Below are positions 1 to 64,000 of a DNA stretch of 64,000 nucleotides, piece by piece; the stretch's first letter is position 1, and every line of letters starts with the position of its first letter. The position numbers and the translations under genes are program-made. Where the stretch lies: IMG/VR virus record IMGVR_UViG_3300032246_002701, positions 1 through 64,000 of that record. One strand, given 5' to 3'. Below the pieces are notes generated by a model, which worked only from the letters and a program-made list of their open reading frames with translations, did no database searches and was not told where the DNA came from. The stretch comes from a virus.

Positions 1-10
1 AAACAATCGA

Positions 11-727
11 GTGAGGAAAAATGTCCTGGTCAGTACTGAACAGGGGCTGATGATTATCAACAGATTTGATTGTGATCGTAACCAAGTTGGGCACGGGCAA
101 TGGTTATTAGATCACGGAGTTGTAAGCACAGGTGAAGCACAGACAGCCTACGATTGTTTAAAAGATCGAACTAATCCGGTAATCTTTGATGTCGGGGCTA
201 ATATAGGCACATTTACTACCTGGATGGCTAGACTGTTTCCAAACGGTAAGATATACTGTTTCGAACCACAGCGTCTGGTATTTCAAATGCTCTGCGGCAA
301 TATGGCTGTGAACAATATTGAAAATTGTTATACTTATAACATAGGACTTGGGGCAGAAAACACCAGAATTAATATTACAGAACCTGACTACTATGCTCCT
401 GAGGATTTTGGCACATTTAGTCTGGTAGAAGATAGATTCCGAAATAAGTCTCGATATTCTTCTTGGGTTGAAATACTAACCTTGGATACATTTGTTGATC
501 TCTACGAAGTTGACCGTGTTGACTATATCAAAATAGATGTAGAGGGTATGGATATAGATGTACTTAGAGGTGCCACTGCCACACTAAAAAAATTCTCCCC
601 CTGCATATTCATTGAACACAGTTGTAATAGTGTGGATAGCATTCTCGACAAAATTGTAGAATATTTAGGAGAAGATAATTATAATTTTAAAGTAATAGGC
701 AACAATGTACTAGCAGTGCCTAGTTAA
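11..727 (+). CDS. FkbM-family SAM methyltransferase
   Basis: The protein has the FkbM methyltransferase pattern: a SAM-binding DVGANIG glycine loop at residues 60-66, CFEP after the second strand, and KIDVEGM near 174-180. Such enzymes O-methylate sugars or other small groups, often on surface glycans. The start shown is GTG; the frame is open back to the window edge, so the true N-terminus may lie upstream. The ATG at 21 is in another frame. A kinase/nucleotidyltransferase fusion follows after 14 bases, probably in the same transcript. The substrate cannot be inferred; the sugar cluster at the other end of the window is a possible partner pathway. Confidence 0.8.
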   Translation: MRKNVLVSTEQGLMIINRFDCDRNQVGHGQWLLDHGVVSTGEAQTAYDCLKDRTNPVIFDVGANIGTFTTWMARLFPNGKIYCFEPQRLVFQMLCGNMAVNNIENCYTYNIGLGAENTRINITEPDYYAPEDFGTFSLVEDRFRNKSRYSSWVEILTLDTFVDLYEVDRVDYIKIDVEGMDIDVLRGATATLKKFSPCIFIEHSCNSVDSILDKIVEYLGEDNYNFKVIGNNVLAVPS

Positions 728-741
728 TAAGGAAAAATACA

Positions 742-1596
742 ATGGCAGTAAAAATATTAATCATGGGTCTTCCGGGTGCAGGCAAAACTTATTTTGCAGA
801 ACGACTCAAACAGTATCTAGAAGATAACTCCAGCCTGGCTACTATGCCCGCAAGTAGAATGGCACAAATGGAATCACCTTTTACAAACTATAAATCTACT
901 GTAGATTGGTTTAACGCCGATGATATACGCAAACGATTTAATGATTGGGACTTTAGCCGCGAAGGCAGAATTCGTCAAAGTTTGCGTATGGCAGAATTTG
1001 CACTCAGGTGTACCGGTGACTATGTGATCTGTGACTTTGTGGCACCATTACCTGAGATGCGACACAACTTTAAAGCAGATTGGGTCATTTGGATTGACAC
1101 TATAGATGCAGGTCGCTACGAAGATACGAATAAGGCATTTATTCCCCCGGATGTGTATGATTTTAGGATCACCGAGCAGAACGCCGAAGTATGGTCAGAA
1201 TTTGTAGGTGAGCACATTCTACATAATCGTCGCAGACCTACCTTTGACCCACGCAAAGAAACTGTACAACTCTTGGGACGCTACCAACCTTGGCATGCTG
1301 GACATAGAGCACTATTTGACCGTGCCATTGCTAAAACTGGGCAAGTTTGCATTATGATTCGCGATTGTCAGGGCTGGAATGACACCAATCCCTTTGATTT
1401 TGAACAGGTTAAAGCGTTTATTCAGCGTGATCTAGATCCTGTATATCAAGGACAATATACTGTAGTTTTAGTGCCTAATATTGTCAATGTGACCTACGGA
1501 AGAGATGTGGGGTACAAAATTGAACAGGAAACGTTCGATGATGCTACTCATGCCATCAGTGCTACCAAAATACGCAAGGATATGGGTTTAGAGTAA
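742..1596 (+). CDS. Bifunctional P-loop kinase / HxGH nucleotidyltransferase
   Basis: Two domains are visible. Residues 1-155 form a P-loop kinase resembling adenylylsulfate kinase, with Walker A GLPGAGKT at 9-16 and FNADDIRKRF near 57-66. Residues 165-284 form a cytidylyl/adenylyltransferase-like domain with the HxGH motif WHAGH at 184-188 and ISATKIR at 272-278. NadR has the same two activities in the opposite order. A role in NAD salvage or in activating a sulfate or sugar precursor is inference. An AAGGAAAAA purine tract lies before the ATG. Confidence 0.75.
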   Translation: MAVKILIMGLPGAGKTYFAERLKQYLEDNSSLATMPASRMAQMESPFTNYKSTVDWFNADDIRKRFNDWDFSREGRIRQSLRMAEFALRCTGDYVICDFVAPLPEMRHNFKADWVIWIDTIDAGRYEDTNKAFIPPDVYDFRITEQNAEVWSEFVGEHILHNRRRPTFDPRKETVQLLGRYQPWHAGHRALFDRAIAKTGQVCIMIRDCQGWNDTNPFDFEQVKAFIQRDLDPVYQGQYTVVLVPNIVNVTYGRDVGYKIEQETFDDATHAISATKIRKDMGLE

Positions 1597-1607
1597 CCTG
1601 TCTCGCC

Positions 1608-1644
1608 CTGCTCTCCCTTAATAAATACATTATTGGGAGAGCAG
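1608..1644 (+). promoter_or_regulatory. Late promoter inside a 10-bp inverted repeat
   Basis: CTGCTCTCCC at 1608-1617 is perfectly complementary to GGGAGAGCAG at 1635-1644. The loop holds AATAAATA (1620-1627), close to the T4-type late motif. The 3' arm contains the GGGAG ribosome-binding site of the gene starting at 1649. Read-through RNA would hide this site; RNA started at the late promoter would lack the 5' arm and expose it. Confidence 0.65.
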
Positions 1645-1648
1645 TGCC

Positions 1649-1984
1649 ATGCGAGCCACTGAAATTATTAGAACTATTCTAGATGTTATTGATCAAGTTG
1701 ATTCTGCTCAATCAGCAGAACCTGAAGTTGTTGCTGTAACCGCTATAGCAGAACCTAGCACCGGTCCACACGGTGACGATGTTAACAGATTTCGTCAAAT
1801 TTTCGATCTACTAAGTGCTCAAACTAATCAAGTTTATGACAATAGCCCTGCAGAAGTAGTAGCAGGCATTGATTCAGTGACCTCACATGCAGGTGGGGGG
1901 TGGAATGGTCCAAAAAACCCTGCTGACATGCGATCGGACAGTGTAAGTCTGTACCCAAACCATACGCATAAGCCAGGAGTCTAA
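1649..1984 (+). CDS. Hypothetical protein with CTS-like N-terminus
   Basis: No family recognised. The 111-residue protein begins MRATEIIRTIL, similar to the N-termini of other genes here (MRAREF at 7122 and 34380), and ends with a His/Pro-rich tail (PNHTHKPGV). It is transcribed with two structural-looking genes and has its own late promoter and a GGGAG site in a hairpin, so a virion or assembly role is likely. The first residues resemble T4 capsid-targeting sequences, which are short N-terminal tags cleaved by the prohead protease; that comparison is inference. Confidence 0.6.
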   Translation: MRATEIIRTILDVIDQVDSAQSAEPEVVAVTAIAEPSTGPHGDDVNRFRQIFDLLSAQTNQVYDNSPAEVVAGIDSVTSHAGGGWNGPKNPADMRSDSVSLYPNHTHKPGV

Positions 1985-1986
1985 GT

Positions 1987-2433
1987 ATGGCTATTCTGGT
2001 TCAAAGTTTTCTCAACAGTGCTACAAAATTATCCATTGCGGCAACTACAGCAACCACAGTGGCTCAATTAAAAAACTTGGTCAATACTGCTGAAGGTGTT
2101 AGCACCGCTGTCATGCAGTTTTATATTGTAGATCCTGTTACCACTACAGCCACGGTGTTGGTCAGTGGCTCTCTGGGATCTTATGGCATCACCACTGCTA
2201 CTACAATTTACAGTAGTAATACTATTTCAACATCTACAAATAAAGTGGATAGGCAATTGGCCAAACTAGAACTGGCACAGTTACGTCGTCAAGCAGGCGG
2301 AAATACCACAACCAATTATTATAGACTATACAATGTCTATGATGAAGATTTGCTAGCAGACAAGTATACCAGCAATACCAGCACTGTGGGAACTACCAGC
2401 ACCTTGGTAACACATAGGCCGTGGACCACATAA
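1987..2433 (+). CDS. Hypothetical structural protein
   Basis: A 148-residue Thr/Ser/Val/Ala-rich protein with alternating beta-prone stretches, typical of small phage structural proteins. It starts 3 bases after the upstream stop, with AGGAG in the end of that gene, and the fibre-like gene begins 3 bases downstream, so the three are coupled. No enzymatic motif or signal peptide is visible. It could be a fibre accessory or baseplate-attachment protein. Confidence 0.55.
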   Translation: MAILVQSFLNSATKLSIAATTATTVAQLKNLVNTAEGVSTAVMQFYIVDPVTTTATVLVSGSLGSYGITTATTIYSSNTISTSTNKVDRQLAKLELAQLRRQAGGNTTTNYYRLYNVYDEDLLADKYTSNTSTVGTTSTLVTHRPWTT

Positions 2434-2436
2434 TAT

Positions 2437-5400
2437 ATGGCACAGGATCGTTACACCAATAATAGTACCGGTTATGAACATCCACAGGAGAGCAATCTCT
2501 TAAACATACATAAGGCAATGACCTACAATGCTGCTGGTGAACCAGTCTTGCGGGTCTTAACATACAGCAGTGGAGGCGGAATGGATCTAACAGCATTGAG
2601 TGTTGTAACAACCTCATCATACCTTGGTGGCAGTTTAGCCTATGACAACACCACTGGCGTGTTTACATTTGCTCCGGCCAACGAGTTAAAAAATCTATCA
2701 GTGGGCAATGATCCCAACGCTGATCCAGCAGATACTAACCTGCAGACTATACTGGGCAGTGTCAATGGTGCTGATATTGTACTAGAACCACTCAACGGCA
2801 GTGTGCGTGTATCTGCTCTTAAAGTAGGTTCTGGTGGAAACATATTAAACACTACCTTAAACATTGAAGCCTATATCACAACATATGAATTGGTCAGTAT
2901 AGTTGACTACAGTACTGGGACCAACGATGCCTTAGTTATTGGTACCTATGGTAATATCAACGGTGTGCTCGCTCCTTGGACTGTGTTTGAACTGGCTTCA
3001 GGCATCAGCGGTATACCTATCAGTGCTATTGAAATCAACGACCGACTAACTGGGGCGGGCATTGTTCCTAGTACAGTTAAAGATCGTGGCGCAGGCGGCC
3101 CCGGCGGTGGTGATACTTCAACTTGGAATACCTATGTCATAGTTAACTTAGATCTAACAGGACTAGGACAAGTACTGCCTTTACCGGGCGCAGTATTTGA
3201 CCTTACTCGCCCCTTGAACAAGGCTAACCTGAATATTCAAAGTTCCCAGGGAACAGACATTTTCCTTGACAGTACTGGACTAGGTGATGTTATTGTCAAC
3301 ACCAACATCCTACCTGTTACTAACAACATCAGTAGTTTAGGTTCTCCCACTAAACGATGGAAATCAATTTATCTTGGACCGGGTACTATCTATGTCTTTG
3401 ACGAAACACTGGGCAAGGATCTTTCTATCGGTGCCCGCGATGGTCTACTCTATGTACAAAACGGTGCTGGATTATCAGTCGGCGAGTTTACATTCATAGA
3501 CAATCAGATTAGGATTGCTAACTCTGCTAGAGATATCATCATTGGTTCAACTGGTGCCACAGCCAGTGTAGTGTTCAATCGTGCTATCAAAGTTAAGAAC
3601 AATCTCGGAGCACTGGCTTTTGAAGTTGACAGAAACGGTATCACTTCAATCTTTACGCCCAGCGGCGCCGACCCCAACAAAGGCACACTGAACATCATTG
3701 GCACAGTCAGTGGACTGACACAGCCTCGTGGCACATTATACGATGGCACACTGTTACACCTAACAGCACAAGACGGAAAGAGCAGTCGCATCAGTTCGGA
3801 TAGTTTTGGCACAGGTGTATATCCTTTGTATGCGGGTCGTGCGGCCCGTGGCACAGTCAGTGCTCCTACAGCAGTACAGTTGAACGATATACTATCAAGA
3901 CTAACAGCCGCAGGCTATGGCACAAGTCGGTATATGACAGGTATCAGCCGTTTTGATGCTGTGGCCTCAGAAAACTTTACTGACACAGCCTCAGGCACTA
4001 AGTTTGTATTTTCTACTACTCCCGTTGGCAACACGGCTACACAAGTATCAGCCACTGTTGACAGCACTGGCATAACCTTTGCTGGAGCAGTAGATGCCGA
4101 TGCTGGTATCACTTTTAGACTTGGTTCAAGGCTAACTTATTTTCCAACACCTGTAGGGCAAACTAACTATTATCTAAAAAGCAACGGTACTACAATGTCG
4201 TGGCAACCATTGCCGGTTACAGAAAATCCGATCATCTACAAAGGTTCCTGGAACGCAGACAGCAATACTCCGGCATTGAGCACTTCAACTCCTGTGGGAT
4301 TAGTATCAGGTTGGGAATTTTCAATCTCTGCCAGTGGCACACAAAACATTGGCAATGGACCACAATACTATGCCGCAGGTGGATTTGTTATATTCAACGG
4401 CACCATATGGGAATACATACCTCCTGTGACTGGGGTTTCCAGCATACAGTTTGACGGTGGATCAGTTCAGACTGGCGTGGTACAGGTTCAAAGTACAGAT
4501 ATTACCAGCACATTGAATACAGGCAGTATTGCCAACGCCAAACTGGCCAACAGTTCAATAACTGTTAACGCAGGTACTGGACTATTGGGCGGCGGCACAG
4601 TGGCATTGGGCAGTAGTATAACATTATCTAACAATGGCGTGGTTGGTGTATCCGCAGGCACAGGCATTGGTGTATCAGGCACGGGCACGGTTACAATATC
4701 CAATACTGGTGTACTGACAGTTACAGGTACTAATCATATTTCAGCCAGCGTGGTCAGCGGCGCTGTCACAGTTACCAGCGATGCTACCATTAACGCTACT
4801 AACAATACTATAGCATTGAGAGACAGTGTTGGCGGATTAGAAGCCAAAGACTTTACAGCCACACAGGATGCCAGCATCAGAAGTGATCACGGCCCATTCA
4901 ACTACGGTACATTAAGTTACAGTGATACAGGCATTATGGCTGATTTTAGTTACTCAGTCAACAGTTATAATCAAGTTGTACTACAGAATAGAAACGCAGG
5001 AGCCGCAGCCAGTACAAACTACATAGTTAGCAACAACCTAGGCACATCTAGTACCTACTATGGTGAGTTTGGCATGAACTCAAGTGGGTTCAGCGGATCA
5101 GGTAGTTTTGCCCTACCTAATGCTGTTTATCTTGCGGCAGTGTCCAGCGATTTAGTCATCGGTACACTGGGCAACAATAGTCTTCGCATAGTAACCAACA
5201 ACAGCGGCACAGATGCTGTCTCAATAAACTCAAGTGGTATTGCTACATTTGCCAATCAAATCGTGGGCAGCATCAGTGGATCAGCCAACAATGTTAGACA
5301 GAATCTAACAGCAGGCACAGGTATATCATTTAGCATGGGCACTACCTACAATGGATCTGCGGCTATAACTATCAGTGCTACCAATACCGCTACAGGCACA

Positions 5401-5928
5401 GTGACCAGAGTCAGTGGCACGGGCACAATCAGTGGACTGACATTAACGGGAAACATTACAACATCAGGTAACCTAACACTAGGCGGAACACTAGACAAGG
5501 CCAGCAGTAGCACATTTGGTATTGCTCAAGTAGACGGCACAACCATCACAGCCAACGCAGGTGTTATCAGTGCTGTACAGACTGGCGTTGATAGTTTTAC
5601 TTCTCTAGTTACCACACAGATTACCACATTGTCTGTTGATATGACTAACGGTCCAACTATGATATTTTGGCAACCCAGTGCCAACGGCAATAGAGCAATT
5701 ACTTTAAGTGACTTTACCGCAGGACGCAGAGTTAAAATCTTTATTACTCCGCATCGTGCCCAAGACATATTCACATTTACCGGCGTCACAGCCAGTCAGT
5801 GTAGTAACGGTGTAAACACCTTTGTGCTGGGCGGAGGTGGTGTAGCACAGTCAAGCATGATGATTGAAGTATTATCAACTACTACTGCTACTAGCGGCGT
5901 ATGGATATTTGGCTTTGGAAGTCAATAA
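2437..5928 (+). CDS. Large tail-fibre-like structural protein
   Basis: The largest protein in the window, 1163 residues, rich in Gly, Ser, Thr and Asn, with many short repeats built on GTG, SG and TLTGN-type units, as in long fibrous phage proteins. Residues around 300-330 carry a SLGSPTKRWKSIYLG motif common in phage fibres, where repeated 'rendered scene' modules lead to a trimeric shaft. The C-terminal part, after SSSTFGIAQVDG near 1030, looks like a compact tip domain. There is no signal peptide or catalytic motif. The DNA is repetitive (GGCACAG, CAGTGG), consistent with fibre-gene evolution by internal duplication. A host-recognition or decoration role is inferred. Confidence 0.75.
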   Translation: MAQDRYTNNSTGYEHPQESNLLNIHKAMTYNAAGEPVLRVLTYSSGGGMDLTALSVVTTSSYLGGSLAYDNTTGVFTFAPANELKNLSVGNDPNADPADTNLQTILGSVNGADIVLEPLNGSVRVSALKVGSGGNILNTTLNIEAYITTYELVSIVDYSTGTNDALVIGTYGNINGVLAPWTVFELASGISGIPISAIEINDRLTGAGIVPSTVKDRGAGGPGGGDTSTWNTYVIVNLDLTGLGQVLPLPGAVFDLTRPLNKANLNIQSSQGTDIFLDSTGLGDVIVNTNILPVTNNISSLGSPTKRWKSIYLGPGTIYVFDETLGKDLSIGARDGLLYVQNGAGLSVGEFTFIDNQIRIANSARDIIIGSTGATASVVFNRAIKVKNNLGALAFEVDRNGITSIFTPSGADPNKGTLNIIGTVSGLTQPRGTLYDGTLLHLTAQDGKSSRISSDSFGTGVYPLYAGRAARGTVSAPTAVQLNDILSRLTAAGYGTSRYMTGISRFDAVASENFTDTASGTKFVFSTTPVGNTATQVSATVDSTGITFAGAVDADAGITFRLGSRLTYFPTPVGQTNYYLKSNGTTMSWQPLPVTENPIIYKGSWNADSNTPALSTSTPVGLVSGWEFSISASGTQNIGNGPQYYAAGGFVIFNGTIWEYIPPVTGVSSIQFDGGSVQTGVVQVQSTDITSTLNTGSIANAKLANSSITVNAGTGLLGGGTVALGSSITLSNNGVVGVSAGTGIGVSGTGTVTISNTGVLTVTGTNHISASVVSGAVTVTSDATINATNNTIALRDSVGGLEAKDFTATQDASIRSDHGPFNYGTLSYSDTGIMADFSYSVNSYNQVVLQNRNAGAAASTNYIVSNNLGTSSTYYGEFGMNSSGFSGSGSFALPNAVYLAAVSSDLVIGTLGNNSLRIVTNNSGTDAVSINSSGIATFANQIVGSISGSANNVRQNLTAGTGISFSMGTTYNGSAAITISATNTATGTVTRVSGTGTISGLTLTGNITTSGNLTLGGTLDKASSSTFGIAQVDGTTITANAGVISAVQTGVDSFTSLVTTQITTLSVDMTNGPTMIFWQPSANGNRAITLSDFTAGRRVKIFITPHRAQDIFTFTGVTASQCSNGVNTFVLGGGGVAQSSMMIEVLSTTTATSGVWIFGFGSQ

Positions 5929-5962
5929 ATAATATCATTGTAAATACACAAAAGGAAAAATT

Positions 5963-6403
5963 ATGAAAGCAGTTCTAGCATTATTAATAGCATTTTTAAT
6001 ACCCGTTGCGGTTTTAGCACAAAAACAACCACCAGGAGTAATGTACGATGTAGTCATTACCAAAGTGGTGGACGGAGACACTGTGGGGTTTGAAGCCCTT
6101 TATCTTCCTGCACCCTTAAAGCCAGAACTGCGTCTAAGAGTATATGGCGTGGACACTCCGGAAAAAGGTTTTAGAGCCAAATGCGACAGTGAAGCACAGA
6201 GAGGTGCCGCTGCCACAGAGTTTACTAAAAAACTAGTTAATCAAAGTCAGCGTCGACAAATTGTGCTCATGGACTGGGACAAGTACGGTGGCCGTGTGCT
6301 AGGTGATCTACTGCTTGATGGTGTGAGCCTTCGTCAACAATTAATCGCCAATGGTTATGCTCGCGAATATTACGGCGAGGCCAAGACCAGCTGGTGTAAC
6401 TAA
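5963..6403 (+). CDS. Secreted thermonuclease-like (SNase) protein
   Basis: After an N-terminal signal peptide (MKAVLALLIAFLIPVAVLAQ) the protein has the staphylococcal-nuclease fold motifs VVDGDTV near 37-43, LRVYGVDTPE near 58-67 and DKYGGRVLGDL near 114-124, which in the family hold the Ca2+ ligands and catalytic Arg/Glu. It is expected to cut DNA or RNA in the periplasm or outside the cell. The RBS is AAGGAA. Possible roles include degrading competing DNA or salvaging nucleotides; the role is inference. Confidence 0.8.
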   Translation: MKAVLALLIAFLIPVAVLAQKQPPGVMYDVVITKVVDGDTVGFEALYLPAPLKPELRLRVYGVDTPEKGFRAKCDSEAQRGAAATEFTKKLVNQSQRRQIVLMDWDKYGGRVLGDLLLDGVSLRQQLIANGYAREYYGEAKTSWCN

Positions 6404-6514
6404 CATACCCTAGGACCGTTTGGGGTTATGTGGCCGGCTGCTGGCCTAACAACAGGACTCGCTACCCTTGTTGTTTCAAGTGAGCACTCATTAATAATCA
6501 TATGGAAAAACAAC

Positions 6515-7078
6515 ATGAGATTTCGTGAAATATTTGAAGGACAAAATACCACACCTTTTACTTGTTTACAAGCAGTAACTGATATTGTCGGTAAAGAAAA
6601 TATTTCGTTAGATAGAAATTCCATTAAACCGAATCAATTTTTAATTACCAGTGTTGATTTGGATGACAAGTATAATCAAATTGATAAAAAAGATGCTAGT
6701 CGAATGTACCCCCATCAACTTGCAGGAAAAAATAAAGCCATTGCTTTTGCTGCTTTTAGCAGGAGAACTGATGCTGATAATGCACCTAGTCCATTTTTTA
6801 AAGATATGCCGGAACTAGACGAGAAACCTTTTTCAGGAACAATAACAGTCCCTGACATCAATAGTAGGGATGCAGCACATATAGCCAGTGCGGTACACGA
6901 AGCGTATCATGCTTGGATTTTTTCTAGATCTAAAGCAGGCAATCTATATGCTAATGAAAAAATGGTAAATCAACTGGCTGAAAAATGGTTAAAGAAGCAC
7001 CTTTCCGGAATTCAATTACATGCTGCATTAGAAGTTATAACACATAGTAGAATAAGTTATGGTCATAATGAAGAATAA
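6515..7078 (+). CDS. HExxH protein with CTS-like N-terminus
   Basis: The chosen ATG gives a 187-residue protein starting MRFREIFEGQN, matching the MRxREF-type starts of neighbouring genes; an upstream in-frame ATG at 6428 would add an unlikely 29-residue leader. Residues 128-132 are HEAYH in a helix-like context (ASAVHEAYHAW), the zinc-metallopeptidase signature. The third zinc ligand cannot be assigned with confidence. With the HELVH protein that follows, this is a pair of putative zincin-type virion proteins. Function unknown. Confidence 0.6.
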   Translation: MRFREIFEGQNTTPFTCLQAVTDIVGKENISLDRNSIKPNQFLITSVDLDDKYNQIDKKDASRMYPHQLAGKNKAIAFAAFSRRTDADNAPSPFFKDMPELDEKPFSGTITVPDINSRDAAHIASAVHEAYHAWIFSRSKAGNLYANEKMVNQLAEKWLKKHLSGIQLHAALEVITHSRISYGHNEE

Positions 7079-7108
7079 TTTTATACTTTATAAACAGTAA
7101 CACCTTGC

Positions 7109-7116
7109 TATAAATA
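7109..7116 (+). promoter_or_regulatory. T4-type late promoter
   Basis: Exact TATAAATA. The start codon at 7122 is only 5 bases downstream, near the expected transcription start, so the mRNA may be nearly leaderless. Confidence 0.65.
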
Positions 7117-7121
7117 CTACC

Positions 7122-7529
7122 ATGCGAGCCAGAGAATTTACAGCCAACAGTGAAACAAAAGAACAGTTTATGGACATGTTCTCTAAATTCTTGCCTCTAG
7201 CAATGCACTACATTGACCTAAAGTCCTTGCCCAAGATGGTTTTTATGACTGATGTTGACAGTCCGGATCAACCTACTTTTGGTATGTACGTTAACAATGA
7301 AAATATACTATATGTAGCCTTGGCCAATAGACATCCGGTAGACATACTGAGAACTGTGGCACATGAACTGGTACACTATAAACAAGATACCGAGCATCAA
7401 TTAAATATTGATAGTGGGAAAACAGGTAGCCCTGAAGAAAATCAAGCACATCAAGTTGCAGGCATTGTGATGCGTCATTTTAACAAAAGATACCCCGAAT
7501 TTCTTAAAAGTAAACCCATAATCGCATAA
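7122..7529 (+). CDS. HELVH metallopeptidase-like virion protein
   Basis: A 135-residue protein starting MRAREFTANSE, with the zinc-binding motif HELVH at 81-85 within RTVAHELVHYKQD, typical of minimal zincin (SprT-like or ImmA-like) domains. The N-terminal 6-10 residues resemble T4 capsid-targeting tags. It sits directly behind an exact late promoter with no clear Shine-Dalgarno, and a strong terminator follows, so it forms its own late unit. Proteolytic activity is predicted from the motif only. It may be packaged in the capsid and injected, or process virion proteins. Confidence 0.65.
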   Translation: MRAREFTANSETKEQFMDMFSKFLPLAMHYIDLKSLPKMVFMTDVDSPDQPTFGMYVNNENILYVALANRHPVDILRTVAHELVHYKQDTEHQLNIDSGKTGSPEENQAHQVAGIVMRHFNKRYPEFLKSKPIIA

Positions 7530-7533
7530 AGAA

Positions 7534-7557
7534 AAAGCCCTAGTTTCCTAGGGCTTT
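7534..7557 (+). terminator. Rho-independent terminator
   Basis: A 10-bp perfect stem (AAAGCCCTAG / CTAGGGCTTT) with a TTTC loop and a T-rich tail ends the 7122 gene. It faces the minus-strand gene at 7613 and may work in both directions. Confidence 0.85.
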
Positions 7558-7612
7558 ATTATTTCAGGTTTTGTAAAAGGCCAAGCCTCGAATTTGTTAT
7601 TATATAGTTATA

Positions 7613-7879
7613 TTATTTAGTTTTGTTAACAAAGTTGTACATTTTTTCTGCAGTCTCGAGAACTTTATCTAAACCGGGCACTTGTGGCATTTCAACGGTG
7701 CTAACCAGTTGACCAGTTTTTTCATCACGCTTACTGGTCAATTCCCAGCCCTGCCACTTATATTGAAATTCATTGTAGACTAGTCCGTGTGCCATGCCTA
7801 GAATGTCTGATCGAATTTCATAACCTGTCTTATTAAATTTAACTTCGGGCATCTTTGGAATCATATTATCGTTTGACAT
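7613..7879 (-). CDS. Conserved-type small phage protein, unknown function
   Basis: An 88-residue protein starting MSNDNMIPKM. This start is preferred over an upstream ATG because AAGGAG lies at the right distance on the minus strand. Its middle (EFQYKWQGWELTSKRDEKTG) is rich in aromatic and charged residues, and the C-terminus is helical and Lys-rich. No signal or membrane segment. It is transcribed against the flanking late genes and so is probably expressed at another time. No function can be assigned. Confidence 0.6.
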   Translation of the reverse strand: MSNDNMIPKMPEVKFNKTGYEIRSDILGMAHGLVYNEFQYKWQGWELTSKRDEKTGQLVSTVEMPQVPGLDKVLETAEKMYNFVNKTK

Positions 7880-8002
7880 AGTATTCTCCTTATGTGTGTA
7901 TGTCTGTGTAATGCAGTACAATTACTGCCTACATATTTAGTATATGTGTTTTAGCACTATATAACAACTGGTCTGAAAGAATTTGTCTAGACAAATATGT
8001 CC

Positions 8003-8098
8003 TTAGTGCCAGTGCTTGCTATAGATACTAGATTTATATTCGTAGATAGATTCTGCACAAGTTATAAGAAAATCCCATGCCTGTTTGATCACATCCAT
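8003..8098 (-). CDS. Microprotein (31 residues)
   Basis: A short minus-strand frame begins with ATG at 8098, preceded by GGGAG at good spacing, and overlaps the end of the 60-residue gene next to it. The product starts MDVIKQAWDF and is amphipathic. The ribosome-binding site and the overlap support translation; its short length keeps confidence low. No function can be suggested. Confidence 0.45.
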   Translation of the reverse strand: MDVIKQAWDFLITCAESIYEYKSSIYSKHWH

Positions 8099-8271
8099 GA
8101 GTTTCTCCCGATCACTTCTCTATTATAAATTCTAATCCACAGGTCGGCTTCTGCAGCATTCCCAGGATTCTTAGATAGAAGATATTTTTCGAGATCGCTT
8201 TGATATCTGTGATCAGCATGGTCTAATAACTGATTTATTTTTTCGATTAGTTTAGAAAAATAGTTCAACAT
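8089..8271 (-). CDS. Small helical protein, DUF3563-like
   Basis: A 60-residue helical protein (MLNYFSKLIEKINQLLDHAD at the start) whose C-terminal half (YLLSK..., AEADLWIRIYNRE) resembles the short DUF3563 family of proteobacteria. The resemblance is from memory of the motif and is not certain. AAGGGA lies 8 bases before the ATG. It is followed in overlap by a 31-residue microprotein, forming a tiny minus-strand operon between late plus-strand units. Confidence 0.5.
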   Translation of the reverse strand: MLNYFSKLIEKINQLLDHADHRYQSDLEKYLLSKNPGNAAEADLWIRIYNREVIGRNSWM

Positions 8272-8379
8272 TGTGTGTCCCTTGTAAGTGTAGTGAGCTC
8301 GTGACTCAATGAATATTTATGCTGCGTCGCACAAAGTTGTAGAATTTAAGAATAAAATTATAGTTTCCAAATTTCTTTT

Positions 8380-8411
8380 AGGATATAAATATTAAAAAAG
8401 GAATATATCTT
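8380..8411 (+). promoter_or_regulatory. Late promoter in an inverted repeat over a TTG start
   Basis: TATAAATA at 8384-8391 lies in AGGATATA (8380-8387), which can pair with TATATCTT (8404-8411; 8 bp, one G-U). The 3' arm contains the TTG start. The AAGGAA ribosome-binding site lies in the loop. Confidence 0.5.
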
Positions 8412-8709
8412 GAAACGGACCACTAAAAGTTTACTTGAAGAATTAAATTCAATTTCTTTCAAGAAAAATAGTGAAAACATTGTTGAAAGTAGGGCCACAC
8501 ACGTTATCAACAGTGCTATTAATCTGTTAGGCATAATTAAGGAAAGTTTTCCACCAGAACAGGCTTATGAACTAGAAAGAAGATTTATAAATTCAATAAA
8601 GGCAAGCGATCCCAGTAAATTTACTAGAGGTATTCGTAAATTACGGGACAGCAAGGAAACCGCTCGAGGACTAAAGATCATAGAAGGCAATCTAAAAGAT
8701 GATGATTGA
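8410..8709 (+). CDS. Hypothetical helical protein with TTG start
   Basis: A 99-residue, mostly helical, charged protein starting (M)KRTTKSLLEELNSI. TTG is chosen because AAGGAA lies at the right distance and no in-frame ATG is available. It precedes a strongly expressed structural-type gene and has its own late promoter, suggesting a virion or prohead-core role comparable to small T4 core proteins. That role is inference; no motif is diagnostic. Confidence 0.6.
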   Translation: MKRTTKSLLEELNSISFKKNSENIVESRATHVINSAINLLGIIKESFPPEQAYELERRFINSIKASDPSKFTRGIRKLRDSKETARGLKIIEGNLKDDD

Positions 8710-8789
8710 GCAAAAAATTTTTCAAAAAGACTAAATAATTGCACTACAGTTTCAGGGTTGAAACTTAACAAGATCAAGGAGATTTTAAA

Positions 8790-9230
8790 ATGGCCAAATT
8801 AATTAAAAAGAATGAAACAGTCGTAGCACCAGCCTTTAAGAACGGTGTTTCACTGCAGTTTTTTCAACTATCGTTCCCTTCAGACATTTCAGCTAAACTA
8901 GATACAGACACTGTGTCATATACTGACTCAGCCACAGTTTCTTCACGTAGCCCAGTTGCAGCCGCTCTAGACGCAGTTGCTCAAAGAGCTTCGATTGAGG
9001 TCATTGGTAATGTTCAGAATCTAACATATGGTACAGGACAAGACCTACGCTTTGCTGTTGCTGCACTAGGCGGTGACTTCCCAACTGATACATATGACGG
9101 TGTAAACAGCGTCACAATGGCTAGTCGCTTACAGACACTAGTCCGTAATGCTAGTACTGGCACCAGCGGTTGGATCCTATATCAAGGAGTTAACCTAGCT
9201 CTTAGCACTGTAACATCAATTACAATCTAA
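8790..9230 (+). CDS. Probable virion structural protein
   Basis: A 146-residue beta-rich protein (MAKLIKKNETVVAPAFKN) rich in Ser/Thr/Val/Ala, without signal peptide or catalytic motifs. It has a strong ribosome-binding site (CAAGGAGA), a late-type promoter region upstream and a strong terminator directly behind, as expected for an abundant structural protein such as a head decoration or tail protein. Its exact location in the particle is unknown. Confidence 0.6.
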   Translation: MAKLIKKNETVVAPAFKNGVSLQFFQLSFPSDISAKLDTDTVSYTDSATVSSRSPVAAALDAVAQRASIEVIGNVQNLTYGTGQDLRFAVAALGGDFPTDTYDGVNSVTMASRLQTLVRNASTGTSGWILYQGVNLALSTVTSITI

Positions 9231-9247
9231 TTTTAAAATTAGATATG

Positions 9248-9275
9248 AAAGGCATCTTTTTAGATGCCTTTTTTT
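9248..9275 (+). terminator. Rho-independent terminator
   Basis: A 9-bp stem (AAAGGCATC / GATGCCTTT) followed by a run of T. It ends the structural gene at 8790. Confidence 0.9.
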
Positions 9276-9279
9276 ATGG

Positions 9280-9287
9280 CATAAATA
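9280..9287 (+). promoter_or_regulatory. Late-type promoter
   Basis: CATAAATA, one base from TATAAATA, lies directly after a terminator and 18 bases before the next start codon. Confidence 0.5.
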
Positions 9288-9305
9288 TCGTTAAATAGGT
9301 ATATT

Positions 9306-9731
9306 ATGCAGATAATTGAAATTCAAACCTTAGTAGATATTACAAATACCAAAATAACAAGACCTCGAATTGATCTACAATTTGAACACGATCAGTATAG
9401 AAATTTTATAACTTTAAAGCAGTGTGTGGAAATTAGATCTATCATCACATATGACACAGATCCTATAATGGAGGTTAAAGACCTCAAAGATCTAGGATTT
9501 GGTTCAAAGTTTAAAGGTAAACAGGCTGTGTGGAGATTTAGGTTCAGTCCAGATCGATCTGGTGTTTATAGTGACAACATTGATGAAATAGGCTGTTTGA
9601 TCAATGACCTACACGAAGTTCCAATCATTAAAAACTTAAAGGAAACTATAAATATAGAAAAGTCCATTTTCGATCTTAAAAATGAAACCACTAAAAACAC
9701 AATCATTAAGGCACTCAAAGGCGCAATCTAG
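9306..9731 (+). CDS. Hypothetical phage protein
   Basis: A 141-residue soluble protein with a mixed alpha/beta pattern (MQIIEIQTLVDITNT start; FGSKFKGKQAVWRFRF in the middle). No recognised family and no signal peptide. It opens a run of small genes (9306-11055) between a terminator and the large internal-protein gene, all on the same strand, so an assembly-related role is possible but unproven. Confidence 0.55.
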   Translation: MQIIEIQTLVDITNTKITRPRIDLQFEHDQYRNFITLKQCVEIRSIITYDTDPIMEVKDLKDLGFGSKFKGKQAVWRFRFSPDRSGVYSDNIDEIGCLINDLHEVPIIKNLKETINIEKSIFDLKNETTKNTIIKALKGAI

Positions 9732-9778
9732 GCAAATTAAATTTTTTATAGGTACGCAAACACTTTCGGAGAGCCTTG

Positions 9779-10015
9779 ATGTCTATTCCTACCGATATTG
9801 AAAAAGAAAATTTAGAAGCACACGTCGAACTTTGTTCTCAAAGGTATGATGCTCTTGAGAAGCGGTTGACCAGTGTGGAAGAAAAAATAGTGACACTACA
9901 AACTACTATAGAAAAAAGTCATTTATCAACTATAAAGGTATTGATAGGCACTGCGGGCACTGTGATAGCCAGTGTACTTGGTGTTGTGATAGTGTTGCTT
10001 ACTAAAGGCGGTTAA
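9779..10015 (+). CDS. Small coiled-coil protein with C-terminal membrane segment
   Basis: 78 residues: an N-terminal coiled coil (RYDALEKRLTSVEEKI) followed by one hydrophobic helix (residues about 52-74) and a short basic end. This layout is shared by XhlA-like holin partners and by tail-membrane adaptors. CGGAGAG precedes the ATG; a TTG one codon upstream is less likely. A lysis role is possible but no endolysin is adjacent. Confidence 0.6.
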   Translation: MSIPTDIEKENLEAHVELCSQRYDALEKRLTSVEEKIVTLQTTIEKSHLSTIKVLIGTAGTVIASVLGVVIVLLTKGG

Positions 10016-10018
10016 AAT

Positions 10019-10390
10019 ATGAAAATTTCGGAATTAGTATCAGAACAAACTATAGGCACTACTGGTTCGACTACAGGAACTCCCGGACAAGTAGGCCAAG
10101 TAAGTCAAACTGCTCCAACAACTTCTGCAACTGCAACACCTACAACCGACCCCAATGTACAAAAATTAGCAGCAATGCTAACACAAAATAAAATTATTGA
10201 TAATGAAAATCAGGTAAATGATTTTATGGCTGCTAAAACAGCTACTGATACCGGAAAGCCCTTAACACCTCAACAACAGGCGGTCATGGCAAGATTAGGA
10301 CCTGCAGTTCTTAAAAATAAAACACTAGATCAGAATTTAGATCTTTTGCTAAAAACAATGTCTGCACAAAAACCTGGTTCTTCTGTTTAA
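10019..10390 (+). CDS. Hypothetical protein with Thr/Pro/Ala-rich linker
   Basis: 123 residues: an N-terminal MKISELVSEQ helix resembling the capsid-targeting-like starts in this window, a low-complexity Thr/Gly/Pro/Ala segment (about 12-55), then a helical domain. No known domain. It begins 3 bases after the preceding stop, so it is probably translated with it. A small internal head protein is one possibility. Confidence 0.5.
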   Translation: MKISELVSEQTIGTTGSTTGTPGQVGQVSQTAPTTSATATPTTDPNVQKLAAMLTQNKIIDNENQVNDFMAAKTATDTGKPLTPQQQAVMARLGPAVLKNKTLDQNLDLLLKTMSAQKPGSSV

Positions 10391-10391
10391 A

Positions 10392-10601
10392 ATGAAAATA
10401 GTACAATTATTATCTGGCATTAAAATTCCTCTCACCAATGAGGAAAAGAAATTTGTTCGCCAACATAAGAATCATATCTTTCTTAAAAATTTAGATGAGC
10501 ATAATCAATGGATCGCTCAGAACCTAGTTCGAAAAGGTGTTTATTCAATAAGTAATGATAATCAAACATTAATTAAGAATTTGAATGAAACCCCTACCTG
10601 A
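10392..10601 (+). CDS. Small hypothetical protein
   Basis: A 69-residue protein (MKIVQLLSGIKIPLTNEEKK) with no known domain. It starts one base after the previous stop and its end overlaps the next gene, indicating coupled translation. Function unknown. Confidence 0.5.
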   Translation: MKIVQLLSGIKIPLTNEEKKFVRQHKNHIFLKNLDEHNQWIAQNLVRKGVYSISNDNQTLIKNLNETPT

Positions 10602-11055
10602 TGATCTTTATCAAAAAATAGAAATATTAAATCAAACTGTTGTATCTAAACTTCGACAACAGGGCATAATTCTACCTGTAAAAACAAATAGCAGCAGAAT
10701 TAGAATTGGTAAATATTTTATTGAAAAAAATAAAAATGGATTTTTTGAAATACTATCACATCGTGGTGAATCGATGGTATCAAATATTAATTTACCACAA
10801 ACTGCTGCACTAGTAGCCAACAATCTAGCGTTAGGCAAGTGGTTAGATCGAGATCTAATCGCAGTAGATCAAAAATATGGACACGCATCCTTTGATGAAT
10901 TAGTTCATCAAAAGTCGGCAGAACGCAATATTAAACTGCAGAACTATGATAAGGCCGAAATAATGATGATTAAATCTTCAATTGCTCGGCATAAAAAAGA
11001 AAACTACAAAAGATCCATTTCTGCTAGTTTTGAAAAACTGCTAGCGTTTAGATAA
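10585..11055 (+). CDS. Hypothetical phage protein
   Basis: A 156-residue Lys/Asn-rich protein (MKPLPDDLYQKIEILNQ) with predicted alpha/beta structure and a basic helical C-terminus (IARHKKENYKRS). It overlaps the preceding gene by 17 bases. No recognised motif. Its position just before the gene for a Lys/Ala-rich internal protein hints at head assembly. Confidence 0.5.
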   Translation: MKPLPDDLYQKIEILNQTVVSKLRQQGIILPVKTNSSRIRIGKYFIEKNKNGFFEILSHRGESMVSNINLPQTAALVANNLALGKWLDRDLIAVDQKYGHASFDELVHQKSAERNIKLQNYDKAEIMMIKSSIARHKKENYKRSISASFEKLLAFR

Positions 11056-11085
11056 ATAAAATTAATCGAATCTTTTGGAAAATTT

Positions 11086-12642
11086 ATGAAAACCACTGAT
11101 TTTAGAAAAACAGTCACCAGTTCTCTAGTTAAAGAGAATCTTAATAAAATGTTTGGCCTAAACGTCAATCTGGAAAATTATTCCAGGGAGCAATTGGAAG
11201 ATTTTCGCAACAAACTGCGTACCCGGTTGTTTCAACAAGAAGGGTCTGCAGGTATTAACGATCTGTTAACTAACGAAACATATCAAAAAGACAAAGCAAT
11301 GTTAGAGTTGCTCAACACAAGGATTAAAGAAATGCTAGGCGAAGATATCAAAAAATTACGCGACAAAATGATCGAACTCAGCGAAGGCAAAAAAGGCGTT
11401 CGTGATGTTAAACATACCAAGAAGGCCAAAGGAACTGATCGGACCGGCGATGGTAAGAGCAATTTTGACGATGTGCAAGTCGCTCGAATGACTGCTGGCG
11501 GTGTCCCAAAGAAAACAGCCATTGCAAAGGCTACATCTGATAAATTCACCGAGGCAGCTAAGGGCAAATGCTGCTGCAAAGACAAAGGCAAAGATAAATG
11601 CCCAGTACATGGCAAGATGGATGAAGCCATGATTGACAAAGTAGCACAAAGACAAGCAAAAAAAATTGCACAGCGTACAGCCAAACATGAACCAGGACAC
11701 ACCGGTGGTGTAAAAGGTAAATGGCCTGGATCTGATAAAAAGGCCGAAAACCCCGGTGGGAATGATGCTCCCAAGGGCGGCAAGGCTCCTACAGGTGATA
11801 TCTTTGGCCGTACTACAGGTGAGGTGCCAACAGGCAACAACGGCACACAGTATCGAGATGGACAAAAGACTAAAGAAGACGTAGAAGAGGCTGCTGAACG
11901 CAAAGCCAAAGTCAAACCTAGTGCAGGTATGACCGCTCAAGAAAAATCTGCTGCGGTTAAGCAGGCCAAATCCGGCAAAGACATGGGAAAACCTGGTAAA
12001 GGGTTTAAAAAGATTGAGAAAGCAGCAGGCGGCGGCAAAAAAGGAAAAAAAATTGCCGGTGCAGCATTCTGGAAAGGTCAAGCCAAAAAAGAAAGCGTTG
12101 AAATATTCAAACGCAATGTTCGTATAGTCAATGAAAGTTTAGCATATCTAATTCAAGAAGACGAAGAAGGCAAAGCCAAAGCCATTACCGCTGCAGGTGA
12201 TATCGTTAATGATTATACCTCATGGATGCAGCGTGTGGGACAGTATCAAACCAAGAGCATGATCGAACTAGCTGATTCAATTCGTGCAGATTTTGGTGTT
12301 ACTGAAGCAGAAACATTTAAGCAATCAGTTGGGCCAGCACTAGCCGCTACATTAGAAACACTGACTGCACAGCGTGAAGCAATCAGCAATGCTGTTGCGG
12401 TACTAGCAGGCGAACAGATGCCAGCAGGCGAGCCTATGGGTGCTGAGCCACCTGCAGCCCCAGCAGAACCAGGTATGGATATGGCTGCACCAGACGAAAT
12501 GAATCCTGCTCCTGCAGGAGATGAGTTTGCTGCTAGCGATGCTGCTGCCGGTGCAGGTACACCGGGACGTGAAATGCGTGAAAGCCGCTTTGCTCGTAAA
12601 CTAGCAGAATCACACAGCATTATGAGTAAATTGGCTCGATGA
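11086..12642 (+). CDS. Lys/Ala-rich putative internal virion protein
   Basis: 518 residues in three parts: an N-terminal helical region starting MKTTDFRKTVTSSLVKEN; a long Lys/Gly-rich low-complexity middle (about 95-335) holding a small Cys/His cluster (KGKCCCKDKGKDKCPVHG near 160-180) that could bind zinc; and a helical C-terminal domain with an Ala/Pro/Met linker (about 445-490). The highly basic body suits binding of packaged DNA. The N-terminus resembles the T4 internal-protein targeting tag (MKTYQEF type). A scaffold or internal head protein is the most likely reading. Long minus-strand frames under it are composition artefacts. Confidence 0.6.
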   Translation: MKTTDFRKTVTSSLVKENLNKMFGLNVNLENYSREQLEDFRNKLRTRLFQQEGSAGINDLLTNETYQKDKAMLELLNTRIKEMLGEDIKKLRDKMIELSEGKKGVRDVKHTKKAKGTDRTGDGKSNFDDVQVARMTAGGVPKKTAIAKATSDKFTEAAKGKCCCKDKGKDKCPVHGKMDEAMIDKVAQRQAKKIAQRTAKHEPGHTGGVKGKWPGSDKKAENPGGNDAPKGGKAPTGDIFGRTTGEVPTGNNGTQYRDGQKTKEDVEEAAERKAKVKPSAGMTAQEKSAAVKQAKSGKDMGKPGKGFKKIEKAAGGGKKGKKIAGAAFWKGQAKKESVEIFKRNVRIVNESLAYLIQEDEEGKAKAITAAGDIVNDYTSWMQRVGQYQTKSMIELADSIRADFGVTEAETFKQSVGPALAATLETLTAQREAISNAVAVLAGEQMPAGEPMGAEPPAAPAEPGMDMAAPDEMNPAPAGDEFAASDAAAGAGTPGREMRESRFARKLAESHSIMSKLAR

Positions 12643-12980
12643 GATTGTTTGAAGTTGATGATTCTGCCAGAGAGGTTCTGGCAGTTTTTCAAGGACAGGC
12701 TAACAGAGCAGGGAAAAGTTCAACATTGCCTTTTGCCACTGTGATGAATTTGTTGAAATCTTTTGATCTAGGTATTAGTACACCTAACGGACTAATTGCA
12801 CTTAAAAATGCAATAGATCCTGCTGGAGATGTAATCGATGAGATACAAGACGATGGCACTGTAATATTAAAAACCAAAGCAGATAATCCCAATAAAGATC
12901 AAGCAGCAAAACAACCCGCAGGTCCTAGTGTAGAAAAGATGGCCTCTAGCAACGCTAAAACTTTATCTCCAAAAATTTGA
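12639..12980 (+). CDS. Hypothetical protein coupled to the internal protein
   Basis: 113 residues, starting in an ATGA overlap with the stop of the internal-protein gene. The first ~85 residues look like a compact alpha/beta domain (FATVMNLLKSFDLGIST); the tail is disordered and Lys/Pro/Ala-rich. Translational coupling suggests a partner of the upstream protein. Function unknown. Confidence 0.55.
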   Translation: MRLFEVDDSAREVLAVFQGQANRAGKSSTLPFATVMNLLKSFDLGISTPNGLIALKNAIDPAGDVIDEIQDDGTVILKTKADNPNKDQAAKQPAGPSVEKMASSNAKTLSPKI

Positions 12981-13004
12981 TTTAATAATTATAAATGCTA
13001 TAAT
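12977..13004 (+). promoter_or_regulatory. Putative sigma70 promoter
   Basis: TTGATT, 16-base spacer, TATAAT. The ATG at 13012 lies about where transcription would begin, so the RNA would be leaderless. Confidence 0.4.
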
Positions 13005-13011
13005 TAATAGC

Positions 13012-13740
13012 ATGAATAATAACTATAATCCACCTCCTTTTGTTGAGAGATTCCAATATAAGAATTGTGAGCAGATCAACGATCCCGTAACACGTAAACG
13101 AGTTTATCAGACCCCTGACGGAGAAACATTACCCAGTGTAACTACTATTCTTAGTTCTACTAAGGATATGACTCACTTGAATGAGTGGCGTAAACGTATA
13201 GGTGAAGATAAAGCAAATCAAATCACTAAAGAAGCGGCCGGGGTCGGGACAGGACTTCATGCTAACTTAGAGCGTTTTCTAATTGGTGAACAACGACAGC
13301 CCGGAAACAATCCTGTTCACATCAAAGCAAATGCAATGGCCGACGTTATTATCAAAAATGGATTAAAAGATGTTGAAGAAGTGTGGGCAATGGAACAGAG
13401 TCTGTACTATAAAGGACTATACAGCGGAACTACAGATTTGATATGCGTCTACAAAGGTAATCCGTGCATAGCAGATTATAAACAAACTAATCGTCCAAAA
13501 AAAGCAGAATGGGTTGAAGATTATTATCTACAACTTATGGCGTATATTATGGCACATAATAATACATATGGAACTGATATGCGTGAAGGGCACATCTTTA
13601 TGGTCAGTAGAGGTGATGATCCCATGAAGCCCGGTGGGGAAATATACCAGCAATTTGATCTGTTACCGCAAGACTTTGACAAGTACCAAGATCAATGGTT
13701 GACTAGAGTGGAGCAATATTATAAGAGCCTGAACGGATAA
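13012..13740 (+). CDS. RecB-like PD-(D/E)XK exonuclease
   Basis: The 242-residue protein shows the RecB-family nuclease motifs: GTGLHANLERF near 80-90 (the HxxxE motif I), GTTDLI near 142-147 (motif II Asp) and IADYKQTNR near 156-164 (D-x-x-K core). Phage enzymes of this type degrade DNA ends for recombination or host DNA breakdown. It has no visible Shine-Dalgarno and may be read from a promoter just upstream. It lies between structural genes, as nuclease genes often do in these phages. Confidence 0.8.
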   Translation: MNNNYNPPPFVERFQYKNCEQINDPVTRKRVYQTPDGETLPSVTTILSSTKDMTHLNEWRKRIGEDKANQITKEAAGVGTGLHANLERFLIGEQRQPGNNPVHIKANAMADVIIKNGLKDVEEVWAMEQSLYYKGLYSGTTDLICVYKGNPCIADYKQTNRPKKAEWVEDYYLQLMAYIMAHNNTYGTDMREGHIFMVSRGDDPMKPGGEIYQQFDLLPQDFDKYQDQWLTRVEQYYKSLNG

Positions 13741-13763
13741 ATATCCCATATAAGGGGATATTT
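13736..13763 (+). promoter_or_regulatory. Late promoter with 9-bp hairpin over the RBS
   Basis: GATAAATA at 13736-13743 overlaps the 5' arm AAATATCCC (13739-13747), which pairs perfectly with GGGATATTT (13755-13763). The 3' arm holds the GGGG ribosome-binding site of the tailspike gene. Late-initiated RNA would begin near the loop and leave the site free. Confidence 0.65.
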
Positions 13764-13766
13764 GGT

Positions 13767-15422
13767 ATGGCAATTATAGAAGTCGCCAGAATACAGGTAC
13801 GTCGTGGGCAAGAAAAACAAACTGGAGTTCCAACGCTAGCAGGCGGCGAATTTGCTTGGGCTGCTGACACTGAAAAACTATACATCGGTCTGCGTAGAGA
13901 AGATGGCGGCAGCCGTGATGCTAACGTAGAAGTTCTTACAGAACAGCATCTTAGAAATCTATTTGAATTCACAGTTAACACAGTTACTTCTTATGTGTAC
14001 AGATACGGCAGTGATATTACAGCCGAAGTTAGTACAGAATACGAAAGAAATTTACTAGACAAATTAGACGACCAAGTCAGTGTTAAAGATTTTGGCATTG
14101 AGGGCAACGGAGTTGACGATGTCACTGCTCTATTAAGAATGACTGTGGATAGGTTGTTTTTGACCACTAGCACCTATCAACCCTATCCTGGAGTTTCGGC
14201 GGCTAAAGTATTGTATTTCCCTACAGGTGTATACAATATTTCTGACACTATTTTTATACCAAAAAACACCATTATTAAAGGTGAAGGAATTGGTAATACT
14301 ATTATTAATCTAACCACTACAGGTACACACGTATTTGAAACTGTAGATTCTAGTAGTATAGGCAGCAGTCTAGGCGGAGATAGTGGGTATGTTCGTTTCC
14401 CCTCTATTAATAGCGGAGATACACAACCGGATAATATAGTTATAGAAGGAATGACTCTGCAGCACAGCACTTCGAGTACTGTAACAGGTGCACTGAGTCT
14501 AATTAAAATAGCAGCAAGTAGCAATTCTATAATTCGTCGAATTCAGTTTAAAGGAACTCGAGTTGCCGGGGATGCTGTTGACACTGATTATACTGGAATC
14601 GAATTATTAGGCTATGAAGCACTTACTAGTGAAAATGTAAAAATTGAAGACTGCGAATTCTCTGGGTTAACCCACGGAGTAAAATCTAATTATGATATTT
14701 TAAATCCAATTATTAATGGATCTGTGTTCAAAGATTTATATCGTGGGGTAACTTTTAACGATCCTATAGATGGACTGGCCACAATCGGGCCTAGATTTGC
14801 CCGTATTATGAACAGTCGATTTGAAAATATCGAAGCAGAAGCAATCTATGTTGGAGAAAATTCTACCAACACGTCGACTAATCATGTTAGTATGCATAAT
14901 CAGTTTGTTAATGTGGGTAATTATAACAGTGCCTGGGGAGAACAAAGCACCACAGGTACCGCGGTAATTACTTTCGAAACTAACAATAACAGCAGTGTTA
15001 ACGATTACTTTGATAGAGCAGAATTTCAATTACGAAACGCCGGTAGTAGTTATACATTTAATCCTTTAATTTCAGGAAGTTCAGCCATTGACAGTTCCTA
15101 TGGTGCAGTAGTTACTGTTGCACCTACCAGTTCTGCATGTATTTTACGAATTCCTATAACAGAAAGCATACAATGTTTGACAATCAAATATACACTAACA
15201 GACGATGCATCTATAAATCGAACAGGTATATTAAGAGTTAACATAGGTTCTGGGGCAAATCCTGCAGTGAGTATCACAGATGATTATGATTATACCACAA
15301 GTGATGGAAATGTAGATTGGATCTCAACAGTAGATTCGACATACAAGTGGGTAGAAATAATCTCGAACAATGCCGGTGGAACTACCGTTACTTTAGAATA
15401 TCAATCCAACCTATTGCTCTGA
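13767..15422 (+). CDS. Tailspike with right-handed beta-helix (pectate-lyase fold)
   Basis: 551 residues. The first ~60 form an attachment domain of the phage-tail type (RIQVRRGQEKQTGVPTLAGGEF and EKLYIGLRREDGG). After VSVKDFGIEGNGVDD near 110-124 a right-handed beta-helix begins, recognisable by LYFPTGVYNISDTIFIPKNT and IKGEGIGNT. The last ~120 residues look like a separate beta-sandwich cap. Such spikes bind or cut host surface polysaccharide. Catalytic residues cannot be picked out. It is regulated by its own late promoter and hairpin. Confidence 0.85.
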   Translation: MAIIEVARIQVRRGQEKQTGVPTLAGGEFAWAADTEKLYIGLRREDGGSRDANVEVLTEQHLRNLFEFTVNTVTSYVYRYGSDITAEVSTEYERNLLDKLDDQVSVKDFGIEGNGVDDVTALLRMTVDRLFLTTSTYQPYPGVSAAKVLYFPTGVYNISDTIFIPKNTIIKGEGIGNTIINLTTTGTHVFETVDSSSIGSSLGGDSGYVRFPSINSGDTQPDNIVIEGMTLQHSTSSTVTGALSLIKIAASSNSIIRRIQFKGTRVAGDAVDTDYTGIELLGYEALTSENVKIEDCEFSGLTHGVKSNYDILNPIINGSVFKDLYRGVTFNDPIDGLATIGPRFARIMNSRFENIEAEAIYVGENSTNTSTNHVSMHNQFVNVGNYNSAWGEQSTTGTAVITFETNNNSSVNDYFDRAEFQLRNAGSSYTFNPLISGSSAIDSSYGAVVTVAPTSSACILRIPITESIQCLTIKYTLTDDASINRTGILRVNIGSGANPAVSITDDYDYTTSDGNVDWISTVDSTYKWVEIISNNAGGTTVTLEYQSNLLL

Positions 15423-15427
15423 TACTA

Positions 15428-15862
15428 ATGTTTACTTTGCCCGTCGAACAACGACTATCTTCGTGGATCGCGCATAGACAGCATCTCGATCAATCCCCAA
15501 CTCCCTTACAGGACGTCTGGGATTTTTGGCATACTGCGCCTTTTATACCTCACAATAGAAATGTAGATCCCTACCATCAGCGATCGTGGCCTACACCTTG
15601 GGAAATTATAGAACACAATAAGTATGACGATTTTACTAAAGCACTAATGATCGGGTGGACTTTGAAATTAACCACACACTTTCATGATTCCAAAATTGAG
15701 ATAAAAACATTAGTAGACTCTAGTCAATCTAGACAGTATAATTTAATATTTGTTGATGATCGATGGGTTATAAACTATAATGATAATGGTCCTGTACAGT
15801 CTTGTGATTTGTTACCCACACTAAGACTTGAAAACCTAATTGAATTAGAACCCCCAAGGTAA
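15428..15862 (+). CDS. Hypothetical phage protein, Trp/His-rich
   Basis: 144 residues from the ATG at 15428, six bases after the tailspike stop. An alternative reading from inside the tailspike gene is less likely. The N-terminal half is rich in Trp, His and Pro (VWDFWHTAPFIPHN), the C-terminal half looks like beta strands. No known domain. Its coupling to the tailspike suggests a fibre- or baseplate-associated role, which is inference. Confidence 0.55.
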   Translation: MFTLPVEQRLSSWIAHRQHLDQSPTPLQDVWDFWHTAPFIPHNRNVDPYHQRSWPTPWEIIEHNKYDDFTKALMIGWTLKLTTHFHDSKIEIKTLVDSSQSRQYNLIFVDDRWVINYNDNGPVQSCDLLPTLRLENLIELEPPR

Positions 15863-15895
15863 ATATCATCCTATAACGTTAAAAAGGCCGTACAT

Positions 15896-17410
15896 ATGAT
15901 CACAGTGATCAAGAGAAACGGGGATCGTGTTCCCTTAGACATCAATAAAATTCAACGCCAAGTTGCTCATTCTTGTAAGGGTATCGACAGTGTTAGTCCT
16001 AGCATGATTGAGATCAAGGCTCAGATTGAGTTGCATGACGGCATGAGCACAAAAACCATTGACGAGTTATTACTCAAAGCCATGGTTGATTTAGTTGATG
16101 AATCGGAAAATTCTGAGATCAATAATGTAAATTATCAATATGTAGCAGGTCGTCAAAAGGTCAGTATGCTACGCAAAGAAGTATATGGCAGTTATACTCC
16201 TCCTGCTATCTATGACATTGTAAAGAAAAATGTAGATTTAGGTATGTATACTCCTGAACTACTAGAATGGTATACTCAAGATGAGTGGAATATTATTAAT
16301 CTGTTTATTGATCACGACAAAGACGAAAATTACACATACGCCGCTGTGGCCCAATTGGCAGAAAAATATCTAGTACAGAACCGTGCCACAGGGCAGATTT
16401 ATGAAACCCCCCAAGTGCGTTATGCCGTAGCCGCAGCCACAGCATTTCACAATGAGCCCAAAGAAACAAGATTAAAACTAGTCAAAGAATACTACGAGTG
16501 TGCTAGCGATGGACACTTTACATTGGCCACACCTGTACTGGCCGGACTAGGAACTACTACCAAACAGTTTAGTTCTTGCGTTCTTATTTCTAGTGACGAT
16601 ACGTTGGACAGTATATTCGCAGCAGGCGAAATGATGGCCAAATACGCCTCAAAACGAGCCGGAATTGGCCTGGAAATTGGTCGAATTCGCCCCTTAGGAG
16701 CCCCGATTCGCAATGGAGAAATCAAACACACGGGTCTAGTACCTTTCTTGAAGAAATGGTTTGCAGATCTACGCAGTTGCAGTCAAGGCGGTATTAGGAA
16801 TGCCAGTTGCACAGTTACCTTTCCTGTATGGCATTATCAGTTTGAAGATCTTATTGTGCTTAAAAACAATCAAGGCACAGAGGAGACTCGTGTTCGGCAG
16901 ATGGATTACAGTGTGGTAGTCAATGCTCTGTTTTGGCGTCGTTACAAAAACGGCGAAAACATTACACTGTTTGATCCGCATGATGTGCCTGATCTATACG
17001 AAGCATACTATCGAAATACTGCAGAGTTTGAAAAACTATACCTGCAATACGAACAAGATAAGACAAAGAAAAAGAAAGTTGTATCAGCAAGTGAAATATT
17101 TAAAAATGGTATTCTTAAAGAACGTACTGATACTGGGCGAATTTATCTAGTTAACATCGACAATGTGATCAATCAAGGACCATTTGACACCACAGTGGAC
17201 CCGATATATCAATCGAATTTGTGTGCCGAGATACTTTTACCAACTTACCCTTTTCAAAGTTTAACTGATGAAGGAGAATTTAAACTAACCCTTGACAATG
17301 GGGAAGAAATTACCTTGTTAGGAGAACATATGGTTTTATTAAAAGACGGTACTCGTAAAAAAGTTCGTGAATTAACAGAGGATGACGATATTGATAATTT
17401 ATTAATATAA
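15896..17410 (+). CDS. nrdA: Ribonucleotide reductase alpha, N-terminal fragment
   Basis: This 504-residue fragment carries the ATP-cone (about 1-90), the NrdA N-terminal domain and half of the catalytic barrel. SSCVLISS near 227 holds the first redox cysteine (C225 in E. coli), and SNLCAEI near 442 holds the thiyl cysteine plus the catalytic Asn and Glu (N437, C439, E441). Homology to normal NrdA stops at TDEGE near 461. The remaining ~42 residues (TLDNGEEITLLGEHMVLL onward) are foreign and resemble a Hint/intein block-B segment without the other intein blocks. The rest of NrdA is encoded 800 bases downstream, beyond a homing endonuclease. Two chains could assemble into an active enzyme, as reported for a similar split in Aeromonas phage Aeh1. 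Confidence 0.9.
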   Translation: MITVIKRNGDRVPLDINKIQRQVAHSCKGIDSVSPSMIEIKAQIELHDGMSTKTIDELLLKAMVDLVDESENSEINNVNYQYVAGRQKVSMLRKEVYGSYTPPAIYDIVKKNVDLGMYTPELLEWYTQDEWNIINLFIDHDKDENYTYAAVAQLAEKYLVQNRATGQIYETPQVRYAVAAATAFHNEPKETRLKLVKEYYECASDGHFTLATPVLAGLGTTTKQFSSCVLISSDDTLDSIFAAGEMMAKYASKRAGIGLEIGRIRPLGAPIRNGEIKHTGLVPFLKKWFADLRSCSQGGIRNASCTVTFPVWHYQFEDLIVLKNNQGTEETRVRQMDYSVVVNALFWRRYKNGENITLFDPHDVPDLYEAYYRNTAEFEKLYLQYEQDKTKKKKVVSASEIFKNGILKERTDTGRIYLVNIDNVINQGPFDTTVDPIYQSNLCAEILLPTYPFQSLTDEGEFKLTLDNGEEITLLGEHMVLLKDGTRKKVRELTEDDDIDNLLI

Positions 17411-17421
17411 TTGGTGGGCAA

Positions 17422-17458
17422 TAGTATTTCTAACTAAATACATTAAGGAGAAATACTA
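17422..17458 (+). promoter_or_regulatory. Late promoter inside a hairpin covering the endonuclease RBS
   Basis: TAGTATTTCT (17422-17431) pairs perfectly with AGAAATACTA (17449-17458). The loop holds ACTAAATA (17433-17440), close to the late consensus, and the AAGGAG ribosome-binding site (17445-17450) runs into the 3' arm. This matches the late-only translation control known for the T4 intron endonuclease I-TevI. Confidence 0.65.
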
Positions 17459-17459
17459 A

Positions 17460-18221
17460 ATGAAAAATTATAAAATTTATTGCCATACTATTAATAATAA
17501 AAAATACATAGGTTATACAGAAAAAGATATTGAAGAAAGATTAAATGAACATATTAAGGATAGTAAGAAAGGATCCGAAACTCATTTTCACAGAGCCATT
17601 AGAAAATACGGAAGCGATTGTATAATAACTGAAAAAATAGATGAATCGTTAACAGAAGAAGAAGCCAAATTAAAAGAAATTTATTATATAAATTATTTTG
17701 ACGCTTATAAAAATGGATATAATATGACGCCCGGAGGTTCAGGAGGAAATACAAAATCCAAATATTCAAAATCTCAAATGGAAAACTGGAGTTCGAATAG
17801 AAAAAGATTAAGTTCCGGAATGAATAATGGAAACGCAAAACCAAATATTAAAAAAGAGGACATTATTACAGAATTATATAATTTTGTTAGAGATGAAAAT
17901 AGAATAGGAAGCAATATACTTAGAAAAGAAATTGATCAATTATTAAAAGAAAAATTGAACATAAGTAGTACAATGTTAAAAAATCGAGGAATTAAAAACC
18001 ATTCAGAACTAATTCGATTAGTTAATGAAAAATTAGGAACTGAAGATAGCATTGAATATGATCCATATTATCGAAGCCCTTCACAAAGACTATATGCTTC
18101 GAGATCATCATCGACGTGGGCGTGGGTTACTGATGGTTTACAAAATAAAAGAATCAAAGAAGAAGACATAATAATTTTTTTACAAAAAAACAAAGGTTAT
18201 AAGCAGGGAAGAAAACTATGA
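17460..18221 (+). CDS. GIY-YIG homing endonuclease
   Basis: 253 residues. The GIY-YIG nuclease domain occupies about 1-95: KIYCH and KYIGYT carry the two conserved Tyr strands, the Arg lies in EERLNEH and the metal-binding Glu in LKEIYYINYF. Residues 100-253 form a Lys/Asn-rich DNA-binding region with a helical repeat and a C-terminal RLYASRSSSTWAWVTDG motif. The gene interrupts nrdA between codons for the active-site cysteines. Its stop overlaps the start of the nrdA C-terminal fragment (ATGA). Its base composition is more AT-rich than its flanks, consistent with acquisition as a mobile gene. Confidence 0.9.
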   Translation: MKNYKIYCHTINNKKYIGYTEKDIEERLNEHIKDSKKGSETHFHRAIRKYGSDCIITEKIDESLTEEEAKLKEIYYINYFDAYKNGYNMTPGGSGGNTKSKYSKSQMENWSSNRKRLSSGMNNGNAKPNIKKEDIITELYNFVRDENRIGSNILRKEIDQLLKEKLNISSTMLKNRGIKNHSELIRLVNEKLGTEDSIEYDPYYRSPSQRLYASRSSSTWAWVTDGLQNKRIKEEDIIIFLQKNKGYKQGRKL

Positions 18222-19204
18222 AAATAATTAAAAAAGAATGTACCAGAAGAGAAGGTCGTGTGGCCTTATGTACCTTAGGGTCGATCAATTGGGGTGCATT
18301 CCGTAACCCGCAGGATATGAGAAAAGCCTGTCGTGTATTAGTACGCAGTTTGAGCAATCTACTCAACTATCAAGATTTCTTATCAGTACAAAGTCGACTG
18401 GCCAATCAAGATTTTGAACCACTAGGTGTAGGTATCACCAACTTAGCCTATTGGCACGCTCGACGTAACTTCAAGTACGGTGAAGAGAATAGTCTTGCTG
18501 AAGTCAAACGCTGGATGGAACATCAGGCCCACTACTTAATTGAATCCAGTGTTGAACTGGCTCAAGAACGTGGTGCCTGTGCTCGCAGTGAGCATACCTA
18601 TTATGGTCGTGGAGTATTTCCTTGGGAGCGTAGAAATCCTAATGTTAACGAACTAACAGATTTCACACCTAGTCTAGATTGGGAGCCACTTCGTGAGCGT
18701 ATGAAACAATATGGAATTCGTAATGCTACACTAATGGCAGTGGCTCCTGTGGAGTCGAGCAGTGTGGTACTAAACAGCACCAACGGCATTGAAATGCCCA
18801 TGGAGTTAATTTCGGTTAAGGAAAGCAAGGCAGGATCGTTTGTTCAAGTGGTCCCAGAATATCGTCGACTGAAAAATCGTTATCAACTGATGTGGGATCA
18901 AACTGATTGTGTGGGTTATTTGAAAACTGCTGCGGTTTTGGCCGCATACATTGATCAAAGCCTAAGCACCAACACTTTCTATTCGCCAAAACATTTTAAA
19001 GATGGCAAAGTTCCCGGAACCTTGATTGCTAAGAATTTAATGTTAGCCTATAGATGGGGAATTAAAACTATATATTATTCACTAATAGATAAAGTAGGTT
19101 CTAAAAATGTGTTAAACACACAGACTTCTAATCAGTCAGAGTTGCAACCAGTTACAGTATATGCTGAGTCAGATGATGAGGATTGTTTGGCCTGTAAGTT
19201 ATAA
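18218..19204 (+). CDS. nrdA: Ribonucleotide reductase alpha, C-terminal fragment
   Basis: 328 residues. After a short foreign leader (MKIIKKECTRREG) NrdA homology resumes at RVALCTLGSINWG, where Cys18 is the second redox cysteine (C462 in E. coli). WGIKTIYYSLID near 283-294 carries the Tyr pair of the radical path (Y730/Y731), and the C-terminal DCLACKL provides the shuttle cysteines. With the 15896 fragment all catalytic residues are present, so the two parts probably form one working subunit. Translation is coupled to the endonuclease by an ATGA overlap. A class II aldolase gene follows 16 bases later. Confidence 0.9.
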   Translation: MKIIKKECTRREGRVALCTLGSINWGAFRNPQDMRKACRVLVRSLSNLLNYQDFLSVQSRLANQDFEPLGVGITNLAYWHARRNFKYGEENSLAEVKRWMEHQAHYLIESSVELAQERGACARSEHTYYGRGVFPWERRNPNVNELTDFTPSLDWEPLRERMKQYGIRNATLMAVAPVESSSVVLNSTNGIEMPMELISVKESKAGSFVQVVPEYRRLKNRYQLMWDQTDCVGYLKTAAVLAAYIDQSLSTNTFYSPKHFKDGKVPGTLIAKNLMLAYRWGIKTIYYSLIDKVGSKNVLNTQTSNQSELQPVTVYAESDDEDCLACKL

Positions 19205-19220
19205 AGGATAAAAATTTTAA

Positions 19221-19856
19221 ATGTTAGAAACTATATCTGAATTATTTCAGGAGGCTTATCGCCGCAATTGGATTACTGCTCGTGATGGTAATGCCAGTAT
19301 ACGATGGAAGGACCGTGATCATTTTTTTATCACACCTTCGGGTGTGCGTAAGAAAACCTTACAACCTGATCAGTTCAAGAAGATTGGTATCATGTACCAA
19401 CCTGTGGAGCGTTGGAACTGGACAGAGTTAGATTATACTGATATTAGCAAGAATCTACGACCCAGTGGAGAGATTCCTTTACATTTTGGATTACAAAAGC
19501 GCATGGGTCAACATAGCGGTGATGTGCGTGTGGTAGTACATGTGCATCCAACCTACTGTATTGCGGCCATGCATGCCGGTATTGACCTAAGTAAGATCAG
19601 CGATGCGTTCCCAGAACTAAATCGTTATACTCGGGTAGCACCCAACGTGGGCGACGTAGCTCCCATCAGTCAAGAGCTTGCTGACGAGTGTCATAAGAAT
19701 TTAAAGTTAGATCGAGATGGTAATATTGCTTATGACATTGTAGGTATTAAAGGACATGGAGTAGTTGCTATTGATACAAGTCCATGGCGGGCGTTTGAAC
19801 ATATCGAGAGGTGCGAACATATAGCCAAGATCATTTTAGCCAGCGGGAAATACTAA
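19221..19856 (+). CDS. Class II aldolase/adducin-family protein
   Basis: 211 residues with the family signature: RDGNASIR near 20-27 and FITPSGVRKK near 36-45 (phosphate-binding loop), SGEIPLHFGLQ near 83-93 with the catalytic Glu, VVHVHPTYC near 106-114 with two zinc His, and IERCEHIAK near 196-204 with the third His. Members include fuculose-phosphate aldolase, ribulose-phosphate epimerase and methylthioribulose-phosphate dehydratase (MtnB). The substrate here cannot be told. It lies inside the nucleotide-reductase block between nrdA and nrdB, unusual for this family. Confidence 0.8.
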   Translation: MLETISELFQEAYRRNWITARDGNASIRWKDRDHFFITPSGVRKKTLQPDQFKKIGIMYQPVERWNWTELDYTDISKNLRPSGEIPLHFGLQKRMGQHSGDVRVVVHVHPTYCIAAMHAGIDLSKISDAFPELNRYTRVAPNVGDVAPISQELADECHKNLKLDRDGNIAYDIVGIKGHGVVAIDTSPWRAFEHIERCEHIAKIILASGKY

Positions 19857-19864
19857 TTTTACAT

Positions 19865-19908
19865 TTATGCTTTAAAGGATAAATACTTTATCGCAATGAA
19901 GGCATAAT
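19865..19908 (+). promoter_or_regulatory. Late promoter in hairpin before the HNH endonuclease
   Basis: TTATGC (19865-19870) pairs with GCATAA (19902-19907), with an inner stem TAAAG (19873-19877) / CTTTA (19886-19890). GATAAATA (19878-19885) forms the central loop. The 3' arm ends one base before the ATG. Same logic as the GIY-YIG gene, weaker stem. Confidence 0.45.
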
Positions 19909-20601
19909 ATGAGAAACAGAGAATATATAAAAATTTATAAACAACATTATGGAGAGATACCTAGAGACTCACAAGGAAGATCCTACGACATACATCATAT
20001 TGACGGGAATTACACCAACAACGATATATCCAATCTAGTAGCATTGAGCATAGAAGAACATTTTAATTTACACAAAAAACAAGAGGATTGGGGTGCAGCT
20101 TGGTCTGTTGCAAAAAGATTGAAAGTTAGCCAGCAGGAAAAAAGTGAAATTTCTAGAAATTCAAATTTAGCTCGTGCCAAAGCTGGAACTCACTGGAGTC
20201 AAGTAACTAGCAAGAACGGAACTCACCCATTTCAAAATTTAGAATTTCAAAGAAAAATGATGGATAAATGTTTATCTAATGGAACACACTCTGCTCATCA
20301 GACTTGGACCTGTGAAAAATGTAATAAAACCGGTAAACATATGGTCAATTACAGTAGATATCATGGTGATAATTGTGGAGTAGTTAGTGTGTCGCAAGGT
20401 AGAGTTTGGGTGAATAACGGATTAGTCAGTAAGATGATTAACAAGAATGAGTTGGAACAGTTAAAAACAGAGGGTTGGGTAGCAGGGAGAGGATCAGCAG
20501 AATTGACACCCAGACGTGCAAATGCTAATGGAGCCACAGGCCGGGCTGATCCGTATGTTAGAAAAACAAACAGACCGTATAACAGAAAAGAGAAAAAATA
20601 A
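19909..20601 (+). CDS. HNH homing endonuclease
   Basis: 230 residues. The HNH core is YDIHHIDGNYTNNDISNL near 28-45 followed by EEHFNLH; the His pair and Asn are visible. A basic middle region and a CEKCNKTGKH Cys pair near 133-142 may bind DNA or zinc, and the C-terminus is Arg/Lys-rich. The gene is free-standing, placed between the aldolase and nrdB, and its stop overlaps the nrdB start (TAATG). In T4-like phages such genes spread by cutting nearby conserved genes, so nrdB or the intergenic site is the probable target. Confidence 0.85.
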   Translation: MRNREYIKIYKQHYGEIPRDSQGRSYDIHHIDGNYTNNDISNLVALSIEEHFNLHKKQEDWGAAWSVAKRLKVSQQEKSEISRNSNLARAKAGTHWSQVTSKNGTHPFQNLEFQRKMMDKCLSNGTHSAHQTWTCEKCNKTGKHMVNYSRYHGDNCGVVSVSQGRVWVNNGLVSKMINKNELEQLKTEGWVAGRGSAELTPRRANANGATGRADPYVRKTNRPYNRKEKK

Positions 20602-21701
20602 TGAGCAAAGCACAGTATGACATCAGCAAGCAGACTAATTATCTTAAAAGAAAAATGTTTCTAGATCCAGAGGGTCCGGTAACTGTACAAAGATTTGAAG
20701 AAGTTAAATATCCTAAGATTCAAAAGTTCGAAGAGTTAGCCCGTGGCTTCTTTTGGGTTCCAGAAGAGATCAGTCTCACCAAAGACAAGATGGATCACAA
20801 AGAAGCCACTGAAGCAATTAAACATATCTTTACCAGTAATCTACTACGTCAGACTGCATTAGACAGCATTCAAGGCCGCGCACCTAGCCAAGTTTTTAGT
20901 CCAGTGATTTCAATCCCTGAGTTAGAAGCACTGGTCTGCAATTGGAACTTTTTTGAGACAAACATTCACTCAAAGAGTTACAGTCACATTATTAGGAATG
21001 TTTATGGTGTGCCCAAAGAAGAGTTCAACAAAATTCACGACACGGCTGAAATTGTTAATATGGCTGCTAATATTGGTCGCTACTATGAAGATCTTCATAC
21101 TCTCAACTGCCGTAAAGAGTTGGGTCAAGAAGTTGATGAATTTCTTCACAAGCGAGCCATATGGATGGCCCTACATGCATCCTACGCTCTCGAGGCCCTA
21201 CGGTTCATGGTATCATTTGCCACTAGTCTGGCTATGGTAGAAAACAAGATCTATATTGGTAATGGAAATATTATCAGTCTTATTCTACAAGATGAATTAC
21301 TGCACACAGAGTGGACAGCCTGGCTAATCAATAATGTGGTCAAGGATGACAGTGATTTTGCTAAATTACAAGAACAGTGTGCAGACGAAGTTTATAAACT
21401 ATACATGGAAGTGATTCAAGAAGAAAAAGGTTGGGCAGATTACTTGTTTAAAAAGGGAGTGGTCATTGGATTAAATTCCACAATATTAAAAGACTTTGTG
21501 GACTATACCGCATTTACTCGTCTTAAAGATATTGGAATTAAATATCTGGAAGATCATCCTAAAACTAGCCCTATACCTTGGTTTAACAAACATGTTAATA
21601 TTAATAAAAAACAAACTGCTCTACAGGAAAACGAAAGTACCAATTATGTTATTGGGGTAATGAGTGATGCTGTAGATTATGATCAATTACCAGATTTATG
21701 A
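20601..21701 (+). CDS. nrdB: Ribonucleotide reductase beta subunit
   Basis: 366 residues, class I diiron radical subunit. Ligand motifs: PEEISLTKDK near 51-60, WNFFETNIHSKSYSHI near 114-129 with Glu, His and the radical Tyr, EIVNMAANIGRYYEDLH near 150-166, and QDELLHTEW near 229-237 with the last Glu-His pair. The first Glu-His spacing reads E-T-N-I-H, one residue longer than E. coli ETIH; I do not know whether this is usual in phage NrdB. It supplies the tyrosyl radical to the split NrdA. Translation is coupled to the HNH gene upstream. Confidence 0.93.
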   Translation: MSKAQYDISKQTNYLKRKMFLDPEGPVTVQRFEEVKYPKIQKFEELARGFFWVPEEISLTKDKMDHKEATEAIKHIFTSNLLRQTALDSIQGRAPSQVFSPVISIPELEALVCNWNFFETNIHSKSYSHIIRNVYGVPKEEFNKIHDTAEIVNMAANIGRYYEDLHTLNCRKELGQEVDEFLHKRAIWMALHASYALEALRFMVSFATSLAMVENKIYIGNGNIISLILQDELLHTEWTAWLINNVVKDDSDFAKLQEQCADEVYKLYMEVIQEEKGWADYLFKKGVVIGLNSTILKDFVDYTAFTRLKDIGIKYLEDHPKTSPIPWFNKHVNINKKQTALQENESTNYVIGVMSDAVDYDQLPDL

Positions 21702-21711
21702 GAGAACAAAT

Positions 21712-21882
21712 ATGGCAAAAATACAAGAAGAAATTATTATAATTAAATTAAGCAAATTACAAAAAACTAGTGTAGCCAATTCAGAAAGATTAATTGGTAA
21801 TGACTTTGCCACTAACCTTGAAGATATTGTTCAAGAATTAGTAGGCGATGGTGTTGTAGTTGAAGTTGAAACAGGAGAATAA
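21712..21882 (+). CDS. Small hypothetical protein after nrdB
   Basis: 56 residues starting MAKIQEEIII, chosen because an upstream in-frame ATG lies inside nrdB while this ATG has GAGAGAA before it. It is a beta-alpha-beta-like acidic protein. The gene ends 3 bases before glutaredoxin, so it belongs to the nucleotide-reductase operon. No family recognised. Confidence 0.55.
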   Translation: MAKIQEEIIIIKLSKLQKTSVANSERLIGNDFATNLEDIVQELVGDGVVVEVETGE

Positions 21883-21885
21883 ATT

Positions 21886-22131
21886 ATGACCAAAGCGGTA
21901 ATTTGGAGTAAGTATCATTGTCCTTTTTGTGATCAGGCCAAATCCCTGCTAAAACAAAAAGGCATAGAGTTTGAAGAACGTAAAATCGGAGATGGTTATA
22001 CTCGAGAACAATTGCTTGAATCTGTGCCCACAGCGAGAACTGTTCCACAAATTTTTATTGACGATCAATTGATCGGTGGTTTTACAGAATTAAAAAAGTT
22101 TTTTGAGGAACAGGTAGATAATGCCTCTTGA
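21886..22131 (+). CDS. Glutaredoxin
   Basis: 81 residues with the glutaredoxin active site CPFC at 12-15, the cis-Pro motif TVPQIFID near 52-59 and GG near 65-66. It would reduce the C-terminal cysteines of NrdA, like T4 NrdC. Its place just behind nrdA/nrdB supports this. AGGAG ends before the ATG. Confidence 0.9.
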   Translation: MTKAVIWSKYHCPFCDQAKSLLKQKGIEFEERKIGDGYTREQLLESVPTARTVPQIFIDDQLIGGFTELKKFFEEQVDNAS

Positions 22132-22282
22132 TCCACGAGATCAAAAAATTTCAAATCTGGAACAGCAGGTTAAAAAACTGTTGGATCAGATTAATCGAAT
22201 GAATCGACAAATTAGTTTTCTTGAAAGAGAAAATGCTCGAAGAAAACAAGATGTTAATCAATTAGCAAATAGAAAAGGATAA
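22121..22282 (+). CDS. Small coiled-coil protein (53 residues)
   Basis: A frame overlapping the end of glutaredoxin by 11 bases encodes MPLDPRDQKI followed by heptad-like Leu/Ile spacing (LEQQVKKLLDQI, ISFLEREN), a predicted two-heptad coiled coil. GAGGAA lies upstream and the next gene starts 2 bases after its stop. SlyX-like proteins have similar architecture, but identity is not claimed. Confidence 0.55.
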   Translation: MPLDPRDQKISNLEQQVKKLLDQINRMNRQISFLERENARRKQDVNQLANRKG

Positions 22283-22284
22283 AA

Positions 22285-22572
22285 ATGCTATTATCAAAAC
22301 CTATGAAAGCCGGAGAACCGGTTAGTATCAAACTGATCAGTGGTGAAGAAATTATCGCTAGACTAGAAGAAGAAACTGCGGATGCAGTAAAAATATATAA
22401 GCCCTTAATGGTTACTGTGGGAGCACAGGGTCTGGGCATGATGCCATTTATTTTTTTAAATGGATCGGATATTATTACTATTAAAATGCAACATATCATT
22501 GCTATGGGAGTTGCTAAAAAAGATGCAGCAGATCAATATGTTCAAGGTACCACTGGGATTGCACTCGCGTAA
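22285..22572 (+). CDS. Sm-like small protein
   Basis: 95 residues. Residues 10-45 (EPVSIKLISGEEIIARLEEE followed by a hydrophobic strand) look like the Sm1 strand pattern of an Sm/Lsm-like barrel, then IITIKMQHIIAMGVA near 62-76 resembles an Sm2 strand. Comparable proteins are common in large marine phages with unknown roles; RNA binding is possible but unproven. AAAAGGA before the ATG. Confidence 0.5.
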   Translation: MLLSKPMKAGEPVSIKLISGEEIIARLEEETADAVKIYKPLMVTVGAQGLGMMPFIFLNGSDIITIKMQHIIAMGVAKKDAADQYVQGTTGIALA

Positions 22573-22604
22573 ATATATCTACGTAATTTAAAAGGAGATC
22601 ATTT

Positions 22605-23435
22605 ATGCCATTTATTCGCCGACCGGTAGGAAGAAAGTTCGACACTTTACCCGGGGTGCAGGAACTTTACAAAAGTACCAATGTATTTGTAAACAATGTA
22701 CCAGTTGCACTATGGGACATACCAAATGGCACCGGCGGATCTTTTGACGGCGTAGATATTCCCAGTAATCCGTATACTGTTGAATATGCAGGAAATGTTA
22801 TTAACGAAGTTGGATCATTTGCCCCCCACGATGACCCGGATAGTACTGTGGTTAACTATGGAATTCCAGATAATACATCTCCGATAATTGAGGGTGCAAC
22901 AACTGATAATACCACTGCTACTAAACTTACTCCAATAGTCTCCCCCACTGTTTGTGGATCTTTTGCAACTGATCCGATCGATTACAACCAACAGTTAACA
23001 ACTAATTATACTATAGGTAGTCTTTCGACTAGAGCCTTTTTCAAACATAATATTGTTGCACAACACGGACTCACAGTTGCGGATATCATATGTAATCTTA
23101 AAGCAGTTGCGGAAATTCAATTGGAACCAATTCGAAAGAAATATCCTGGATTTCAGATCAATAGCGGATTTAGAAAAGGTGACAGCACGAGTCAACACGA
23201 GCGTGGGCAGGCCGTAGATATGCAATGGCTCGGACAGTCTGCAGCGGACTCTTTACTGATTGCTTATTGGATTAGAGATAATTTACCATTTGATCAAATG
23301 ATTTATGAACATGGAAACAATCGAGGAGTTTGGATACATGTCAGTTTCGATAGAAATAAAAAGAAACAAAAAGGTGAACTATTGACCATGCTCAGCGGCA
23401 GATATACATCGGGTTTAACTAATTTTTATGGCTAA
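22605..23435 (+). CDS. PAAR-like tip fused to M15 peptidase
   Basis: 276 residues. The first ~60 (KSTNVFVNNVPVALWD) resemble the strand pattern of PAAR-like spike tips; a Thr/Asn/Asp-rich linker follows; residues 150-265 form an M15 peptidase: SGFRKGDS near 187, SQHERGQAVDMQW with His198 and Asp205, and VWIHVSF with His245 as zinc ligands. This suggests a baseplate spike that carries a peptidoglycan-cutting D,D/L,D-peptidase for entry, rather than a lysis enzyme. A strong AAAGGAGA site and a late-type promoter (GTAAATAT, 22573-22580) precede it; AAAT...ATCT and AGATCATTT around the RBS can pair imperfectly. Confidence 0.7.
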   Translation: MPFIRRPVGRKFDTLPGVQELYKSTNVFVNNVPVALWDIPNGTGGSFDGVDIPSNPYTVEYAGNVINEVGSFAPHDDPDSTVVNYGIPDNTSPIIEGATTDNTTATKLTPIVSPTVCGSFATDPIDYNQQLTTNYTIGSLSTRAFFKHNIVAQHGLTVADIICNLKAVAEIQLEPIRKKYPGFQINSGFRKGDSTSQHERGQAVDMQWLGQSAADSLLIAYWIRDNLPFDQMIYEHGNNRGVWIHVSFDRNKKKQKGELLTMLSGRYTSGLTNFYG

Positions 23436-23440
23436 AAAGA

Positions 23441-23513
23441 ATTTGTGAGAGCATGTGCATGGCACTGAGTATGGTGAGAGACCGGGAGGTAGAGGGGGCC
23501 AAAACTCACAAAT
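23441..23513 (+). repeat. G-rich segment bounded by a 9-bp inverted repeat
   Basis: ATTTGTGAG (23441-23449) and CTCACAAAT (23505-23513) are perfect complements. Between them lies a purine/G-rich stretch (GAGACCGGGAGGTAGAGGGGG) unlike the AT-rich surroundings. It sits between the M15 gene and a sigma70-type promoter. It may be a structured RNA, an origin-like site or a processing signal. Confidence 0.45.
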
Positions 23514-23539
23514 CCCCTCAAATTTTGGTAAAATATCGA

Positions 23540-23568
23540 TTGACACAGCCCAAATTTCTGTGTATAAT
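23540..23568 (+). promoter_or_regulatory. Consensus sigma70 (early) promoter
   Basis: TTGACA, 17-base spacer, TATAAT: a perfect consensus promoter for host RNA polymerase. It would drive the 48-residue gene, the DUF2452 gene and probably the tmRNA locus. Confidence 0.85.
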
Positions 23569-23613
23569 ATACATATAGGCTAATAAATTAACTTACTTTA
23601 AAAGGCTAATGCT

Positions 23614-23760
23614 ATGTACCAGTTTCGAGTTTGGGTTCGTCTTAACCAGTATCAAACTGCTGATATTGTGATTAATGCCAACAATGATTGGGAAGCCAAA
23701 CTACTCGCAGAAGGCATGTACGGTCAAGGTAATGTGCTTAATTATACTCGAATTAATTAA
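23614..23760 (+). CDS. Small phage protein (48 residues)
   Basis: The first gene behind a perfect sigma70 promoter encodes MYQFRVWVRLNQYQTADIV and ends in a TAATG overlap with the DUF2452 gene. AAAAGG lies upstream of the ATG. A beta-rich start and a helical middle (DWEAKLLAEGMYG). Early expression and coupling support it as a real gene. Function unknown. Confidence 0.6.
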   Translation: MYQFRVWVRLNQYQTADIVINANNDWEAKLLAEGMYGQGNVLNYTRIN

Positions 23761-24260
23761 TGAGTGAAGAAGAGGCTGACAGGTCAAATTTAGCCAAAGG
23801 CCAAAATAGTTTCGATATTGCACCAGGGGGATCTTTGGTGCAATTTTTTAACAGAAACTCCACCCCTTATCCTGTTGAAGTAGGCGGCCCAAAGTTTGAC
23901 CTGGTCCCTGTGACCAAACAGAAAGATGTCATGCTCAATGTGGCCAGATTACATGCCCGCCAAGAGTATGATCGAATTATGCAATTGGTTTCAGTGCTGC
24001 AAGAACAGGCCGCTCAAATTAAACGTCGGTTAGATGTAACAGATCAAGTTTACGCAGCGGAATATCAGTTTCAAGTTCATCACGGTAGTTGTTATTGGTT
24101 GGCCGTTGACACCAGACGGGAAAAGACTATACTATGTCATATGGGTCCTACAGAGTGGAGTACAGGTGCACCTGATCACTACGAGTATTTGGCCCGCGTT
24201 AAGTTTTTGGGAGACCATACTTGGATTGAAGTGGACCATGATGGCAACCCAATATGGTGA
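23760..24260 (+). CDS. DUF2452 family protein
   Basis: 166 residues. From about 55 onward (LHARQEYDRIMQLVSVLQ, then FQVHHGSCYWL and GPTEWSTGAPDHYEYLARV) the sequence follows the DUF2452 pattern, a family also present in eukaryotes (human C1orf50) whose function is unknown. The central helix is followed by a beta region with conserved His, Tyr and Trp. The gene is transcribed from the sigma70 promoter at 23540, so early. Its stop codon overlaps the first base pairs of the tmRNA-like element behind it. Confidence 0.75.
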   Translation: MSEEEADRSNLAKGQNSFDIAPGGSLVQFFNRNSTPYPVEVGGPKFDLVPVTKQKDVMLNVARLHARQEYDRIMQLVSVLQEQAAQIKRRLDVTDQVYAAEYQFQVHHGSCYWLAVDTRREKTILCHMGPTEWSTGAPDHYEYLARVKFLGDHTWIEVDHDGNPIW

Positions 24261-24410
24261 ATAAATAAAAGTATTCGTTGAAGGTAGAAGTATAAGGGCA
24301 AGACGCGGCTCTCGGATGCCGCCATCTTCACCAGAAGCACATACGCCGATAGCAGGCGACTAAGGCAGCTATGCGAAATCTTAGTTTTATGTGTGCTTCT
24401 GATGGAGATG
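24257..24410 (+). ncRNA. Degenerate permuted tmRNA, acceptor copy 1
   Basis: 24257-24333 aligns along its whole length with the acceptor piece of the intact tmRNA at 24694. It has a T-arm-like hairpin (GCGGC 24305-24309 / GCCGC 24318-24322), but its loop has 8 bases and lacks TTCGANT. The 3' acceptor strand CATCTTC (24323-24329) plus ACCA pairs with GGAGATG at 24404-24410. The intervening sequence forms a 10-bp stem (24334-24343 / 24390-24399). No tag-coding domain follows; a small gene does. Probably a decayed duplicate, though compensatory pairing is retained. Confidence 0.6.
24358..24398 (+). repeat. 41-base direct repeat, copy 1
   Basis: Identical over 41 bases to 24650-24690. It forms its own hairpin (ACTAAG / CTTAGT) and ends in TGTGCTT, which pairs with AAGCACA behind each CCA end. 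In copy 1 it is the 3' part of the intervening sequence. Confidence 0.9.
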
Positions 24411-24434
24411 CCAACTCCACCATAAGGAGATTTT

Positions 24435-24581
24435 ATGAAGAAAACATTTTTATGTGAACTTGAAAAAGATGACAAAGTTTGTAAAGCCATTGTAAGAGCC
24501 AATGATATGGAAGAAGCAGTTAGAAATTTATCACTAAATTGGCGAGTAATTAGCATAAAAGAACATCAAATCTCTTTATGA
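24435..24581 (+). CDS. Small protein inside the tmRNA locus (48 residues)
   Basis: ATG preceded by a strong AAGGAGA site encodes MKKTFLCELEKDDKVCK and a helical C-terminal half ending in HQISL. It lies where the coding piece of the first tmRNA copy would be expected, so it may have replaced it. No similarity recognised. A truncated 5' tmRNA fragment begins 8 bases after its stop. Confidence 0.55.
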   Translation: MKKTFLCELEKDDKVCKAIVRANDMEEAVRNLSLNWRVISIKEHQISL

Positions 24582-24588
24582 TGAGCCT

Positions 24589-24650
24589 GACCAGGTTTCG
24601 ACGTGGTGATCAGTATGAACCTGGAGAATCGGCAAAGCAGAAGCCGTTAG
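24589..24650 (+). pseudogene. tmRNA 5'-domain fragment
   Basis: 62 bases identical at 60 positions to the intact tmRNA 5' domain (24845-24906), including GGTTTCGACG. The 5' acceptor strand is missing and the tag reading frame is absent; the fragment runs straight into copy 2 of the 41-base repeat. It keeps a perfect CCAGGTT / AACCTGG pairing that is imperfect in the intact copy. Confidence 0.75.
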
Positions 24651-24690
24651 ACTAAGGCAGCTATGCGAAATCTTAGTTTTATGTGTGCTT
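24650..24690 (+). repeat. 41-base direct repeat, copy 2
   Basis: Same 41 bases as 24358-24398. Here it joins the tmRNA 5'-domain fragment to the functional acceptor piece, and its TGTGCTT end pairs with AAGCACA (24772-24778) behind the CCA. Confidence 0.9.
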
Positions 24691-24693
24691 TTG

Positions 24694-25026
24694 GTGAATT
24701 AGTAGAAGAATTCGGTGAAGGGAACAGAAAAGCATTGCGGACGCGGGTTCGATTCCCGCCTCCTCCACCAAAAGCACATTCTTTGAGGTCTTGGTCGTTA
24801 CCAGCGTAGCAAAAACGGCGACAGAGTGTGTTTTTGGAGGGGGAGACCTGGTTTCGACGTGGTGATCAGTATGAACTTGGAGAATCGGCAAAGCAGAAGC
24901 CGTTAGGGTTGGGATTACCCGGCCGTAGAAGCAAATCAAGTAAATGCAAACGATGCATATTTCGGAGAAACACGCCTAGCGGCCTGATCTCTGCGGGGTT
25001 TGATCAACCTTGTTACCAAATAGATC
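24694..25026 (+). ncRNA. ssrA: Circularly permuted (two-piece) tmRNA
   Basis: The gene order is acceptor piece, intervening sequence, coding piece. Acceptor: T-arm GCGGG-TTCGATT-CCCGC (24743-24759), 3' strand CTCCTCC, discriminator A and encoded CCA (24768-24770). The 5' strand GGAGGGG (24836-24842) pairs with it over 7 bp, one G-U. The intervening 24771-24835 forms an extended stem. GGTTTCGACG follows the acceptor. CATTGC in the acceptor piece can pair with GTGGTG in the coding piece, as helix P2. The tag frame 24946-24987 reads ANDAYFGETRLAA then stop, and TGATCT / AGATCA closes a P5-like stem behind it. A pseudoknot-like CGGC...GCCG stem precedes the tag. It would rescue stalled ribosomes and mark proteins for Clp degradation. 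Confidence 0.9.
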
Positions 25027-25054
25027 AGAAAGGCTCTTTGGGGCCTTTCTTTTT
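25027..25054 (+). terminator. Rho-independent terminator of tmRNA
   Basis: An 8-bp stem (AGAAAGGC / GCCTTTCT) and a T run directly behind the tmRNA coding piece. Confidence 0.9.
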
Positions 25055-25132
25055 GATTAATATTTGAATATCTAATTGTAACAAATAAGTTTACAAAATT
25101 TAATAAATAAATGTTTAAAGGAGGGCAAGTTT

Positions 25133-25291
25133 ATGAAACAGTCTAAGTTGGTTTCTAAGTTGTATAAGGCTTGCATCGACCATGATACAGAAACAATTGC
25201 TGAACTTCGTAAAAAAGAGTTCGCCAAGATACTGAAACGTAAGGCCGAGGGAAAAGCATTTACACCTCGATGGACCGTGGTTAAAATTTAA
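25133..25291 (+). CDS. Small basic protein (52 residues)
   Basis: A strong AAAGGAGGG site precedes ATG; the product [18 protein letters not shown]... is Lys-rich and helical, with a C-terminal TPRWTVVKI. It is monocistronic: a 14-bp terminator follows. Such short, very well translated basic proteins are frequent in these phages and may bind nucleic acid or host proteins. Function unknown. Confidence 0.65.
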
Positions 25292-25294
25292 TAC

Positions 25295-25328
25295 ATAGAT
25301 GGGGCTATTTTGATAGCCCCATCTATTT
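25295..25328 (+). terminator. Strong rho-independent terminator
   Basis: A 14-bp perfect stem (ATAGATGGGGCTAT / ATAGCCCCATCTAT) with a TTTG loop. Confidence 0.9.
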
Positions 25329-25329
25329 G

Positions 25330-25377
25330 TAATTGTATTGTAATGCTATATCGTAAAAGTCGCGATAAATACAATTA
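25330..25377 (+). promoter_or_regulatory. Late promoter with inverted repeat over the start codon
   Basis: TAATTGTATT (25330-25339) pairs with AATACAATTA (25368-25377). GATAAATA (25364-25371) overlaps the 3' arm, and the A of the ATG start lies in it. Read-through RNA would bury the start; late RNA would be almost leaderless. Confidence 0.55.
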
Positions 25378-26177
25378 TGAAAGAAACAAAAAAGTATCGA
25401 ACAATATCAATTTCAGATGTTCATCTAGGTACCAAGGATTGTAAAGCAGAGCAGCTGGTTTCCTTTCTGAAAAATAATGATTGCGAAACACTATACCTAG
25501 TCGGTGATATTATTGATGCTTGGAAAATTCAACAGAACAGACTAAAGTGGAAACAGAGCCATACAGACGTAATTCGTTGCATACTGAAACAGGCCAAACA
25601 AGGCACCAGAGTAGTGTATGTAGCAGGCAATCACGACGAGTTTCTACGTCCAATGATTCCCTATAATGTTACTTTTGGCAGAATAGAAATCTGCAACCAG
25701 ACTACTCATTATTCAGCGGATGGAAAACAATATCTAGTTGTTCATGGCGATCTCTTTGATGGAATCACGCGATTGGCTCCTTGGATCAGTTTTCTTGGAG
25801 ATCGAGCCTACGATTTTATTTTAGGTGTAAATAGCAGATTTAATTGGATGCGACATCGTTTAGGATTTGGTTACTGGAGCCTGAGTAAATTTCTAAAACG
25901 TCGAGTTAAAAAAGCAGTAGATTTTATGTTTCAATTTGAAAAGACCATTAGTGATTACGCAAAAAAACGCAAGTTTGATGGTGTGATTTGCGGCCATATA
26001 CATCATGCAGAAATTAAAGAGATCAATGGTATAATTTATATGAATGATGGAGATTGGGTAGAAAGTTGTACAGCCTTGGTCGAACATTGGGATGGACAGT
26101 GGGAAATTATAACATGGACCGAGGAGCAAGACAATGTGGTTACTAATACTGTTAGCAGTCAACATCAACAATCATAA
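25377..26177 (+). CDS. PlcP-like calcineurin-type phosphoesterase
   Basis: 266 residues with metallophosphatase motifs: SDVHLG at 13-18, VGDIIDAW near 42-49, GNHDEF near 85-90, VVHGD near 122 and CGHIHHAEI near 204-212. The overall pattern, including QSHTDVIRCILKQA, GYWSLSKFLKRRVKKA and MNDGDWVESCTALVEH, matches the UDP-diacylglucosamine-diphosphatase-like group containing PlcP. PlcP removes phosphate head groups from phospholipids during phosphate starvation, leaving diacylglycerol. The gene directly downstream is an Agt-like glycosyltransferase, the usual PlcP partner. LpxH-type lipid A activity is the alternative. No signal peptide. Confidence 0.8.
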   Translation: MKETKKYRTISISDVHLGTKDCKAEQLVSFLKNNDCETLYLVGDIIDAWKIQQNRLKWKQSHTDVIRCILKQAKQGTRVVYVAGNHDEFLRPMIPYNVTFGRIEICNQTTHYSADGKQYLVVHGDLFDGITRLAPWISFLGDRAYDFILGVNSRFNWMRHRLGFGYWSLSKFLKRRVKKAVDFMFQFEKTISDYAKKRKFDGVICGHIHHAEIKEINGIIYMNDGDWVESCTALVEHWDGQWEIITWTEEQDNVVTNTVSSQHQQS

Positions 26178-26310
26178 CGACATTCCGGGAAGAATTGAAA
26201 TGACCTTTCAGGATCAACAGACCTGTGTTCAGGCTTTGAATTCGATGACATTTCAGTTAAAATTTGATAGTTTTAAGGTAGTAGGTAAATGCGAACGAAA
26301 ACAATCTTAA
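26134..26310 (+). CDS. Small protein overlapping both neighbours (58 residues)
   Basis: A frame starting with ATG behind GAGGAG overlaps the end of the phosphoesterase and the start of the glycosyltransferase. The product begins with a hydrophobic stretch (MWLLILLAVNINN) and continues as a beta-like domain (MTFQDQQTCVQALNSM). The ribosome-binding site and the bridging position support it. It may help couple translation of the pair. Confidence 0.5.
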   Translation: MWLLILLAVNINNHNDIPGRIEMTFQDQQTCVQALNSMTFQLKFDSFKVVGKCERKQS

Positions 26311-27305
26311 TTATCACAGATAATCTTCCGGATCAAATAAATGGTGTTAATACGACCTACAAAAATCTTGAACCGCATGCGATTCGCGATGGTTATACTG
26401 TACATACTATTCATCCCGGGTGGTTCAGCTATGTTGATTGCCCTAAATATAACGAAGTCAAACTTGCCTGGCCGCGGCATATGGGGGAGAAGATCGAGGA
26501 GATTGCTCCGGATTATATACATATCGCAACCGAAGGTCCTCTTGGTCTGTGGGCTCGAGCATATCTTTCATTGGCTGATATTCCTCATAATACCGCTTAT
26601 CACACTCGTTTTCCCGAAGGGTTAAAGAAATTGTTTGGCTTTCCTGAGAGCCTAACCTGGTTGTTTGTTCGATGGTTTCATAAGCATAGCGGCAAGGTGC
26701 TTACTACCACAGACTCAATGGTAGCAGAATTACGTGCTCACGGATTCAGTGGCGAAGTCATTTCTTGGACGCGCGGCGTGGATCGAGAAATATTTTATCC
26801 AAACTTTGACAAAGAATCTAGTGCAGATACAAAATATCCTGTACTAGTCTGTGTTAGTCGTGTGAGCAAAGAAAAGAACCTAGAAGATTTTTTTGAATTA
26901 GATTATCCGGGCGCAAAGAAAATTATGGTAGGCGATGGACCTATGCGAAAAATCTACGAAAAGAAATATCCCGATGTTGAATTTGTGGGATTTAAAACAG
27001 GATCGGATCTGGCAAACTATTATAGATCAGCAGATGTGTTTGTATTTCCCAGCCGATGGGAAACATTTGGTATAGTGATGATTGAATCTATGGCCTGCGG
27101 CACGCCTGTGGCGGCTTATCCTTGTCAAGGGCCCGAAGATGTTGTAGATGAAGGTATTACAGGCTGTATGAACGAAGATTTAAAACAAGCAGTCAAAGAT
27201 TCCCTAATGTTAGATCGTAGAAAGGTTTGGCAAGGTAGTAATCGATGGAGTTGGGAACAGGCATGGCGTATCTTCCGAGACAATTTACTTGATAAAAACA
27301 TTTAG
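26289..27305 (+). CDS. Agt-like GT4 glycosyltransferase
   Basis: 338-residue GT-B enzyme. Motifs: ITDNLPDQINGVNTT at 9-23 (donor-side glycine loop), IHIATEGPLGLWAR near 78-91, TAYHTRFPEG near 105-114, VSRVSKEKN near 196-204 and FVFPSRWETFGIVMIESMAC near 248-267 with the E-x7-E pattern. This set is typical of the family holding SqdX and Agt, which put sugar on diacylglycerol to make phosphorus-free glycolipids. With the PlcP-like gene upstream it forms the known lipid-remodelling pair. The lipid specificity is inferred from context. Confidence 0.8.
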   Translation: MRTKTILIITDNLPDQINGVNTTYKNLEPHAIRDGYTVHTIHPGWFSYVDCPKYNEVKLAWPRHMGEKIEEIAPDYIHIATEGPLGLWARAYLSLADIPHNTAYHTRFPEGLKKLFGFPESLTWLFVRWFHKHSGKVLTTTDSMVAELRAHGFSGEVISWTRGVDREIFYPNFDKESSADTKYPVLVCVSRVSKEKNLEDFFELDYPGAKKIMVGDGPMRKIYEKKYPDVEFVGFKTGSDLANYYRSADVFVFPSRWETFGIVMIESMACGTPVAAYPCQGPEDVVDEGITGCMNEDLKQAVKDSLMLDRRKVWQGSNRWSWEQAWRIFRDNLLDKNI

Positions 27306-27317
27306 ATTTTTAAAACG

Positions 27318-27386
27318 ACCACAAAGATAGAGTGGTGCTGGATGCTCGTAACCAGTATGAAAGGCTCTTCGGAGCCTTTCTTTTTT
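27318..27386 (+). terminator. Three stem-loops ending in a UUCG terminator
   Basis: ACCAC/GTGGT (27318-27336) and GCTGG/CCAGT (27337-27356) are followed by GAAAGGCTC-TTCG-GAGCCTTTC (27359-27380) and six T. The last is a strong terminator. The two small upstream hairpins make it possible that a stable short RNA is released. Confidence 0.8.
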
Positions 27387-27501
27387 GTCATAAATTTATT
27401 AAATTATCATTGAATATTGTTTATTGAACGTGATAATAAAAGAGTTTTATTTTATCTTAAAATGTTATATAATTAAACTTTATAACTTTCGGAGTCTACT
27501 T

Positions 27502-27891
27502 GTGAGTATGCATCTTCACCACCCTAGTCTTTCTCTAAACGGTAAGTATCGTGGCAAGAAAAAGTTTCGAAATGCTGATGAAGCTCGAAAAGCCAGAGAA
27601 CTCGAAGAAGAATGGAAATTTCTTCAAAAGAAATGGGGCATCGGGCAAGATAGTAAAAAGAAAAAACCTGCTGCTATACCCTACGATACTCAACCAAATG
27701 TTTATCGTAGAGAAACTGGGCCCCGTCCTCCTAGCCTAGATTCCGGTGTTAAAGGTGCCGTCACAGTCAAACAGACACCTCACTATACCGGAGAAAATCT
27801 AGTCGGCATCGCCGTTATGCATAAGAGTTGCCTACAGCCTATTTTTAACCAACAGCAGGCAATTGATTCGGCTACCATGCGTCGAGGTTAA
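27502..27891 (+). CDS. Conserved-type basic phage protein
   Basis: 129 residues from GTG at 27502, seven bases after GGAG; ATG at 27508 is the alternative. The N-terminal half is charged and helical (RNADEARKARELEEEWKFLQKK), a Lys/Pro linker follows, and the C-terminal part (GENLVGIAVMHKSCLQPIF) is short and hydrophobic. It starts a run leading to ClpX. No known function. Confidence 0.6.
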   Translation: MSMHLHHPSLSLNGKYRGKKKFRNADEARKARELEEEWKFLQKKWGIGQDSKKKKPAAIPYDTQPNVYRRETGPRPPSLDSGVKGAVTVKQTPHYTGENLVGIAVMHKSCLQPIFNQQQAIDSATMRRG

Positions 27892-27894
27892 TTT

Positions 27895-29058
27895 ATGAAA
27901 ACTACTTTTAATGAAAAATTTATAGCATATCTTGCGCTTATCAGCGGGCTGTCGATTTCGGCAGTAGCAATTTATTATTCAGTTTCCGGACTTACTGCTA
28001 TATTTGCCGCTGCTGCAATTCCGGTAATTATTATGGGAGTAGTGCTAGAAGTAGGTAAACTAGTGGCTACGGCTTGGCTCAAGCAGAATTGGAAAATAGC
28101 ACCGCTAGTATTTAAAATTTCTCTTTTATCCTCAATTGCTATTCTAATGGCTATTACTTCAATGGGAATTTTTGGATTCCTTAGCAAAGCACACATAGAT
28201 CAAGGGGTTCCTAGTTCTGATGTGGCTGCAAAAATCTCATTGTTCGACGAGCAAATTAGAGTCGAACGTGATAATATTGAAGCAGCCCGAGACACCCTTA
28301 AACAATATGATTTGGGCGTGGACCAACTGATGTCTAGGACCTCAGATGCCAAAGGAGCAGAACGAGCAGTGAATCTTAGAAGGAGTCAACAAAAAGATCG
28401 AGCCAAGTTATTGTTAGACATTTCCGAATCTCAAAAGAAAATTTCAGAAATTAATGCCGAGCGAGCACCGCTGGCAGCACAATTACGGCAGGTTGAAGCA
28501 GAAGTAGGACCTATTAAATATATCGCTGCATTCTTTTATGGTTCAACTAACCCAGAAATTCTTGAAAAAGCGGTAACTTGGGTAATTATTATTTTGATTA
28601 TGGTTTTTGATCCATTGGCTGTTATTCTGTTATTAGCAGCACAGACCAGTTTTCAAAATTTTCGAACTCGAGAAGACTTGCTATCATTTAATCCCGTTGT
28701 GCCTATTAATTCACAAACAAATCATCAATCAGAACCACAACAATCTGCAGTAATAGATGAATATAAAGAAATATTTCGAACAGATCCTCAAATACAAGAA
28801 ATTGCACCTCAACCGGATATATCATTAGAACAGGATCAACCTACATTGGATCCCATGATTGATCAAATTTCTCTTGAAGAACAGCAAAATACTAATACGG
28901 CAGCAAATACTATTACTCAAGAAGAGTATACTAAGGTTAGTGAAGAACGAAGACAAGATGTTGAAATCAATCGATGGATAAATTTAGTAAGATCTGGAAA
29001 AGTTAAAATGACTGATATTCCTAAGAATGTTTTACTAGAAGTAAAGGCCAGAATTTAA
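27895..29058 (+). CDS. Membrane protein with central coiled coil
   Basis: 387 residues: three hydrophobic segments near 10-30, 35-55 and 73-95, a long coiled coil (about 115-205, with EQIRVERDNIEAARDTLKQY), a further membrane pair near 225-255, and an acidic Gln/Glu-rich cytoplasmic tail ending in a small helical motif. The third base of the stop is shared with the next ATG. It is unlike holins in size. It may anchor a host-takeover or membrane-stress function; none can be named. Confidence 0.6.
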   Translation: MKTTFNEKFIAYLALISGLSISAVAIYYSVSGLTAIFAAAAIPVIIMGVVLEVGKLVATAWLKQNWKIAPLVFKISLLSSIAILMAITSMGIFGFLSKAHIDQGVPSSDVAAKISLFDEQIRVERDNIEAARDTLKQYDLGVDQLMSRTSDAKGAERAVNLRRSQQKDRAKLLLDISESQKKISEINAERAPLAAQLRQVEAEVGPIKYIAAFFYGSTNPEILEKAVTWVIIILIMVFDPLAVILLLAAQTSFQNFRTREDLLSFNPVVPINSQTNHQSEPQQSAVIDEYKEIFRTDPQIQEIAPQPDISLEQDQPTLDPMIDQISLEEQQNTNTAANTITQEEYTKVSEERRQDVEINRWINLVRSGKVKMTDIPKNVLLEVKARI

Positions 29059-29453
29059 TGGAGGGAAAAATTACATTAATCACACCACCGGATATTTTTG
29101 AGAATGATTCGCACAGTATTCTTTTCATACATCTTTCTGATCAAGACCAAATAGCAGTTAGTGAATGGTTATCTAGATCTTCAATCAAGGAAAATATCAA
29201 TGTCTATTTCTACGATCAAGAAATAGAATTAACTTGGTTGTTTCATGCAATTGCTCGCTGTGATTACACATTTATTGATACCGACAATACGACAGAAACA
29301 ACCGATGCATTGAGCGGATATATTCTTGGTAAAAAAAATACATTCTATAAAACTGTTAGTGAAAATAAATCCGCAGTTTATCATTATATAAACCAAAATC
29401 GGATAACTAATATTGAATTATTTTTAGAAAAGGCATTTGATGTCAAGGACTGA
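29058..29453 (+). CDS. Hypothetical protein upstream of clpX
   Basis: A 131-residue soluble alpha/beta protein (MEGKITLITPPDIFENDS). The strand/helix alternation (SILFIHLSDQDQ, INVYFYDQE, CDYTFIDTDN) resembles nucleoside-deoxyribosyltransferase or Toll-like small alpha/beta folds, without diagnostic catalytic residues. It overlaps both neighbours, so translation with clpX is coupled. Confidence 0.55.
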   Translation: MEGKITLITPPDIFENDSHSILFIHLSDQDQIAVSEWLSRSSIKENINVYFYDQEIELTWLFHAIARCDYTFIDTDNTTETTDALSGYILGKKNTFYKTVSENKSAVYHYINQNRITNIELFLEKAFDVKD

Positions 29454-30678
29454 TATTAAACATATCTGCAATTTTTGTAGTAAAAGCAAAGAAGATGTAG
29501 AAAAACTGATTGTAGGAGAACATGTAGCAATCTGCAATGATTGTGTTGATCTTTGTGTTAGCATTCTTAAAGATGAAAAAATCAAAAACTTTCCTAGTGA
29601 TAAGAAATTACTTAATCCGGTATTGATTAAAGATTATCTAGATGAGTATGTAGTCGGGCAAGACGAAGCAAAAATCGCGCTCAGTGTGGCAGTAAGTCAA
29701 CACTACAAACGTATTAACAATCCTAGCAAAGATATTGAATTAGAAAAAACCAATGTGCTCATGCTAGGGCCTACTGGGTGTGGTAAAACTATGATGGCCC
29801 GCAAAATTGCAGACTATCTGAAACTACCGTTTGCTATTTGCGATGCTACTGGAATTACAGAAGCAGGATATGTCGGTGATGATGTGGAAAGTATATTAGT
29901 TCGATTAATCAACGAAGCGGACGGTGATATTGAAAAAGCCAGTAGGGGAATTGTGTACATCGACGAAATTGATAAAATTGCCCGCAAAGGTGAAAATGTC
30001 AGTCTTACCCGAGATGTTAGCGGAGAAGGAGTTCAACAAGGGCTTCTTAAAATGATCGAAGGAACTATAATGCGAGTTCCTATTTCTGGTAAGAGGAAGC
30101 ATCCTACTTCTGATATGCAAGAGATCGATACCCGAGGGATATTGTTTATTTGCGGTGGTGCATTTGTGGGCATAGATAAAATTGTTCAGCAGAGAAAAAA
30201 TGCCCGTTCTATAGGGTTTGGTGCTAATATAACATCTGATATTGATTCCTCGTCATTTTATCAAGAAGTAACTACTAAAGATCTTATCAAGTTTGGTCTC
30301 ATTCCGGAATTTATAGGAAGATTCGGGCTATGCATTAATGTTGAGGAACTATCAGTAGGTCAATTGGTTCAGGTTCTTAAAGATACAAAAAATAGTCTAA
30401 TTAGACAGTATAAATATCTTTTTGAATTAGACGGTATTGAATTAATTTTTGATCAAGAATCTTTAGAATCAATTGCTATTAAATCTAAAGAATTAAAAAC
30501 AAATGCTCGTGGTCTAAAAAACATTATTGAAAAAACCCTGCTTCCCTATCAATTCGATGCGGTTAATCTAGTTGAACGGGGGTTGAGAACAATTCGGATA
30601 AGTAAAGGTACCATCGAAGGCCACACTGCTGAGATGATTTTTGATAAGAAGAAAAATGAACAACAACAAATCAAATAA
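29440..30678 (+). CDS. clpX: ClpX, AAA+ unfoldase of the Clp protease
   Basis: 412 residues, full-length ClpX. N-terminal zinc domain with Cys10, Cys13, Cys32, Cys35; Walker A GPTGCGKT at 110-117; pore loop GYVG at 143-146; Walker B VYIDEIDK at 172-179; RKH loop at 219-221; ClpP-docking IGF loop at 258-260; sensor/arginine-finger region PEFIGR near 285. With the IGF loop intact it should bind ClpP. No clpP is seen here, so it would use host ClpP or a phage ClpP outside the window. ssrA tags ending in LAA, like the one encoded by the tmRNA at 24694, are classic ClpX substrates. ATG preferred over the TTG one codon upstream. Confidence 0.95.
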   Translation: MSRTDIKHICNFCSKSKEDVEKLIVGEHVAICNDCVDLCVSILKDEKIKNFPSDKKLLNPVLIKDYLDEYVVGQDEAKIALSVAVSQHYKRINNPSKDIELEKTNVLMLGPTGCGKTMMARKIADYLKLPFAICDATGITEAGYVGDDVESILVRLINEADGDIEKASRGIVYIDEIDKIARKGENVSLTRDVSGEGVQQGLLKMIEGTIMRVPISGKRKHPTSDMQEIDTRGILFICGGAFVGIDKIVQQRKNARSIGFGANITSDIDSSSFYQEVTTKDLIKFGLIPEFIGRFGLCINVEELSVGQLVQVLKDTKNSLIRQYKYLFELDGIELIFDQESLESIAIKSKELKTNARGLKNIIEKTLLPYQFDAVNLVERGLRTIRISKGTIEGHTAEMIFDKKKNEQQQIK

Positions 30679-30901
30679 GGTCACACTTTTAGGCAATAAA
30701 GTAATTGTCGGTGATATGCCCATTAACACAGCCTTAAGAAAATTTAAACAGAAAGTAGATGATTCTGGAATTTTAGAAACTCTTCGAGAAAAGATGTTTT
30801 ATGAAAAACCCACTTCTGTAAGAAAGCGTAAAAAGGGTGCAGCCCGTGCCCGTTGGTTAAAAAAACTACGCGATCAAGAATTGCCCAAAAAAATGTACTA
30901 A
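30656..30901 (+). CDS. rpsU: Ribosomal protein bS21
   Basis: 81 residues with the bS21 pattern: INTALRKFKQKVDDSGIL near 27-44, MFYEKPTSVRKRKKGAA near 51-67 and RARWLKKLRDQ. It overlaps the end of clpX by 23 bases. Phage bS21 is known in several large phages and is thought to enter host ribosomes and bias initiation toward phage mRNAs. The N-terminus is ~20 residues longer than bacterial bS21. In this phage many mRNAs appear leaderless or hairpin-controlled, which makes a role in start selection attractive. Confidence 0.9.
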   Translation: MNNNKSNKVTLLGNKVIVGDMPINTALRKFKQKVDDSGILETLREKMFYEKPTSVRKRKKGAARARWLKKLRDQELPKKMY

Positions 30902-30908
30902 TTTTTAG

Positions 30909-30937
30909 TTGACTAATTTTTAATTCAGATGTATAAT
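30909..30937 (+). promoter_or_regulatory. Near-consensus sigma70 promoter
   Basis: TTGACT, 17-base spacer, TATAAT. It drives the exonuclease gene at 30988, likely early. Confidence 0.8.
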
Positions 30938-30987
30938 ATCTGAATGACAAATAAAGAAAAACTAAACAAAAAGCCGGAGTATAATGC

Positions 30988-31518
30988 ATGCCGCGTCATT
31001 GTATGATAGATTTAGAGACTATGGCGGTTAGTCCCAATGCTGTAGTTCTCAGTCTTGGTGCAGTACACTTTGATCCTTATAGCAACGGATACAGTAAATC
31101 TCTCTATTTTAAAATTGATCTCGATGACCAAGATAAATTAGGTAGAGAAATTGATCCAAATACATTAGATTGGTGGGCTAGGCAAGATATTGAAATTATG
31201 GAAGAAGCATTCAGCCAAGAAGGTAGAATTTCACTGGTAGATGCTCTAGATCAATTTCACAAATTTGCATGGGGCTGCGATGCGTTTTGGAGCCACGGTG
31301 CTACGTTTGATATTGTAATTCTAGAAAACATCTATCGACAACTTAATAAATCACTGCCATGGAATTATTGGCAGATTCGTGATACGCGCACTCTTTTTGA
31401 TATTGGATTTTCTCCCGATATGCCTAAAGAGAATAAACATGATGCGTTGCAGGATGCTATTCGACAGTCAGTGGGTGTTCAAAATGTGTATGCAAAACTT
31501 AATTTGCATACACAGTAA
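30988..31518 (+). CDS. DEDD-type 3'-5' exonuclease (DexA-like)
   Basis: 176 residues: MIDLETM at 6-12 (Asp-x-Glu), FWSHGATFDIVIL near 94-106 (second Asp) and KHDALQDAI near 151-159 (His and last Asp), the DEDDh set of the DnaQ superfamily. It resembles T4 DexA and related phage exonucleases that degrade host DNA. It has its own sigma70 promoter and CCGGAG site, fitting early expression. RNase T-like activity is the alternative. Confidence 0.85.
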   Translation: MPRHCMIDLETMAVSPNAVVLSLGAVHFDPYSNGYSKSLYFKIDLDDQDKLGREIDPNTLDWWARQDIEIMEEAFSQEGRISLVDALDQFHKFAWGCDAFWSHGATFDIVILENIYRQLNKSLPWNYWQIRDTRTLFDIGFSPDMPKENKHDALQDAIRQSVGVQNVYAKLNLHTQ

Positions 31519-31938
31519 TCATTTGAACCAACCGATTTTTTCTCCTGAATCCGTTCTTCGTTGCCATTCATCTAAACTTCCAGGAAATCTCCAAGCCCAA
31601 AGCGAAACCAAAAACATTACGATTCCTGTGCCTGCAACTGCTTTCCAGTTGTAGGTAGTAAACCAGATGATTAATAATGAACAGTCCATTGTTAAAAACA
31701 TAGCCCATTTTCCAACAGTAGGAAATACTCTCTTTTCTCCCCAGTTGCGTAAAAATGGTCCGAAAAGTTTATGATTCATGATCCAATTATGCATACGCTC
31801 GCTGCTACGACTAAAACAGAATGCTGCAATCACAATGGGAGTACTCCAGGGTATCCCTGGAGTAATAACTCCTATATAGGCAATACCTAAAAATATTATC
31901 CCCAATGTGAACCATATCGCTTTCTTAATTTTATTCAT
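31519..31938 (-). CDS. DUF454 (YbaN-like) inner-membrane protein
   Basis: 139 residues with three to four hydrophobic helices (about 5-30, 72-100, 100-115). The segment GVITPGIPWSTPIVIAAFCF followed by RSSERMHNWIMNHKLFGPFL is the DUF454 signature, known from YbaN. ATG at 31938 is chosen behind AAGGAT; a TTG two codons upstream is possible. It is convergent with the exonuclease, sharing its end. The cellular role of YbaN is unknown; in a phage it probably alters the inner membrane. Confidence 0.75.
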   Translation of the reverse strand: MNKIKKAIWFTLGIIFLGIAYIGVITPGIPWSTPIVIAAFCFSRSSERMHNWIMNHKLFGPFLRNWGEKRVFPTVGKWAMFLTMDCSLLIIWFTTYNWKAVAGTGIVMFLVSLWAWRFPGSLDEWQRRTDSGEKIGWFK

Positions 31939-32008
31939 GATCAAACATCCTTTTAAATATTTATTCGTTTGATTTTTTAGGCAAATTTTGTTAAAGTTAA
32001 ACTGAGGT

Positions 32009-32308
32009 ATGAAAAAACTAGAAAATGAAAGTTACGAGTCCTGGGCAAAACGTGTTCGAATGTATGAGCACGGTTATGCTATGCAGCGTATTGCTCAAGG
32101 AGAAAACACAGATAAGGTACTCGAAGATATGGCCAATCGGCTATTAGAAAAACTACTGCATCCGTTATACGGAGAAATAAAAGAAGCAACTGCTCAAAAT
32201 TATGATGCGGAGCAGAGCAAAAAAGAATACACAGAAAAATATTTAAATCTGAGAGGGAATCCAGTTGCTGATCAAATTGACGGTGAAATATTTGACAAAC
32301 CTGAATAA
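32009..32308 (+). CDS. Hypothetical helical protein
   Basis: A 99-residue, strongly helical, acidic protein (MKKLENESYESWAKRVRMYE) with a MANRLLEKLLHPLY helix and a disordered tail. GAGG before the ATG. It precedes the hsp20 unit and has no recognised motif. Confidence 0.55.
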   Translation: MKKLENESYESWAKRVRMYEHGYAMQRIAQGENTDKVLEDMANRLLEKLLHPLYGEIKEATAQNYDAEQSKKEYTEKYLNLRGNPVADQIDGEIFDKPE

Positions 32309-32314
32309 ATTTTG

Positions 32315-32322
32315 TATAAATA
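32315..32322 (+). promoter_or_regulatory. T4-type late promoter of hsp20
   Basis: Exact TATAAATA, giving a leader of about 70 bases before the hsp20 start. Confidence 0.7.
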
Positions 32323-32325
32323 TAT

Positions 32326-32394
32326 TTGTAGGACGCCGATAGGGTTCTACAATGGGCACGGTGCCCGAAATGATTCTTGCTTATTAAAGGAGAA
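32326..32394 (+). promoter_or_regulatory. ROSE-like RNA thermometer candidate
   Basis: Three consecutive hairpins: TTGTAGGAC/GTTCTACAA (32326-32352, 9 bp), GGGC/GCCC (32354-32366), and TTCTTGCTT/AAGGAGAA (32374-32394). The last hides the AAGGAG ribosome-binding site with a single bulged G in TTGCT, the hallmark of ROSE thermometers in small heat-shock genes. Heat would melt the weak A-U/G-U stem. Confidence 0.6.
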
Positions 32395-32399
32395 AAACA

Positions 32400-32822
32400 A
32401 TGAATCAACTTGCACGTTTTGACACAACTTCATTAAACAAAGCACTTATTGGTTTTGATCGTATTTTCAACGATTTTGAAAATCGCTTTCAGCACTCAAC
32501 AACCAATTATCCTCCCTACAATGTTATCAAACACGACGAAAATACTTTCGAAATCGAAGTAGCCGTTGCTGGTTTTGATCGAGAGGATATTACTGTTCAA
32601 GTGGATCAAGATCAATTGATCATTAAAGGGAAAAAACCCAAAGAGGAAGATACCACGCAGTATCTGCATCGAGGTCTTGCTACTCGAGATTTTGAGCGTT
32701 CCTTTACTCTCGCTGAACACATTGTGGTAGGCGACGGCGAAATGATCAATGGTATTCTAAGAGTTAAACTGACTCGTGAGGTTCCGGAATCTCTAAAACC
32801 TCGTTTGATCACTATCAAGTGA
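32400..32822 (+). CDS. Small heat-shock protein Hsp20
   Basis: 140 residues with an alpha-crystallin domain: YNVIKHDENTFEIEVAVAGF near 39-58, QLIIKGKKP near 70-78, HRGLATRDFERSFTLAEH near 88-105 and NGILRVKLTREVPE near 116-129. The N-terminus (RFDTTSLNKALIGFDRIFNDF) is of the IbpA type. It prevents aggregation of unfolded proteins and is often carried by cyanophages. Here it is a single-gene unit with a late promoter, structured leader and terminator. Confidence 0.93.
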   Translation: MNQLARFDTTSLNKALIGFDRIFNDFENRFQHSTTNYPPYNVIKHDENTFEIEVAVAGFDREDITVQVDQDQLIIKGKKPKEEDTTQYLHRGLATRDFERSFTLAEHIVVGDGEMINGILRVKLTREVPESLKPRLITIK

Positions 32823-32835
32823 GTTAAATAACTCA

Positions 32836-32858
32836 GGGGGGAAAATACCCCCCCTTTT
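32836..32858 (+). terminator. GC-rich terminator after hsp20
   Basis: Six G (32836-32841) face a run of seven C (32848-32854) across an AAAATA loop, followed by TTTT. Confidence 0.85.
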
Positions 32859-32869
32859 AAAAATAAATT

Positions 32870-33175
32870 ATGACTATTGCTCCTACTCTAGAAAAACAAA
32901 ATAACACAACAGATAAATTTAAAGATCCAGGAAAGTATAAAGTTATACTCTGTAACGACGATGTTACACCCGTAGATTTTGTAATTTCTCTTTTGATATC
33001 TATTTTTAGACATACAGAAACTTCTGCTGTAGACTTAACCTTAAAAGTTCATAACACAGGGAGTGCCGTAGCAGGGATATACTCTTATGAAATTGCAGAA
33101 CAAAAAAGATCAGACGCGCTAAGTTTGGCTCGTAATCAAGGTTGGCCTTTGATAATTAAAATAGAATCAGAATGA
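32870..33175 (+). CDS. clpS: ClpS, N-degron adaptor of Clp proteases
   Basis: 101 residues. The ClpS core is clear: YKVILCNDDVTPVDFVISLL with the Asn-Asp-Asp at 29-31 that binds the alpha-amino group, LTLKVHNTGSAVAGIYSYEIAE with the conserved His61, and WPLIIKIESE at the end. ClpS hands N-end-rule substrates to ClpA or ClpC and blocks other substrates from ClpA. No clpA lies here, so it would act on the host protease. Carried by a phage together with ClpX and a tmRNA, it suggests deliberate steering of host proteolysis. No Shine-Dalgarno is visible; the leader is short and A/T-rich. Confidence 0.85.
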   Translation: MTIAPTLEKQNNTTDKFKDPGKYKVILCNDDVTPVDFVISLLISIFRHTETSAVDLTLKVHNTGSAVAGIYSYEIAEQKRSDALSLARNQGWPLIIKIESE

Positions 33176-33183
33176 GGTAAGAA

Positions 33184-33738
33184 ATGAGCCTAAAAGAACT
33201 GACCGCTGAAAAACACAAATTAGCAGAGACCACTCCATTCATGAAGGCAGTGTTTGCAAGAACACTGCCCTTTGAACTATGGATAGATTGGACTTATCAA
33301 AAGGCCTTGTTCTACCATGTACTAGAAGGTATTGCAGGATCAAGGTTATTACTAACCGATCTTCCAGATATTCGTCGAGGTTATAAACTACAGCAAGACT
33401 ATCAACAAATGCTCAATGGTGCACCGTTTACACATCTACATAAAAAGTCTGTATTGGACTATCACAGTTATTTGCTGTCATTGACCGAAACTAAAGATGT
33501 TATGGCTCACTTGTATACTTGGCACATGGGTGATTTGTATGGCGGGCAAATGATCAAGAAAATTGTTAACGCTCCGCACAGTAGTTTAGATTTCGCCGAT
33601 CCTCTTACGCTTATGACCAATATGCGAGCCAAGTTGGATGACAGCATGGGAGCAGAAGCAAACAGAGCCTTTGATTGGGCTATACGCATGATGAGGGAAT
33701 ATGACAGCAGTTTGGAACAAGATACAGCAGTTGGCTGA
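33184..33738 (+). CDS. ho1: Heme oxygenase
   Basis: 184 residues, HO-1 fold: the proximal His is His11 in TAEKHKLAE, and the distal helix is WHMGDLYGGQMIKK near 118-131 with the flexible Gly pair. It opens heme to biliverdin IXalpha, iron and CO using ferredoxin. GAGG before ATG. A bilin reductase overlaps its end by 38 bases, so biliverdin would be passed straight on. Cyanophages carry similar ho1 genes. Confidence 0.92.
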   Translation: MSLKELTAEKHKLAETTPFMKAVFARTLPFELWIDWTYQKALFYHVLEGIAGSRLLLTDLPDIRRGYKLQQDYQQMLNGAPFTHLHKKSVLDYHSYLLSLTETKDVMAHLYTWHMGDLYGGQMIKKIVNAPHSSLDFADPLTLMTNMRAKLDDSMGAEANRAFDWAIRMMREYDSSLEQDTAVG

Positions 33739-34369
33739 ACAGATAGAACTAAAGTTCGAGCAATCCGGCGAACAGTACTCAAGTACAGAACATAACTATA
33801 ACTGGTATAACAGTTTATACTCAAGCCCTCGATACCGCAGGGCTCATGTAGAGATTGTAGATAACAGGCAAACACACAAAATCTACATTCTGCACTCCAC
33901 TGTATTTGCACATTTCAATGATCCTAGCCCAATTTGGGGCTTTGATGCGGTATGTGGCCCAAATAAAATCACAGGTGCGTTTCATGATTTTAGTGCTGCA
34001 GGAGACCCCGATCACCCTATGATCAAGTGGTTTGCTGCCGAGTCTGCTCAGTTAGAATGGAACAAACCCAGAGAATTACCTGTTTGGGCTCGGCAAATAT
34101 TCACTCCGCACATGATCGCTGCAGGCAATGTAAATGATGGTGCTGAATTAGATGCATTGTGCGACATGGCACTACGCAGCCTAGACTACTACTTGACCAA
34201 CGTAGGTAATACGCAGACCGCAGGTGCGGATTATCATATGGCACAAAACCGGTATTGTTATTATCAAAAACAGAATCCACATGTGATAAAAAGCATGGTT
34301 GCAATGGGCGTAGAAGAACCAACTATGAATCAGTTTGTCAACGAAATCTTATTCCCCGAAGTGGTATAA
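33701..34369 (+). CDS. Ferredoxin-dependent bilin reductase (PcyX/PebS-like)
   Basis: 222 residues. Family pattern: WYNSLYSSPRYRRAHVEIVD near 35-54, PIWGFDAVCGPNKITGAFHDFS near 77-98 with the catalytic Asp, and a C-terminal FVNEILFPE. These enzymes reduce biliverdin by two or four electrons to phytobilins. Cyanophage PebS makes phycoerythrobilin; PcyX is a related phage enzyme linked to non-cyanobacterial hosts. Which one applies cannot be decided by eye. It starts inside ho1, behind GAGGG, and ends 10 bases before the next gene. Confidence 0.85.
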   Translation: MTAVWNKIQQLAEQIELKFEQSGEQYSSTEHNYNWYNSLYSSPRYRRAHVEIVDNRQTHKIYILHSTVFAHFNDPSPIWGFDAVCGPNKITGAFHDFSAAGDPDHPMIKWFAAESAQLEWNKPRELPVWARQIFTPHMIAAGNVNDGAELDALCDMALRSLDYYLTNVGNTQTAGADYHMAQNRYCYYQKQNPHVIKSMVAMGVEEPTMNQFVNEILFPEVV

Positions 34370-34372
34370 ATA
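34365..34372 (+). promoter_or_regulatory. T4-type late promoter
   Basis: Exact TATAAATA, overlapping the end of the bilin reductase gene. The ATG at 34380 lies 7 bases downstream, near the expected transcription start, with no room for a ribosome-binding site. Confidence 0.65.
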
Positions 34373-34379
34373 TTCTATT

Positions 34380-35912
34380 ATGAGAGCACGAGAATTCTTA
34401 TTAGAGAAACACCTTTCAAAAAGAGATTTTTATGTTAAATCTCGATTGGAAGATCTAATTAATAGACTAGAAAACAACCTACCTTTTATCGATGAAAAAA
34501 CCAAGAGACCATTTAATTTTGGGGTGCCAGACAGCACTCCGGGAAACGAGATCTCTAATTTAATCGACGAATTAAAATCTCTTCTAAATTTATATACTGT
34601 ATCCAAAAAGGGTAAAGAGGAAATTGAAGCAAGCCAGTTAGAAAAATTATTACCAGACACCCTACTAGGAAAAAAATGGTCCGAAATACACAAAGATTCT
34701 GGATTTGGTAGAAAAACTACAATAGGATCTGTGGTTGAAGGATTAGTAGCAATAGCCATATATACCAAATTTATTAATAGACAAGTAAAAAGTATCGACA
34801 CCTCCGACGTCCTAGACACAATAGAAGAGCTTAAACAAGCAACACCGGTCGAAAATAAAGGAAGAAAATCTATAAGTATTTCGATTTCTCAACCTAATGT
34901 GGCAGACTTAGTTGGAGAATCTGCTGACAGTTTTGAGCTAACACTAGAACTAACACAGCTGACACTAGACAAAATATTAAACATGAATCCTGGTGATGCA
35001 GAATGGGGTCGATTGTCTAGTGCAATTAATTATGTTAACACAGAATCTGATGTGAGAAAATATAACAAGTTCTTTTCAACTAATGGCGTAAGAGACCCGA
35101 TTGATATTCGAGTAAAAGGTCTACAAGGGGCTAAAACAGATGTAGAAGTAACACGGAACGGCAAACCACTTAGGCATCTTAGTATGAGTGTTAAGGCTGG
35201 TAGTTCTAGGTATGATCAGGCCAGTGGATCTACTGAAGAAGGTAATATTAAGTTTTTTGATATTCTAGGATTAACTGCCGAAGAAGCCGAAGCAGGGATG
35301 AAAGAAGTTGATTTCTTAAAAGTTATACCTAAAGATTATTCACCAAAGGATCGAGCTTCTCTTGTAAATAGAAATTTTTACAGTGTTAAAAAATTATATT
35401 CGTATGCTGCTAATTTATTATCGACAAAATTAAGAGGAGACAACGACGCCTTAGAAACAATTTTTATTCAGAAGTTGTTTTCTAAATTAATAAATTCTAT
35501 AACTGGAAAAACAAAAATAATATATGTTGATTTTGATACAACGGGTACATATAATAAATTAAAGCCCGAACTAATTAAAAATCTTTCAGCACACATAAAT
35601 CTAGATGTAACAGGAAACGACAGCGGGAATATTTCTTTTTACGATAGAGATTCCGGTAGAACTTTATTTCATGCCAGAGTTACAAAACAACAGACTGGCA
35701 GAATTATTCATGTATTTGAATTAGACAGTCTGCTAGATATGGTCAGAGAAGTTCAACAAAAAATAAACAAAGCTCCAGAAAAACCTGAGGAAAAAGAAGT
35801 TCCGCCAATCTCTCCGCAACAACCAGTACAGCAACTATCCCCCGGAGTTCAAAATCAGCAGGCCGCCTTAAATGTCAGTCAACAGCCCATGGGGCCTGAA
35901 CCAAAACAATAA
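34380..35912 (+). CDS. Large CTS-tagged protein with nuclease-like core
   Basis: 510 residues starting MRAREFLLEKHLSK, the clearest match to the shared CTS-like N-terminus. ATG at 34380 is preferred to one 45 bases upstream because of that match and the late promoter. Residues ~120-260 contain GSVVEGLVAIAIY, then DPIDIRVKG, KTDVEVT and LSMSVKAG, a spacing compatible with a PD-(D/E)XK nuclease (Glu...Asp...Ser-x-Lys). The tail after 470 is Pro/Gln-rich and disordered. It could be a nuclease packed into the head and injected with the DNA. The nuclease call is tentative. Confidence 0.55.
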   Translation: MRAREFLLEKHLSKRDFYVKSRLEDLINRLENNLPFIDEKTKRPFNFGVPDSTPGNEISNLIDELKSLLNLYTVSKKGKEEIEASQLEKLLPDTLLGKKWSEIHKDSGFGRKTTIGSVVEGLVAIAIYTKFINRQVKSIDTSDVLDTIEELKQATPVENKGRKSISISISQPNVADLVGESADSFELTLELTQLTLDKILNMNPGDAEWGRLSSAINYVNTESDVRKYNKFFSTNGVRDPIDIRVKGLQGAKTDVEVTRNGKPLRHLSMSVKAGSSRYDQASGSTEEGNIKFFDILGLTAEEAEAGMKEVDFLKVIPKDYSPKDRASLVNRNFYSVKKLYSYAANLLSTKLRGDNDALETIFIQKLFSKLINSITGKTKIIYVDFDTTGTYNKLKPELIKNLSAHINLDVTGNDSGNISFYDRDSGRTLFHARVTKQQTGRIIHVFELDSLLDMVREVQQKINKAPEKPEEKEVPPISPQQPVQQLSPGVQNQQAALNVSQQPMGPEPKQ

Positions 35913-35940
35913 ATACTGTTATAAAAACTTTCTATTTTTG

Positions 35941-35970
35941 TTGACCTATCGACAAACAATGCTATATAAT
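35941..35970 (+). promoter_or_regulatory. Sigma70-type promoter of the porin gene
   Basis: TTGACC, 18-base spacer, TATAAT. The porin would thus be made early, unlike virion genes. Confidence 0.75.
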
Positions 35971-36023
35971 ATAGCGTGACTGAGAAATTATTCTCGGATA
36001 TCTAAATATAAAAAGGAAATTAA

Positions 36024-36737
36024 ATGAAAAAACTATTTTTTACACTTTTAATGATGGCAGGTGTATCTTCTGCTCAGGCTCAATTTACCGCTAATGCCGG
36101 TCTAACAACAGATTATCGATTCCGTGGTGTTAGTCAAACACAGAATGGACTAGCGATTCAGGGCGGAGTTGATTATGCTCATTCGAGCGGACTCTATGTC
36201 GGTAACTGGAATAGTTCAGTCAGCAGCGAACTTTATAACCGCGGGGCTGGAATTGAAAGCGATCTTTATGCAGGTTTCAAAAAAGAAGTTACAAAAGGTG
36301 TTACTGTTGATGTCGGCACAATGAATTATCTGTATTCCAAAGCATCTAATCCTGGTGGGCCGTCTTTTAATACCAACGAACTGTATGCAGGAGTTTCTTT
36401 TGGTCCAGTAACCGGTAAAATCAGTTACGCACTCGGTGATTACTTTGGCATTGCCAATAGTAAAGGTACAATGTACTATCAAGGTGATGTAAACTATCCC
36501 TTAACGAACAAAATCGTAGGGAACTTTCATATCGGTCGCACTGATATTAAAAACAACGGCAGTCTTAATTACACCGACATCAAGATCGGTGCTACTTATG
36601 ATTTAAATAGTTGGATGATTGGAGGACATTTTTATACCAATCAAAACAAGGGATCTAGTTTTGATGGATTTAATACTGTTTCCGGCGAGAAACTGTATAA
36701 AAATACATTTGTAGTCTCTGTCGCTAAGTCTTTTTGA
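36024..36737 (+). CDS. TorF-like outer-membrane porin
   Basis: 237 residues. A signal peptide (MKKLFFTLLMMAGVSSAQA) is followed by FTANAGLTTDYRFRGVSQT, the opening motif of the TorF/gcw_chp outer-membrane family, and alternating beta strands ending in FVVSVAKSF with a C-terminal Phe typical of BAM substrates. It would insert into the host outer membrane as a small barrel. It has a sigma70 promoter, AAAGGAA site and terminator of its own. Roles could be nutrient uptake for the infected cell or receptor masking; both are inference. Confidence 0.85.
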   Translation: MKKLFFTLLMMAGVSSAQAQFTANAGLTTDYRFRGVSQTQNGLAIQGGVDYAHSSGLYVGNWNSSVSSELYNRGAGIESDLYAGFKKEVTKGVTVDVGTMNYLYSKASNPGGPSFNTNELYAGVSFGPVTGKISYALGDYFGIANSKGTMYYQGDVNYPLTNKIVGNFHIGRTDIKNNGSLNYTDIKIGATYDLNSWMIGGHFYTNQNKGSSFDGFNTVSGEKLYKNTFVVSVAKSF

Positions 36738-36748
36738 TTTTTAAAAGA

Positions 36749-36774
36749 TTAAAAGGCCCATATGGGCCTTTTAA
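36749..36774 (+). terminator. Hairpin terminator after porin
   Basis: TTAAAAGGCCCA / TGGGCCTTTTAA inverted repeat with a minimal loop; T-rich 3' side. Confidence 0.75.
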
Positions 36775-36820
36775 GAAATTCGTATAACATCAATCATCAA
36801 TATCTTTAGATATATAATTC

Positions 36821-37672
36821 ATGAATCATTATTTAGATCATAATCGTCTAATTAAAATATCTAAATCGTATTCGACATACAAAAAAATCAAAGTAACCCC
36901 GTTAACTCCTGTGATCGGAGCAGAAATAGATAACATCGATCTGTCAATGAATATAAGCGATGAGCAATTTAATGAAATTACTCAAGCAATCACTGATCAT
37001 CTGGTAATTTTCTTTCGAGATCAGCATCTAAATATAGATCAGCATAGAGAATTTTCTAGACGATTTGGAGAATTATATGTTCATCCCTTTTACAAAATGA
37101 AAGACCATCGAGATATTTTCCCGATTAAACCAAATGAGAATAAACTAACTGTCCCAGGGAGGATTTGGCATAGTGATGTTTCTGCTTCTGCACAGCCTCC
37201 GTCGATCTCATTGCTTCTAATGTATGAATCACCCGAACTCGGAGGTGATACAGTTTTTTCTAGTACATATGCAGCATGGGAGACTTTATCTGAACCAATT
37301 CAAAAAATGCTTATTGGGTTAAGGGCATTGCATTCAACTCAAGGTGCTCACGAACCAGATAAAGATCAACCAGATTTTTCTTTTTCTCATCCCGTTGTTA
37401 GGACTCATCCTATAACAAAAAAGAAATCTCTTTTTGTTAATAGACTTTTTACTACGTATATTGAAGGTTTGTCCCCTCCAGAAAGTGATGCAATTCTACA
37501 AATGTTATATCGACATATCGAACTTGATGATTTTAAGTGTAGATTTTCATGGAAGCCGGGGTCTTTGGCGATTTGGGACAATAGATGTACTCAACATTAT
37601 GCTATTTGGGATTATTATCCAAACAATCGATACGGGCATCGATTTACTGTATCTGGTGAAGTCCCAAATTGA
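36821..37672 (+). CDS. TauD/TfdA-family Fe(II)/2-oxoglutarate dioxygenase
   Basis: 283 residues. Family motifs: VIGAEIDNIDLS near 31-42, HLVIFFRDQHL near 59-69, the iron ligands WHSDVS near 114-119 (His-x-Asp) and TQHYAIWDY near 255-263 (second His), and the 2-oxoglutarate Arg in GHRFTVSG. Members hydroxylate taurine, sulfonates, herbicides or amino-acid-like substrates. The substrate is unknown. No clear Shine-Dalgarno. It stands alone between the porin and the rubrerythrin unit. Confidence 0.85.
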   Translation: MNHYLDHNRLIKISKSYSTYKKIKVTPLTPVIGAEIDNIDLSMNISDEQFNEITQAITDHLVIFFRDQHLNIDQHREFSRRFGELYVHPFYKMKDHRDIFPIKPNENKLTVPGRIWHSDVSASAQPPSISLLLMYESPELGGDTVFSSTYAAWETLSEPIQKMLIGLRALHSTQGAHEPDKDQPDFSFSHPVVRTHPITKKKSLFVNRLFTTYIEGLSPPESDAILQMLYRHIELDDFKCRFSWKPGSLAIWDNRCTQHYAIWDYYPNNRYGHRFTVSGEVPN

Positions 37673-37721
37673 TTTTATCATGCCTAAATAAAAAAACAGA
37701 ACACACACATAAGGAGAGAAA

Positions 37722-38171
37722 ATGTCTGTTACAATTAAAAATCTTGAAAGTGCACTGGCCGGTGAAAGCCAGGCACATGTCAAATATCGTTATTTTGCCC
37801 GTATTGCTCGAGCAGAAGGATTTGAAGAAGTTGCTAAACATTTTGAGCATACCGCCGATCAAGAACTGCTACATGCATGGGGACATCTAGAACTGCTAGT
37901 TGGCAAGCCTTCAACTAAAGAATGCCTGCAAATGGCTATTGATGGCGAGACTTACGAGTTCACAGAAATGTATCCGCAGTTCCAGGCCATTGCCGAAACC
38001 GAAGGACTGCATCATGCCGCACAAATTGCCAAGGAACAAATTCAAGAAAGCCAAGAACATGCTGCTCAGTTCATGGACGTTTTGAACAAAGCAGAAAAGC
38101 GTTTTTCAGCACTCAAGAGAGTTGAAGAGCGTCATGCTAATGCATATAAACAAGTACTAGGAGGGCTATGA
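37722..38171 (+). CDS. Rubrerythrin-type diiron protein
   Basis: 149 residues: a four-helix ferritin-like domain with the diiron ligands in LAGESQAHVKYRYFA near 10-24, FEHTADQELLHAWGH near 42-56, GETYEFTEMY near 76-85 and EQIQESQEHAAQF near 107-119. It would reduce hydrogen peroxide. The usual C-terminal rubredoxin domain is absent and is encoded as a separate overlapping gene. AAGGAG before the ATG. Confidence 0.9.
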   Translation: MSVTIKNLESALAGESQAHVKYRYFARIARAEGFEEVAKHFEHTADQELLHAWGHLELLVGKPSTKECLQMAIDGETYEFTEMYPQFQAIAETEGLHHAAQIAKEQIQESQEHAAQFMDVLNKAEKRFSALKRVEERHANAYKQVLGGL

Positions 38172-38305
38172 TGAAACCGGAATATGTATGTGTTATTTGC
38201 GATCATGTCCACGATGAAGAGACTGAAGGTAAATGGGAAGATCTACCCGATGACTTCATGTGCCCAGAATGCGGCGGAATGAAGATAGATTACGAACAAC
38301 GATAA
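38168..38305 (+). CDS. Rubredoxin (45 residues)
   Basis: Starts in an ATGA overlap with the rubrerythrin stop (ATG at 38168, or 38171 in the same frame). CVIC at 8-11 and CPEC at 32-35 provide the four iron ligands, with LPDDFMCPECG being the classic second rubredoxin loop. It would pass electrons to the adjacent rubrerythrin, in effect a rubrerythrin split into its two domains. Confidence 0.85.
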   Translation: MMKPEYVCVICDHVHDEETEGKWEDLPDDFMCPECGGMKIDYEQR

Positions 38306-38306
38306 T

Positions 38307-38314
38307 TATAAATA
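38307..38314 (+). promoter_or_regulatory. T4-type late promoter
   Basis: Exact TATAAATA, 60 bases before the lipoprotein start. Confidence 0.55.
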
Positions 38315-38373
38315 GATTTGCATCAATTGTTAAAATTTTGTTAAATAATTAATATTAAAAGGAGATCTCAATC

Positions 38374-38502
38374 ATGAAAAAATTAATTCTAGTATTAGCA
38401 TCATTAGTTACCGCGTTTGCAATCACAGCTTGTGGCAAGTCCAGCGATGATTTTTGCAGCAAGCCTGAAAACAAAAGCACAGGTTCTTGCATCGGAGGTT
38501 AA
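38374..38502 (+). CDS. Small lipoprotein (42 residues)
   Basis: A strong AAGGAG site precedes MKKLILVLASLVTAFAITAC: a signal peptide with a lipobox ending at Cys20. The mature part is only 23 residues, with two further Cys (DFCSK, GSCIGG). It stands alone between a late promoter and a strong terminator. Phage lipoproteins of this size often block superinfection at the outer membrane; here that is inference. Confidence 0.75.
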   Translation: MKKLILVLASLVTAFAITACGKSSDDFCSKPENKSTGSCIGG

Positions 38503-38512
38503 TTAATAGTAT

Positions 38513-38538
38513 AAAAAAGCCCCTTTTGGGGCTTTTTT
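38513..38538 (+). terminator. Rho-independent terminator
   Basis: AAAAAAGCCCC-TTTT-GGGGCTTTTTT, ending the lipoprotein unit. Confidence 0.92.
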
Positions 38539-38540
38539 TA

Positions 38541-38548
38541 TATAAATA
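38541..38548 (+). promoter_or_regulatory. T4-type late promoter
   Basis: Exact TATAAATA directly behind the terminator, 21 bases before the next start codon. Confidence 0.65.
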
Positions 38549-38569
38549 CCAATGTAATAAACTAAAATA

Positions 38570-38938
38570 ATGGAAATATTAACATTACTGTTGCTACTGC
38601 AGATCAAACATTGTTATGCAGATTTCATGATACAGACATATGCTCAAACTGTGCGTAAGGGCATTTATCGTGATCTAGTGGGAATCAGTCATACAATGGA
38701 TCACATTACTGCTACTTTAGTTGCTTTGTTTCTATTTTCAATTTGGCATCCTGTTGCTCCTTTAACTATATTATGGATAGCATTACTCGAAGGAATTGCT
38801 CACTATCATATTGATTGGATCAAAGTGCGCTATGGCTGTAAGGATAATACCAAACCGGTCTATTGGGCAGAATTTGGTCTAGATCAACTGTCTCATCAAT
38901 TGTGCTATATTTTGATAATTGGTTATCTTTTGGTGTAA
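38570..38938 (+). CDS. DUF3307 membrane protein
   Basis: 122 residues with several hydrophobic helices and the His/Asp pattern of DUF3307: KHCYADFMIQT near 13-23, ISHTMDHITAT near 38-48, AHYHIDWIKVRYG near 77-89 and FGLDQLSHQLCY near 101-112. The family is of unknown function and occurs in bacteria and large phages. The conserved His/Asp in the membrane suggest metal binding or lipid chemistry. No Shine-Dalgarno is evident. Confidence 0.75.
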   Translation: MEILTLLLLLQIKHCYADFMIQTYAQTVRKGIYRDLVGISHTMDHITATLVALFLFSIWHPVAPLTILWIALLEGIAHYHIDWIKVRYGCKDNTKPVYWAEFGLDQLSHQLCYILIIGYLLV

Positions 38939-38955
38939 TCTACTGACTTAACCAG

Positions 38956-39000
38956 TTCGCAGTTCTTCTTAAATATTTAAGGAGAATACATCGGAGCGAA
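38956..39000 (+). promoter_or_regulatory. Late-type motif in nested hairpin before csgF
   Basis: TTCTTCTT (38963-38970) pairs with AAGGAGAA (38979-38986) around the loop AAATATTT, part of a TTAAATAT late-like motif. An outer TTCGC/GCGAA pair (38956-38960 / 38996-39000) encloses the CGGAG ribosome-binding site at 38992. Confidence 0.45.
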
Positions 39001-39002
39001 CA

Positions 39003-39488
39003 ATGATCAAAACTCTAGCAGCAATGGTGGGATTTATTCTTATTTCAAGTTCTGCACCACTACATGCAGAACTTGTCCACCAATTTAAAAGTCCATCTTT
39101 CAATGGCCAGGGCTGGAGCAGCCATGTTCTAACCATTGACAGTATTGAAAAAAACCGTAAAGATGCGATTGAATCTCAGAAAAAATCTGACGAAGCACGG
39201 GCATTATCTGAAGCACAAAACACACCATTGAATAGATTTTTCAATCTTTTTCAAGGGCAAGTATATGCACAACTGGCTAACCAATTAACTGATAGCCTAT
39301 TTCGAAATGATTGTAAAAATGCTCAAGGTACAATTCCAGGTTGTATAGGACCTACTACTGGAACATTTACACTAGACGGAAATACCGTGACCTGGCTCAA
39401 GAATAACAACGAAGTTACATTAACAGTGGTGGATGCAAAAGGCACAATAACCACAATGCGAGTACCTATCGCAAGTTTTGCATTTTAA
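39003..39488 (+). CDS. csgF: CsgF-like curli assembly protein
   Basis: 161 residues. After a signal peptide (about 1-22) comes the CsgF opening ELVHQFKSPSFNGQGWSSH (FxNPSFGG type), a helical middle (LNRFFNLFQGQVYAQLANQL) and a C-terminal beta part with LTVVDAKGTITTMRVP. In bacteria CsgF caps the CsgG pore and couples export to nucleation of amyloid fibres. It opens the curli-like operon, with csgG 9 bases downstream. Confidence 0.85.
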   Translation: MIKTLAAMVGFILISSSAPLHAELVHQFKSPSFNGQGWSSHVLTIDSIEKNRKDAIESQKKSDEARALSEAQNTPLNRFFNLFQGQVYAQLANQLTDSLFRNDCKNAQGTIPGCIGPTTGTFTLDGNTVTWLKNNNEVTLTVVDAKGTITTMRVPIASFAF

Positions 39489-39497
39489 GGACTATAA

Positions 39498-40313
39498 ATG
39501 AAACTATCAAAACTTTTACTAACTTCTTTGATGTCATTTATGTTAATCGGATGTAACACTGTACGACCTTTGCAGGAAATATCAATTACTGATCAGCCTG
39601 TAGTTTCGACAACTATATCTAGAGAATTTTCTCGTGCTCCTAGGCCTGCAGGCCCTCCTATAGCAATTGCGGTTTATGGGTTTAAAGATCTAACAGGACA
39701 GCGTAAGCCGTCCGCTAATCTAAGTTTATTTTCAACGGCCGTCACTCAAGGTGCCGAGTCGTATTTGATTAGAAGTTTACAAGAAGTAGGAAACCGCCAA
39801 TGGTTTACTGTAGTAGAAAGAGTGGGCCTGGATAATCTACTAAAAGAACGGCAGATGATCAAACAGACTAGAGAAATCTATGATGGTGCTAATGCCAAGG
39901 CATTACCCCCGCTTACACTGGCTGGCGTGATATTAGACGGTGGTATCATCGACTATAATACTAATACTCGAACTGGAGGTACTGGGGCTCGATGGTTAGG
40001 TATAGGCCCAAGCACACAGTATACACAAGATCTTGTAGTGATCAGTCTAAGATTAATCAGCGTTCAAACTGGAGAAGTTTTGACCACTGTAACAGTTGAA
40101 AAAAATCTTTTGAGTACAGCAGAAAGTTTAACAGTAATGAAGTTTTTTAATCAGGCAACTCGTGCCTTTGAATTTGACAGCGGCCAAACATACAACGAGC
40201 CGACTACATACGCATTAAGATCTGCTATTGAACAGGCCGTTTTAGAATTGATCAGTAGCGGAGAAAAAACAGGTTTATGGAAAACTATTCAAAATAACAC
40301 TAGGAGTAAGTAA
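39498..40313 (+). CDS. csgG: CsgG-like outer-membrane curli export lipoprotein
   Basis: 271 residues with a lipoprotein signal (lipobox LIGC, Cys19). CsgG motifs: PIAIAVYGFKDLTGQRKPS near 54-72, VVERVGLDNLLKERQMI near 107-123, LTLAGVILDGGIIDYNTNTRTGG near 137-159 with the transmembrane hairpin, and LRLISVQTGEVLTTVTVEK near 186-204. CsgG forms a nine-fold outer-membrane pore for curlin. The stop codon shares a base with the curlin start. Confidence 0.92.
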   Translation: MKLSKLLLTSLMSFMLIGCNTVRPLQEISITDQPVVSTTISREFSRAPRPAGPPIAIAVYGFKDLTGQRKPSANLSLFSTAVTQGAESYLIRSLQEVGNRQWFTVVERVGLDNLLKERQMIKQTREIYDGANAKALPPLTLAGVILDGGIIDYNTNTRTGGTGARWLGIGPSTQYTQDLVVISLRLISVQTGEVLTTVTVEKNLLSTAESLTVMKFFNQATRAFEFDSGQTYNEPTTYALRSAIEQAVLELISSGEKTGLWKTIQNNTRSK

Positions 40314-41101
40314 TGAAAAAAATAGTATTAGCATTAGCATTAGGAATAGCATTTTCAGCAAGTGCACAGACTCAGGTTGCAGCCCCAATTGCTCCTGCTG
40401 TACCTAGTACAGTAACAGTTAGTCCAAATGCTGCAGCAGCACTAGCCAGTCAATCAACAAATCGTGTGTTTATTGATCAAAGCGGTATTAATCCCGATGT
40501 TAATATAACACAGGACGGATCAGGTAATCGAGTGGGCAATATTAACCGCCCTATGTATCTTAGAGGTGCTGATCAAAAGGTAGTCACTATTCAAGAAGGT
40601 ACTAACAATCAAATTGACCTTTCGGTAGTTAATCCAAGTGTAGGCGAGACTGTAGGGGCCACTGTTACTATTCGACAGTTAGGAAATAGTAATTCAGTTG
40701 ACGCTGCTTGCGGGTCGGGTACTGCCAGCGATGGGATCACTAATCTTTCTGGATGTAAAGACGCTAATCTAAATTGGAAATTTGACGGTAATAGCAACAG
40801 TTTACAATTTCGCGGTACAGGTGATTCGCTACGCAGCTCTATCGATGTTGCTGGAAATGGCAATATTTTCATTGTTGACGCATTAGGCAACAACCAAAGT
40901 CAAACTATTACAGTTTTAGGAAACGACAACACTTTTAATCTAAAACAGAACAGCACAGGTGCAAGCGGATCGAGCATTCTTATTGATCAAAATGGAACCG
41001 GTGCTATCTACAATATACAGCAAAGCGGTAATATTGACAATGTGGTCAATATCAAGTCTGTGGCCACAGGTGGATCATTTAATATTTTACAGAAAAACTA
41101 A
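40313..41101 (+). CDS. Curlin-repeat (CsgA/CsgB-like) secreted protein
   Basis: 262 residues. Signal peptide to about 19 (SASA), a Pro/Ala linker, then imperfect curlin repeats of the N-x-x-x-I-x-Q-x-G-x-x-N kind: FIDQSGINPDVNITQDGSGN, VTIQEGTNNQIDL, VTIRQLGNSNSVD, ILIDQNGTGAIYNIQQSGN. Two Cys near 137 and 153 are unusual for curlin. It is the expected cargo of the CsgG pore and could build amyloid fibres on the infected cell. Confidence 0.85.
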   Translation: MKKIVLALALGIAFSASAQTQVAAPIAPAVPSTVTVSPNAAAALASQSTNRVFIDQSGINPDVNITQDGSGNRVGNINRPMYLRGADQKVVTIQEGTNNQIDLSVVNPSVGETVGATVTIRQLGNSNSVDAACGSGTASDGITNLSGCKDANLNWKFDGNSNSLQFRGTGDSLRSSIDVAGNGNIFIVDALGNNQSQTITVLGNDNTFNLKQNSTGASGSSILIDQNGTGAIYNIQQSGNIDNVVNIKSVATGGSFNILQKN

Positions 41102-41110
41102 GGAATATCT

Positions 41111-42172
41111 GTGAAATGGCTTACTATAGTTTTACTATTGATCAGTAACTGGGCTTGGGCCGATATCGGCTCAGTTACTGATCTTTTAGGCACGGCCATA
41201 ATCAAACGAGGTCGAGAAACTATAACACTAGTTAACGGTACAGTAGTAGCACTCAACGATAAAGTAGAAACAAAAAACGGTAAGGTAAAAATAACATTCA
41301 AAGATAATACCACAGTATCTGTAACAGAGAATAGTAGCCTAGTTATTGATGATTTCGTCTATGATCCTAAAAGCAACTCGGGCAAACTGAACCTAAAAGC
41401 AGCCAGCGGCACAGTTCGTTATGTTAGTGGTGCTATCGCACATAACGATCCTAAATCAGTAAACATTAAAACACCTACAGCAGCCATCGCGGTACGAGGC
41501 ACTGATTTTATCATGAGTGTTAACGAAATTGGTTCTAGTATGATCATATTAATGCCTAACTGCGAAGATGATGTAAAATGTGGAACTGGGGAGATTGATG
41601 TAGAGAGCGGATTTAAAATGGTTAATATGAATCAGGCATTCCAGGCGACTATCGTTGAGACTTTAGGAGCGGAACCCAGTCCTCCCATGATAGTTAATCT
41701 TATTAATTCCCCGATAGGAAATAATCTGCAGATAATACCTCCAAAGACTACAGGAGGAGTTAGTATTGTGTCTGCTGCTAGATCTGCTGCTGATAAGACA
41801 GGATATCGAAAAGACCAAGGAAACAAAGATTCTGAAGAGCAAGAAAAATCGGCAGCGGCAAACTCTAACGCACAGCCAAAGCAGGAACAGACCGAGATCA
41901 TAATCGAACCTCCTGCCGGTGAAGAAAAGATTACCGCAATCAGCACAGGTATTCCATATCTATATTCTCTCTGGAAAGATCGATCAGAACAACAACAGAT
42001 CGGCTGGTTATACGAAGTACTAAGTCCTAGTCTCAAAAATTATGTAAATATTGTAGTTCCTGCATCTAATCGAGCAGAAATAATTGTTACACAGAATTCA
42101 GAAACTAACAGTTATTCTTTTGGCCTTGATAAACCCGTAGGCAGAATTGTAGTTAATCAAACATATAGATGA
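41111..42172 (+). CDS. FecR-domain secreted protein
   Basis: 353 residues, GTG start behind AAGGAA. Signal peptide (about 1-17), then a FecR-like domain: GSVTDLLGTAIIKRG, LNDKVETKNGKVKITFKD, VSVTENSSLVIDDF and TPTAAIAVRGTDF (residues about 20-140). A disordered Lys/Glu/Gln region (about 220-265) precedes a C-terminal beta domain. FecR domains of this periplasmic type are common next to curlin genes and CHASE2 cyclases in bacteria. It overlaps the second curlin gene by 4 bases. Confidence 0.8.
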   Translation: MKWLTIVLLLISNWAWADIGSVTDLLGTAIIKRGRETITLVNGTVVALNDKVETKNGKVKITFKDNTTVSVTENSSLVIDDFVYDPKSNSGKLNLKAASGTVRYVSGAIAHNDPKSVNIKTPTAAIAVRGTDFIMSVNEIGSSMIILMPNCEDDVKCGTGEIDVESGFKMVNMNQAFQATIVETLGAEPSPPMIVNLINSPIGNNLQIIPPKTTGGVSIVSAARSAADKTGYRKDQGNKDSEEQEKSAAANSNAQPKQEQTEIIIEPPAGEEKITAISTGIPYLYSLWKDRSEQQQIGWLYEVLSPSLKNYVNIVVPASNRAEIIVTQNSETNSYSFGLDKPVGRIVVNQTYR

Positions 42173-42669
42173 AACATATTTTACTTTTAATTCTTATGTT
42201 TTCACAGATCTGTTTAGCAGCAGACAATTCTGTCTATATAGATCAAAGACCCGGCAGTGCTGATAATTCTATCACTATAGAACAAACAGTTCATAACTCC
42301 GGAAAAAACTCCACCGATATAACTATTACTGGAATAAGCAATAATGGTACAGTAAATCAAACTGCTAATTCCTCTGCTTATCATAATTTTACAGCAGTGA
42401 TTACAGGAAATACAAACACATTCAATATTACTCAAAGTGGAAACGCCGGACATGTTTTAGAGTTAACATTGTCGGGTAATGGTCATTCTGCTACTGTTAC
42501 ACAACAGGGTAATAATAGTCACCAGGCCAATGTAACCTTGATCAATGCCGGCGGTGCATCTAACTTAAATCTCAATCAGCAAAGCAATACTGGACAAAAC
42601 TACAGTCTAATTCAACAGTGTGCTAATTCTGCAGGTTGTTCAGTGTCAGTAACACAGAGCGGTCAATAA
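42169..42669 (+). CDS. Second curlin-repeat secreted protein
   Basis: 166 residues: signal peptide to about 18, then curlin repeats such as NSVYIDQRPGSADNSITIEQ, NTFNITQSGNAGH, HSATVTQQGNNSH and NLNLNQQSNTGQN, ending with VSVTQSGQ. Compared with the 40313 protein it is shorter and the repeats are more regular, so one could be the nucleator and the other the fibre subunit. Its end is 8 bases before the cyclase start. Confidence 0.85.
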   Translation: MKHILLLILMFSQICLAADNSVYIDQRPGSADNSITIEQTVHNSGKNSTDITITGISNNGTVNQTANSSAYHNFTAVITGNTNTFNITQSGNAGHVLELTLSGNGHSATVTQQGNNSHQANVTLINAGGASNLNLNQQSNTGQNYSLIQQCANSAGCSVSVTQSGQ

Positions 42670-42677
42670 ATAACTAT

Positions 42678-44729
42678 ATGAAAAAAGTTTTTCTCAATCC
42701 TTGGATGGCCGCAATAACACTGTTGCTGGTATTGATTATTCGTGTGCTAGATCCCAGTTTTGTTGAATCAGTTAGGCTACGTTATTTTGATCAGTTGGTT
42801 ACTAGTCAGCCTATACAGGATATACCAGTTAATGTAGTAAACATAGATGAACAGACACTAGATCGATTCGGTCAGTTTCCATTTCCTCGAGATATCTATG
42901 CTAAAATTATTCGAACCCTTTATGATCGAGGTGCTGGTCTAGTTGTATTCAATGTGCTAATGCCCGAGCCAGATCGATTTAATAAAGATGCTGAATTAGC
43001 ATTGACAATAGAAAAAAATCCTGTTGTATTGCCTACACTGGGGCATACTAAACAAAAGAACACCAGTCGAGAACACTTTGCCACTGTGGTCGGTCAAGAC
43101 CCTGCAGATAGGATTGTAGAATATCCCGGATTAATTGCCAATGTAGAACGACTGGAGCAGGCTGCGGCTGGGGTAGGCATAGTTAACACCTTTCCCGAGA
43201 TTGACGGAGTAGTTCGCCGAACTCCCCTAATCATAATGAGTCAGGAAAAACTATATCCCAGCCTAGCACTAGAAACTCTACGTGTGGCTGCTGGCGATAA
43301 TGCCTTTCAAGTTAAAATCGGTCATGAAGGTGTAGATGCTGTACGTGTTCCCAAGTTTGGAAAAATTACCACAGATGCGCTGGGAAGAATTTGGATTGAC
43401 TGGAGTCAACAGGCCAAACAGTATAGTCTTGCTCAACTGCCCGAAACCTTCAATGGTGAAATAGTTATTGTGGGTGTTAGTGCAGCAGGATTGGTTAATC
43501 CAATAGCGACTGCTCGTGGAGAAGTGTGGCCGCAGGATGTTCAGGCTGCTGTACTTGGCACAATGTTGTCAGGTACCACAATACAGCGGCCTGAATGGGT
43601 AGAGCAGGGAGAGATCGTGTCCCTGTTAGTTGCTGGATTTTTAGTGATATTTTTAGGGAGATGGACTTATGCATTTATTCCAGTTATTGCTGTTCTTGGG
43701 GCTAGTCATTTTATCGTGCTACATATATACGCCCAGTACCACTACCTCGTCGATATTACGTGGTTTATTTGCGGTACTGGTTTGGTATATGCTCATGCCT
43801 ATACTGTAAAGTTTGTCAGTGAATTTTTACAGAAACAACAGATACGCAAACAGTTTCAAAGTTATCTCAGTCCAGACCTAGTGGCCAAGTTGGTCAAAGA
43901 TCCTAGTTTATTAAAACTGGGCGGCGAAGAAAAAGAACTAAGCATAATGTTCACAGATGTACGCGGGTTTACCAGTATCAGTGAGCACTATGGTAAAGAT
44001 GTACAGGGTCTGACTAAAATTATGAATCGTTATATGACTGCGATGACTCGCAGGATTCTAGAGAATGATGGCACATTGGACAAATACATCGGTGACGCAC
44101 AGATGGCATTTTGGAATGCACCATTGGACGAAACACAACACTGTAAAGATGCAGTTAAAGCAGCATTGGAAATGCTTGTAGATTTAAGGAGTTTTAATGA
44201 AGAAATTAGCAAGGAAGGTATTCCTGCCTTTGGCATGGGCCTTGGCATTAATACTGGGGTTGTTGTGGTTGGTAACATGGGTAGCGAACAAAGGTTTGAC
44301 TATACTTGTCTTGGAGATGCGGTCAATCTTGCTTCCAGACTAGAAGGTCAAAGCAAGAACTACGGTGTAGATATCGTTCTAGGTCCTATTACAGCAGAAC
44401 GATTAGGTGATACATATTTCACAGTACACTTAGATAAAATTGCTGTCAAGGGTAAGAAACAGGGTGTAGACATCTATACGGTATTTTATAATCCCAAAGA
44501 TTCCGATGCTGCCGAATGGCGCCGATGCAAGAAGGTACACAACAATATGTTAAATTGCTATCGAGAAAAAAATTGGGATTTAGCAGCCAGTTTAATCCCT
44601 GGACTAAAAGGTGCGTTTAATGGCGGGTTAGATCACTACTACGACATATGGTTAGAGCGCATTGAAGAGATGCGTGTTAAGGATTTACCCAACGATTGGG
44701 ATGGAACTTATTATGCTACCGGTAAGTAG
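42678..44729 (+). CDS. CHASE2-domain class III adenylate cyclase
   Basis: 683 residues: an N-terminal membrane helix, an extracytoplasmic CHASE2 sensor domain (about 30-310; NVVNIDEQTLDRFGQFPFPR), three membrane helices (about 315-385) and a cytoplasmic cyclase (about 415-600). FTDVRGFT near 424 and YIGDAQMAFW near 470 give the two metal Asp, DKYIGD the adenine-selecting Lys, DYTCLGDAVNLASR near 540-553 the Asp, Asn and Arg. All are present, so cAMP production is predicted. It ends the curli-like operon, as in many bacteria. Confidence 0.9.
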   Translation: MKKVFLNPWMAAITLLLVLIIRVLDPSFVESVRLRYFDQLVTSQPIQDIPVNVVNIDEQTLDRFGQFPFPRDIYAKIIRTLYDRGAGLVVFNVLMPEPDRFNKDAELALTIEKNPVVLPTLGHTKQKNTSREHFATVVGQDPADRIVEYPGLIANVERLEQAAAGVGIVNTFPEIDGVVRRTPLIIMSQEKLYPSLALETLRVAAGDNAFQVKIGHEGVDAVRVPKFGKITTDALGRIWIDWSQQAKQYSLAQLPETFNGEIVIVGVSAAGLVNPIATARGEVWPQDVQAAVLGTMLSGTTIQRPEWVEQGEIVSLLVAGFLVIFLGRWTYAFIPVIAVLGASHFIVLHIYAQYHYLVDITWFICGTGLVYAHAYTVKFVSEFLQKQQIRKQFQSYLSPDLVAKLVKDPSLLKLGGEEKELSIMFTDVRGFTSISEHYGKDVQGLTKIMNRYMTAMTRRILENDGTLDKYIGDAQMAFWNAPLDETQHCKDAVKAALEMLVDLRSFNEEISKEGIPAFGMGLGINTGVVVVGNMGSEQRFDYTCLGDAVNLASRLEGQSKNYGVDIVLGPITAERLGDTYFTVHLDKIAVKGKKQGVDIYTVFYNPKDSDAAEWRRCKKVHNNMLNCYREKNWDLAASLIPGLKGAFNGGLDHYYDIWLERIEEMRVKDLPNDWDGTYYATGK

Positions 44730-45027
44730 AATTTTATTTTTATCTTGTTTGATTGCAATGAGCAATGTTTATGCACAAACAGAGCACAGCATAGAACCTA
44801 AGATTCCCCTTAAAAAACCCGAACCGCCTATCCCTGCTCCGCCGCCTGCAATGATGATTAAGCCTATCCCTGCTCCGCCGCCTGCGGGATCAGCACCACC
44901 TAGTTTAATAAAAAAACCATTTCGTGTGTGTAGTGAGACACAAACTCCAGCAAATGACAATTGTGTCCAATTAGAGCCTACTGCTGCCGGAACCATAAGA
45001 GGGCATACAGATGACGCTGATGAATGA
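44713..45027 (+). CDS. Secreted Pro-rich protein
   Basis: 104 residues; the start lies inside the cyclase gene. Signal peptide (LFLSCLIAMSNVYA), then a repeated KPIPAPPPA unit (twice), a short Cys-containing part (RVCSETQTPANDNCVQ) and an acidic end. An ATG 12 bases upstream in frame is the alternative start. It is the last part of the curli-like operon and may be a periplasmic spacer or amyloid partner. Confidence 0.6.
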   Translation: MLPVSRILFLSCLIAMSNVYAQTEHSIEPKIPLKKPEPPIPAPPPAMMIKPIPAPPPAGSAPPSLIKKPFRVCSETQTPANDNCVQLEPTAAGTIRGHTDDADE

Positions 45028-45166
45028 CATTCTTGAAGAAGTATATGGACCGTGGTTAGACGAATACACTAGAGTAGTTTTACTTTGCTATTTCTGGCCT
45101 TCGTTTCTAATGGGCAACCTAGAGTCTATGCTGCCAAAAGATCTGTCAAAAGCATTTCAAGCATAG
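45011..45166 (+). CDS. Small protein at operon end (51 residues)
   Basis: Begins inside the previous gene (ATG at 45011, or 45020 in frame). Product MTLMNDILEEVYGPWLDEY then a hydrophobic stretch (VVLLCYFWPSFLMG), possibly a membrane helix. It overlaps the end of the convergent minus-strand gene by 10 bases. No good ribosome-binding site; coupling would be needed. Confidence 0.4.
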   Translation: MTLMNDILEEVYGPWLDEYTRVVLLCYFWPSFLMGNLESMLPKDLSKAFQA

Positions 45167-45432
45167 GTTTCTTGTTGAGGAGTATAATTTTCTTGGTGTA
45201 CTAACTCCCCTTCGTCATTGTAAATCTTAACAAGATGAACTTTTTTTGACCGCATTGATGCAAAATTTTTTGCTTCTAAAAAAGACTCAACCCAATATTC
45301 TTCAGTGGTCAAAACCCCATTCTTCCAAACCTGAGTTCTTAGTCTGAACTTTTCTCTATTGTCGCCCTGTTCTTGCTTATGATGCCCTCGATCGTGATCG
45401 TGATCGTTTTTTTTATTTTTATGATCTGACAT
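45157..45432 (-). CDS. His/Asp-rich small protein
   Basis: 91 residues from the ATG behind AAAGGA. The first 25 residues (MSDHKNKKNDHDHDRGHHKQ) are a charged His/Asp/Lys tail that could bind metal; the remainder (RLRTQVWKNGVLTTEEYWVES, KKVHLVKIYNDEGELV) looks like a small beta domain. It starts 4 bases after the upstream glycosyltransferase stop, so it is the end of that minus-strand operon. Confidence 0.55.
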   Translation of the reverse strand: MSDHKNKKNDHDHDRGHHKQEQGDNREKFRLRTQVWKNGVLTTEEYWVESFLEAKNFASMRSKKVHLVKIYNDEGELVHQENYTPQQETYA

Positions 45433-45436
45433 ATTA

Positions 45437-46495
45437 TTAGTCCTTTGTATTAAAGTAGTCAAACCAAACGTCTAATGTTTTATCGGTATAATTTTTTAGG
45501 CTTATTTGGTGTGCCCATATATTTAACCTTGGAAATTTATAAGCCATCATCAGTTTATTTGAAATATTTTTACTGTCAGTTGGATCTGCATTGAATACTG
45601 GTATAGCCCAGGGAATTTCTTTACTGCCTACTAACGGTACACCTTGAGAAATAATATCTGCACCTACTATATTGAATGTTTCACTAAAACTTACTTGTAG
45701 ACCTATATCCATACTGGCACATATCTTAAGGAAATCTTCTCTAGGACACCATTGATGATTTATTAATTCGTGTCCTGAACCGTGTATCTGTTGGAAAAAC
45801 CCTCGAATATTATTAAGAACAGGCTGTCCCTGCATTTCAATACGGCCAGCATTAATGTGAAATCTTAATTTTTTACCGATTCTTTCTGCAAAATCCAATG
45901 CAGCAAATATTTGAACCATGTGATTTTTTAGTGGTCGAACGGCACCGAAACAGCCAATGTCTATAGTATCCTTGTTTCGATTAAATGATTTTTTTACATA
46001 ATCTTGCGGATAAAAATTTGGCAAATAAATCACCTTTTGATTAGTAGTTTTTTTATCCCAATTATTTAAATGCTGCAAATACAGTCTGACTTCTCTTAAA
46101 AATCTCGGAGCATTGCAGGCTAAAACTATATTTTTAAACCTACTATAATCACCTAGCCAATCCATAGCCATACCTTCGCCGGCCATAAATGGTGTTTCGC
46201 TATGCAGTCTTATGATCCATTTTACTTTTGGATGAAGTCTCTGTAGTATTTCAAATTTAGTAGGAACAACCCATAGTGCTTCAATAATTACATGAGTAGG
46301 GCGAAATGCTGTAACTTCTCTGTCAATATCGTTATTATCTTTGACCACAATTAGTTTTGAGTCGATTCCGATATTGTTTAACATATCATTAACAAAACTT
46401 GCTGAATTATAAAGACCTGTACTAAGTCCTATATGAGAATGTACAATGGCACTATAGTCTTCTCTACGCTTAAGAATAAAGAGCACTCTTGACAT
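45437..46495 (-). CDS. GT-B type glycosyltransferase
   Basis: 352 residues from MSRVLFILKRR, behind GGGGAAA. The N-terminal half has the HSHIGLSTGLYNSA acceptor loop; the C-terminal half has IGCFGAVRPLKNH near 190, SMDIGLQVSFSETFNIVGADIISQGVPLVGS near 280-312, the GT4 donor site with the E-x7-type loop. It probably adds a hexose in glycan assembly. It is the first of the surface-sugar genes at this end. Confidence 0.75.
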   Translation of the reverse strand: MSRVLFILKRREDYSAIVHSHIGLSTGLYNSASFVNDMLNNIGIDSKLIVVKDNNDIDREVTAFRPTHVIIEALWVVPTKFEILQRLHPKVKWIIRLHSETPFMAGEGMAMDWLGDYSRFKNIVLACNAPRFLREVRLYLQHLNNWDKKTTNQKVIYLPNFYPQDYVKKSFNRNKDTIDIGCFGAVRPLKNHMVQIFAALDFAERIGKKLRFHINAGRIEMQGQPVLNNIRGFFQQIHGSGHELINHQWCPREDFLKICASMDIGLQVSFSETFNIVGADIISQGVPLVGSKEIPWAIPVFNADPTDSKNISNKLMMAYKFPRLNIWAHQISLKNYTDKTLDVWFDYFNTKD

Positions 46496-46558
46496 ATTAT
46501 TTTCCCCGAGTTGGTTATGCAATCTACTTTATTTAATCTTTTTTATGTTACAATCCAA

Positions 46559-47263
46559 TTACAATTTTATTTTTGCCAGTCCAAGGAATTCAAATATACG
46601 TAGGTATATCCAGCCAATGTCAAATTCCCACCATTTATGGCTAAGTTTAGCACTGGCCGGATCGGCATGATGATTATTGTGTAACTCTTCTCCTCCGATT
46701 ATTATACCCCAGGGAATTATATTAGTAGACCGATCATCGGTATTGGTGTTCCTATATCCCCACCAGTGTCCTAACCCGTTAATTACTCCGGCCGCCCAAA
46801 AAGGAATCCAAATCATTTGAACTGACCAAACTAAAATGCCCCACCATCCAAAAAGAACAAGATCCAAGATCAACATTAAGGCAATGCCTAGGTGTGGATA
46901 TGGGGTATAAACGTTTCTTTCTATCCAATCATCAGGAGTTCCCTTTCCAAAATTCATGATCATCTTGGAGTTTTTTCCTGCTAGATGATAATATCGAACA
47001 CCTTTGAGAAGAATATTCCAAATACCATACACATGAGGGCTATGGGGATCTCCGGAAATGTCAGTATCTTTATGGTGCTTACGATGTATAGCCACCCATT
47101 GTTTAGTGATCATTCCTGTGGTTAACCATAACCATGCTCTCATAAAATGACTCAAAATAGGATGGAATTCAACCCCTCTATGAGCCTGGCTTCTATGGAG
47201 ATAGAGTGTAACTGAGATAATAGTGATGTGTGTCATCACCAGTGTTGATAGAATTGTTAGCAT
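46559..47263 (-). CDS. Membrane fatty-acid desaturase
   Basis: 234 residues with the three His boxes of acyl-CoA/acyl-lipid delta-9 desaturases: HRSQAH near 23-28, HRKHH near 60-64 and HNNHH near 195-199, in a protein with four hydrophobic segments. It introduces a double bond into membrane fatty acids using ferredoxin or a similar donor. Desaturases occur in several cyanophages. With PlcP/Agt it adds to the set of genes that would change host membrane lipids. Confidence 0.88.
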   Translation of the reverse strand: MLTILSTLVMTHITIISVTLYLHRSQAHRGVEFHPILSHFMRAWLWLTTGMITKQWVAIHRKHHKDTDISGDPHSPHVYGIWNILLKGVRYYHLAGKNSKMIMNFGKGTPDDWIERNVYTPYPHLGIALMLILDLVLFGWWGILVWSVQMIWIPFWAAGVINGLGHWWGYRNTNTDDRSTNIIPWGIIIGGEELHNNHHADPASAKLSHKWWEFDIGWIYLRIFEFLGLAKIKL

Positions 47264-47270
47264 CTAGTAT

Positions 47271-47594
47271 TTAACCAGATCCGCCGGCGGCTTCTTTTTC
47301 TTCATCGGTTTTTGGCATACTATTAATCTGTTCATCAGCAATAATACGCTCTTTTTCGATAGTTTTACCTCGAAGTTGTAGAACAGTTTCTACCTTTTGA
47401 TTCAATCTTATCATGTCATTATCTAACATACGAATGCGATCAATAAGAGCAATCAGTGTACTATTAGCCTGGCTAATTACAGGCTTAACTTCTTTGGTTA
47501 CCCACCCCCACACATAATATACAAAATAACCAAGTCCACCTGCAGCAATAATTGGAAAACCATACTTATTAATAAGATCTGCAATGTTTTCCAT
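47271..47594 (-). CDS. Small membrane protein with coiled coil (paralogue 1)
   Basis: 107 residues: one N-terminal membrane helix (FPIIAAGGLGYFVYYVWGWV), a coiled coil (LIALIDRIRMLDNDMIRLNQKV) and a charged tail. The gene next to it encodes a protein of the same plan, so the two are probably duplicates. This plan occurs in holin-like and tail-membrane proteins. Its place beside the desaturase gives no further hint. Confidence 0.6.
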   Translation of the reverse strand: MENIADLINKYGFPIIAAGGLGYFVYYVWGWVTKEVKPVISQANSTLIALIDRIRMLDNDMIRLNQKVETVLQLRGKTIEKERIIADEQINSMPKTDEEKEAAGGSG

Positions 47595-47595
47595 A

Positions 47596-47871
47596 TTAGT
47601 CTTTCCTTTGGTCTATTTGTTCTGCACGACTAATTCGATCATAATCTGGTTGTAGTCCCAGAGCATGACTAACCTTGACATCAATACGTTGAAGTTGATT
47701 GGTCATAGTATCAACCCTTGCATCTAATCCCTTAATAATGCTGCCCATTCCGTTGACACTAGAAGTAACTCCAGCCAATATAAATTTTAGTGTAAGAAAA
47801 ACAAAATATCCTGCGGCCAGTGCTGCTGCAATAGGAAACCCTACTTCGGATACTAATTTTAAAAAATCCAT
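47596..47871 (-). CDS. Small membrane protein with coiled coil (paralogue 2)
   Basis: 91 residues with membrane helix FPIAAALAAGYFVFLTLKFIL and a coiled coil (GLDARVDTMTNQLQRIDVKV). Both this and paralogue 1 have GFPI followed by A/G-rich residues and GYFV at the same place. It is translated first, 1 base before the paralogue. A possible holin/antiholin-like pair. Confidence 0.6.
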   Translation of the reverse strand: MDFLKLVSEVGFPIAAALAAGYFVFLTLKFILAGVTSSVNGMGSIIKGLDARVDTMTNQLQRIDVKVSHALGLQPDYDRISRAEQIDQRKD

Positions 47872-47951
47872 GGTAGTTTCACTCCTGTATGCTACTATTT
47901 ACAGAGGAAATAAATATTTAAAAATACATATATAATGGATAGGATTATAAT

Positions 47952-48575
47952 ATGAAAGTAGGAATAGTATTAACTGGGATATCTTTTTTAAATATCCCCG
48001 AGGCAGTTAATCGAGACTGGAGATTAAACAAAGACAATCTAAATCAAAATTTAATAAATTCGTTTGCTAAATCAAATGATGTAAGTGTATACGTCGCAAC
48101 CTACAATCATTCTTCTTTACCTGAACTATTAGATTTTTATAAACCTAAGAAAAGTTTAATACTACCGTTTGAAGGTGCTCATCAGAGAACTACCTATATC
48201 GAAAGTATGAAACAACTAATCACAGAAGATCTTGACTTTATTGTTAGTACTAGATTTGATATTCATTTTAATTCGAGAGTCGAAGAATGGTATTTTGATT
48301 ACGATAAATTTAACTTTATTTTTAGAGAAATAGAACCCCATTGGACTAACGATCAATTCACCGGGGACGTATTATACGGTTTTCCAAAAAAATATTTGGC
48401 AAGTTTTATAGAATCTATCACGAGAGAGCACCAAACACCGTATAGAGACGGACCAGATCTTCATCCAGTATATAGGCACCTATCAGCATTAATAGGATTG
48501 CCTAATATAAAGTTTTTGTTTGAAGGTACACACAACAGTAATAGAAATCCTTTTTATGATCTTGTAAGATCTTAA
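47952..48575 (+). CDS. Putative glycan-related protein (GT-A-like)
   Basis: 207 residues, AT-rich gene. The alternation VGIVLTGISFL, VSVYVATYNH, LDFIVSTRFDIHFN and the D-x-H in TRFDIHF resemble GT-A type transferases whose DxD binds the metal-nucleotide. The family is not recognised with certainty. It is isolated between minus-strand genes. A sugar-modification role is suggested by the neighbours only. Confidence 0.5.
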   Translation: MKVGIVLTGISFLNIPEAVNRDWRLNKDNLNQNLINSFAKSNDVSVYVATYNHSSLPELLDFYKPKKSLILPFEGAHQRTTYIESMKQLITEDLDFIVSTRFDIHFNSRVEEWYFDYDKFNFIFREIEPHWTNDQFTGDVLYGFPKKYLASFIESITREHQTPYRDGPDLHPVYRHLSALIGLPNIKFLFEGTHNSNRNPFYDLVRS

Positions 48576-48579
48576 TTTG

Positions 48580-49203
48580 TTAAATTTCTACTTCTAAAAT
48601 TTTATTAAAAATTTTATCCCAAGTAACATCCCATGTGCCTTCTACTGCACAAAGATGTGCTCCGCTATTTAAGACCCCTTGTCGACCTATAGAACTATCC
48701 TCTATAATTATAGTATTTGAAGGGATTGATTTTTGCGAAATCATGCATTTCCAATATACTTCCGGATATGGCTTAGGATATACTACGTCCTGACTAGTAT
48801 ACCAACTGTCAACATATTCAATAATTCCGATATGTAACATCGCCAATCTTGCAGACTGACGAATGCTATTTGTAGCAACTGAAATATTATAATTTAAATT
48901 TTTTAATCTCTGACAAATATCAATTAACTTATCGTCTCTAGGCAACTGCTTAATATATTCGAGAGTTAACTTCTGTTTGTTTTTCCAAACTGTTTCAAAT
49001 TGATCCCTCGGTAGCCCTTTATTTTTTTCTAATAATTCTAATTTCTTATCAGTATTAAGTTCTCGATAAATTTTAAAATTTTCCTCTTCACTTATAACGA
49101 ATCTAGGATCTAAATTTTCTAATGCCGAGTTTAATGCACGATAGTGTAAAAGGTCACTGTTGATTAATACACCGTCTAGATCAAAAATAATAAGTTTGTT
49201 CAT
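48580..49203 (-). CDS. HAD-superfamily phosphatase
   Basis: 207 residues: FDLDGVLINSD near 7-17 (nucleophile Asp and acid/base Asp), SVATNS near 112-117 (motif II), PKPYPEVYW with Lys near 148, and IIEDSSIGRQG near 166-176 (motif III). This is the beta-phosphoglucomutase/phosphatase branch with a helical cap. In a sugar cluster it likely dephosphorylates a sugar or cyclitol phosphate. It ends the minus-strand run from 54406. Confidence 0.85.
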   Translation of the reverse strand: MNKLIIFDLDGVLINSDLLHYRALNSALENLDPRFVISEEENFKIYRELNTDKKLELLEKNKGLPRDQFETVWKNKQKLTLEYIKQLPRDDKLIDICQRLKNLNYNISVATNSIRQSARLAMLHIGIIEYVDSWYTSQDVVYPKPYPEVYWKCMISQKSIPSNTIIIEDSSIGRQGVLNSGAHLCAVEGTWDVTWDKIFNKILEVEI

Positions 49204-49206
49204 AGA

Positions 49207-50163
49207 TTACCAAACAAAGTTCTTTTTATAATATTCTACAATTTTTTCCAATTCATTATCAAAGTCGGCTTTTGTTTTCCAACCTAGTTTTTGTAATTTG
49301 ATATCATCAATGGAGTATCGAACATCTTGTCCGTGTCTAGCCGAGTCAATTACATACTCTTGTACATTAGTATCACCGTTGAACAACTTAAGAATTTTTT
49401 TAACCACATCAATATTTTGTAATTCAAAATTTCCGGAAATATTAAAAATCTCATTAACAACTCCACTGTTAATAATTGTTATAATAGCCTCGGCAGTGTC
49501 GTCGGCATGCAGCCATGTTCTGATCGGCAAGCCCTTATCATGAAGATCGATCTTTCTTCCGATACTTAGATATTTGATCGATTTAGGTATAAGTTTTTCA
49601 ACATACTGGCCTATACCATAATTGTTAGTAGGTCTCACAATAATATAAGGAATCTTGAAAGTCCTTGCCCAGGCTAATATCAGCATGTCTGCTGCTGCTT
49701 TGGTGGCACTATATGGATTACTAGGTTTAAGAAGATCGCTTTCTGAATGACTTCCTTCCGCTATATCGCCATATACTTCATCTGTTGAAAAATGCAGCAG
49801 CGTGGGCATTTTGAAATGACTTTTTTCTTTGATTAATTTCAACAGATGGTGAACTCCGTTTACATTACTTTTCAAAAAAACATCACTAGAAACAATACTA
49901 TTGTCTACGTGAGTTTCAGCAGCAGTATTAATTACATAATCACAATCATATAATCTATCAAGATCATTGATATCTGATTTAATAAATTTAAAATTAGAAT
50001 TGGAGTTAAATTCATCTAGAAAATTTTCATTACTAGCATATGTAAATTTATCTACTCCTATTACATACCATCCTTTTTCTAAACACTTACGGGTAACGTG
50101 AACTCCAATAAAACCCAGACATCCGGTTACATATACAATTTTTTTCAATTCATTTATCCCCAT
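49207..50163 (-). CDS. NAD-dependent NDP-sugar 4,6-dehydratase/epimerase
   Basis: 318-residue extended SDR: VTGCLGFIG near 12-20 (NAD loop), FSTDEVYGD near 121-129 and YSATKAAAD near 148-156 with the catalytic Tyr/Lys, IVRPTNNYGIGQ near 172-183. The Asp-Glu pair after Ser-Thr is the hallmark of 4,6-dehydratases (RmlB, CDP-glucose 4,6-dehydratase). This would make the 4-keto-6-deoxy sugar needed by the RfbH-like enzyme. The start overlaps the preceding gene by 14 bases. Confidence 0.85.
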   Translation of the reverse strand: MGINELKKIVYVTGCLGFIGVHVTRKCLEKGWYVIGVDKFTYASNENFLDEFNSNSNFKFIKSDINDLDRLYDCDYVINTAAETHVDNSIVSSDVFLKSNVNGVHHLLKLIKEKSHFKMPTLLHFSTDEVYGDIAEGSHSESDLLKPSNPYSATKAAADMLILAWARTFKIPYIIVRPTNNYGIGQYVEKLIPKSIKYLSIGRKIDLHDKGLPIRTWLHADDTAEAIITIINSGVVNEIFNISGNFELQNIDVVKKILKLFNGDTNVQEYVIDSARHGQDVRYSIDDIKLQKLGWKTKADFDNELEKIVEYYKKNFVW

Positions 50164-51835
50164 CTATTAATTTTCCAATAATCCCAATACTAGTAGTCAT
50201 GGGTTCTATATAATTTATTGTTTCAACTGGCGAAGTCTCGAACCCGTGCTTTGATAAAAGATTTGTTAATCCAGTTTCTGTAAAAAGATTTATGTGCTCA
50301 TAAAAATTATATTCACCATCAAAATGTTTAGAAAATTCTTTAGGAACTTCTACATAAAGATACCCGTCGGGTTTTAAAAACTTTTTAATATTCTGCATCG
50401 AATTGTTAATGTCACTAACATGTTCTAATACATGAGTGCAAATAACCAAATCAACTTTTTGATCTTTGATCGGTTCAACATCTATTTCTCTTTCTCTTTC
50501 TTCAACTTCGTAGACATACTTTTTGCAATTTTGAAATGCATTTGGAATCATTAGTCCCGTATCTCCACCAAAATCTAATACACTGGTGATTGATTTAATA
50601 TCAAGATATCGGCCGATAATCTGTTCTCGATTGTTACGACATTGGTTGACATTTTCTTCTCCATGATACCATTGAGAAAAATTTATAATTCCAGGACCTT
50701 CGGATTGAGCACGACTTTCAAGATATTCTCCATCCATATAATCCTTATAGTAATCTGCTTCAGATTTTAAACTAAATCGATAACTAAATCCAGCATAATC
50801 ACAATCTCGACAATGATTAATAAATCCTTGTGGTTTTGGAGTATGAGGATTTAATCTGAGGAAACGATTTAGTGTCCATCGATCCATTGTTGCTCTGTGT
50901 TTGTTGAGATTTTTGCTGCCACATACTGAACAGGAATCAATATTAGTTATTAATTCTTTGTATATAAATTTTTGATATTTTTCTAAATTTTCTAGAATAT
51001 AGGAAGGATGAGTTTCAGAAGTAGGATCAACAATCTTATGTGGATAATCTCTAAACATTCTTTCAAGTGCTTCGTACACAGTCATATGATCGTATTTTAG
51101 ATTATCTCCAAAATATCTATCTCGGGAGTGTGCCCAGCTCTTTTGTTTAGTAAGTACCTTTTCTCCATCTGTGTCATCGAGGAATGTAAAATGCCACCCT
51201 CCGTTTTTAATAAACGGATGCGTTGCCATATTTTGATCTCTTAATGTAGTAGGGAGAACTTTTTTAAAATTACCAAACTCTGTAACTATGCCTGCTACAT
51301 GCTCGGACCAATGTTTATGTAAAATATTGAATTTATAAACAAATAAATTGCAATGGAATGAGATTACCGGTCGAAGGCCATTTTTATTATATGACTTGTC
51401 CGCAAATATAGTTAGTGCCTCTTCAAAGGCAGATTTTTTAATTATCTCATCAAGGCATGAAATATAAACGATATCGTCATCCTTGGCTCCATCATCAAGC
51501 ATTACTTTATAAAGATAGTTAGCCTGGAAATGATCTCTTATCCAATCATCTGTTTCCATGTAAGGTCCTCGATCCTTGACACATTCATAATCAAGAAGAA
51601 GTTCTCCGTACTTGTCTATTTCATCTTGAAAATTATCAAATTTAACATAGATCAATTTTTCAGAGTATGGTTTGAATCTTTCATGATCAAAATTAAAGGG
51701 TTTCGGATCCCCAGTGTGTGTCTCACCTGCTTCGATGACAATAAACTTATCAACAAAATTCCAGTGCTGGTTTAATCTGATTTCGAACAGATCATTTTCA
51801 TTTAAAAACATACAGCAATCATAAACCATAATCAT
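50150..51835 (-). CDS. GT17-like transferase fused to SAM methyltransferase
   Basis: 561 residues. Residues 1-300 resemble the GT17 family (MVYDCCMFLNENDLFEIRL, KFIVIEAGETHTGDPKP, and SCLDEIIKKSAFEEAL with a DE metal site). Then a CxxC-x(n)-CRDC zinc-like knuckle (near 309-365) and a class I methyltransferase (SVLDFGGDTGLMIP near 428-441, VDLVICTHVLEHVSD near 464-478). The zinc knuckle plus methyltransferase is the C-methyltransferase style of deoxysugar enzymes. The fusion suggests transfer and methylation of one sugar. The overlap with the next gene upstream is 17 bases. Confidence 0.75.
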   Translation of the reverse strand: MIMVYDCCMFLNENDLFEIRLNQHWNFVDKFIVIEAGETHTGDPKPFNFDHERFKPYSEKLIYVKFDNFQDEIDKYGELLLDYECVKDRGPYMETDDWIRDHFQANYLYKVMLDDGAKDDDIVYISCLDEIIKKSAFEEALTIFADKSYNKNGLRPVISFHCNLFVYKFNILHKHWSEHVAGIVTEFGNFKKVLPTTLRDQNMATHPFIKNGGWHFTFLDDTDGEKVLTKQKSWAHSRDRYFGDNLKYDHMTVYEALERMFRDYPHKIVDPTSETHPSYILENLEKYQKFIYKELITNIDSCSVCGSKNLNKHRATMDRWTLNRFLRLNPHTPKPQGFINHCRDCDYAGFSYRFSLKSEADYYKDYMDGEYLESRAQSEGPGIINFSQWYHGEENVNQCRNNREQIIGRYLDIKSITSVLDFGGDTGLMIPNAFQNCKKYVYEVEEREREIDVEPIKDQKVDLVICTHVLEHVSDINNSMQNIKKFLKPDGYLYVEVPKEFSKHFDGEYNFYEHINLFTETGLTNLLSKHGFETSPVETINYIEPMTTSIGIIGKLIDGDK

Positions 51836-52634
51836 CTCTTTTCTTAAAATATTTTTTAAAACTTTCTTCCAATCCTAGCAAATTAATCCCTAACGATTTT
51901 AAATTATCAGGATTTCCGTTGTAATTTTTTGAACTCTCTGAGAGTATAAAAATTCTTTTGTTAATATTATTTGTATTACAAAAAAGTCGAGCTGCATCGC
52001 TTATCTTGTATTTTTCTTCATAAGAACAATTACAATCTTTTATTTTCCAATCATTTTCTATGCAGTTCTCAACGACTGTTGATAAATCTTGTATGCTAAA
52101 ATAATCAAAGTATCTATCATTATCTATTTTTAGTTCTTGAGTAGATGAAATAATTCTAGGAAATAGTCTTGTTGATTGCTCTCCGAGGCCGAAACAATTA
52201 AAAATACGCAGAGTATAAAAATTATTTTTTTTATAGCATAGTCTGCTTTTTATGTTTTGACCAAATCCATAACTATCTTTGGGTAGTCTATCAAAAATTA
52301 AATCTTCGGATGCGTTATTAATGTCAGTCTCTCTATCAAATTCTGCACCGGATCCTGTATTAATGAACTTACCAAAATAATCGGAATTATCGTAAAAGTT
52401 CATAAAGATCCCTAAATTATTTCTAACATCATGTAACGAATTATTATCAGTCATCACCGCTGCACAATTTAATATAACATCAAATTTATGAACTTTTAAA
52501 AAATCTTTAACTTTATAGGGATCGAGCAAGTCTAATACATCACGAGTAATCGGAGTAATTTGATACTTAGAATCAAAATATTGAGAAAGAGAAGATCCGA
52601 CAAAACCTCGTGATCCTAATACAGCTACTTTCAT
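51819..52634 (-). CDS. RmlD-like SDR, NDP-sugar reductase/epimerase
   Basis: 271 residues: VLGSRGFVGSSL near 5-16 (NAD(P) loop), ILNCAAVMTDN near 55-65, and YGFGQNIKSRLC near 122-133 with the Tyr; the Lys lies in KSRLC. It resembles dTDP-4-keto-sugar reductases and epimerases, with a degenerate core. It directly follows the TPP enzyme (overlap 4 bases), so it could reduce the keto group of its branched product. Confidence 0.75.
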   Translation of the reverse strand: MKVAVLGSRGFVGSSLSQYFDSKYQITPITRDVLDLLDPYKVKDFLKVHKFDVILNCAAVMTDNNSLHDVRNNLGIFMNFYDNSDYFGKFINTGSGAEFDRETDINNASEDLIFDRLPKDSYGFGQNIKSRLCYKKNNFYTLRIFNCFGLGEQSTRLFPRIISSTQELKIDNDRYFDYFSIQDLSTVVENCIENDWKIKDCNCSYEEKYKISDAARLFCNTNNINKRIFILSESSKNYNGNPDNLKSLGINLLGLEESFKKYFKKRDDYGL

Positions 52635-54406
52635 ATCTTAACAATCATTTCTCTATCTAGTTCATCCTGGCTTAAGAACGGACTCATATCATGCAAACCT
52701 CCTTGCTTCCCGTTAGGTTTCATTGCTTGAGCAGGTTGAACATCCAATGTGTCTTGACTCATAAACTCAACAATTACAGAAGTATTAGAATGAATTAGGT
52801 TACCCATTTGAGAGTCTAATTCGTTATTGCTAGAAATCTTAATATAAGGGATTTCGAATGCGGCCGCTACCTTAGAAATGTCTGCAAAATAAATTCCTGT
52901 GCCGGCACTAACTCCCCATTGCCTTCCACTAAACATTCTATTTTGGGTTTGTTTAATACTCATGTATCCGTCGTTGTTAATTACAAAAATTTTAACAGGA
53001 ATATTGTGCTGCTTGATAACTGCAAGTTCTTGCATATTGGTATAAAAACTACCCTCGCCAATGACCAGTACAATGTTTAGATCTGGATCAGCGAAATGAA
53101 CCCCTACACTTGCCGGAATAGCATACCCCATATCTCCCTGGGCGGCCTGGGCCATGTACCTAGTATTCTTTTTAAATTTGCCGTTGGTAGAAAGAATATA
53201 GCACGGTTGTCCGGCATCGACGATAAAACAATCTTTTTCAGACATATTACGATTAATGCTTTCGACTATTTCATAAAGGTTTAATCCTCCCTCATCAGAT
53301 CGATGAATGCTGGGATTATAAATGGGCCAAATATTTTTCCAATGTAATGCTTTTTCTGACCATTCCTTAATATCATATTCAGATCGATTTTCTAATGCTG
53401 TCTTGAGAAACTCACTGACATCACAATTAATTGCCTGATCTACCTTAAAGATATCTTTTTTCAATTCACTAGGATCAATGTCTATCATGATCTTGGTACT
53501 TGCAGGACTAAAAGTTGTTGCGTCATATCCAATATGAGTAACATTCATAGAACAACCAAGGATGACTAAACAATCAGAATTCTGCATGGCAAAATTTGCA
53601 GATCGATTACCTTTAATTCCCATCATGCCAATATTTTGAGGATGTTCGTATTCGATATTATCTCGAGTTAAAAAGTTTGTGACAAATGGAATTTTATAGA
53701 ACTCTACAAATTCTCTAAATTCTTTACGACAATCAGCAATCGTAATTCCGTTGCCGGCAACAATAACAGGACGTTTAGAACTAAAGATCGTTTTCAGAGC
53801 AGACAGTATTTCATCTTTATGATCAATTAATTTAGTTTCTTCAACTAAAAATTCTCTATATCCTTCCGGAATTTGTGCGGCCTGTAAATTACCCGGAACA
53901 TCAAACCAAACAGGACCAGGTCGACCACTAGTAGCAATATGAATTGCTTTTTCTAATTCATAAGGAACATCTTCAGCACGTTCAATCATAACGGCATATT
54001 TTGTCATGCCCGATACAGCACCGACATTGTCAAAATCTTGAATTCCATATTTTCTTAAATTAAGTCTACGTTCTTTATTGATCAATTTGGCCATGTTAAA
54101 TGTCTGTGTATTTCCACTAAGAAACAATACAGGAACACTTTCTTGGTAGGCATTAAGACAACTGGTCATTACATTAGTAACTCCGCAGCCTGCAGTGACA
54201 TTGCACACTCCTAGCATTCTATTGGTTCGAGCTGACCCAGTTGCAGCATGACCGGCACCTTGCTCATGATGAAAAGCAACGAACTCTATATCAGGATGAC
54301 TAATGAAACCATCGTTAAGTCCTGCAGTACTTCCCCCTACTAATCCGTAAACTTTTTTTATGCCTAATTGATTTAATCTATTAGCGATATAATCACAAAC
54401 TCTCAC
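52631..54406 (-). CDS. TPP-dependent acetolactate-synthase-like enzyme (YerE-like)
   Basis: 591 residues in the three-domain TPP plan: N-terminal domain with YGLVGGSTAG near 19-28 and catalytic Glu in FHHEQGAGHAATG near 44-56; central domain near 200-330; C-terminal TPP-binding motif GEGSFYTNMQEL...NNDGYMS near 440-470. The lysine and FAD features of true acetolactate synthase are not obvious. In sugar clusters, such proteins (YerE) add a two-carbon unit from pyruvate to C-4 of CDP-3,6-dideoxy-4-keto-hexose. An RfbH/E1-like enzyme lies in the same cluster, supporting this reading. GTG start behind AGAGGG. Confidence 0.8.
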   Translation of the reverse strand: MRVCDYIANRLNQLGIKKVYGLVGGSTAGLNDGFISHPDIEFVAFHHEQGAGHAATGSARTNRMLGVCNVTAGCGVTNVMTSCLNAYQESVPVLFLSGNTQTFNMAKLINKERRLNLRKYGIQDFDNVGAVSGMTKYAVMIERAEDVPYELEKAIHIATSGRPGPVWFDVPGNLQAAQIPEGYREFLVEETKLIDHKDEILSALKTIFSSKRPVIVAGNGITIADCRKEFREFVEFYKIPFVTNFLTRDNIEYEHPQNIGMMGIKGNRSANFAMQNSDCLVILGCSMNVTHIGYDATTFSPASTKIMIDIDPSELKKDIFKVDQAINCDVSEFLKTALENRSEYDIKEWSEKALHWKNIWPIYNPSIHRSDEGGLNLYEIVESINRNMSEKDCFIVDAGQPCYILSTNGKFKKNTRYMAQAAQGDMGYAIPASVGVHFADPDLNIVLVIGEGSFYTNMQELAVIKQHNIPVKIFVINNDGYMSIKQTQNRMFSGRQWGVSAGTGIYFADISKVAAAFEIPYIKISSNNELDSQMGNLIHSNTSVIVEFMSQDTLDVQPAQAMKPNGKQGGLHDMSPFLSQDELDREMIVKI

Positions 54407-54509
54407 AAATACCCTCTTATAGTTATAGTCTTATTATACAGGAATGACTTTTGAATTACAAATATTTATGTGCTATTATAATGACAGTAAATAATTCAAA
54501 GGACCTCTC

Positions 54510-55214
54510 ATGGAAAAACGAGTTTTAATAACAGGAGCAACTAGGGGAATCGGCGAATCGATTGCTCGAAAATTTAAAGAAGAAAATTGGTTCGTCATAG
54601 GCACAGGTATGCATCCTCGAGATAAGCCCAGTTACCTTGATGAGTATTTTTTCTGCGATCTTAACGATAGAAACCACCTAGAACTACTAATCAGCAGAAT
54701 CAAAGATCTAGAAATTGACACGTTGGTAAACAATGCTGGAATTAATATCATTAATAACTTTTTAGAAATAAATCCTGAAGATTTTGAAAAGGTGCATTCT
54801 GTAAATGTTTTTGCTCCGTTTCGATTAAGCCAGGCACTACTTCCCCACATGGTAAAAGCACAGTGGGGACGCATCGTTAACATTAGTTCAGTCTGGGGAA
54901 AAATTAGCAAACAAGGGCGTGCCAGTTATTCTACAAGTAAATTTGGTATCGACGGATTGACAGTGTCAATGGCAAACGAGTTTGCTAGTCAAGGTATTTT
55001 GTGTAATTGTGTAGCGCCTGGATTTATTGATACAGAAATGACATGGACTAATTTAGGAACTGCAGGAGTTGAGAAAATGTTAGAAAATGTTCCAATTAAA
55101 AGATTGGCAAAAGTTGACGAGGTTGCTAATTTAGTTTATATGCTAGGTAGTGATAAAAACACTTATATTTCAGGACAGAACATTGCTATAGATGGAGGGT
55201 TTACTCGTGCATAA
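54510..55214 (+). CDS. Short-chain dehydrogenase/reductase
   Basis: 234-residue classical SDR: TGATRGIGESIA at 8-19, LVNNAGIN near 72-79, the catalytic Ser in VNISSVWG, and YSTSKFGID near 143-151 with Tyr/Lys; C-terminal APGFIDTEM and GQNIAIDGGF. FabG-like fold; keto-sugar or cyclitol reductase in this setting. The next gene, a cyclase, starts inside its end, so the two probably act in one pathway. AAAGGA before ATG. Confidence 0.88.
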   Translation: MEKRVLITGATRGIGESIARKFKEENWFVIGTGMHPRDKPSYLDEYFFCDLNDRNHLELLISRIKDLEIDTLVNNAGINIINNFLEINPEDFEKVHSVNVFAPFRLSQALLPHMVKAQWGRIVNISSVWGKISKQGRASYSTSKFGIDGLTVSMANEFASQGILCNCVAPGFIDTEMTWTNLGTAGVEKMLENVPIKRLAKVDEVANLVYMLGSDKNTYISGQNIAIDGGFTRA

Positions 55215-56250
55215 TTTTAGCATTCAATCTTATTCCGGACCGTATCAGGTAGAGTTTAATAATTCTTTGATAAACAACAAAGAATTGACTAACTTAGGAA
55301 GTCATTTCATTATTGATCGAAATATTTTTTCATATCTTGGAGGAAACTTCTTACAACAAATAGAAAAAAAGAATTTCGTTCTAATTGATGCAACAGAAGA
55401 AACAAAAAGTTATAGAGGAATTGAACCGGTTTTAAGTCAACTTTTAGAGCAGCAATTAAAAAAAGATAGTGTACTAGTAGCAATCGGCGGAGGAATTACA
55501 CAGGATATTACTTGTTTTATTGCAAATACCTTTATGAGAGGCATAAAATGGGTGTTTGTACCTACTACACTGCTATCACAGGCAGATAGTTGTATCGGAT
55601 CTAAAAGTAGTATCAATTTTGGCAAAACTAAAAATATACTTGGATCATTTACTCCTCCCCAGAAAGTCATTATATCAGATCAATTCTTAACTACCCTCGA
55701 AGAAAAGGATATTAAGAGCGGTATTGGGGAAATTATCAAATTATATCTAGTTAACGGACAACTAGTAACCAGCGACGAAATTAGAAATGATTTAACCAAA
55801 CATTTATATGCTACTTTACAAATCAAAAAGAAATACATTGAGCAAGATGAATTCGATGTTGGTGTTCGAAATATTTTGAATTACGGGCATTGCTTCGGCC
55901 ATGCAATTGAAAGTTCTACAGATTTTGGAATTCCCCACGGTATTGCTGTTACTATGGGAATGGACATTGCAAATAAATTTTCACAGAACGAAGGCCTGAT
56001 AACAGAAAAAGAATACCTAATGATGCACACGGTTCTTTTTAGTAACTATACAGGCTATAACACTGTGCCTGTAAAAATAGATCCTATTTTCACAGCATTA
56101 TCAAAAGATAAAAAGAATACAGGCAGTAAGATTAATCTTATTCTGCCTGTAAATGGAACTCTAGAAAAACGTGGATTTGAAAATAATAGTGTGCTAGTAA
56201 AATCGATTACTAACACACTGCGTCAACTGCCTATCAATTTTGTTGATTGA
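55207..56250 (+). CDS. Dehydroquinate-synthase-like sugar-phosphate cyclase
   Basis: 347 residues from GTG at 55207 (GGAGGG six bases upstream; an ATG at 55192 is less likely). Motifs: [13 protein letters not shown] near 97-109 (NAD site), [26 protein letters not shown] near 117-143, [11 protein letters not shown] near 173-183 and [12 protein letters not shown] near 222-233, HGIAV near 242, giving the zinc ligands. This is the AroB superfamily, which includes 2-epi-5-epi-valiolone synthase and similar cyclases that make carbocyclic sugars. Since it lies in a sugar cluster and no other shikimate gene is seen, a cyclitol product is more likely than dehydroquinate. Confidence 0.82.
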
Positions 56251-57040
56251 GTTTATTCCATCGAGTCTCGAGCATATCAATACGCTTATCATCTTCTGTA
56301 AAGATAGAACCGTAGTAATCACGCTTGTTCTTAAGCCAAAGCAGTTCAAATTGGACTGCTTTTAACAATGCCTTTTCTACAGTGGGCAAATTAATAGCAC
56401 TACCGTCAAAAATCACTTTACGTGTTTCATAACGGCTAAGATGTACTGATTGTACTTCTCGAACTGCATGAATAGCATCAATCGAAATTCCCCCGCCCAT
56501 TACTAACTCTAGTCCTGCTTCTTTGCATGCGGTTGCAGTTTCGACCACCATTTGTGTTACATCTTGATTATTGATGTCTTCTCGACCGTTCCGACCCATA
56601 CTCATAACAAAATCAACTCGGCCGAATACCAATCCATCAAGTCCGCCGGGCATCGTGGCTTTTTCGATCATTCCCTTGAGATTATCAAAGCCAGTAATAG
56701 TTTCGAGATTGGTCAAGAATTTTGTTTCTTTTCTTTCTTCTTCTGAATAAATTTTATTTTTGGCATCGATGAATTTCCATAATGCATACGGGGTTTCAAC
56801 CATTGGTGCAATAATGTAATCAACGCCAATTTGTTTAACTTCCATAAGGTCACGCATTGCTTCGCAACCGCCGATTTTAACTGCTAATTTTAAATCTGCT
56901 TTTCGAGCAATTTCAACCAACCGCAAAAGTTCGTCGGTTCGCGTACCTTCTGCTTCGAACTCGGCCTTTACTGCATCGATTCCAAATTCTTGCTTGCCCT
57001 GTTTAAGGATATCAAGCATCTGTCTTTCTTTTAAGTTCAT
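56234..57040 (-). CDS. HpcH/HpaI-type aldolase family protein
   Basis: 268 residues: [14 protein letters not shown] near 29-42, [14 protein letters not shown] near 53-66, [15 protein letters not shown] near 76-90, TNLETITG near 108 with Glu and [14 protein letters not shown] near 137-150 carrying the metal Asp. These are the features of class II metal-dependent HpcH/HpaI aldolases (C-C bond formation with pyruvate). The gene starts behind AGGAG and overlaps the convergent cyclase. A role in building a carboxylated or branched sugar is possible. Confidence 0.75.
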
Positions 57041-57054
57041 AAGTTCTCCTTTGT

Positions 57055-58371
57055 TTATATGAACAAACTCATAAATCCATCTACTTTTTCTCCAATATAA
57101 CTAATTTGTTCCGGAGTAATTACCGGACTAGTTCCATGGAAATAGGTGTTAGTCATTACCTGAGTGGCTACGGGAAAATTATTCTTAGCATCCTGCGGAT
57201 TCATAATATGACTATATGCAGGTTGCAGCATAATATTACCAGCAAAATAAGGCCTAGTCTGAATTAAGTTTTCTTCTAGATAGTCTACAATTTCACTGCG
57301 AGTAAATGGTGCATCTTTTCTAATAGTTAGCGGAAAAGCAAACCAACTAGGATCACTCTTGGCCTGCGCTCGTGGCAGGTGAAAAAACTCTTCATACTTG
57401 CTGTAGATATCAAATAACAACTGATAGTTTCTACGACGCAGAGCATGAATGGCGGGCAGTTTTTCTAGTTGATGTAAGCCCATAGCACTTTGAATTTCGA
57501 TGGGTTTAAGGTTAAACCCGATCTCATCATAGACATACTTGTGATCAAATATTTCTCCGGGCATGGTGGGAATCCATTCCTGGAATCGTTTGCCGCAGGT
57601 TCCGCATTTAAGTTTATTGGCTTCGGGTCCCACGCAATAACAACCTCGACCCCATTCTCTAAAACTACGAAGAATGATTTCTTGTTCGTAAGTATTACAG
57701 GCTACGAACCCCCCTTCTCCCATAGTCATATGATGTGCAGGGTAGAAACTGCAAGAAGCCATTTCTCCGAAACTGCCCAGCGGTTTCCCATCATAGGTAC
57801 TACCTAGCGCATCACAGCAATCCTCGAGCAGAACAATGTTGTACTTGTTAACCAACTCCATAACCTGATCCATATTAGGCGGATTACCTAGAACATGGGC
57901 AAATGTCATAACTCGAATATCATGCTCTTTGATTAGATCCTCTGCTTTGGTAAGATCTAGATTAAGTGTATCTAATTCAATATCCAAGAACACCGGTTCA
58001 AAGCCCAATTGAAGAGTAGGATTCAGTGTAGTAGGAAATCCTGCAATAGGCATCAATACTTTAGTTCCTTTCGGAAAATGATGTCCTCGCTTACTGGTTA
58101 AACTAGCCAGCATGAGTAGATTACTAGAACTACCTGAATTAGTTAAGATGCCATTTTCCTTACCGAATTGTTTAGGAAAGGCTCTTTCGAATTTAAGGCT
58201 CTTATCTCCCATAACTAGCCATCCGCCTAGCAGGCTTTCGGCAGCAGATACAAATTCATCGGAATTAAAATACGGGCCGGCATAGTTTACAAAGTCTTTT
58301 CCAGCCACCCAGGTTTTAGACGATTGCTTTTCTTCAATATATTGTTTAATTTGATCTAATATTTCTTTCAC
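57055..58371 (-). CDS. RfbH/E1-like NDP-4-keto-6-deoxyhexose 3-dehydrase
   Basis: 438-residue DegT/DnrJ/EryC1-fold enzyme. In [14 protein letters not shown] near 220-233 the PLP lysine is replaced by His, the hallmark of E1/RfbH 3-dehydrases. [10 protein letters not shown] followed by CGTCGKRF near 251-275 gives the four Cys for the [2Fe-2S] cluster, also E1-specific. It removes the C-3 hydroxyl of CDP-4-keto-6-deoxyglucose in making 3,6-dideoxy sugars. The partner reductase (E3) is not seen in this window. GTG start; 3 bases downstream of the GT34 gene. Confidence 0.88.
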
Positions 58372-58374
58372 GAT

Positions 58375-59088
58375 TTATTCCATAATATGTGGTAAAAATG
58401 CATTATACAATTGTATTCGAACATCTATAGATGTAGCAGGCCAATGTATTAACCAATCGCCCGGATGCCAGTTCCCATCTACCCCAAGTGTATCTCTTTG
58501 ATCGGTGTAATTATATAATTTATAATAAAAACTATTCATGAACCTCTGAGGCATCACTTTAACTACAGATTGATATTTTTCACAAACCTGTAATAGCGGA
58601 GATTTAACCCAATCCGGTGATGCTGTTACAGGAAGACCTAGAGACAGTGCAATAGCACGTTGTTCAGTATCCCAATGTTTTAAGCACTCTTGTTCTATAG
58701 ATAGTACATCATCTAAAAATTCTAGAGCCTCCGGACTGTTTCTTATCAAAATGCTATCAGCATTAATGCCATTAACATCAACACAAATTATAACATGATA
58801 ATTGTTATCTATGCGATCTTCAATTCGAACTGCAAAGTTAGTAATCATGGTATCGGTGCCAGTCCACCATATCCAATCATACTCCGGATGTTTGGCTAAT
58901 ACTTCTTTGGCTATATACAATTTTTCAAACCCGGTCATTAGACCATTGGCTTGCTTACTGGTCCAATTGTTTGTTTTTGCATGAGTTGCATATCCATGTC
59001 TTGCTGCATACTTCAATTTGTTTTGATTCCAGGTGAGATCTGCTAATCTCTGGTAACCTTCATCATGATGAGTTATTAGTGCGTACAT
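58375..59088 (-). CDS. GT34-like glycosyltransferase
   Basis: 237 residues similar to the galactosyl transferase GMA12/MNN10 family: MYALITHHDEGYQRLA at the start, EYDWIWWTGTDTMITNF near 67-83 with a DxD-like TDT metal motif, and GDWLIHWPA near 215-223. It likely adds a hexose to the surface glycan. TAATG overlap with the upstream bifunctional transferase gene. Confidence 0.8.
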   Translation of the reverse strand: MYALITHHDEGYQRLADLTWNQNKLKYAARHGYATHAKTNNWTSKQANGLMTGFEKLYIAKEVLAKHPEYDWIWWTGTDTMITNFAVRIEDRIDNNYHVIICVDVNGINADSILIRNSPEALEFLDDVLSIEQECLKHWDTEQRAIALSLGLPVTASPDWVKSPLLQVCEKYQSVVKVMPQRFMNSFYYKLYNYTDQRDTLGVDGNWHPGDWLIHWPATSIDVRIQLYNAFLPHIME

Positions 59089-60758
59089 TAGAAATAAAAT
59101 CCATTAATTCTAGGAAACCATGTATCCCCGTACCCGCCGTGCGGAGTTTTTGTATATTCATAATCAGATCTTATCTCACACCAATAGGTTTTACCAAGAC
59201 CGATTGCTATACTTAATGCCGAACTTTGATTTCCGATAAATTGTTCACACCCTTGAATAATTCTTGCCAGTTCGAGAAGATCTTCTGTCTTGTGATAAGC
59301 AACTTTTATTTTAAAAGATTCTTCAAACTCAGAATGTTCTTTTTCAGTACCGACAAACAATCCATAATCTGCAAGACCATTCTTAATAAAGTCATTCCAT
59401 CCTGTACCAGAAGCACCATATAGATGACGTTCAGTTCGATTGATTATAATCGACTTGCCTGGAATTCTAATAGGGTCCACTGGAGTTAACCAAGGCTCAA
59501 ACAATAGCTTTTTTCTAAGTTCCGGTTCGTGGATGTTCATACCTTGAGTAAGAGCATAACATTCAGTTTGATTACCTTGCCACCCATTGATCATATGAAA
59601 TTTGTAATGATCACTGAAATCATAATCCAAATGTTCGTCCTTCCATAATGATACATTGTCGAAATAATCTTGTGCCTTTAGCAGAGGTTCGATCATATCA
59701 TAATCTTGTTGGGTATATCTTCCTTTGGCAGGACCTGCATCCTTCCAACCTAGAACATTCTGTGCAAAATCGTCGAGTGCATTTAATTTAACATATAAAT
59801 TACCTCCCCCTAAAATTTTCATTAGACAAAGGCTGTATATTGTGTCCCCAAATGTACCTATTGTGTAAAAGTTTGATTTCTTCATTTTTTTCCGATTATT
59901 AAGCGTATATTTTAAAATACTCGGATCAGGTTTGCAAGAGATATCTTGCCCATGATCAGCACTACGAACAACTTTTCCTAAATCTTTTTCATAATGATAC
60001 ACCCCAGGTCTTCTGTACCCGTTTCTTATTTTTTCCCACAAAGGATCAAAATGTCTTTCTATAGCATCCCAATCAGGATTTCCAGGATATGGCGGTTTAA
60101 ATTTAGCAAATCTAGTTATACATTTTGGATTAGAAACAATTTTGTATCCTGCTTGATCGATTTTTTGACCAAGCCAACCTGGTACAACTCTAGAACTCCA
60201 TTCGATATCGTCTTCTTGCCCGAACAGTAGATTTTCGTTCATCGGTTGTTCTATCATGACTGATCTACGTGCCACCCAAAAAGATCCTTGTATAGCCATA
60301 TAGGGAATAAAACAATCAATATCCCAGGGTATAACCATAGCAAATGGGAGTTCTGGATATCCCGGTATCGGTCCGGCGCGCCATCCATTGCACCGTTGTC
60401 CACCTTGTTCAGGTAGAGAAAATGTCTGCTGTACACAAATATCCCAATCGGTTCCAAATTTTTCGAACTCATAATACCAATCCGGGTCAAATATATAATA
60501 GTCATGCATTATTACAACAATTTCATATTGGCTAGCTTGTACTCCTAAATTCTTTTTTCTAGTTAACCAAGGAGAAGGCTTTTGTGTTTCATCAAATGGA
60601 ATATGGATTGTGTTTTTTCGGTTGATCGTTGTTGTTAATCCGCCTACAATGATAATTTCATACTGTGGTATATTTGTTTGTTCGATGCTGTCTACCACTC
60701 GTAATAGGTTAGTGTCATCAGTACCTGACGTGGAAATTATAAAAGAAATGCCTGTCAT
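59088..60758 (-). CDS. Bifunctional GT2 / GT9-like glycosyltransferase
   Basis: 556 residues. The N-terminal ~250 are a GT2 (GT-A) domain: ISFIISTSGTDDTNLLRVV near 3-21, YEIVVIMHDYYIF near 79-91, and LLFGQEDDIEWSSR near 178-191 (ED acid/base region). From about 300, IGTFGDTIYSLCLMK and the end FIGNQSSALSIAIGLGK near 511-527 resemble the GT9 (ADP-heptose-type) fold. The fusion of two transferases suggests successive sugar additions. ATG preferred over a TTG one codon earlier. Confidence 0.75.
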   Translation of the reverse strand: MTGISFIISTSGTDDTNLLRVVDSIEQTNIPQYEIIIVGGLTTTINRKNTIHIPFDETQKPSPWLTRKKNLGVQASQYEIVVIMHDYYIFDPDWYYEFEKFGTDWDICVQQTFSLPEQGGQRCNGWRAGPIPGYPELPFAMVIPWDIDCFIPYMAIQGSFWVARRSVMIEQPMNENLLFGQEDDIEWSSRVVPGWLGQKIDQAGYKIVSNPKCITRFAKFKPPYPGNPDWDAIERHFDPLWEKIRNGYRRPGVYHYEKDLGKVVRSADHGQDISCKPDPSILKYTLNNRKKMKKSNFYTIGTFGDTIYSLCLMKILGGGNLYVKLNALDDFAQNVLGWKDAGPAKGRYTQQDYDMIEPLLKAQDYFDNVSLWKDEHLDYDFSDHYKFHMINGWQGNQTECYALTQGMNIHEPELRKKLLFEPWLTPVDPIRIPGKSIIINRTERHLYGASGTGWNDFIKNGLADYGLFVGTEKEHSEFEESFKIKVAYHKTEDLLELARIIQGCEQFIGNQSSALSIAIGLGKTYWCEIRSDYEYTKTPHGGYGDTWFPRINGFYF

Positions 60759-60767
60759 CAATTGTCC

Positions 60768-60807
60768 CTATAAATAATAATATTAGTATTTAATTCTTAA
60801 TTTATAG
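60768..60807 (+). promoter_or_regulatory. Late promoter overlapping an 8-bp inverted repeat
   Basis: CTATAAAT (60768-60775) pairs perfectly with ATTTATAG (60800-60807), which lies just before the ATG at 60811. TATAAATA at 60769-60776 lies in the 5' arm. Confidence 0.55.
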
Positions 60808-60810
60808 CAC

Positions 60811-61929
60811 ATGGAAATAATTCAACGTAACCAATGTTTAATCACCGGCAAAAGAGATATAGAACATATCTACACATTTAACCATTTTCCAATTTACATG
60901 GGTTGCACAGATAACCTAGACCCTAGTTCAGATTTGTTTGCTGATATGAAATGGGGATTTTCTCAAAGCTCAGGTAACGTACAACTAATGGAATTAATAA
61001 AACCAGATGTCTTGTATAGCCAACATCATAATTCCGGAACCATCGGTGAAATATGGCGACAACATCATAGAAAGTTTTACGAATTTATTAGTAAGCACGG
61101 GTGTTCAAGTGCTTTAGAAATTGGTGGTGCTACCGGTTCATTAGCCAATTTATTTTTAGAAAATCAAAAAAATATTAGCTGGACTGTTATAGAACCTTCT
61201 TTAAAATTATCAATCAAAGATCCAAGAATTACCTGCATACAGGGATTTTTTGAAGATTATAATTTTAACTCTACATTCGACGCCGTAGTACATTCGCATC
61301 TTTTTGAGCATGTATATGATCCTATTAAATTCCTACTAAAAGTAAGAAGTTTATTAAAAACAGGAGACAGTCAGTTTATCGCATTACCAAACATGCAGCA
61401 TTGGCTAGCAGAAGGATATAACAGCACGCTGACTTTTGAGCATACATATTATGTAGACGAAAAAGTATTAGAAGCATTGTTAGCAAATGCAGGATTCGTT
61501 ATAGCAGATAAAGTTGTGGAACCACATTCCATATTTGTTAGATGTATCAAAGTGGACGAGACAACTTTATCTGCTGCTCCTAGACTTGATTATGTTAAAG
61601 ATGAATTTATAAAATATACAAATAGAATGAAACAAGATGTTGCTACCATCAACACCAATATTAAAAATAATAATATTTTTTTGTTTGGAGCACACGTATT
61701 CTCTCAAACATTGTTAAATCTCGGCATTAATGAAACTCAAGTTTTAAGTATCCTAGATAACGATCCTAAAAAACAAAACAAGAGATTGTATGGTACAAAC
61801 CTTATTGTAAAATCTCCTAACTGTCTAGAAGGTCTACCCAGTCCGATTATTGTGGTTAGGTCAGGCATTTACACAGACGAAATTAAACAGGGAATCCTGA
61901 AAATTAATCCTACTGCAATTTTTTATTAA
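60811..61929 (+). CDS. Deoxysugar C-methyltransferase-like protein
   Basis: 372 residues. A short N-terminal substrate domain (CLITGKRDIEHIYTF), a SAM domain with ALEIGGATGSLAN near 105-117 and VVHSHLFEHVYDP near 166-178, then a C-terminal domain IFLFGAHVFSQTLLNLGI near 289-306 with ILDNDPKKQNKRLYG near 313-327. The last is the C-methyltransferase C-terminal fold of NovU/TylCIII-like enzymes. It may branch or methylate an NDP-sugar. TAATG overlap with the nucleotidyltransferase. Confidence 0.8.
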   Translation: MEIIQRNQCLITGKRDIEHIYTFNHFPIYMGCTDNLDPSSDLFADMKWGFSQSSGNVQLMELIKPDVLYSQHHNSGTIGEIWRQHHRKFYEFISKHGCSSALEIGGATGSLANLFLENQKNISWTVIEPSLKLSIKDPRITCIQGFFEDYNFNSTFDAVVHSHLFEHVYDPIKFLLKVRSLLKTGDSQFIALPNMQHWLAEGYNSTLTFEHTYYVDEKVLEALLANAGFVIADKVVEPHSIFVRCIKVDETTLSAAPRLDYVKDEFIKYTNRMKQDVATINTNIKNNNIFLFGAHVFSQTLLNLGINETQVLSILDNDPKKQNKRLYGTNLIVKSPNCLEGLPSPIIVVRSGIYTDEIKQGILKINPTAIFY

Positions 61930-62651
61930 TGACTAAAATAAACATAATTATTCCAATGGCTGGGAAAGGCAGCAGATTTCCTAAAGACCAATATTTGCCT
62001 AAACCATTAATTGATGTCAACGGCAAACCTATGATTGTGCGAGCAATAGAAAGTCTCGATATAAAAGATGCACAATGGCATTTTATTATTCGCAAAGATA
62101 ATTTTACTGATGCTGTTAAAGATATTATATCTAAAGTTGTTGTTAATCCTAGATTTAGCGAAGTTGAAAAAACAACCGAAGGGCCTGCTTGTTCTGCGTT
62201 ATTGTTTAAAAAAGATATCAATAACGATCAAGAATTAGTCATTGCTAATTGTGATCAAATTATGGAATGGAACAGTAACTTGTTTTTTCATAATGTTCGA
62301 TTATACGACGGTGCGGTAGTAACTTATTATAGTGATACCGATAAAAATAGTTACGTAAAATTAGATCGAAAAGGTAATGCTGTACGATTTGCAGAAAAAG
62401 AAGTTATTAGTAACATTAGCCTTAATGGTGTACATTATTGGAAACAAGGCCGATATTTTGTCGACAGTGCAGAAAAAATGATCGCCGCTGATGATAGAGC
62501 TCTAAACGGCGAGTTCTACATTGCACCAACATATAATTATATGATCCATTCAGGTAAGGTAGTAGGAATACACCACATTCCTAATGAACAACATCACGCT
62601 GTCGGTGTTCCTATAGATTTAGAAAGATTTTTAAAATATGAAAACACATAA
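61929..62651 (+). CDS. Sugar-1-phosphate nucleotidyltransferase
   Basis: 240 residues: IIPMAGKGSRF at 7-17 (nucleotide loop), KPLIDVNGKPM near 25-35, VIANCDQIMEW near 98-108 with the metal Asp, and a short C-terminal domain. It would activate a sugar phosphate as an NDP-sugar, the entry step of this cluster. Which nucleotide it uses cannot be read from the sequence. It overlaps both neighbours. Confidence 0.85.
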   Translation: MTKINIIIPMAGKGSRFPKDQYLPKPLIDVNGKPMIVRAIESLDIKDAQWHFIIRKDNFTDAVKDIISKVVVNPRFSEVEKTTEGPACSALLFKKDINNDQELVIANCDQIMEWNSNLFFHNVRLYDGAVVTYYSDTDKNSYVKLDRKGNAVRFAEKEVISNISLNGVHYWKQGRYFVDSAEKMIAADDRALNGEFYIAPTYNYMIHSGKVVGIHHIPNEQHHAVGVPIDLERFLKYENT

Positions 62652-62961
62652 TTTAAATGAGTTTTGGCGAGGTTGGTTTATCGGGAACTTTGAACCATCA
62701 TTGTTGAAAACAGACCAATTTGAAGTCGGATTGTTAGCGCACCATAAGGGAGAAGCATGGCCTAAGCATTATCATGCTAGGCACACTGAATATAATCTTC
62801 TTGTTAAAGGTCAAATGAATATTTGCGGACAAATAATTAATTCTGGTGAGATTTTTGTTTTAGAACCAAATGAAATTGCTGATCCCGTATTCTTAGAAGA
62901 TTGTCTTGTTCTCTGCATCAAACAGCCTAGTGTACCAGGAGATAAACATGAAGTTCTTTAG
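62638..62961 (+). CDS. Cupin-domain protein
   Basis: 107 residues: WPKHYHARHTEYNLLVKGQM near 42-61 matches cupin motif 1 (three His and a Glu), and GEIFVLEPNEIADP near 71-84 motif 2. Small cupins in sugar clusters act as epimerases, isomerases or dioxygenases. It overlaps the RuBisCO-like gene by 14 bases, so the two may act together. Confidence 0.75.
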   Translation: MKTHNLNEFWRGWFIGNFEPSLLKTDQFEVGLLAHHKGEAWPKHYHARHTEYNLLVKGQMNICGQIINSGEIFVLEPNEIADPVFLEDCLVLCIKQPSVPGDKHEVL

Positions 62962-64000
62962 AAATAGGGACGAGATTAACAGCAACAAATATTACATTGC
63001 TACCTATAAAATGGCAAGTTCGGAAAATCTTCGAGAAGCCGCATGGAACTTGGCCATTGGACAAAGTGTAGGAAACCCTAGTGTTCGCAACGAATGGGAG
63101 ACCGACGAGTTATTCGAAAATCATAGTTGCCTTGTGGTTGGAGACGAAGATTTCTTAAAGCATCAAACAGAAGGTATTGTAGAAATTGCTTTTCCTGTGG
63201 TTAACACAGATTGGGAAACTGATGGTATCAGTCATCTGCTCTGCCAATTAATGGGCGGACACGTCGACATTGATATTATAACCAAATGCCGATTAGTTAA
63301 ATTAGAACTACCCGAGTCAGTGACTAAACATTTCTTAGGTCCGAAATTTGGTCTATCAGGGTTTAGAGCATTAACAGGACAATACGGCAAACCATTATTT
63401 GGCAGTATTGTAAAACCTAAGATTGGTATTACCCCAGAAGTATTGTTAGAAATGGTTAAGCAGATGGTTGACGGCGGAGTTGACTTCATCAAGGAAGATG
63501 AGATCATGGTCAATCCTGCTTGTGCTCCATTGGAACGCAGAGTAGACATAATTTCTAACTACCTGGCCAAACAAAGTCGTAAGATTGTATTCTGTCATAC
63601 CATTAATTGCGATCCGCATGTGTTAGTAGATCGTGTTAAACGTGTTCATGAACTAGGAGGTACAGGTGTTCACATTAACGTATTCAGCGGATTTGGATCT
63701 TATAACAGTATCCGTAAACTAGATCTACCATTGTATCTACATTATCAGAGCAGTGGCGCAAAGGTTACTACAGATAAGAATCACAGATTTAGTATTGCTT
63801 GGCCGGTAATGTGCCAATTGGCTACAATGATGGGAGCTGATACAATTCAAACAGGCATGGTCGGCGGTTACAGCAATGACGACCCGGAGGAAATCAAACA
63901 GTGTATTGACATACTTACGGCTGGAAATACGGTTCCTGCTCTTAGCTGCGGAATGCATCCCGGATTAGTTGATCGTGTTACCGAAATTGCCGGTATTGAT
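62948..64000 (+). CDS. RuBisCO-like protein (form IV), 3' end outside window
   Basis: 351 residues are visible and the frame is open at the window end. RuBisCO motifs: GSIVKPKIGI with the two catalytic Lys (156 and 158), GGVDFIKEDE with the carbamylated Lys182 and metal ligands Asp184/Glu185, LYLHYQ with His265, and SCGMH near 333. The phosphate-binding Arg after that His is Tyr266, and the loop-6 Lys region reads TGMVGGYS, so true carboxylase activity is unlikely. RuBisCO-like proteins act as enolases, isomerases or decarboxylases on sugar phosphates. Its place in a sugar cluster next to a cupin supports such a role. It starts inside the cupin gene. Confidence 0.88.
   Translation, partial: MKFFRNRDEINSNKYYIATYKMASSENLREAAWNLAIGQSVGNPSVRNEWETDELFENHSCLVVGDEDFLKHQTEGIVEIAFPVVNTDWETDGISHLLCQLMGGHVDIDIITKCRLVKLELPESVTKHFLGPKFGLSGFRALTGQYGKPLFGSIVKPKIGITPEVLLEMVKQMVDGGVDFIKEDEIMVNPACAPLERRVDIISNYLAKQSRKIVFCHTINCDPHVLVDRVKRVHELGGTGVHINVFSGFGSYNSIRKLDLPLYLHYQSSGAKVTTDKNHRFSIAWPVMCQLATMMGADTIQTGMVGGYSNDDPEEIKQCIDILTAGNTVPALSCGMHPGLVDRVTEIAGID

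What the first reader, a model, noticed from the sequence alone, without database searches (positions are those of the whole stretch)
15896..19204. NrdA split between active-site cysteines by a GIY-YIG endonuclease
Seen: the N-part ends after the thiyl cysteine (near 442) with a foreign ~42-residue tail, the C-part begins with a short foreign leader just before the second redox cysteine. Both parts keep all catalytic residues. Known: a similar genes-in-pieces NrdA in phage Aeh1 is functional, split by a different endonuclease family (MobE, HNH). Here the tail resembles a Hint block-B strand pair, perhaps the trace of a lost intein.
Basis: partly seen in the sequence, partly recalled or inferred. 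Interest (0 to 1): 0.7.

Follow-up and report, generated by a model that had tools for sequence, protein, structure and literature searches.

The report
Split phage enzyme with intein-derived clasp
An essential DNA-building enzyme of a phage is made as two separate proteins whose cut ends carry a conserved pair of extensions, one of them a piece of a protein-splicing domain that can no longer splice; the interruption has spread among related phages and persists after the DNA-cutting gene is lost, which suggests that it brings its own clasp and so does not kill the gene it breaks.

Summary
NrdA is split between the thiyl cysteine (C443) and the second redox cysteine by a GIY-YIG ORF, with a foreign 45-residue tail and an 11-residue leader. 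It is not a one-off: 53 IMG/VR contigs carry the homologous tail. The tail is a Hint (intein) block-B segment by profile comparison (score 49.6; best of 200 column shuffles 11.0); blocks A and G are absent. It is no decaying trace: tail dN/dS is about 0.11, and tail and leader persist where the endonuclease is GIY-YIG, HNH on the other strand, a deletion remnant (L009) or gone (L102). On the NrdA tree the split is scattered, the window's sister is intact, and the exon flank is co-converted. A homologous tail ends the N half of split UvsW helicases in Dickeya and Vibrio phages. Best reading: a mobile, non-splicing cassette whose tail and leader clasp two chains together. Docking is inferred, not shown. 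Aeh1's docking tails (essential: recalled from Crona 2011) are the precedent at the same site; they form a different tail family, also seen in L078 and L167.

The parts
15896..17272 (+). NrdA N-terminal part, native residues 1-459 (ATP cone, all-alpha domain, first part of the barrel; C228, N441, C443, E445)
   Evidence: Pfam matches; residues
17225..17266 (+). 14 codons of nrdA after the thiyl cysteine, anomalously diverged from the intact sister: co-converted flank that travels with the cassette
   Evidence: 55% nt identity to L001 against 97% upstream; intact-intact control
17273..17407 (+). Foreign 45-residue tail, Hint (intein) block-B-like, proposed half of a clasp
17460..18221 (+). GIY-YIG endonuclease ORF, 253 aa, proposed homing endonuclease; exchangeable among relatives
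   Evidence: Pfam PF01541 E 9.9e-7; spacers compared
18218..18250 (+). Foreign leader MKIIKKECTRR of the C part, proposed other half of the clasp; its start overlaps the endonuclease stop (CTATGA)
18251..19204 (+). NrdA C-terminal part, native residues: rest of the barrel with second redox Cys (residue 18), Y286/Y287 and C-terminal CxxC
   Evidence: Pfam; residues
20601..21701 (+). nrdB, the partner subunit
   Evidence: Pfam Ribonuc_red_sm E 3.4e-38

Best explanation
A two-chain class Ia NrdA created by a mobile, non-splicing cassette: about 14 codons of nrdA flank, a Hint block-B tail, an exchangeable endonuclease gene and a short basic leader. The endonuclease (here GIY-YIG) cuts intact nrdA alleles and repair copies the cassette in. 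The N and C parts are then translated separately. The tail and leader, what is left of a Hint domain that lost the splicing blocks A and G, clasp the two chains non-covalently, so that the barrel closes around C443 and the second redox cysteine and works with NrdB. Shown: the anatomy, the block-B homology, purifying selection, exchange between alleles, endonuclease turnover and loss. Inferred: that tail and leader dock, that the enzyme is active, that the endonuclease cuts this site, and that the leader is the start of an IntC.
For: Adjacent barrel segments and kept catalytic residues. Profile homology of the tail to intein block B, 49.6 against a shuffle maximum of 11.0; with 3 independently found inteins 18.5 against 15.0; both non-nrdA loci of an open scan are cis-intein block B. 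Tail dN/dS median 0.113 in 21 usable of 190 pairs; N and C cores against intact L001 0.041 and 0.051. Tail and leader kept with different endonucleases, with a remnant, and with none. Scattered on the tree, 12 changes, at least 6 forced by starred branches; replacement of 58-64 bp by the insert between well-matched flanks; co-converted flank. Homologous tail in split UvsW of isolated phages. Precedent: active Aeh1 RNR contains both polypeptides (passage in PMC3267527).
Against: No experiment and no usable model: AlphaFold pLDDT 61.9 for the tail and 42.4 for the N part. The leader is too short for a homology test. Six of the 9 inteins had been found by tail searches; the independent test is modest. 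Pfam matches are below the curated cut-off and Big_4 also matches 11 of 18 tails. The tree cannot tell gains from losses. No complete intein was seen at this exact site among 287 loci.
Confidence: 0.72

Rival explanations
1. The two parts reassemble through the native barrel interface alone; tail and leader are tolerated by-products of the insertion or serve something else, such as expression or DNA recognition.
For: The split lies in a loop between strands (inferred from recalled NrdA structure); no structure shows a clasp.
Against: Strong protein-level constraint on the tail, invariant residues, and retention without any endonuclease in L102/L108. Two unrelated tail families of opposite charge at the same site both persist without endonuclease. 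Aeh1 tails are reported essential (recalled).
Confidence: 0.17
2. An active split intein: tail and leader ligate the two parts by protein trans-splicing.
For: Block-B homology, including an invariant His.
Against: No block A, no IntC blocks F and G with HN before Cys/Ser/Thr, and no conserved nucleophile at either end. Real split inteins in the same gene look complete (L068, L172).
Confidence: 0.03
3. One chain is restored by RNA splicing or frameshifting, or the split is a sequencing or assembly error.
For: GIY-YIG enzymes often sit in group I introns (recalled).
Against: No Rfam match at E up to 1 in 17000-18600 and none to an intron in 10 related loci at gathering scores. L102/L108 have no spacer. 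The same arrangement recurs in 53 contigs.
Confidence: 0.03
4. The tail is an unrelated small beta-structure that resembles Hint block B by convergence.
For: Short segment; modest independent score; Big_4 also matches; PDB profile search finds no intein.
Against: Alignment over all 45 columns at 49.6 against 11.0; both other loci of an open scan are intein block B.
Confidence: 0.1

Closest known systems
Aeromonas phage Aeh1 NrdA-a/MobE/NrdA-b, genes-in-pieces RNR (Friedrich 2007; Crona 2011, both recalled and seen only as citations)
   Same: Same gene, same split site between the two cysteines, endonuclease gene between the parts, foreign tail and leader.
   Different: HNH endonuclease; basic tail (+6) and acidic leader (-9) of another family, related to L078 and L167, not to the Hint-type tail. 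Here the tail is Hint-derived, widespread, and found with several endonucleases or none.
Fractured genes with split inteins (Dassa 2009, recalled and seen only as a citation)
   Same: Gene in two parts with an endonuclease gene between, Hint sequence at the end of the N part; true examples in the same gene are L068 and L172.
   Different: Block A and the IntC blocks are absent, so no trans-splicing is expected.
Split UvsW helicase of Dickeya phage LIMEstone1 (with HNH I-LimI) and Vibrio phages such as K471
   Same: Homologous block-B-only tail on the N half and a short leader MKPTK on the C half.
   Different: Other gene; the block-B His is not kept; no endonuclease in the 4 Vibrio loci read.

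Membership tests
Genes-in-pieces RNR (Aeh1 kind) | NrdA encoded by two genes with an endonuclease gene between | tested here: met
Genes-in-pieces RNR (Aeh1 kind) | Unique tail on the N part and leader on the C part | tested here: met
   but not the Aeh1 tail family
Genes-in-pieces RNR (Aeh1 kind) | Active enzyme assembled from two unligated chains, tails essential | not testable with these tools
   Selection on both parts only
Split intein | Hint block B in the N-part extension | tested here: met
Split intein | Block A with Cys/Ser/Thr at the N splice junction | tested here: not met
   Tail starts after native PF..[DE]EG; no conserved nucleophile in 15-19 distinct tails
Split intein | IntC with blocks F and G ending in His-Asn before Cys/Ser/Thr | tested here: not met
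   Leader of 11 residues, MKIIKKECTRR
Group I intron with GIY-YIG ORF | Intron RNA structure around the endonuclease gene | tested here: not met
   No Rfam match; no spacer in L102/L108
Homing endonuclease element | Sporadic presence against intact alleles, with flank co-conversion | tested here: met
Homing endonuclease element | Site-specific cleavage of the empty allele | not testable with these tools
   GIY-YIG domain match only

The most novel reading that the evidence does not exclude
A separate class of mobile element: a self-neutralising split-and-clasp cassette. It spreads by homing, breaks an essential gene in two, and brings a Hint-derived clasp that reassembles the product without RNA or protein splicing. 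The clasp then stays as a subunit interface after the endonuclease is exchanged or lost, and has been used in at least two genes, nrdA and uvsW. Inteins would then be a source of new protein-protein interfaces.
Probability: 0.5. Interest if true: 0.82.

Novelty: new variant of a known kind. Interest (0 to 1): 0.68.

Why it matters
Aeh1 left open whether docking tails are a general way for mobile DNA to neutralise gene breakage, and where such tails come from. Here is a natural series: the same extensions beside different endonucleases, a deleted one and none; a likely origin (Hint block B); exchange between alleles; a second gene; and a second, Aeh1-like tail family at the same site. It makes the path from splicing intein to docking interface testable, and it suggests small natural protein clasps (45 plus 11 residues).

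Tried and rejected
AlphaFold of the tail region and of the N part gave confidence too low to use, so no fold search was run. hmmsearch of the tail profile against PDB sequences found no intein (best E 0.1, a cupin). A genome-contig scan with the tail gave no relative. The GIY-YIG protein as a viral-contig query gave one distant locus. PHROG family phrog_13169 ('DNA polymerase') matches 17 of 18 tails, for the window's tail at the C-terminal end of the profile; it was not found in Aeh1, phage 25 or 44RR, and I did not find its source gene, so a third gene is only a lead. Two more tail searches in phages gave no match and 58 records, 51 of them Vibrio (the Bifidobacterium and Lactobacillus hits were not read). 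Trans-splicing, RNA splicing, sequence error and convergence were considered (see rivals). Crona 2011 and Dassa 2009 are not held.

That I saw no description of a Hint-type docking tail rests on search listings and on the passages, in a library that lacks the two key papers.

Full report
What is there. The window lies in a virus record of 65,511 bases. It encodes NrdA in two parts, 15896-17410 (504 aa) and 18218-19204 (328 aa), with a GIY-YIG ORF (253 aa) at 17460-18221 between them. The parts cover positions 1-222 and 223-522 of the RNR barrel profile. The thiyl cysteine is C443 and the second redox cysteine is residue 18 of the C part; the other expected residues are kept (roles recalled from E. 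coli NrdA). The N part ends in 45 foreign residues and the C part begins with MKIIKKECTRR. The endonuclease stop and the C-part start overlap (CTATGA). No RNA family was found at E up to 1 in 17000-18600.

How widespread. The C part as query brought 80 NrdA loci. Most read straight through the site (...PFQRIEDPEGRIALCTL...), but L004, L006, L009, L010 and L017 share the window's tail and leader, and L018, which holds only the C part, shares the leader. Scans with tail profiles gave 39, 49 and 55 loci. Two of the last 55 are cis-inteins in other genes; the other 53 are nrdA contigs, some of them near-identical copies. With relatives fetched around two other members, 287 NrdA loci, not deduplicated, fall into 217 intact, 59 split and 11 truncated or undetermined. 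Of the 59, 55 have this tail, 2 are true split inteins at NLC (L068, L172) and 2 have Aeh1-like tails (L078, L167).

The tail is a piece of a Hint domain. Over 18 distinct tails, Pfam Intein_splicing matches 16 (best E 0.0012, below the curated cut-off) and Big_4 matches 11; two NCBIfam intein models match 14 and 9. A profile of the tails aligns over its 45 columns with block B of 9 phage inteins (score 49.6, probability 95.8); 200 column-shuffled profiles reach at most 11.0 and the reversed profile 3.8. Six of those 9 inteins had come from tail searches, so I repeated the test with the 3 that had not: 18.5 against a shuffle maximum of 15.0, positive but modest. An open scan of IMG/VR with the tail profile brought two loci outside nrdA, and both are block B of cis-inteins. 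Block A and the IntC blocks are missing, and no Cys, Ser or Thr is conserved where splicing would start. So the tail resembles an intein's scaffold; it is not a splicing intein.

It is maintained, not decaying. Nei-Gojobori dN/dS of the tail has median 0.113 and maximum 0.22 over the 21 of 190 pairs whose synonymous sites are not saturated. The window's N and C cores against intact L001 give 0.041 and 0.051. The spacer varies while tail and leader stay: several GIY-YIG-like types, an HNH-like ORF on the opposite strand (L092, L097, L099), a deletion remnant (L009, against L085 with the full gene), and nothing at all in L102/L108, where the C-part ATG overlaps the N-part stop (types other than the window's judged by eye). 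In L094 and L099-L101 the N fragment also carries a complete cis-intein at NLC, so the tail is not simply the remains of that intein.

It moves. On a tree of NrdA C cores (135 rows, 19 of this type after near copies were removed from 52) the label needs 12 changes, at least 6 of them forced by strongly supported branches, and the window's sister is intact L001. Split and intact alleles differ by a clean replacement: L224 against L225 has flanks of 93.8 and 94.8% identity around 1,543 bp in place of 58 bp; window against L001 has 95.2 and 93.1% around 1,041 bp in place of 64 bp. The 14 codons before the tail are 55-74% identical to the intact relative in 8 pairs whose upstream DNA is 81-97% identical. 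Intact-intact pairs do not show this (means 0.85-0.98 by band of relatedness, against 0.55-0.68 for split-intact). That is the mark of flank co-conversion. The tree cannot tell gain from loss, so part of the pattern could be return to intact alleles by recombination.

Other genes and other clasps. In named phages, weak tail hits led to inteins (L131, L132, L139-L142) and to UvsW helicases split in two whose N halves end in a block-B-only tail. The tails of LIMEstone1 and K471 align with the nrdA tails at 40.0 against a shuffle maximum of 22.4. One search found that tail in 19 Dickeya and 58 Vibrio records. I read 2 Dickeya loci, with an endonuclease gene between, and 4 Vibrio loci, with none and a start-stop overlap. 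Aeh1, fetched for comparison, is split at the same nrdA site with a basic tail (+6) and an acidic leader (-9). Its tail is related to those of L078 and L167 (23.3 against 17.5) and not to the Hint type (7.9). L167 has too little room for an endonuclease between its halves. Two unrelated tail families thus serve the same site, with opposite charge.

Mechanism. I think that the endonuclease spreads the cassette and that tail and leader form a small clasp that holds the two chains in register. Exchange between alleles, selection and loss of the endonuclease are shown; clasping, activity and cleavage are inferred. The analogy is Aeh1, whose active enzyme contains both polypeptides (passage of PMC3267527) and whose tails are reported essential (recalled; paper not held). 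AlphaFold gave only low-confidence models.

Literature. I read passages of PMC3653736, PMC2988022, PMC3267527, PMC10448857 and PMC3322345 and search listings. They describe Aeh1, free-standing and intein-borne endonucleases and cite fractured genes; I saw no description of Hint-type docking tails there.

Verdict. It is a new variant of the genes-in-pieces kind, with a fair chance of marking a class of its own.

Noticed in passing
L004:9757-10092: A betaproteobacterial-type (permuted) tmRNA gene in a phage contig close to the window's group (RF01850, 100 bits); it hints at a betaproteobacterial host.
   Followed up: no
L055:1016-3981 and L123:3058-5524: An atypical split intein in nrdA before SQGG: an N fragment of about 20 residues starting with Cys, a larger C fragment ending in THN, and another ORF between.
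   Followed up: no
L099:5500-6162 (also L094, L100, L101): A cis-intein at the thiyl cysteine and the docking tail lie in the same NrdA fragment.
   Followed up: partly
window 19909-20601: HNH ORF between the aldolase-like gene and nrdB (Pfam HNH_3); the window-L001 alignment has a gap there, so it may be a second homing gene.
   Followed up: no
L102:135-2093: The N fragment reads as 653 aa, about 147 more than others, so it may hold a further in-frame insert such as a cis-intein.
   Followed up: no
window 17273-17407 against PHROG phrog_13169: A PHROG family called DNA polymerase ends in a segment that resembles this tail (17 of 18 tails match): perhaps a third gene with the tail.
   Followed up: partly

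Follow-up and report, generated by a model that had tools for sequence, protein, structure and literature searches.

The window analysed here is a stretch of 64 kb out of a 65.5-kb virus record, and the locus of interest is a tandem array of three circularly permuted tmRNA units, all on the plus strand, which we call A, C and B in their order along the DNA. Unit A (24270-24410) is a relic consisting of an acceptor piece and an intervening segment (IVS), unit C (24411-24650) is a relic consisting of an IVS and half a coding piece, and unit B (24709-25052) is a complete tmRNA gene. Relic C, the third unit, was overlooked in the preliminary description of this locus. The only tmRNA match of an Rfam search in the locus is the functional gene (24677-25052), relics A and C receiving no score. 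The whole array is preceded by the phage late-promoter-like motif AATAAATA (24260-24267, plus strand) and would presumably form one transcript.

In gene B the acceptor piece (24709-24770) lies before the coding piece (24839-25052), which carries the tag ANDAYFGETRLAA (24946-24987), ending in AA, and a terminator at about 25030-25052. The tRNA-like domain scores above the Rfam threshold (RF04321, 106.4 bits over 24709-24987; RF01850, 94.4 bits). The intervening segment between the two pieces (IVS-B, 24771-24838) is of the same family as the IVS of two other loci (L108 and L200), even though the acceptor stems differ. The real acceptor stem of B has G3-U70, the alanine identity pair, which a script recovered in 232 of 233 permuted genes among the matches listed, the sole miss being B itself, misread out of register. 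The half hairpin in front of B (24684-24696) is perfectly complementary, over 13 nt, to the CCA end and IVS start of B (24766-24778), and could therefore compete with the normal IVS stem of this gene.

The acceptor piece of relic A (24270-24333) ends with ACCA (24330-24333). A self-comparison of 3 kb aligns it to the functional one with 72% identity (90 columns, E 5.7e-7), in agreement with what had been noticed before. Its T-stem (24305-24309/24318-24322) closes a loop of 8 nt (TCTCGGAT, 24310-24317) which is indeed not canonical. The 3' acceptor strand CATCTTC (24323-24329) forms 7/7 pairs with the 5' strand GGAGATG (24404-24410), the sole remainder of the coding piece, but the one G-U pair is placed at position 2, i.e. 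G2-U71 and A3-U70 replace G3-U70. Relic A thus lacks the identity pair despite its 7-bp acceptor stem, has 7 nt left of the coding piece and no tag, and gave no tmRNA match in an Rfam search up to E 5. The segment enclosed by the acceptor strands (IVS-X, 24334-24403) is a three-way hairpin whose loops, GATAGCA and GCAGCTATGCGAAAT, contain complementary AUAGC/GCUAU stretches that might form a kissing pair. The 169-nt fold of the first copy has a z value of -3.35, and an alignment of IVS-X and acceptor from three phages plus the half copy shows 7 pairs changed on both sides, a number reached in 3 of 500 shuffles. The compensatory pairing originally proposed for this copy is therefore borne out. 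The suggestion that the segment might be a new RNA with an acceptor-like fold was right in that the fold is real and carries compensatory changes, but what folds here is an old tmRNA copy, namely its acceptor piece together with its IVS.

Two related phages bear on the origin of relic A. In L001, a segment 92% identical to IVS-X over 78 nt lies directly upstream of a complete tmRNA, beside the same neighbouring gene as in the window (60% identical as a protein, 64% for the gene itself), and a late-type promoter motif precedes relic A in both L001 and the window. In L205, where the gene upstream of the tmRNA differs from that in the window, a segment 89.6% identical over 77 nt serves as the genuine IVS in a complete tmRNA gene. 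It follows that the 41-base repeat, whose two copies (24358-24398 and 24650-24690) are identical at 41/41 positions and extend to 47 nt at 96%, exists as described but is part of a tmRNA intervening segment, namely its 3' half; the second copy of the repeat is a half IVS-X fused to the coding piece of relic C. The upstream relic in L001 and the true IVS in L205 also support the earlier proposal that tmRNA genes were duplicated and recombined here. As L001 is an independent contig, an assembly error is unlikely for relic A. A search of 84,980 bacterial and archaeal genomes with an IVS-X pattern gave 0 matches.

Relic C has the same order as an intact gene, from the end of an acceptor piece through an IVS to the start of a coding piece (CCAACTCCACCA, TAAGGAGATTTTATG..., ORF48, ...TCTCTTTATGAT, GAGCCTGACCAGGTTTCGACG...; 24411-24650). 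The last 12 nt of the acceptor end (CCAACTCCACCA, 24411-24422) agree by eye at 11/12 positions with CCAGCTCCACCA of L123, L160 and L128. The 160-nt intervening segment (24423-24582) has arms of 13 bp (24421-24433/24568-24580) that resemble those of L229 and L248 and enclose ORF48, an open reading frame of 48 codons (24435-24581). The first 68 nt of a coding piece follow (24583-24650); over the last 62 nt (24589-24650) these match the functional gene (24845-24906) at 60/62 positions, as previously reported. The fragment stops before the tag, being cut at 24650 and joined to the half IVS-X that leads into B, and only 4/7 acceptor pairs can be formed with 24583-24589, therefore C cannot be a tmRNA. 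The preliminary description placed a 48-residue gene where a coding piece should be; ORF48 sits between the arms of the IVS instead. The element GCCAACTCCACCATAAGGAG was also considered as a repeated intergenic element and rejected: it has one copy in the window, and its matches in L145 and L016 consist of an SD and start codon only.

The slot, as we would define it, is the stretch from the CCA end of the acceptor piece to the first base of the coding piece. In a slot ORF the SD lies in the 5' arm right after CCA, the ATG lies within at most 14 nt of the IVS start and the frame is open to the 3' arm. ORF48 has this anatomy: its SD AAGGAG (24424-24429) is in the 5' arm just after CCA, with a pairing probability of 1.0 according to a script, its ATG is 12 nt into the IVS and its TGA is in the 3' arm. 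The codon score of ORF48 is +7.8, as opposed to -22.0 +- 9.5 in 2000 composition shuffles, none of which scored as high, and it is these codon statistics that speak for a coding frame. Homologue searches with the 48-aa ORF48 protein found none, and neither did a search with a 276-aa protein of the window.

In order to compare the locus with other permuted genes, IMG/VR was scanned for CACCA followed by GGTTTCGAC at 70-100 nt and then at 111-171 nt, each scan giving at least 120 matches. The numbers in this paragraph refer to the matches listed: 245 IVS were extracted, of which 12 did not pass the 7-bp acceptor test and were left out; 202 of the remaining 233 are unique. Slot ORFs are found in 63 of 228 permuted tmRNA loci and amount to 53 unique ORFs of 22-48 codons, 42 of them in 11 multi-member families and 11 single; the rule behind this list (a length of 20 aa or more, together with an SD of 4 or more or with a related ORF) was picked after viewing the sequences. 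They are more common in loci with long IVS (50/109, second scan) than in those with short IVS (13/119, first scan). An SD-led frame whose ATG lies within the initial 30 nt and which stays open as far as the 3' arm occurs in 41 of the 202 unique IVS, as compared to 3.6 +- 1.7 (largest 9) in 100 interior shuffles. When the SD is disregarded, ATG slot frames are found in 78/202 IVS, many of which are chance frames since the shuffles give 30.7. In 24/53 ORFs a TGA stop lies one base ahead of the coding piece; in 8/53 the stop lies 12-13 nt earlier, and in 21/53 beyond the IVS. A scripted ARAGORN batch detected a tmRNA in 22/127 loci, and a separate tmRNA search of chosen loci was used instead; it found a tmRNA with a tag around the slot ORF in 15/15 and 37/40 cases, 33 of 37 tags ending in AA.

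The slot ORFs are conserved within families and change mainly at synonymous sites. pS exceeds pN in 57 of 58 same-length pairs within families, although the pairs are not independent, and the slot ORFs of L118 and L129 differ by 12 synonymous changes and 1 non-synonymous change. Purifying selection is thus seen in slot-ORF families other than ORF48. Over the families 133 of 274 changes fall at codon position 3 (p 1.4e-7 for a frame fixed in advance), but the most variable phase of IVS families without an ORF reaches a similar fraction (0.48), so that this measure is weak by itself. For 8 query families, tblastn over the collected loci found homologues outside the slot, several of which lie directly upstream of a tmRNA (L190, L218, L180, L192, L298 and L284). 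By inspection, the slot ORF of L240 belongs to the same family as a small gene (25133-25291) just downstream of the tmRNA of the window, and the free homologues that link this family resemble the latter gene in both sequence and position. The slot ORF of L272 matches PHROG 13558 (9.8e-13), related sequences are present in L208 and in Xanthomonas phage X1 (L333), an isolate, and L272 and the window have a common downstream gene order, as judged by inspection, with phosphoesterase and glycosyltransferase genes. L208 was itself tried as a long-IVS gene and turned out to be a tRNA-like stretch in front of a tmRNA. The window also has a free-standing gene of 48 aa (23614-23760) with relatives in L214 and L293 (79%) and in L088 (62%, also beside a tmRNA). 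In L088 a folded leader with a T-arm-like hairpin (5465-5570, -40.9 kcal/mol for 106 nt) is placed between the neighbouring gene and the acceptor piece of the tmRNA.

Permuted tmRNA is present in 8 of 9 isolate phage loci, but none of the 7 that were read in sequence has an SD-led slot ORF, therefore the class rests on metagenomic contigs. A tblastn search of isolates with three slot ORFs and ORF48 found nothing, and a short slot-ORF pattern, which was narrow (AAGGAG plus fixed spacing), had 0 matches in 84,980 bacterial and archaeal genomes.

The promoter-like motif recurs at other loci. Among the matches listed, 34 of 226 permuted tmRNA loci have AATAAATA at a distance of 40-160 nt upstream from the acceptor piece, as opposed to 2 of 210-221 loci in each of three bins farther away. 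The T4 late consensus TATAAATA has 9 copies on the plus strand and none on the minus strand between 7109 and 60769 of the window, a bias that, as far as the sequence tells, would fit T4-like late promoters. A late motif 5'-TATAAAT-3' is given in the accessible part of PMC9004378.

Taken together, we read the locus as a tandem of three permuted tmRNA genes that arose by duplication and recombination, in which ORF48 fills the IVS of C, a slot that phages use widely; we put the probability of this joint reading at about three in four. Of the three tandem copies, B alone would still yield a tmRNA, while relic A would have shed the alanine identity pair and the coding piece, and relic C most of its acceptor piece, the acceptor pairing and the tag, with the cargo ORF48 retained. 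The order of events by which the array was built up is something we infer, and ORF48 is presumably expressed and under selection. Tandem self-duplication of tmRNA parts was searched for in 127 loci (L001, L003 and L084 are one contig, L002 is the window, and L321, from a later scan, is not included); among the matches listed, a second acceptor piece together with a coding-piece fragment occurs in the window alone. The other matches were terminators, tRNA-like ends, coding-like repeats and a 46-nt repeat in L131, where part of the tmRNA 3' end recurs (93%) about 0.2 kb downstream of the first copy in an attachment-site-like manner.

Copy C and its junctions, including the one at 24650, are present in this metagenomic contig alone, and common assembly k-mers are longer than the 41- and 62-base repeats, so an assembly chimera of strain variants, in which these repeats joined the tmRNA loci of two phages, has to be considered for part of the array. 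On the other hand, relic A stands upstream of a complete tmRNA in the independent contig L001, L321 has a similar tandem in which the upstream copy is decayed, and ORF48 and both arms of its IVS are intact and in register, which makes a chimera distinctly unlikely. The contents of the slot could be questioned in a similar way, ORF48 being either a frame that arose by chance or an ordinary free-standing gene which happened to end up between two remnants of tmRNA; the empty homologue searches would fit this, as would the shuffled IVS, which yield an ATG slot frame in 30.7 of 202 cases when the SD is disregarded. We consider it very unlikely, as the SD and the stop are each contained in one of two complementary 13-bp arms, exactly in register with CCA and with the coding piece, the same arrangement is found in intact genes (L118, L229 and L248), and the in-frame codon score beats the shuffles.

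Relic A, in turn, might have been retained because it has a separate function, with the T-arm/acceptor/CCA fold serving as a processing signal or a decoy tRNA-like RNA in the precursor leader. The complete acceptor pairing, the fold z value and the 7 double-sided changes in three phages agree with such a role, and so does the position between a late-promoter-like motif and a complete tmRNA in both the window and L001. A CDS-less tmRNA of the DS6A type is defined by a tRNA-like domain that contains both the alanine identity pair and a TTTCGAC segment; relic A has no such segment, and G3-U70, kept in nearly all permuted genes, is gone. Furthermore, L001 lacks the entire T-arm and its CCA has turned into TCA. 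There is a precedent in mycobacteriophage DS6A, the CDS-less tmRNA of which inhibits the host tmRNA according to the portion of PMC11915505 available to us, but on balance we regard a separate function of relic A as unlikely, and prefer to see it as a decayed tmRNA copy.

As regards the slot ORFs in general, the RBS lies in the 5' arm of the stem that joins the two tmRNA pieces, with the stop usually in or near the 3' arm, and the slot gene would be transcribed together with the tmRNA precursor. We presume that the slot ORFs are expressed. As the RBS is paired in the folded precursor, translation would start either from the unprocessed precursor or from the segment freed by RNase P and a 3' nuclease. 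Because 21 of the 53 ORFs have no stop within the IVS, the precursor would be favoured for these, and the freed segment fits them poorly. The predicted pairing of the slot SD averages 0.92 in 25 chosen loci as compared to 0.59 in 8 window genes, a small and differently sized control (genes with a recognisable SD out of 10 tried); these folding predictions suggest that translation of the slot ORF may compete with the folding needed for tmRNA processing. We speculate that the IVS of phage permuted tmRNA is a general gene slot in which ribosome loading on the ORF and tmRNA maturation would exclude each other, the freed segment itself would be a minimal mRNA, and the cargo outlives decayed frames: new tmRNA copies would arrive, old frames decay and the cargo stay behind as ordinary small genes. 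This broader proposal is tentative and, in our judgement, somewhat doubtful. Copy C of the window and L321 would be stages of this process. In L321 a decayed permuted tmRNA (L321:8504-9600, minus strand) lies 1.9 kb upstream of an intact one that contains a slot ORF itself. The decayed copy has an acceptor piece whose T-loop is not canonical (RF04321 24 bits, E 0.033; RF01849 E 0.00028), a slot of 1021 nt and a mutated coding-piece start. By reading, this slot has three ORFs of about 60, about 220 and 44 codons. At the sequence level, L321 parallels the window, the frame being decayed and the cargo open.

Other unusual intervening segments were seen during the survey. In L155 (6894-7016) a permuted tmRNA located within a tRNA array has an IVS that is occupied by a complete tRNA-Asn gene, which is the only tRNA among the 233 IVS of the matches listed. 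One IVS of 87 nt is found in L100, L103, L176, L189, L190 and L203 (87/87 identical in L100 and L103), where it sits between four different acceptor stems, both strands of which have changed together. Perhaps this pattern reflects quasi-palindrome template switching or modular exchange.

It is useful to compare these features to known systems. The intervening segments of split tmRNAs are usually regarded as spacers to be thrown away. Should a sizeable fraction of phage loci have conserved protein genes there, annotation has missed a class of phage small proteins and, if our reading is true, a single RNA is both matured to tmRNA and used to translate a nested gene, a situation open to direct tests. 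The locus further provides a specific explanation of how tandem relics of tmRNA genes originate and of what is retained. Phage two-piece tmRNA is treated in PMC9004378 and two-piece tmRNA in PMC3985003, of both of which parts were accessible. Gene B fully conforms to the circularly permuted type (RF04321/RF01850), from which A and C derive, but the IVS of the known two-piece tmRNA is non-coding, while here and in the 63 of 228 phage loci among the matches listed a protein gene lies inside. In the open-licence literature we came across no description of protein genes located in the IVS of a tmRNA. The accessible part of PMC11915505 does not contain the word 'ORF' and mentions no protein ORF in an IVS; it describes one tRNA-Ala gene in the IVS of a permuted tmRNA (in a nominally archaeal MAG) and one repetitive element in a tmRNA IVS. 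These resemble the slot ORFs as cargo inside the intervening segment, but they are single cases of an RNA or a repeat, as opposed to protein genes. The same part of that article reports homing endonuclease genes in group I introns of tmRNA, which, like the slot ORFs, are protein genes nested in a precursor segment that is removed. The slot, however, has no intron and no splicing and is bounded by tRNA-type processing sites, and the slot ORFs are not endonucleases, as 22-48 codons are too short. Finally, the CDS-less RNA of DS6A, as far as it is described in the accessible text of PMC11915505, is like relic A a phage-borne tRNA-like remnant without a tag, the difference being that relic A has neither the TTTCGAC segment nor the alanine identity pair.

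Follow-up and report, generated by a model that had tools for sequence, protein, structure and literature searches.

Two-piece tmRNAs with permuted order are a described kind of phage gene. The accessible text of PMC9004378 counts 53 two-piece forms in a set of 133 unique phage tmRNA structures and describes Methylophilales phage Melnitz, which carries a permuted tmRNA of the alphaproteobacterial type with a glutamine riboswitch; neither a spacer ORF nor ClpX is mentioned in that text. Further elements lodged inside tmRNA genes are also on record: according to the accessible part of PMC11915505, homing endonucleases occur in group I intron forms, including a LAGLIDADG gene in a self-splicing intron in the T-loop, one intervening segment holds a repetitive element, and one permuted tmRNA, from a single nominally archaeal genome, holds tRNA-Ala in its intervening sequence. 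Mycobacteriophage DS6A has a tag-less tRNA-like domain, and a DS6A-like molecule inhibits tmRNA (PMC4131195 and PMC11915505, accessible text). In the openly accessible literature, including the available portions of PMC11915505 and PMC4131195, we found no report of a permuted tmRNA whose intervening segment contains a protein ORF.

Here we analysed a 64,000-nt stretch of DNA (hereinafter designated the window) from a 65.5-kb virus record. An endolysin gene upstream, ribonucleotide reductase genes and a structural-protein match around the tmRNA gene bear out the original prediction that this gene is phage-borne. We consider it likely that the locus comprises a working two-piece tmRNA at 24,697–25,054 and, upstream of it, the relic of a tmRNA type whose spacer contains an ORF.

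An intact permuted tmRNA gene in a phage genome

The only gene that ARAGORN predicts in the window is a permuted tmRNA with the tag ANDAYFGETRLAA, located at 24678–25078. Two Rfam covariance models match above their cut-offs: RF04321 (tmRNA_permuted) at 24709–24987 with 106.4 bits (gathering score 47; E 9.8e-20), and RF01850 (beta_tmRNA) at 24677–25052 with 94.4 bits against 84 (E 2.5e-27). The gene has the following parts.

24697–24770, plus strand: acceptor piece, with the T-arm at 24743–24759 and the encoded CCA at 24768–24770
24760–24770, plus strand: acceptor 3′ strand including the encoded CCA (sequence)
24771–24838, plus strand: intervening segment, a long hairpin without an ORF of the spacer-ORF kind
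24839–25020, plus strand: coding piece with the 5′ acceptor strand GGGGGAG, the TTCGAC D-loop region and the tag; 3′ end approximate
24946–24987, plus strand: tag frame and stop, reading ANDAYFGETRLAA (ARAGORN and sequence)
25027–25054, plus strand: intrinsic terminator hairpin (sequence and terminator scan)

The acceptor piece lies 5′ of the coding piece, and its own 5′ end is not fixed, with ARAGORN starting at 24678 and RF04321 at 24709. The acceptor strands GGGGGAG and CTCCTCC (24839–24845 with 24760–24770) pair over 7 bp, G3-U70 included, CCA is encoded, and the fold of 24755–24860, the spacer hairpin, reaches −41.8 kcal/mol. G3-U70 is the alanine identity pair. It is common to 132 of 133 permuted tmRNA entries tested, namely all 54 of the ORF type described below and 78 of 79 others, the latter including some repeats of ORF-type spacers. 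The tag has a hydrophobic AA end and is kept at the protein level in a related phage (L093), where it reads ANDAYFGEDRLAA with mostly synonymous codon changes (sequence reading). Near the gene, Rfam finds neither a glutamine riboswitch nor any other known RNA at gathering score.

We conclude that the permuted tmRNA at 24,678–25,078 is genuine. The original prediction of a permuted tmRNA with a readable tag stands: the T-arm, encoded CCA, 7-bp acceptor pairing, intervening stem, tag frame and terminator that it had described could all be placed in the sequence, and the permuted covariance model, which it had proposed as a check, gave a hit (RF04321, 106.4 bits against 47). Compared with the RNAs described by RF04321 and RF01850, the gene is the same in piece order, T-arm, CCA, acceptor pairing, TTCGAC, tag and terminator, and differs in nothing essential; since phage permuted tmRNAs are already in print, it is by itself a further case of a published kind. 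The rarity that the same prediction ascribed to phage tmRNAs was overstated, in view of the 53 two-piece forms among 133 structures in the accessible text of PMC9004378 and of the RF04321 matches that we obtained in 19 of 25 phage records, every one of which had been selected as a relative or tmRNA carrier. In the phage collection, permuted tmRNAs are found in Stenotrophomonas, Xanthomonas, Tunturiibacter, Pseudomonas, Alcaligenes and Acinetobacter phages.

Several observations concern the surroundings of such genes. A DUF2452 gene (23760–24260) lies directly upstream of the tmRNA locus, preceded by a sigma-70 promoter match (12/12) at 23540–23568, and several related viral loci have a permuted tmRNA right behind DUF2452 (80 loci kept of 103 relatives in the comparison of this site). 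The reading of overlapping 'standard' tmRNA calls (L003, L065 and L071) as a conserved coding half upstream was abandoned: in the L065 and L003 sequences, the upstream parts of these calls are unrelated or fall within or close to the DUF2452 gene. No close relative of the window's coding half was found. In Tunturiibacter phage Tunturi_4 (L004), a gene with a peptide chain release factor domain lies directly 5′ of the permuted tmRNA. Another locus (L102) contains a complete permuted tmRNA and, some 700 nt further on (about 2828–3030 on the reverse complement of the locus), an additional coding piece that has a tag frame of its own but no acceptor piece. Tags of phage tmRNAs reach 31 residues (L111, L114, L148, L175 and others; for example ANADTFDFSAMSFTGNTVRGAANESRFALAA) and contain an internal ANES...LAA end.

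tmRNA fragments upstream of the intact gene

Upstream tmRNA fragments and an ORF in a second spacer had no place in the original prediction. Fragments of tmRNAs, with repeats that interlock, make up a mosaic at 24,273–24,696; its parts are as follows.

24273–24333, plus strand: acceptor-like relic (hereinafter designated piece A) with compensatory changes in T-stem and acceptor stem and an 8-nt T-loop without TTCRA
24334–24414, plus strand: hairpin spacer of piece A and the first coding-piece bases (GGAGATGCCAA, 24404–24414) (repeats and sequence)
24415–24429, plus strand: end of a lost acceptor piece (CTCCACCA), then directly the Shine-Dalgarno sequence TAAGGAG (sequence)
24435–24581, plus strand: 48-aa ORF (hereinafter designated ORF48) in the spacer of the relic, with UGA one base before the next coding-piece start
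24583–24650, plus strand: 5′ portion of a tag-less coding piece (hereinafter designated relic B) (repeats)
24650–24696, plus strand: second copy of the hairpin right half, 96% identical to the first copy at 24358–24404

Two interlocking direct repeats (24358–24404 with 24650–24696, and 24589–24650 with 24845–24906) run through this region, and over the 62 nt of the second repeat relic B shares 96.8% identity with the intact coding piece. From 5′ to 3′, the order is the acceptor-like piece with its hairpin spacer (24273–24414), the ORF48 fragment (24415–24650), the hairpin right half and the intact gene. The ORF48 fragment holds an encoded CCA, a Shine-Dalgarno sequence right behind it, the 48-aa ORF and a coding start. 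Its first bases (CCAACTCCACCATAAGGAG) match the acceptor ends of two relatives, L092 and L094; the ORF begins at +12 after the CCA, within the +8 to +14 that characterizes the ORF type, and is open to the coding piece, with its stop one base before 24583. The coding start GAGCCTG has no remaining acceptor partner. Since the fragment is flanked only by CTCCACCA and a tag-less coding start in place of intact acceptor and coding pieces, it is a relic and no working member. No relative of ORF48 was found in viral_contigs, and its Pfam match lies below the cut-off.

We assign the upstream relic to a phage tmRNA type, apparently not described before, with a small protein encoded in the spacer. The repeats suggest tandem duplication and exchange among tmRNA alleles, in an order of rearrangements that we infer as follows: 24,415–24,650 would derive from a permuted tmRNA type whose intervening segment is a small gene, the acceptor of this ORF-type copy would have been lost, and a hairpin-type acceptor with its spacer, now downstream, would have become joined to nearly the same coding piece.

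Alternatively, the upstream pieces could be functional in their own right, with piece A or relic B acting in trans or as an SmpB decoy of the kind proposed for DS6A; we regard this as unlikely. A DS6A-like molecule does inhibit tmRNA (PMC4131195 and PMC11915505, accessible text), and the stems of piece A are kept by compensatory changes, its fold with the spacer reaches −50.5 kcal/mol, and the leader hairpin is kept in L085. However, the T-loop of piece A has 8 nt and no TTCRA and its 3:70 pair is A-U instead of G-U, which sets it apart from an intact domain of the DS6A kind; relic B has neither a tag nor an acceptor partner; and piece A is mostly deleted in L085, where a DUF2452-like frame lies upstream (sequence reading).

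Open reading frames in the spacers of related phage tmRNAs

Spacer ORFs were first seen by sequence reading in the relatives L091, L092, L094 and L103. A search of viral sequences for an acceptor pattern that ends in CCATAAGG (TAAGG after CCA) gave 119 stretches, and 80 of these loci were fetched. As the pattern includes part of the Shine-Dalgarno sequence, the presence of this motif in them is ascertained, whereas ORF length and stop are not. ARAGORN permuted tmRNAs overlap 61 of the 80; among the 19 without a call, 11 end about 220 nt or less past the CCA, a coding motif is present at 279–351 nt in 5, and 3 (L127, L161 and L178) show none. The pooled fetched loci comprise 136 entries with 115 distinct spacers, window relic included, of which 104 measure 40–700 nt. 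A Shine-Dalgarno sequence and a start are present in 59 of these 104 segments, and in 55, again including the window relic, an ORF of 15 aa or more extends as far as the coding piece, a count in which the coding start of L092 is misplaced and from which L091 and L103, despite the spacer ORFs seen in their sequences, and L239 and L259, with weaker Shine-Dalgarno sequences, are left out. In 35 of the 55, the window relic among them, a single base separates the stop from the coding piece; in 11 the stop ends 9–13 bases ahead of the coding piece and in 9 inside it.

Dinucleotide shuffles of the spacer bodies, run on the 55 passing spacers and omitting the 4 of 59 that fail, yield 7.6 expected ORFs against the 55 observed. 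By blastp, the ORFs form 30 protein families. Pfam searches with ten of them gave two matches above cut-off, a complete thioredoxin in L135 (75.4 bits, E 4.1e-21) and PGDYG in L118 (27.8 bits against 27); L136 (GNAT-like) and ORF48 fell below cut-off and six had no match. The dN/dS ratio is 0.09–0.51 in 10 of 11 ORF pairs and undefined in one, and a family of nine 24-aa membrane peptides has a pN/pS of 0.19, with 163, 64 and 340 changes at the three codon positions. Judged by these sequence comparisons, selection acts against amino-acid changes in the spacer ORFs.

The Shine-Dalgarno strand and the strand preceding the stop form an 11-bp helix. Across 44 distinct arm pairs, positions 1, 7, 8 and 11 are paired better than in all 2000 shuffles and position 10 better than in nearly all; pairing at positions 4, 5 and 9 is not above shuffles, and positions 2 and 3 are invariant. 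The pattern of base changes thus indicates that the Shine-Dalgarno/stop helix covaries. Many permuted tmRNA genes have UGAU opposite ACCA in the precursor helix, whether an ORF is present or absent, so that the stop position is partly forced; the ORFs use the helix UGA as stop and the post-CCA strand as Shine-Dalgarno sequence, and their translation signals would therefore be built from the processing helix.

The same facts leave some room for the view that the open frames in the spacers arose by chance or are passengers that go untranslated, with UAAGGAG and UGA present only for the precursor helix. UGAU opposite ACCA in ORF-less hairpin spacers and the invariant helix positions 2 and 3 would fit such an origin, ORFs of 22–25 aa are too short to stand out singly, and ORF48 taken alone has a shuffle expectation of 0.013 (P 0.013). 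We nevertheless think this quite improbable, given ORFs of up to 123 aa, shuffle P values of 0–0.024 for the 20 spacers of at least 156 nt, the complete thioredoxin in one spacer, the low dN/dS and the excess of third-position changes.

A second acceptor pattern without TAAGG gave at least 120 stretches, with 113 loci matching; among the matches listed, 12 of 54 distinct permuted spacers are of the ORF type by a strict rule. In bacterial genome_contigs, the first pattern gave 13 stretches (9 standard tmRNAs, 2 permuted tmRNAs, 1 tRNA and 1 uncalled) with one ORF case, L337. An endolysin gene nearby makes a phage contig in the bin likely, and a bacterial origin of the ORF type, for which L337 is the sole case, was rejected. 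Small host controls gave 2 of 369 over cut-off class-wide around the L337 genome, one of them the same contig, and 2 of 61 order-wide; the two clear host genes measure 312 nt in all, which leaves no room for a spacer ORF as long as those observed. Among named phages, no ORF type was found in the 6 loci examined, nor, by sequence reading, in Bhz51 and Rb1.

Protein-coding spacers of this kind are absent from the accessible descriptions of RF04321 and RF01850. The LAGLIDADG case (PMC11915505, accessible part) is alike in having a protein gene inside a tmRNA gene and differs in that it uses a self-splicing intron in the T-loop for a homing endonuclease, whereas the ORF type uses the inter-piece spacer, presumably removed by RNA cutting, for diverse small proteins. 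The permuted tmRNA with tRNA-Ala likewise has a second gene lodged in the intervening sequence, there an RNA gene and here a putative protein gene.

Proposed working of the locus and a phage ClpX

In the reading that we favour, a working two-piece tmRNA with an ORF-type relic upstream, the gene would be transcribed and the precursor of 24,697–25,054 cut out of the spacer hairpin; the acceptor and coding pieces would then pair and be charged with alanine. With host SmpB, the tmRNA would rescue stalled ribosomes and add ANDAYFGETRLAA, the LAA end of which could be read by phage ClpX with host ClpP. In the ORF type, with a Shine-Dalgarno sequence after the CCA, a UGA stop that faces the CCA end within the precursor helix and pairing between the two strands, a single transcript would yield tmRNA and, if the spacer ORF is translated, a small protein. 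That the intact-looking tmRNA is instead a decaying copy from which no functional RNA is made, as its position in a region full of broken copies might suggest, is highly improbable in view of both covariance scores above cut-off, the full 7-bp acceptor stem with G3-U70, the open tag kept at the protein level in L093 and the terminator.

A bolder extension, which we put forward only tentatively, takes the spacer of the ORF type, in a large number of phages, as a mini-mRNA with its Shine-Dalgarno sequence at the 5′ end, its stop one base from the 3′ end and its ends paired as the processing helix. Spacer translation would compete with tmRNA maturation, the freed mini-mRNA, which terminates immediately beyond its stop codon, would be a natural substrate of its own tmRNA, and the locus might act as a self-adjusting sensor of ribosome rescue.

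Downstream of the tmRNA gene lies the candidate partner for the tag.

29437–30678, plus strand: phage ClpX, with zinc finger and AAA+ domain (domain matches and equivalog match)

The product passes the NCBIfam ClpX equivalog (518 bits against a cut-off of 359), has the zinc finger and aligns over nearly its whole length with a solved ClpX (E 3.8e-121). The AAA+ motifs are present together with the GYVG, RKH and IGF motifs. The protein thus resembles bacterial ClpX in equivalog-level match, zinc finger and motifs, and differs in being phage-encoded with no ClpP found in the same record. Family searches of the record, which may be incomplete, found neither SmpB nor ClpP; both would have to be supplied by the host. 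Use of the tag with Clp proteases, as the original prediction had it, becomes more plausible with a ClpX equivalog in the same phage.

Among the 25 records, the ClpX finger occurs in 15, a permuted tmRNA in 19 and both in 11. The two genes are less than 6.5 kb apart in 6 of these 11, three of them at identical distance and probably of one lineage, and 50–188 kb apart in the remaining 5. The accessible text of PMC7162821 mentions phage tmRNA and SmpB and contains no Clp-prefixed word. Nearby, a 3′-5′ exoribonuclease gene of the Rv2179c type (30988–31518) lies between the ClpX and bilin genes, and a heme oxygenase gene adjoins a ferredoxin-dependent bilin reductase gene (33184–34369).

If the spacer-ORF class is true, many phages would have a protein gene in a part of a non-coding RNA precursor that is supposed to be discarded, with translation signals formed by the processing helix. 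The class indicates where phage small proteins skipped by gene finders may be sought and would allow a direct test of processing versus translation on one transcript, and the tmRNA together with the phage ClpX is a candidate module for phage control of proteolysis.
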